Part shown: positions 1 through 14,536 of the stretch, piece after piece | How the letters are laid out: every line of letters begins with the position of its first letter | How positions within the stretch are numbered: position 1 is the stretch's first letter | Source: Thermoplasmata archaeon | GTDB taxonomy: Archaea; Thermoplasmatota; Thermoplasmata; UBA184 | Length of the DNA stretch: 14,536 nucleotides | Reading direction: 5' to 3' | Assembly (NCBI GenBank): GCA_030064695.1 | Contig: JASHYV010000074.1 | Coordinates: forward strand, 1-14,536 | The notes under the pieces: model-generated | Seen by the model: the letters and a program-made list of their open reading frames with translations, nothing else | Database searches by the model: none | What the model was told of the DNA's origin: nothing | Translations under genes and position numbers: made by a program

Positions 1-3000
1 ATCAACGGCGGCGTGCCCCGCGATGCGTTGTAACTGGTATTCCGACCAAGGAAGATCGCCTGGCCGAACGGCGAGTCGAGGAACTGTTCCCTCGGGATCA
101 GGAACGCGTTCAGCCCCGGGGAGAGCGTGATCCCGGAGCTATTCCCACCCCACGGCAGCGGGACCGAGCCGGACGAGATCGACGTCGAGGCGCTCACCAC
201 GACCAGGTCGAACGACTGCTCGCCGGTGTACCGCTCGAGGCCGACCGGGAGGCCGTTGACGGTCGAGTTGTCCGTAGGCAGCCAGAGCCACGTCGGGGCC
301 TTGACCCCCATAGGAACCTCCTGGAGCACCCCATAAAGGGTCGAAGTGCCGCCGCTCCCACCGCCGGGTAAGTCGATCACCGCGGGGGCCGCCTCCAGCA
401 GATTGTACGTGACGTTCACTTCGAGCTCGTTGCTGCTGTCGAGGTGGGCGGGCTGAGGCCAGTCGGAGAGGTCCTTCGAGACCTCCAGCGAGATCGTCTG
501 GTTCTCCTGGGTCTGCGTTACGGGCAGCGTGGTGTTGTAGTCCTTGACGGTGGCGTTCGTCGTGTTATCGACGATCGCCTCCGTCGACCAGTTGTCCACG
601 TGGATCGCACGCCCGGCGTCGTTGGTGTAGTTGTCGAACATCCGCACTGCGTAGCCCGTCTGCCCCGGTTCCCCGCTCAAGTTCGCATATACCGAGCCGA
701 ACTCGAGGCCCACGTCGTACAGCGGATTGACCCGCTCGCCGTCGGCGATGCCGTCGTCAGGTGTAGAGGTAGCGAGCGGGTCCGCGCCCCAGGAGAGCTT
801 GCCTTCGACCGTGAGGGTATCGACGCCGTCCCACTTGCCCTGGATCGCGCGCAGCCAGCCGGAGTCCCGGACTGCGGAGAGATTCGAGAACGTCTCGAGC
901 GCCGAGTAGCTCCAGAGCACTTCCGCTGCCCACGGTGAGCCGTCACCACTGTACCGGCCCCCGGCCGCCGTCGCGGTGACGTTGGACAGGTAGGGACTAT
1001 TCGGGTCCACCGGGCTGCCGCTCTCGTAGAGGTCATGGGAGTACTCGAGCCCCGACGCGTACGGGTCGTAGAAGCCCTGCTCGTCCCAGATCTCGAGGTC
1101 CGATGTCGTGGGAAGTTCGTAGCCCGGGTCCGCGAACGTGAGGTTCCAGGTGTCCAGCATGCCGCTGCCCGCCGTGTCGACGGAGTTCGGGTTCAGGTCG
1201 TACTCCTTCTCTACGTAGTCGCCGACGAGCCCGTTCGTCGCGTACTCCGCCGGGTTGGCATACGCGAGCTCGGTCTTGGACGCTCCCGTCACGTTGGTGT
1301 ACGCCACCGTCCAACCGAGTCCCTTCTCGAGGTTCGTCAATCCGTCCCCGGTCGAGTCCGGGAGGTAGTCGAAATACACCGGCACGCTGGTCACGTCCAG
1401 CGGCTGCCCGCCGCTCGTGTAGTTGAGGTCGACCCAGACCGCATAGCTCGTGTTCATCGTCGGCAGGGAGAGATCGTTGATGATCCCATAGCCCGGGCTC
1501 TGCGACGACTCGAACTCGGAGGTGTTCGTCAGCGGGAGTTCCACGGTCGCCGAGCTGTTCTGCCAGAAGAGCACCCCGTCCTGGAACTCGGCCCTCTGGG
1601 ACAGGGAGGTCGGCATCTGCCAGAGGATCGACTCCCCTCCCCCCGACTCGGTGATCGAGTCGTAGGGATCGCTCCAGTCGGTCAGGGTGAGTACGCTCGG
1701 CGTGTCGAAGAGGTACTGGGAACTCCACATCGACTTCTCGATGCAGCCGCTGGCCACCCCGACACCGACCGAGTACCGGTAGACCGCGAAGTCGTCGAGC
1801 CCGTGGAGCACCACCGAGTAGTTCCACTGGCTCCCGTCGGCCAGGCCGGGGATGCCAGTGACCGTGAAATTGAGACCGGTCCCATACTCGTAGTACGCGA
1901 CCTCTCCCAAACCCGACTCGTTGGCGGTCCATTGGATCTCCTCCGTCGACGTCGATACCTGCGACGCCGTTGGAGTCGAGAGCCGGATACCGGGCGGCGC
2001 TAACGTGAAGCTGCAGCTCGCGGTCGCCGTCTGGGCCGGCTCGGAGTAGGTGTCACTGAACGAGATCGCCGGTCGGTACGCCGACGAGTACGTCCCGGTC
2101 GCGCTCCGGGCAACTACCGTCGCCGTGTACGAGCCATTGGGGAGGTCGTTGAACGGCTGCGACACCTCGGAGATCGCGTACTCGCTGTTCGGCCACGAAT
2201 TCGAGGCTCCCCCGGTCTCGTTGAGCCAGATCGTGTCCGCCGCCAGCATCGTGTTGTTCCAGTAGGCGACCAGGGTCGCCTCGGCTCCCCCGTCGGTGTA
2301 CTGGACATTCAGGAACTTCGCATTGCTCGGGGTCGTCGGCGTCACGTCGACGCCCAGCGTCGACACCGTCCAGCCGCTTAGCGAGCCCGAGATCGATCGG
2401 GGTCCCAGCGTGTCGGGCCAGAACACGGAGGTCGAGTTGATGTCGCACGCGTCCGAGTACTCGTGGAGGTACTCGACATACGAGGCCGCGAAGGTGCCGC
2501 TCCACGAGTAATTCGTGTAGGGCGTGAGGTTGGTCAGATACACCGACGGTTGGGCCGAGGTGCTCGGGAACGACGTCGTCCCGCCTCCGTTCACGGAGAT
2601 GTTCGACCACCAGTGCACCGGGACGCTATAGTACGTCCACGAGACCCCGCCCTTGTGCGTGCCGTCGTACAGGCACTGCTCGTCCTCGACGTTCGTGTAC
2701 TCGGGATAGTTCGGCGTCGTCGAGAGCTCCGAGTCCGCTGGGTTGAGGGGCGTCGGCGTCACCGAGACGCTCCATCCCTCCGAATCCACCGTGCCCCCGG
2801 TCGAGACCGTGTTCACTGGGGTCCAGTCGTCGACCGCGGAGAGCGACGGGACCAGAGACAGCGGGGAACTCGTGACGGCGAGGCCCAGCGCGTTCAGCAA
2901 CTGCGCCGCGGCCACCGCGAGGTAGACGTTCGGCGAGGCGATGCCGAGCGCGCTCGAGAGCGTGGAATTGCTCGCCGAGGACGAGCCGTAGGGCGTCGTC

Positions 3001-4808
3001 AGCACGATATGCGTCGCGGCCGGCACCGTCGTCTTCAACGTCTCGTTCTGCGCCGCCTCGAGCGCCGCGTCGGTGCCGCCCTCAAGGTCCGTGGACGTCG
3101 CGGTCACGGCGCTCGACGTGGACGTATTGAACGTCTCCTCCGAGCTGGAGTCGGCGGGGCTGAAGTCCGCCGTGACCAGCGGGTCGGTCAGGAGGTGGTC
3201 CAACTGGGCCAGCGACCGGCTCGCGGACAGGAAGTCGCCGGAATACTCGATGGCCGGACCCCCGGAGCTCGCCGGGTCGGTCCAGGCAAAGAGCGGTCGC
3301 CCCAACCAGTCCACCGAGACCGCCGGGGCCCCGGCGGAGTAGGCCGTGGCCGCGTCCCCGCCGCTCCCGGGCAGCGCGGCCACGGGCTGAAGCAGCGTGC
3401 CGTTCGCCGAATACACGGCCTGATCGACCTCCCAGCTCCCGTTGCCATTGTCCTCCCACGTCGCGAGGATATCTCCGTCCGGCTCCGGGACGACCGCCGG
3501 GTCCTGGATCGACCCGGCGGGCGGGAAGGCGACGTAGGGACCGGCCCAGTTCGTCCCGCCGTTCGGGGAGACCACGTCCTCGGCGACCACCCGGCCCTGG
3601 ACCCGGTTGGTGTACAGCACGAATAGGCTGCCGCCGACCGCCGTCGCGGCGACCTGGCCGACGGTCCCGCCTGCCGGATACAGCATGGTGTCGCCCACCT
3701 GATCGAGCACCGCCGACGTCGACGTCGTGTTCAGCGTGGCCACGATCGTCGCGGAACCGAAGGATGCTCCACCGTTCGTGGATACCCACACCGAGACCGC
3801 TCCCGTCGTGGGGTTTGACGCGGCGATCACCGCGTCCATGCCCGCGGTCGTGGGGACCCAGGCCGCGCTGGAGTTCTGAATATTCGAGCCCGCGAGCGCG
3901 TGGTCCCCCACCAATCCCCCGGTCAAGGAGAACCCGTACACGTCGAGCGATCCCGAGTTCAGCGCACTGACTAGGACGGTCTCCGAATCGGCCGTGAGGC
4001 CGGCAATCGTTCCGGCTACCGACCCGAGCGTGGTGACCGTGTCCCCGCCGTTCGTGGTGGTCAGGAGGGTGGTCGTGATGCTGGGGGAGCCCCCACCGAT
4101 TCCATCCAGGCCCCCGCCGGAGATGTAACTGGTCGTCACGCCCGCCACCACGGTGTCACCGGTCTCGGCCAAGGCATCCGCCGTGATCGCCGGGCACGTC
4201 TCGCCGCACGAGCTCGACGCCGTGAAGATCTTGAGGGCGGTGTCCCAAGACAGGTACACGGGTTGCGTCGCGACACAGCTCGAGCCGCTTCCGCTGGCGC
4301 AGCGGGCTCCCGTGTACACCGCCGCGGCGTCGGCCGCGGAATACCCGCCGGTCGAGAGCCACAACTGCGTAGCCGAGTGGTTCGAGAACAGCAGGTAGTC
4401 GGATCCGGAGGCGCTCGACGCGAGCTGAACGTCGGTCGGAGCGGTAAACGGAGTGACGTTCGCCGGGAGCGGGTACTGCGACGGGGTCACGACATAGGGG
4501 TACTCGGGCGCGGGCGCCGGATTGGAGAGGTCCGTAGAGAGGTTCGAGGACGCGTACGGATCGGCTCCGGTCGGGCCGTGCGACGTGGTCGACGACGTGA
4601 CGAGTAGAATGAGCACACACAGCACGGAGAGGGAAACCGTGAGCCAGAACGGTAGCGGCCGAGCGGGCTTTCTCGGCCCATCCAGCGGCGAAGCGGGAGG
4701 CGCCGAGTCAGCTAGCGATGCGGAGGGGCACGGGTCCTGAGGCGACACCTCCGCGCCGCCCGCAACGCCGAGACCCGGTGCTTCGACATCTGCAGGTGCG
4801 GGAGGCAT
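1..4808 (-). CDS. Giant secreted or surface multidomain protein, incomplete at the C-terminus
   Basis: I translated this frame codon by codon on the minus strand. It has no stop from ATG 4808 to the left edge, giving at least 1602 residues. Residues 1-52 are Pro/Ala-rich and end in basic residues (PRKPARPLP). Residues 53-72 form a hydrophobic signal anchor. Asp-box-like motifs occur at about 252 (TNGGDTV), 343 (STNGGASF) and 414 (SPNGGTNW), which suggests a sialidase/BNR-type beta-propeller. Residues about 945-1035 resemble a fibronectin-III domain. Degenerate thrombospondin type-3-like calcium motifs lie at 1151 (DSTGDGLTNLE), 1204 (DLNPNSVDTAG) and 1351 (DDGIADGE). About forty NxS/T sequons are visible, and C170, C178, C201 and C205 could form disulfides. 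Function is unknown; a glycosylated cell-surface or adhesion protein is inference. GTG at 4748 is an alternative start, preceded directly by GGAG. By eye, codon use is less GC-ending than in the AglB operon. Confidence 0.88.
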   Translation of the reverse strand, partial: MPPAPADVEAPGLGVAGGAEVSPQDPCPSASLADSAPPASPLDGPRKPARPLPFWLTVSLSVLCVLILLVTSSTTSHGPTGADPYASSNLSTDLSNPAPAPEYPYVVTPSQYPLPANVTPFTAPTDVQLASSASGSDYLLFSNHSATQLWLSTGGYSAADAAAVYTGARCASGSGSSCVATQPVYLSWDTALKIFTASSSCGETCPAITADALAETGDTVVAGVTTSYISGGGLDGIGGGSPSITTTLLTTTNGGDTVTTLGSVAGTIAGLTADSETVLVSALNSGSLDVYGFSLTGGLVGDHALAGSNIQNSSAAWVPTTAGMDAVIAASNPTTGAVSVWVSTNGGASFGSATIVATLNTTSTSAVLDQVGDTMLYPAGGTVGQVAATAVGGSLFVLYTNRVQGRVVAEDVVSPNGGTNWAGPYVAFPPAGSIQDPAVVPEPDGDILATWEDNGNGSWEVDQAVYSANGTLLQPVAALPGSGGDAATAYSAGAPAVSVDWLGRPLFAWTDPASSGGPAIEYSGDFLSASRSLAQLDHLLTDPLVTADFSPADSSSEETFNTSTSSAVTATSTDLEGGTDAALEAAQNETLKTTVPAATHIVLTTPYGSSSASNSTLSSALGIASPNVYLAVAAAQLLNALGLAVTSSPLSLVPSLSAVDDWTPVNTVSTGGTVDSEGWSVSVTPTPLNPADSELSTTPNYPEYTNVEDEQCLYDGTHKGGVSWTYYSVPVHWWSNISVNGGGTTSFPSTSAQPSVYLTNLTPYTNYSWSGTFAASYVEYLHEYSDACDINSTSVFWPDTLGPRSISGSLSGWTVSTLGVDVTPTTPSNAKFLNVQYTDGGAEATLVAYWNNTMLAADTIWLNETGGASNSWPNSEYAISEVSQPFNDLPNGSYTATVVARSATGTYSSAYRPAISFSDTYSEPAQTATASCSFTLAPPGIRLSTPTASQVSTSTEEIQWTANESGLGEVAYYEYGTGLNFTVTGIPGLADGSQWNYSVVLHGLDDFAVYRYSVGVGVASGCIEKSMWSSQYLFDTPSVLTLTDWSDPYDSITESGGGESILWQMPTSLSQRAEFQDGVLFWQNSSATVELPLTNTSEFESSQSPGYGIINDLSLPTMNTSYAVWVDLNYTSGGQPLDVTSVPVYFDYLPDSTGDGLTNLEKGLGWTVAYTNVTGASKTELAYANPAEYATNGLVGDYVEKEYDLNPNSVDTAGSGMLDTWNLTFADPGYELPTTSDLEIWDEQGFYDPYASGLEYSHDLYESGSPVDPNSPYLSNVTATAAGGRYSGDGSPWAAEVLWSYSALETFSNLSAVRDSGWLRAIQGKWDGVDTLTVEGKLSWGADPLATSTPDDGIADGERVNPLYDVGLEFGSVYANLSGEPGQTGYAVRMFDNYTNDAGRAIHVDNWSTEAIVDNTTNATVKDYNTTLPVTQTQENQTISLEVSKDLSDWPQPAHLDSSNELEVNVTYNLLEAAPAVIDLPGGGSGGTSTLYGVLQEVPMGVKAPTWLWLPTDNSTVNGLPVGLERYTGEQSFDLVVVSASTSISSGSVPLPWGGNSSGITLSPGLNAFLIPREQFLDSPFGQAIFLGRNTSYNASRGTPPL

Positions 4809-5091
4809 TTCCGATACTTGACCGTGGCGGCCCAGCGCGTGGTCCGTTTTTGAACCCGCGCAGACGCAGCGAAGTGCCGCGGCGGGTCAACGCCGCCACG
4901 GCTCGTGCACGGAGTCTCGTGCACTCTACGTTCGGGAGCCGAATCGCACCGGGCCGGCCAACCGAGTGGCTTTGCCGAAGCGGTCGTCGTTGGGTGGCGA
5001 ACGGAAGCGCTTGGAGGAGTCGGGAGCATCCTCAGAACTCGGAGCAGGGCTCTCCCCGCGCGATGTCGTTACGAACTCGAACGGAGACTGA
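4809..5091. other. Intergenic region upstream of the giant surface protein gene
   Basis: This 283-base gap separates the end of the hydrolase gene from the start of the giant surface protein gene, so the latter probably has its own promoter. I see no convincing coding frame, no tRNA and no T-run terminator. The best promoter candidate is the A-run reading TTCAAAAACGG on the minus strand (plus 4844-4854), but its match to an archaeal TATA box is poor. A 9-base direct repeat and an imperfect GC-rich hairpin (about 4874-4899) also lie here. Confidence 0.5.
4902..4924. repeat. Short direct repeat CTCGTGCAC, two copies
   Basis: CTCGTGCAC occurs at 4902-4910 and again at 4916-4924, separated by GGAGT. 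Each copy contains the palindrome GTGCAC, and the copies are 14 bases apart, start to start. They lie about 95-115 bases upstream of the ATG of the giant surface protein gene. Tandem regulator-binding sites are possible, but two short copies in GC-rich DNA could be chance. Confidence 0.4.
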
Positions 5092-6072
5092 CTAGAACGA
5101 CCGGTGGATCGGCCGGTAGAACGCCGACTTCACGATCGGAGCACCGCCGTCCGGCGGGAACTGGACGCGGACGCCCGCGCAGCGGCCGAACATCGAGTAC
5201 TCGAGCGAGTACCAGAACGCCGTCCAGGTCCCGTTCTTCTCGACCGCCTCGCCGAAGTGGTACGTCTCCCGGACCGCTCCGGAGTGCGCCCGGGCGAGCG
5301 CGTACGACCAGTCGAGCGCCTCGCGCTCGGTGGTCGGCGCCCCGGTGTGCGCGGGCGCCACGAGCGGGGCGTCGACGGTGAACGGGCCCTCCACGATCCC
5401 CCGGCCGAGGAGGTACCGGGCCCAGGTGGTCTTGAGACGCCCGTTCTCGTTCACCTCGGAGATCAGGCCCCAGACGAACGGGCCGGTCGTCGGGATCACG
5501 GCGGCGTTGGGGCCGACCGACGCGGCGTGCCGTCCCACCGCGATCCGTCCCGCGGCTCGCGCCGCGAGGTAGATCACGAAGTAGACGGAGAGGGCATAGA
5601 CCGTGTCGACGTACAGCGCGAAGGCGACGTGGTTCCGCTCGATGCCGAGGAGCAGGTAGAAGGAGAGCGCCGAGAACGCCGTCATGAACAGGTTCACCGC
5701 CCGGTCCGCGTCGAGGCGCAGCAGCTTCTCCGAGAACGGAAGGAGCGGCGGCACCGCGAAGTTCGTGAAGCCGTCCAGCGCGATGTGCGTCAGGCCGCCG
5801 ATCTCCATCACGATGAAGTAGACGATCGGGGAGCCCGGGGCGATCAGCGGCGCGATCAGCGCCCCGCCGACGGCGATGCCGGTCACGCCCACGAAGGAGT
5901 GGGTGATCCCGCGGTGCCGGAGCAGCGGGAACCGCCGCGCCAGGAGGAAGAACAGCGCGTCCGCGTCCGGGAGACCGCCCGCGAGCGCGCCGGCGGCGAG
6001 GTACTGGGGCTGGAACCCGAAGAGGCCGAAGGTGACGAGGTAGGCGAAGAGGACGTGCGTGAGGAGGTCCAC
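5092..6072 (-). CDS. YdjM/DUF457-family membrane-bound metal-dependent hydrolase
   Basis: This is a 326-residue polytopic membrane protein of the LexA-binding inner-membrane-associated hydrolase family (YdjM, DUF457). The family is predicted to be zinc-dependent, but its substrate is generally unknown. Likely metal ligands are visible in the family order: H6 in DLLTHVLF, LPDAD with D36 and D38, RGITHS with H58, and HIALDGFT with H96 and D100. Several hydrophobic segments span residues about 1-175. A soluble domain follows from about 190 and ends YRPIHRSF. The start is GTG at 6072, chosen because it places the conserved His at residue 6. The gene is last in the operon, 16 bases after ef1b, with no Shine-Dalgarno in that gap, so translation may depend on coupling. 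The family assignment is strong; a role in lipid or envelope metabolism would be inference. Confidence 0.88.
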   Translation of the reverse strand: MDLLTHVLFAYLVTFGLFGFQPQYLAAGALAGGLPDADALFFLLARRFPLLRHRGITHSFVGVTGIAVGGALIAPLIAPGSPIVYFIVMEIGGLTHIALDGFTNFAVPPLLPFSEKLLRLDADRAVNLFMTAFSALSFYLLLGIERNHVAFALYVDTVYALSVYFVIYLAARAAGRIAVGRHAASVGPNAAVIPTTGPFVWGLISEVNENGRLKTTWARYLLGRGIVEGPFTVDAPLVAPAHTGAPTTEREALDWSYALARAHSGAVRETYHFGEAVEKNGTWTAFWYSLEYSMFGRCAGVRVQFPPDGGAPIVKSAFYRPIHRSF

Positions 6073-6088
6073 GGCGGTCGGGAGGGCC

Positions 6089-6355
6089 CTAGAGGAGCCC
6101 CTCCTCCATCACCTCGACGGACTCGACGTGGGGGATCTTCGCGAGCGCCTGCTCGGTCGAGTCCAGCACGCCCCCGGTGTCGTCCATCACGACCGAGACG
6201 AGGAGCGACTTGAGCCCGAAGGCGATGTCCTTCACCTGCATGCCGCGGATCGTGACCCCCTTGGGCACCGAGGTGCGCACGGTCTCGGCCACGGCCTTCA
6301 GATCGGTCTCGACACCCTGGGGCATCAGCCGGAACAGGACGGCGACCTGACCCAT
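6089..6355 (-). CDS. ef1b: Archaeal elongation factor 1-beta (aEF-1B)
   Basis: This 88-residue protein is the guanine-nucleotide exchange factor for aEF-1alpha. It replaces GDP with GTP so that the factor can again deliver aminoacyl-tRNA to the ribosome. It matches the family end to end: the start MGQVAVLFRLMPQG, the core IAFGLKSLLVSVV and the ending IPHVESVEVMEEG. The length is the usual one for the archaeal single-domain form (about 88-90). ATG 6355 is preceded by GGAG (6362-6365) with a 6-base spacer. The gene starts 12 bases after the stop of the zinc-ribbon gene, an association I recall from many euryarchaea. A 6-bp perfect hairpin covers its last codons. The product is cytoplasmic. Confidence 0.95.
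   Translation of the reverse strand: MGQVAVLFRLMPQGVETDLKAVAETVRTSVPKGVTIRGMQVKDIAFGLKSLLVSVVMDDTGGVLDSTEQALAKIPHVESVEVMEEGLL
6092..6106 (-). other. Perfect short hairpin over the 3' end of ef1b
   Basis: The plus strand reads GAGGAG-CCC-CTCCTC, a 6-bp perfect stem with a 3-base loop. It sits on the last five sense codons of ef1b, directly before its TAG. In the mRNA it would lie about 20 bases upstream of the GTG start of the hydrolase gene, which lacks a normal Shine-Dalgarno. It could affect coupling or mRNA processing, or it may simply result from the codons for E-E-G-L-L. Confidence 0.4.
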
Positions 6356-6367
6356 CGAGCGCTCCGC

Positions 6368-6562
6368 CTACGGGCCTTCGAAGCCGCACCGGGGGCAGTG
6401 GTACACGACGCTCTGGTCGCGACACCGGGCGTGCCGGCCGATCCACTCGGCCCCGCACTGCGGACAGAGGAACTGCGTGCCGCCCGGGGCCGGAAGGACC
6501 GCGCCGCACGAGGTGCAGCGCAGCACCCCGGCGGGCGGGCTCACGGACGCAGCGCTCGACAT
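6368..6562 (-). CDS. Small CPxCG zinc-ribbon protein (HVO_2753/DUF1610-like)
   Basis: A 64-residue cytoplasmic protein with two zinc-binding knuckle pairs: C16-x2-C19 with C33-P-x-C36-G, and H44-x2-C47 with C56-P-x-C59-G, ending GFEGP. This layout and ending match the small archaeal zinc-finger family typified by Haloferax HVO_2753, which is commonly encoded beside aEF-1beta. Its molecular role is not established; RNA or ribosome association has been the usual guess. The start ATG 6562 follows GAGG (6566-6569) and lies 8 bases after the upstream stop. A longer frame from 6664 exists, but it overlaps the previous gene and its extra residues look non-natural. The odd point is His at position 44, where family members normally have Cys. 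Confidence 0.88.
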
Positions 6563-6570
6563 GATCCTCG

Positions 6571-7410
6571 TTAGCGGCGCGCGACCCCGCGCCGGCGCGC
6601 GGCCACCCGAGTGAGCCATATAAAGAGCACGCCGAAGAACGCCACGACCCCGGCGATGTACCACAGCTCGTAGTTCGTCGGCGCGGGCGCCACGTAGAAC
6701 GACTCCGAGAAGACCAGCGAGCCGTTGGCGAACGTCACGAGCCCGCGCTCGGGGACGAGCGAGATCGTGAACGTGTGCCAGCCCGGCGAGAGTCCGAGGG
6801 TCACGTACGAGAAGTTGAGATGGTACGTGCCGCCCGCGGTCATCGACGGCACCGTCACGTTGCCGACCGACGTGCCGTCGAGCGAGATGTTGAGCGTGAA
6901 CGCCATCAGGTCGGCGATCGACCGATCGAAGAGCGTCGCCGTCAGGAGGTACGGCTGCACGACGTGCACCGTGTAGGTGAAGTTGATCGACGCGTTCGTG
7001 CCGTTGTACGTCGACGAGATCATCACGTCGATCGTGAGGATCTGGACGATCGCGTTCACCGTGAGGTTCGCCATCGGCGAGACGCCGTCCGTGATGTTGT
7101 TCCGCGTCGGCGAGAAGATGACGCCGGTCGTGTTCGTCCCGACGACGTTCACGTAGTACGAGAGGTTCCCGACCTTGGTGCCGTCCGAGGCGTAGGCGGG
7201 TCCGCCGGACCCGTTGATGTAGTAGCCGCCGGACCCCGAGATCCCCAGCACCGTCGGACCCTGGATGGTGCCGTTCACCGGCGTCGAGCTCGTCGTGAGC
7301 GCGAGGCCGGGGGTGCGGGGCGTCGGGGCCGCGAGCGCCACGGTGGCGACGGTGCCGACGAGCAGGAGCGCGAGCACCGCGAGGGTCAGGGAGGCGAACC
7401 GACGGCTCAC
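6571..7410 (-). CDS. Signal-peptide, membrane-anchored sequon-rich protein coupled to AglB
   Basis: I do not recognise a named family for this 279-residue protein. It starts at GTG 7410 with a textbook signal peptide (basic SRR, then a hydrophobic run of about 18 residues, cleavage likely after ALA at 27). A beta-rich extracellular region of about 220 residues follows, with about thirteen NxS/T sequons. One membrane segment lies at about 249-268 ([17 protein letters not shown]), and the cytoplasmic tail is strongly basic ([12 protein letters not shown]). The topology is therefore type I, mostly outside the cell. The start overlaps the aglB stop as GTGA and is preceded by a strong GGAGGT with a 7-base spacer, so it is translated with AglB. 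An accessory or scaffold role with AglB is inference from that coupling. It could instead be an unrelated envelope glycoprotein. Confidence 0.85.
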
Positions 7411-10400
7411 CGCTTCCACCTCCGCGACCGGTTCCACCGGTACAGCAGCACGAGGCCGATCAGCGCGAGCGCCGGCACGAAGACGAGCACCGGCACCAGC
7501 CAGTCGGGGATCGGCGACGGGGTGCCGATCGACGGCCCGGTGACGGTGAGCGTGTCCCCGTGCGCTCCCGACGTCGAGACCGAGCCCCACGGCACGAGGA
7601 TCGTGGCGGTCGATTGGACGGCGCCGGTCGCGTTCACGACCGTCGCCGAGACGGTCACGTTGCCCGGCGCGACCCACGCGGAGCCGGTCGCGTTCAGGAC
7701 GACGAGCCAGGTGCCGTTCGTACCCGCGGGCAGGTACTGGGTGGGGCTGTTGGAGGTCGAGTTGACCCGCTCGATCGAGACCGACCAGCCGAAGCCCGCG
7801 AGCCGGTAGGAGTTCACGACGTTCACCGTGACCGTCTCCCCCTGGTTCCCGGTGTTGGCGAGGTAGAACGGCACGTCCGCCACGCTCGGCCCGATCTCCG
7901 CGGGGTACGACTTTCCCGGCGAGCCGACCGCGACGCCGTAGTAGCCGACCACGTTCACGACGGGCAGCGGGCTCACGGTGCCGACGATCGTGCCGGAGCC
8001 GGTGGCGAACTCGATCGCGACCGTCGGGTGCTGGACGTAGGTGCCGCGCGGGATCGAGATCGTGACGGTGCCGCCGACGACCCCGCCGTTCACCGGCAGC
8101 GTGACGTTGGCGAAGTCGAAGTTGAACGGCCAGTAGGCCGGCGCGCCGACCGGGTGGACGGTGATCGGCTCGTTGCCGCCGTTGCGGACGTTGAACGCGA
8201 ACGTGACGTTCGTCCCAGCCGGCGCCGTCACCGACGTCTGGCCCACGAGCGTGACGATCGCCTTCTGGACGTACTGGTAGGCGAGCGACACCGTCGTCCC
8301 GATGTTGCCGGCGACGATCGAGGCGGTCGCGGTGCCGTTCGCGTAGGCGAGCGCGCCGTACGGACTGCCCCGGGCGGTGCCCGTGACGGTGTAGGTGCCG
8401 ACCGGGAGCGCGATCTGGACGGTCTGCCCGACCGGCACGGACGGGTAGACGGTCGAACGCCCGTAGGCGTCGAACACCGACAGGTTGACGGCGGAGAGCG
8501 ACACCGCGGAGCCGTTCGGCGCGGAGGCGGAGATCGTCGCGAGCCACGTGGGCGCGAGCGGCAGTTGGACGGAGCTCGACGACGTCGAGAGCACCACGAG
8601 CCGCGAGAAGTTCGCGAGCAGGTCCGTGACGCCGCCGCCGGACGCGTAGACGGAGTAGCTGCCCGGCAGCAGGAGGACCGAGAACGTCCCGGCGGACGAG
8701 GTGTTGACGACGGTGAGGTTGGTGTACGGATACGGTCCGACGAGACGCACCGTTCCCGAGACCGGGCCGCCGTTCCCGGGCGCGAGCAGGGTGCCGTTCA
8801 AGTAGACCGGCAGGGTCGTCGAGCCCATCGTCACCGAGCAGCTGGGGGAGCTCGAGGTCGGCGTGCAGGTGGCGCTCGCCGCCGTCTGCCACAGCGCGGA
8901 GTACGTGCCGTTCGGCCCGGCCACGTTCGTGGTCACGGTCGCGTTCACCCCGTAGGTCGCCCCGAGCGGCAGGACGGCGCTGAAGTTGCCGTTCGTCACG
9001 CTCTCGGGCACCACCACCCCGGCCGAGGAGGTGAGGCGGACCGTGGTGTCGACGTCGAGCGAGCTCCCGCTGGGACGTAGCAACGTCCCGCTCACGGTCC
9101 CGGCGGAGGCGGAGATCGCGATCGTCGGCGTGATCTTCCCGCTCGAGGGGACGGCGGCGGTGACGAGCGTCGCGTAGAGGTTCCCTCCCACCGTCACGTT
9201 CGCGTAGACCGAGTACGACCCGGCGGCGACGCGGAAGCCGGTCGTGTAGATCGAGCCGTTGACCGAGACGGTGAGCGTCGAGGAGGTGAGCTGGACGGTC
9301 GTGGCGGAGATCTGGCCGCCGGAGGGCAGCGAGAGGGTACCCGAGACGTTCACCAGCGCGGAGAGGGGCACCGAGAGGGTGTACGCGGTCGTTCCGAGCG
9401 GCAGCGAGAACGTGAAGTTCGTCGCGAGCCGATGGATGACGGTCCAGTTGCCGGTGTTGGCGAAGGCGCTTACCCGGTACGTGCCCGGAGCGACCGTCCA
9501 CGAGCTGCTGGTCCCGCTCGAGATCGCCCGGGTGGTGGCCGGCAGGCTCAAGGCGGTCAGGTTCACGAGCGCGGTCGTGCCGCCCGGGAGGCCGGAGATC
9601 GAGACGGTCAGCGCGACCGAGTGGAGCGAGAGCGGGAAGACCGAGAGACCCGAGAGGCCGTTCGACGAGTAGCCGCACGCGGAGGCGGAGCCGAAGCCGG
9701 TCGCCGACGACGCGACGCAGTACGAGCCGGCGGTCACCGGCAGCTCTGAGGGCACGTAGACCCCCACCCCTCCCGTCGCGTTCGCGTAGCTGGGCACGGT
9801 CGCTCCCGAGGCGCCGAAGGAGACCGAGGTGAACGCCGAGGCGGCCGGGAACAGCGTCCCGTTCGCGAGCGGCGAGCCGACCGAGAACCGGACCGCGGTG
9901 GCGGTCGACGGCGTGAGGGAGAGCGACTGGGGGCCGGTGAGCGTCACCTGTCCCAACGCGGCGTAGAGGCCGACCGCGGTCGAGACGTCCCCGCGGAGCG
10001 CGAGCACGGAGTACGTCCCGCTCGGCAGGTAGAACGTGAAGTTGCCGGTCGAGTTGTTCGCGGCCGCGACCGAGAGCGATCCGTTCACGGCGTAGGCCAG
10101 CACCTCCGTGCCGGTGGCGGCTCCGGACGGGCCTCCGGCGCTGACGCTGCCCGCGAGCCGCTGGGCGGCGGAGAGGCCGAGCGAGACGAGCGTCGTCGCG
10201 CCGGCCGACGCGTTGGTGGTCGTGAGACCGGCCTCGAGGGTGCTCCCGACGTACCCGAGTGCGTAGACCGAGTACCGGCCGACCGGCAGCGTGGCGGTCG
10301 CGACCCCGTTCGACGCCGTCGTGACGACCGTCCCGTTGCCGACGTCGCCCTGTAAGGTCGAGATCGGAGAGACCGAGGCGTTCGAGAAGTCCGGGTACGG

Positions 10401-13400
10401 GATGAACCGGACCGGCACGCCGGAGACCGGGGTGCCCGCGGCGGTCACCGACACGGAGACGGAGGCGCTCGGGAGGAGCGTGAGATCGAGCGTGATGTTG
10501 CCGCCGAGGCTACCGATCTGGGCGAACCCGCCGAGGGACCGGAGCGAGGTCCCGGGCATCGACGCGATGACGGTGTAGTTCCCCGGTCCGAAGCCGGAGA
10601 CGGTGTAGTTGCCCTTCGGCCCCGTCACGTTCGAGACCGTCACGCCGTTCCCGATGACCGTGACCCGGGCCCCGACCACGTTCGCGCCGTTCTCCGTGAC
10701 CGTCCCGTGGACGCTGCCCGCGGAGAGGCCGTAGGAGCTGTTGGTCGGGGAGCTCGGGTTGGTCGTGATCGGGGACTCGGTGAAGTTGTACCGGCCGGCG
10801 ACCACGCTCACGTTGTAGGTGCCCGCCGGGACGTTCGGGAGGTAGAAGGTCCCCGAGAGATCGGTCGTCGCCGTGATCGCGCTCTGGTTGCGGAGCCCCC
10901 AGAGCACGACCTTCGCGCTGGAGACCGCCGACTCGCCCGCCACGTAGGTCGTGTTGGTCCCGGTCTGCCAGTAGACCTGGCCCTGGACGACCGTCGCCGG
11001 GACCGAGGTGGTCATCGCCAGATTCGGCGCGGCGTAGCTGAAGCCGATCGCGTTGGGCACGTCGATCTTGATGCTCTTCACCAGGACCGAGTCCTGCTGC
11101 GTCAGAGGGTCGAAGCTCCCCGCCGTGACGTTGACGGTGTCGTTCCCCGGCGGCAGGACGAGCGAATAGGCGCCCGTCGAGGAGGTCACGGTCGTCATGT
11201 GGGGGATGCCCCAACCGTCGTCGACCGTCACCCGCAGGCCCGCCGCCGGCGCCCCGTTCGGCAGCGTCAGGTCGCCGAGCAGCGTCTGACCGGCGTAGTA
11301 GACGAGGATGCTCTCGCCGCCCGAGAAGTAGGAGCCCGCGGAGAGATCGGCGGTTCCGTTGTACTCGGCCGCCAGCGCCTCGGCCTCGGGCCGGTTCGTC
11401 GCGTCGAAGCAACTCGAGCTCGACGGGGCGTTGGTCTGGTTGCAGTAGTAGGCGGTCTGGTACTCCACCTCGAAGTGCTGGAGCATCCAGCCCGGCTCGA
11501 TCGAGGCGTTGAGAGTCAGGCCCGGGATGCCCGGGCTCAAGCCCGCCTGCGTCCCGTTGTAGCCGAAGTAGATCCGGTAGATCATCGAGTTGTAGAACGG
11601 CGCGAAGTAGTTGATCGAGTACGAGACCGCCGAGACCCCGGCGGGCAGCGTCGCCGGCGTGTACGTGATCCCGTTCGAGCCGACGACGGTGACGTTGAAG
11701 TACGTGTCCGGCGAGCCGGACGAGTCGATGTACCGCCCGGTCAGCTCCGCCGGCGCGTAGTAGATGCCGGTGTCGTCGTAGCTGAACGGGATCAGGCGCG
11801 AGTCGGTCATCGCGTAGCGGATCGACTCGCCGGTGTACGACTGGACGTCGTTGTACACCCGCGCCACGCCGGAGAGCGGGAGCGCCTGCGCGATGTAGTA
11901 GGAGACCGCCATGAACATCGCGTTCTGGGTCGTGAGCGTCGACGCGTCGACGGGCAGGTACGTGTTCGGATCGTTGACGACCAGGTTGTAGTCGTACGAC
12001 CAGTTGTCGAGGTAGTTGTGGAGCTTCCAGAGGTTGAGGCCGTCCTGGGAAAGGATGGAGTTGAGGGACGCCGGGAGCGGGCCCGTGCCGTAGACGCCGT
12101 TCAGTAGCGTGGTCGCGAGCACGCCGATCGCGATCGACTCGTTCTGAGCGAGCAGGAACTGGCCGGCGGGGTCGATCCCGTTCTGGAAGTTGTCGGCGAC
12201 GCTGGGGTGCTGGCCCTGGTCGATCGCCTGGAACCCGTAGTCCCACCAGCTCACGAACGCGGGACGTTCGGGTTCGGGGATGTTCGTATCCTGCTGGGCG
12301 AGCCAATTGTAGCCGGCGCTATCGTACTGGTTCGGCGTGTCGATCGAGGAACCCGCCGCTCCGAAGTAGTAGGAGCCGGGGTCCGAGGTGTTGAGCTGGA
12401 GCCAGGACGGCAGCGTGGCCCCGACCTGAACGCCGTACTGGGTCTTGGTGTTCGACGGGATGCCCGCGTCGATGCTGACCCAGATGTTCGGCAGCAGCAG
12501 CGCGAGGATGAGCGCCATGATGAGGACGTGGCGGGCCTTGAACGCCTTGCGGAACGCCGTCAGCTGGCTCCGCCGGTCGGAGAGCGACGCGACGGTGCGG
12601 CGGAGCTCGGGATACGAGCCCACGTCCAGCGCCCGGCGGATCCCCTCCGCCGGCAGGAGCGCGAACGCCGGCGAACCGAGCAGGAAGAACTTCTCCGCGG
12701 AGATCGGGAGATAGATCGAGAGGACGGCGAAGACGACGAAGACGACGTGCACGCGCTTGAAGCGGCCGCGGACGAGCAGGTAGCCGAAGATCGCTAAGCC
12801 GACGAACGCGACGAAGAACGTGATCACCCCGTAGCCCAGGACGAGCGAGTCGACCGAGGGCGCCTGGGCCTCGGCGACCGTCGAGTAGACGAGCGTCTTC
12901 ACGAAGTAGCCCTGCCCGGTGATGACGGTGGTGAATAGGCCCGGGTTCACGATGGCGAGCCCGGCGGCCCCCGCGACGACGAGCCCGCCCATCAACGGGA
13001 TCGAGAAGACCCAAGGCACGTCGCGGAGCATCAGGAACGGCAGCAGGAGGACGAGCGTTCCGAAGTAGAGCAGCGCCTGGAGCACGAAGAACGTCTCAAA
13101 GCCCGAGAACGATCCCTGGTACTGGACGAAGTAGTAGGGCAGCTCCATCGGGAAGGCGATGAGCCCGACGATCCAGGCGCTCACGTAGAGCCCGAACGAG
13201 TCGACGTGGCGGATCCGCTCCGCGATCATCGAGATCAGGAGCGAGAGCGCGATGACCACGACGACGTAGGTGTACCCCTGCCAGGCGAGCGCCGTCGCGC
13301 CCATCGCGACGCCGGTGAAGACGGCCCATTTCACCGCCGTCCGCTCGGTCCGGAGGAACGCCCTGATCGCCGGCAGGAACTGCCGGGGCCGGCGGTAGCT

Positions 13401-13994
13401 CTCGACCCAGCGCCGGCTCCCGACCGCGCGTACGGTGCGGAGGTACGCGTAGACCGTGACCAGGATGAAGAAGGTGTAGAAGGAGAGGTAGTTCGCGTAG
13501 CCGAAGATCGAGGAGTCGATGTTCGCCGAGAGGAACGGGAAGATGAGCGCGGCGATGAGGCCCATCCGGCGGTTGCTGACCTCCTTGCCGATCAGGTAGA
13601 CGGGGAAGACCCCGAGCGCGGCCCAGAGGGGGGCCTGCAGGTCGAGGAACCACGCGCCCGCCGTGACGGCGTTGCCGCCGAAGAACGGGGCGAAGAGCAA
13701 CCCCAGGATCGCGTTCATCCAGTCGAAGAGCGGCTCGCGCGGGTTGATCGCGCCGACGGGGAACCGGAGGAGCGGATCGTGGACCAGGTTCGTGTGGTTG
13801 AGGATGATGTACGACATCACGCGCGAGTGGTAGTACGAGTCCGATCCGCCCGCGTAGCTGTACAGCGGACCCCACTGCGCGATGATCGGGTAGGTCCAGA
13901 TCGTGCGGATCGCCATCGCGGAGGCGAACGACGCGACCAGGATCGCCACCGTCCACTTGTGGCGACCCCACCACCCAGTCGAGCTCGATTCCAT
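7407..13994 (-). CDS. aglB: AglB/STT3 oligosaccharyltransferase fused to a giant beta-repeat ectodomain
   Basis: A 2195-residue membrane enzyme that moves a lipid-linked oligosaccharide to Asn in NxS/T sequons on the outer face of the membrane. Residues about 14-507 form the multi-pass STT3 core. They include the first acidic motif [10 protein letters not shown] (D52), the external-loop motif TVAE (372-375, like archaeal TIxE), and a last membrane helix near 488-507. The soluble catalytic domain carries SWWDYG at 582-587, the sequon-binding motif. From about 902 to 1880 come about eleven carboxypeptidase-regulatory-like beta repeats. Two NEW3/CARDB-like modules follow (about 1910-2145), then a C-terminal anchor (about 2165-2186) and a basic tail. 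Typical archaeal AglB has about 600-1000 residues, so over half of this protein is extra. The second acidic motif and a DK-type motif are not clear. ATG 13994 has only a distant GGAG (14 bases away). It is first gene of the operon, behind a TATA box. Confidence 0.93.
7418..7423 (-). promoter_or_regulatory. Strong Shine-Dalgarno that fixes the GTG start at 7410
   Basis: GGAGGT on the minus strand lies 7 bases ahead of GTG 7410, inside the last codons of aglB. This supports the GTG start and independent re-initiation at the GTGA overlap. It is the best ribosome-binding site in the window. Confidence 0.75.
8355..11291 (-). repeat. Protein-level array of carboxypeptidase-regulatory-like modules in AglB
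   Basis: Residues about 902-1880 of AglB hold about eleven diverged copies of a module spaced roughly 75-95 residues apart. Each begins with a strand like VSGTLxxPSG and ends with a motif like GTYSVYAxG or GNYTVIA. Clear endings include [12 protein letters not shown] (1056-1067), [12 protein letters not shown] (1236-1247), [13 protein letters not shown] (1323-1335), [14 protein letters not shown] (1502-1515), [10 protein letters not shown] (1591-1600) and [14 protein letters not shown] (1863-1876). These are typical of CarboxypepD_reg/SpaA-like prealbumin folds, used as stalks and adhesin stems. The copies are not similar at the DNA level, so the array is old rather than freshly expanded. About forty sequons lie in the ectodomain. 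Confidence 0.75.
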
Positions 13995-14010
13995 ACGCGG
14001 CCGCTTCGCT

Positions 14011-14020
14011 CCGAATTCGG
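14011..14020. repeat. Palindrome CCGAATTCGG near the predicted aglB transcription start
   Basis: A perfect 10-base palindrome lies between the TATA box and the aglB ATG, about where transcription should begin. Its half-site CCGA also forms the palindrome at 14058-14070, on the other side of the TATA box. Confidence 0.45.
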
Positions 14021-14042
14021 CGGCGCGCGAGACCGAGGGGGT

Positions 14043-14052
14043 CTATAAATAG
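14043..14052 (-). promoter_or_regulatory. TATA box of the aglB operon
   Basis: The minus strand reads CTATTTATAG in otherwise GC-rich DNA, about 50 bases upstream of ATG 13994. With the usual archaeal spacing of about 25 bases, transcription would start near 14020 and leave a leader of about 25 bases. The plus strand also reads as a TATA box (TATAAATA), but no plus-strand gene follows. Confidence 0.65.
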
Positions 14053-14057
14053 CCAGC

Positions 14058-14070
14058 CCCCGAATCGGGG
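14058..14070. repeat. Palindrome CCCCGA-A-TCGGGG upstream of the TATA box
   Basis: A 13-base palindrome with 6-base arms and a one-base centre lies 5 bases upstream of the TATA box of the aglB operon. It could be an operator, or a second small hairpin of the preceding terminator. Confidence 0.5.
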
Positions 14071-14116
14071 AAAAATCCCATCGACCGGGGGCCGTCGCCC
14101 CCGTCGCGCCCCCGGT
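14071..14116 (-). terminator. Hairpin and T-run terminator after the DUF35 gene
   Basis: In the minus-strand transcript a perfect 9-bp stem, ACCGGGGGC/GCCCCCGGT (arms at 14108-14116 and 14084-14092), has a 15-base loop and begins directly after the TGA stop. A run of five T follows nine bases past the stem (plus 14071-14075). Archaeal termination depends mainly on the T-run. The position between a stop codon and a new promoter supports the call. Confidence 0.6.
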
Positions 14117-14536
14117 TCAGCGATCCGCACGGAACCGGTAGAAATACCGGCCGTCCCCGACGTCGTACGGCTCGACCCGCACGCGTTCCCCGACCGCCAA
14201 CTCGTTCCAGGCCCGGCCTTCGACGCGGCCGAAGAGGCGCAGCGGCACCCCGTCGAGGTCCACGAGCCCGACCGCGAACGGGATCTGGTCCTCCATGCCG
14301 AGCGGCGCCCCGGCGAGCACGGCGCTGAAGGCGTACAGCCGGCCGCTCTCGGGCAGGTCGACCCACTCGAGCTCGGTGCGGTGGCACTTCGGGCAGGCGG
14401 TCCGCGGTGGCCAGTGCAGGAGCGAGTCCGCGGCGCACCGCGTCGTCGACAGCCGGCCCTCCCGGAGCCGCGAGTAGAATCGGGCGAGCCGGGTGTCCTT
14501 GTCCGTCTCAAGAGGGAAGAAGTCGAGTAGGAACGG
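14117..14536 (-). CDS. DUF35 zinc-ribbon/OB-fold protein (acyl-CoA enzyme partner), incomplete at the N-terminus
   Basis: The last 139 residues are present; the frame is open to the right edge and no start is visible. The fragment begins PFLLDFFPLETDKDTRLARF and continues FYSRLREGRL, the usual DUF35 N-terminal helix. A rubredoxin-like zinc ribbon follows (C47, then HWPPR, then C60-P-K-C63 of the fragment), next ELEWVDLPESGRLYAFSAV, and an OB-fold to the end. Probably only a few residues are missing. In archaea this family scaffolds acetoacetyl-CoA thiolase and HMG-CoA synthase in the mevalonate pathway to isoprenoid lipids, by channelling acyl-CoA between them. Thiolase and synthase genes are therefore expected just beyond the right edge; that is inference. 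The first zinc knuckle reads C-A-A-D rather than CxxC. A terminator follows the stop directly. Confidence 0.88.
   Translation of the reverse strand, partial: PFLLDFFPLETDKDTRLARFYSRLREGRLSTTRCAADSLLHWPPRTACPKCHRTELEWVDLPESGRLYAFSAVLAGAPLGMEDQIPFAVGLVDLDGVPLRLFGRVEGRAWNELAVGERVRVEPYDVGDGRYFYRFRADR

What the first reader, a model, noticed from the sequence alone, without database searches (positions are those of the whole stretch)
7407..13994. Oligosaccharyltransferase fused to a stalk-like ectodomain of about 1,250 residues
The AglB catalytic unit ends near residue 900, but the same frame runs on through about eleven carboxypeptidase-regulatory-like modules, two NEW3/CARDB-like modules and a terminal membrane anchor. 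Family members are normally 600-1000 residues. The extra part would form a long, anchored loop or stalk outside the cell. It could hold the enzyme near the S-layer, recruit client proteins, or be a surface glycoprotein that is modified by its own enzyme.
Basis: partly seen in the sequence, partly recalled or inferred. Interest (0 to 1): 0.78.

Follow-up and report, generated by a model that had tools for sequence, protein, structure and literature searches.

The report
Sugar-attaching enzyme with giant surface arm
The likely sugar-attaching enzyme of this archaeon is one gene with a huge, predicted membrane-anchored surface arm that it probably sugar-coats itself, and related methanogens, including a species isolated from the human gut, keep a giant protein of this kind although the enzyme's signature catalytic motif is gone.

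Summary
The fusion is real: one 2,195-residue frame, uninterrupted in 52 of the 53 clade relatives that lie wholly within contigs. The AglB fold runs to about residue 1000, not 900, so the addition is about 1,190 residues: roughly twelve predicted beta modules, a membrane helix and a basic tail. It is not rare: of 150 listed matches in the phylum Thermoplasmatota, 143 have frames of at least 1,800 residues.

The arm is packed with N-glycosylation sequons: 43, against 17 in shuffles and 13 reversed. The excess tracks the WWDYG catalytic motif: forward exceeds reversed in 92 of 94 giants with it, 63 of 122 without. Those without are kin of Methanoplasma and Methanomethylophilus; the 24 put on a tree form one clade, and 25 of 25 such genomes lack any WWDYG codon pattern.

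A single-pass CARDB-like protein is encoded directly downstream in 58 of 58 window-clade loci and 6 of 6 dead-clade loci.

Best reading: a self-glycosylating oligosaccharyltransferase whose arm and partner have a surface role that outlives catalysis; that role is inferred.

The parts
7407..13994 (-). Giant AglB/STT3 homologue, 2,195 aa, ATG start, one frame
   Evidence: 52 of 53 relatives lying wholly within contigs are in one frame; TIGR04154 E 1.5e-68
12465..13994 (-). Residues 1-510: multi-pass membrane part of the oligosaccharyltransferase fold
13839..13847 (-). First DXD motif, G50-S51-D52
   Evidence: D52 in 53 of 53 aligned; equivalent to Asp47 of A. fulgidus
13485..13493 (-). Second DXD position, reads N168-Y169-L170 (A. 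fulgidus: D161-H-H163)
   Evidence: N in 48 and D in 5 of 53; L in 48 and Q in 5 of 53; mapping by the profile alignment
12870..12881 (-). TIXE motif, T372-V-A-E375
   Evidence: T372 and E375 in 53 of 53
12234..12248 (-). WWDYG motif, residues 583-587
   Evidence: 53 of 53
11001..12464 (-). Residues 511-998: external globular part of AglB, including the beta module at about 903-996
   Evidence: model aligned to A. fulgidus AglB up to residue 996-999
7545..11000 (-). Residues 999-2150: added ectodomain, about ten CPR-like and two CARDB-like beta modules (counted by eye), rich in N-X-S/T sequons
   Evidence: AF2 mean pLDDT 85.8, all beta; PF13620 above cut-off; sequons 43 in residues 901-2150 vs 16.8 +- 3.5 shuffled
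7425..7499 (-). Residues 2166-2190: predicted C-terminal membrane helix, followed by a conserved basic tail (RRWxR)
   Evidence: AF2 helix; tail conserved
6571..7410 (-). Partner gene, 279 aa, GTG start overlapping the aglB stop (GTGA); signal-like N-terminus, CARDB module, C-terminal membrane helix
   Evidence: CARDB 24.2 bits above cut-off 22.7; next gene downstream in 58 of 58 window-clade loci
14043..14052 (-). TATA-box-like sequence about 50 nt upstream of the start codon (seen by eye, not tested)

Best explanation
This gene encodes an AglB/STT3-family protein, the predicted oligosaccharyltransferase, fused in one reading frame to a predicted membrane-anchored string of about twelve beta-sandwich modules, which the enzyme likely N-glycosylates itself and which would act, with a partner protein encoded directly downstream, as a structural part of the cell surface. 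Shown by calls: the single frame and its conservation; homology of residues 1-1000 to AglB; strong sequon excess in the added part and in the partner; absence of that excess in the clade that lost WWDYG; retention of giant and partner gene in that clade. Inferred: that the window enzyme is active; that the sequons are occupied; that the arm loops out from the membrane and returns to it; that arm and partner form a complex. The step I commit to beyond the data: in these archaea, several of whose relatives are reported to lack an S-layer, the glycosylated arms and their partners build part of the external glycoprotein coat, so the protein is an enzyme and a coat component at once, and selection keeps the coat part when glycosylation is lost.
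Against: No experiment: enrichment is not occupancy. The second DXD of the window clade is mostly N-x-L, which removes two metal ligands seen in A. fulgidus, so activity could be reduced. L250 and L251 keep WWDYG yet show fewer forward than reversed sequons. In the dead clade forward sequons still exceed shuffles in 87 of 116 (13.3 vs 11.1), though reversed do so on average too (12.8). In one search the small 'other' class of G110 leans the opposite way (26/48) and multipass ORFs of G182 lean forward (74/48), so the crude classes are noisy. The 14-base WWDYG pattern has chance matches: its reversed control occurs in 9 places over 38 genomes. Poseidoniales-type giants lack the partner gene, as do L155, L156, L158, L161 and L235-L238, and the 1,170-1,430 aa forms L155-L161 lack a C-terminal helix, so partner and anchor are not universal. 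9 of 21 stalk matches are short proteins that may be separate stalk genes. In Methanomethylophilus alvi, which has a WWDYG-less giant (P0195), no cell wall or S-layer was seen and cells lyse easily (PMC10673518), which argues against a strong coat there. Expression is unknown, and no exterior layer has been reported for the window's order. Module orientation is uncertain (pTM 0.48).
Confidence: 0.6

Rival explanations
1. The arm is a substrate-handling arm: its beta modules hold secreted client proteins close to the catalytic site or to the Sec translocon, as the NOMO subunit (a string of similar modules plus a membrane helix; recalled) sits at the eukaryotic multipass translocon near oligosaccharyltransferase.
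For: The stalk profile's best PDB sequence match is NOMO2 (9c7v, E 2.8e-26; next match 6.3e-6). Weak NOMO and EMC7 Pfam matches, below cut-off, occur in the window and a Poseidoniales giant, and EMC7 or NOMO accessions are listed for many relatives. The arm is covalently tied to the enzyme.
Against: The NOMO score sums several repeats that all match modules 2-3; the best single stretch has 34 bits against 27 for a bacterial adhesin. NOMO is not among the 50 fold matches shown, which are generic pilin, adhesin and S-layer modules. The giant is kept where WWDYG is lost, so serving catalysis cannot be the arm's only role.
Confidence: 0.2
2. The arm tethers the enzyme to an S-layer or is an S-layer stalk.
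Against: Cuniculiplasma, Oxyplasma and Thermoplasma acidophilum (PMC12448462, section 24) and Methanomethylophilus alvi (PMC10673518, passage) are reported to lack S-layers; of these I tied a giant AglB to M. alvi by name and to Cuniculiplasma only by a remembered chromosome length. Many unrelated adhesins score as well as SlaB.
Confidence: 0.08
3. The window protein is itself no longer an oligosaccharyltransferase (second DXD lost) and is only a surface protein; another enzyme glycosylates it.
For: N168 and L170 replace two metal ligands; a related clade has lost its catalytic motifs altogether. 3 of 29 genomes of this form have a second WWDYG codon pattern.
Against: Sequons in surface-like proteins of a genome of the same clade are enriched 2.58-fold while soluble ones are not, so an oligosaccharyltransferase is likely active there, and 26 of 29 such genomes have one WWDYG pattern only. 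First DXD, TIXE and WWDYG are invariant in 53 of 53, and 5 of 53 keep D168.
Confidence: 0.07

Closest known systems
AglB-L of Archaeoglobus fulgidus (3WAJ, 5GMY, 7E9S)
   Different: 875 residues; no added ectodomain, no second anchor; second DXD is D-H-H rather than N-Y-L; no coupled partner gene known to me
Eukaryotic STT3A/B in the OST complex
   Different: About 705-826 residues; accessory functions sit on separate subunits (recalled), here possibly fused or encoded next door
NOMO (BOS complex of the multipass translocon)
   Same: String of transthyretin/CPR-like beta modules; a membrane helix (recalled)
   Different: Separate protein, no catalytic part (recalled); similarity may be generic to the module family
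Exterior protein layer of Thermoplasmatales (PMC12448462)
   Same: Unordered, likely glycoprotein, about 20 nm thick; genomes that I take for Thermoplasmatales (by remembered chromosome length) encode giant AglB plus partner
   Different: Its components are unidentified; no link to AglB has been shown
S-layer stalk proteins such as Sulfolobus SlaB
   Same: Beta-sandwich modules and a membrane anchor (recalled)
   Different: No lattice partner known; enzyme attached

Membership tests
AglB/STT3/PglB oligosaccharyltransferase | Overall fold: multi-pass membrane part and external C-terminal domain | tested here: met
AglB/STT3/PglB oligosaccharyltransferase | First DXD motif (EL1) | tested here: met
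   GGSD, D52 in 53 of 53
AglB/STT3/PglB oligosaccharyltransferase | Second DXD motif (EL2), Asp161 and His163 in A. fulgidus | tested here: inconclusive
   Window reads N168-Y-L170; 5 of 53 relatives read D-Y-Q; Poseidoniales read ADHD. Not a canonical motif; effect on metal binding unknown
AglB/STT3/PglB oligosaccharyltransferase | TIXE/SVSE motif (EL5) | tested here: met
   TVAE; T372 and E375 in 53 of 53
AglB/STT3/PglB oligosaccharyltransferase | WWDYG motif | tested here: met
   53 of 53, 120 of 120 listed
AglB/STT3/PglB oligosaccharyltransferase | DK/MI motif and DGGK motif | not tested
   -
AglB/STT3/PglB oligosaccharyltransferase | Glycan transfer to N-X-S/T | not testable with these tools
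   Indirect: sequon excess in surface-like proteins
NOMO / BOS complex subunit | Serial beta-sandwich modules in the NOMO order | tested here: inconclusive
   Summed profile E 2.8e-26, but one stalk region matches several NOMO repeats; no colinear match; not in the 50 fold rows shown
NOMO / BOS complex subunit | Association with its BOS partners and the translocon | not testable with these tools
   -
S-layer protein | Forms a two-dimensional lattice | not testable with these tools
   Printed cryo-EM of some relatives shows none (PMC12448462, PMC10673518)

The most novel reading that the evidence does not exclude
In the Thermoplasmatota the oligosaccharyltransferase is itself the cell coat: the giant, self-glycosylated AglB and its CARDB partner are the unidentified exterior protein layer of these S-layer-less archaea, and in one methanogen lineage (Methanomethylophilus, Methanoplasma and kin) the enzyme has died, N-glycosylation is gone from the whole surface proteome, and the protein lives on as structure alone.
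Probability: 0.3. Interest if true: 0.85.

Novelty: new variant of a known kind. Interest (0 to 1): 0.72.

Why it matters
A 2022 paper says that all sequenced archaea possess AglB with two exceptions, Aeropyrum pernix and Methanopyrus kandleri (PMC8993221, passage seen). Here a methanogen clade, including the human-gut species Methanomethylophilus alvi, keeps an AglB-derived giant without the WWDYG motif, and sequon excess is absent from its surface-like proteins in the two genomes tested (400 kb each). That predicts a larger group of archaea without N-glycosylation, directly testable in a cultured isolate. It also offers a concrete candidate, giant AglB plus partner, for the exterior protein layer whose identity PMC12448462 leaves open, and a candidate accessory protein for an enzyme generally treated as a single subunit in archaea (recalled; PMC8993221 mentions homologues of eukaryotic accessory subunits in some Asgard archaea).

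Tried and rejected
Rarity: I first took the fusion as an oddity; the phylum survey showed it to be common. Artefact: rejected on frame, GC3 and relatives. NOMO homology: attractive at first; downgraded after the alignment and fold searches. Foldseek rows for the stalk have TM-scores of about 0.04-0.3 and say little more than that it is a string of Ig-like modules. Plasmid match: none. PF02516 alone is not sensitive enough for 'no other oligosaccharyltransferase': it missed the giants of G061, G065, G080 and G107, so I used the WWDYG codon pattern. For the dead clade the names Methanomassiliicoccaceae, Methanoplasma, Methanomethylophilaceae and Methanomethylophilus alvi come; Lutacidiplasma, Poseidoniales and Aciduliprofundum sp. 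are record titles.

Print searches for a giant or fused AglB in this phylum (open PMC library only; listings capped at 20 of 78 papers and 15 of 110) showed no such title or abstract; 23 and 84 found no paper. I looked inside seven papers by passages or single sections, none in full: PMC9287336, PMC8342417, PMC3703281, PMC5155288, PMC12448462, PMC10673518, PMC8993221. Vinogradov 2012 and Nikolayev 2020 were not read (the first is not held; the second was not looked up).
Full report
What is there. The minus strand of 7407-13994 holds one ATG frame of 2,195 residues, preceded by a TATA-like box seen by eye. A genome-contig scan found 346 relatives and kept the best 80. Of these, 70 belong to the window's clade, with record titles such as Candidatus Lutacidiplasma silvani and UBA184 (UBA184 is placed in the Lutacidiplasmatales group by a passage of PMC9287336). 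52 of the 70 lie wholly inside their contigs and are uninterrupted, 2,154-2,222 aa; 17 are cut by contig ends; one, L047, is frameshifted near residue 75. The alignment of window plus 52 is almost gapless: identity to the window averages 0.50-0.79 per 50-residue block up to residue 950, 0.27-0.41 from 951 to 2150 and 0.54 in the last 45. So the architecture is under strong length constraint while the stalk sequence varies. A search with the stalk alone returned 21 proteins, 9 of them 872-1,392 aa; whether those are fragments or separate stalk genes I could not tell.

Catalytic motifs. Using A. fulgidus as guide (Asp47; Asp161 and His163; Glu360; WWDYG; passages of PMC8342417; alignment), the window keeps D52, E375 and WWDYG, each in 53 of 53, but has N168 and L170 at the second DXD (48 of 53; 5 of 53 read D-Y-Q). 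Poseidoniales giants read ADHD there. Of six Methanoplasma-like giants read in the alignment (L149-L154), none has the first-DXD aspartate, the full TIXE motif (single residues of it remain in some) or WWDYG; L154 has no residues aligned at WWDYG. A looser text pattern for the first DXD is met by 12 of 120 database relatives, TIXE and WWDYG by none.

How widespread. A profile of the core found a match in 374 of 389 genomes of the phylum; of the 150 match rows listed, 143 have frames of at least 1,800 aa, six 1,000-1,799 and one shorter (counted). The remaining rows are not listed in that call. Poseidoniales giants reach about 3,190 aa. Some genomes also hold an ordinary copy of 910-1,004 aa (L164-L167). 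Other phyla were not surveyed.

Sequons as a record of glycosylation. In residues 901-2150 the window has 43 N-X-S/T sequons against 16.8 +- 3.5 in shuffles and 13 for the reversed pattern; forward exceeds reversed in 53 of 53. In the 120 listed database relatives (window among them) WWDYG is present in 120 and ectodomain sequons average 35.1 forward, 13.5 reversed, 12.5 shuffled. In 120 listed relatives of the Methanoplasma-like giant WWDYG is present in 0; in the 116 long enough to score the averages are 13.3, 12.8 and 11.1, forward above reversed in 57 and above shuffled in 87. Across all complete giants in hand (frames touching contig ends, under 1,700 aa or with short core matches dropped; database relatives of the window not used), forward exceeds reversed in 92 of 94 with WWDYG and 63 of 122 without; the two exceptions, L250 and L251, are close relatives of each other. 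Rows are related, so these are not independent counts. In the first 400 kb of one contig from each of five genomes, surface-like ORFs show forward/reversed 111/43, 121/66 and 51/31 in the intact genomes G003, G110, G182, and 144/147 and 71/75 in the dead G073, G090; soluble ORFs are near 1 in all five (crude ORF and topology rules). Two side classes deviate: multipass ORFs of G182 lean forward (74/48) and the mixed class of G110 leans backward (26/48).

One loss, giant kept. On a quick ML tree of 76 cores the dead proteins (24 sampled of 122) form one clade, SH-aLRT 100, on a long stem, nested in an otherwise intact group (97). The codon pattern for WWDYG occurs in 0 of 25 genomes with the dead form (six read directly, 19 assigned by their match to L149) and exactly once, at the giant, in 13 of 13 intact ones; the same pattern read backwards, a chance control, occurs in 9 places over these 38 genomes. 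In 29 genomes with the 2,200-aa form it occurs once in 26 and twice in 3; control 0. NCBIfam still recognises a dead giant as archaeal STT3, E 4.1e-31, below the curated cut-off. Similarity between a dead and intact giants reaches past the core in several pairs (query residues 29-1557 in G226, 29-1333 in G356). Methanomethylophilus alvi carries a WWDYG-less giant, P0195, 1,936 aa, a cluster of 339 sequences.

The partner. The stop of aglB overlaps the GTG of a 279-aa gene (GTGA) with a signal-like start, a CARDB module above cut-off and a C-terminal helix. Plain tblastn with the window's protein finds it in 58 of the 70 window-clade loci and 16 others. A gene of this family follows immediately in 58 of 58 window-clade loci with at least 900 nt beyond the stop, in 18 loci of other lineages outside the dead clade and in 6 of 6 dead-clade loci; the dead ones are found at E 5e-21 to 1e-36 by a profile trained without them. 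It does not follow the 11 Poseidoniales-type giants with sequence beyond the stop (nine have another ORF, two none of 150 aa), nor L155, L156, L158 and L161, nor L235-L238; many other loci are too short to tell. Partner sequons: 541 forward/195 reversed in the window clade, 132/47 in the other 18, 19/13 in the six dead.

Reading. What best fits all of this is that arm and partner have a job of their own at the surface, that the arm is a client of its own enzyme where the enzyme works, and that the job continues when it does not. A structural role in the coat is the simplest candidate: Cuniculiplasma and Oxyplasma lack an S-layer and have a dense, unordered layer of about 20 nm whose proteins are unidentified (PMC12448462, sections 16 and 24 read). 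Twelve modules of roughly 4 nm (recalled size), held at both ends, would rise about 20-25 nm; this is arithmetic, not a measurement. Against it, M. alvi with its dead giant shows no wall or S-layer and lyses easily (PMC10673518, passages). A NOMO-like client arm is the main rival.

Limits. All is sequence and model; nothing shows expression, occupancy or complex formation.

Noticed in passing
window 3-4808, minus strand: ORF of 1,602 aa that runs off the window end; a further predicted surface protein with 40 forward and 16 reversed sequons and a weak Pfam match to a purple acid phosphatase N-terminal domain, below cut-off.
   Followed up: partly
window 14117-14536, minus strand: Upstream gene: ChsH2-type zinc ribbon plus OB-fold protein, with matches in the flanks of 46 loci.
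   Followed up: partly
window 5092-6664, minus strand: Downstream run of a small zinc-ribbon protein, a protein read as archaeal elongation factor 1-beta (name recalled; found in 58 loci) and a YdjM-family membrane protein.
   Followed up: partly
L072-L080, L243-L246: Poseidoniales-type giants have roughly 345-410 residues before the AglB core and, in complete ones, about 2,150 after the core profile ends (window: about 1,545); in nine the next ORF is unrelated and about 410 aa.
   Followed up: partly
L155-L161: A 1,170-1,430 aa size class with WWDYG but without a predicted C-terminal membrane helix; no partner gene found where sequence allows.
   Followed up: no
L250, L251 (G226, G254): Giants with first DXD, TIXE-type and WWDYG motifs intact but no forward sequon excess (22/27 and 20/27); perhaps a recent loss of glycosylation.
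   Followed up: partly
L047:4732-11098: Giant gene split by a frameshift near residue 75; sequencing error or recent mutation.
   Followed up: no
G019, G232, G289: Genomes of the 2,200-aa form with two WWDYG codon patterns: second oligosaccharyltransferase or chance.
   Followed up: no
5 of 53 aligned giants, position 168: A subset keeps D at the second DXD with Q two residues on, a natural pair for testing the motif.
   Followed up: no
P0122, P0126, P0128, P0130, P0132-P0135, P0138: Stalk-like proteins of 872-1,392 aa without a full AglB core; contig-cut fragments or separate stalk genes, not resolved.
   Followed up: no
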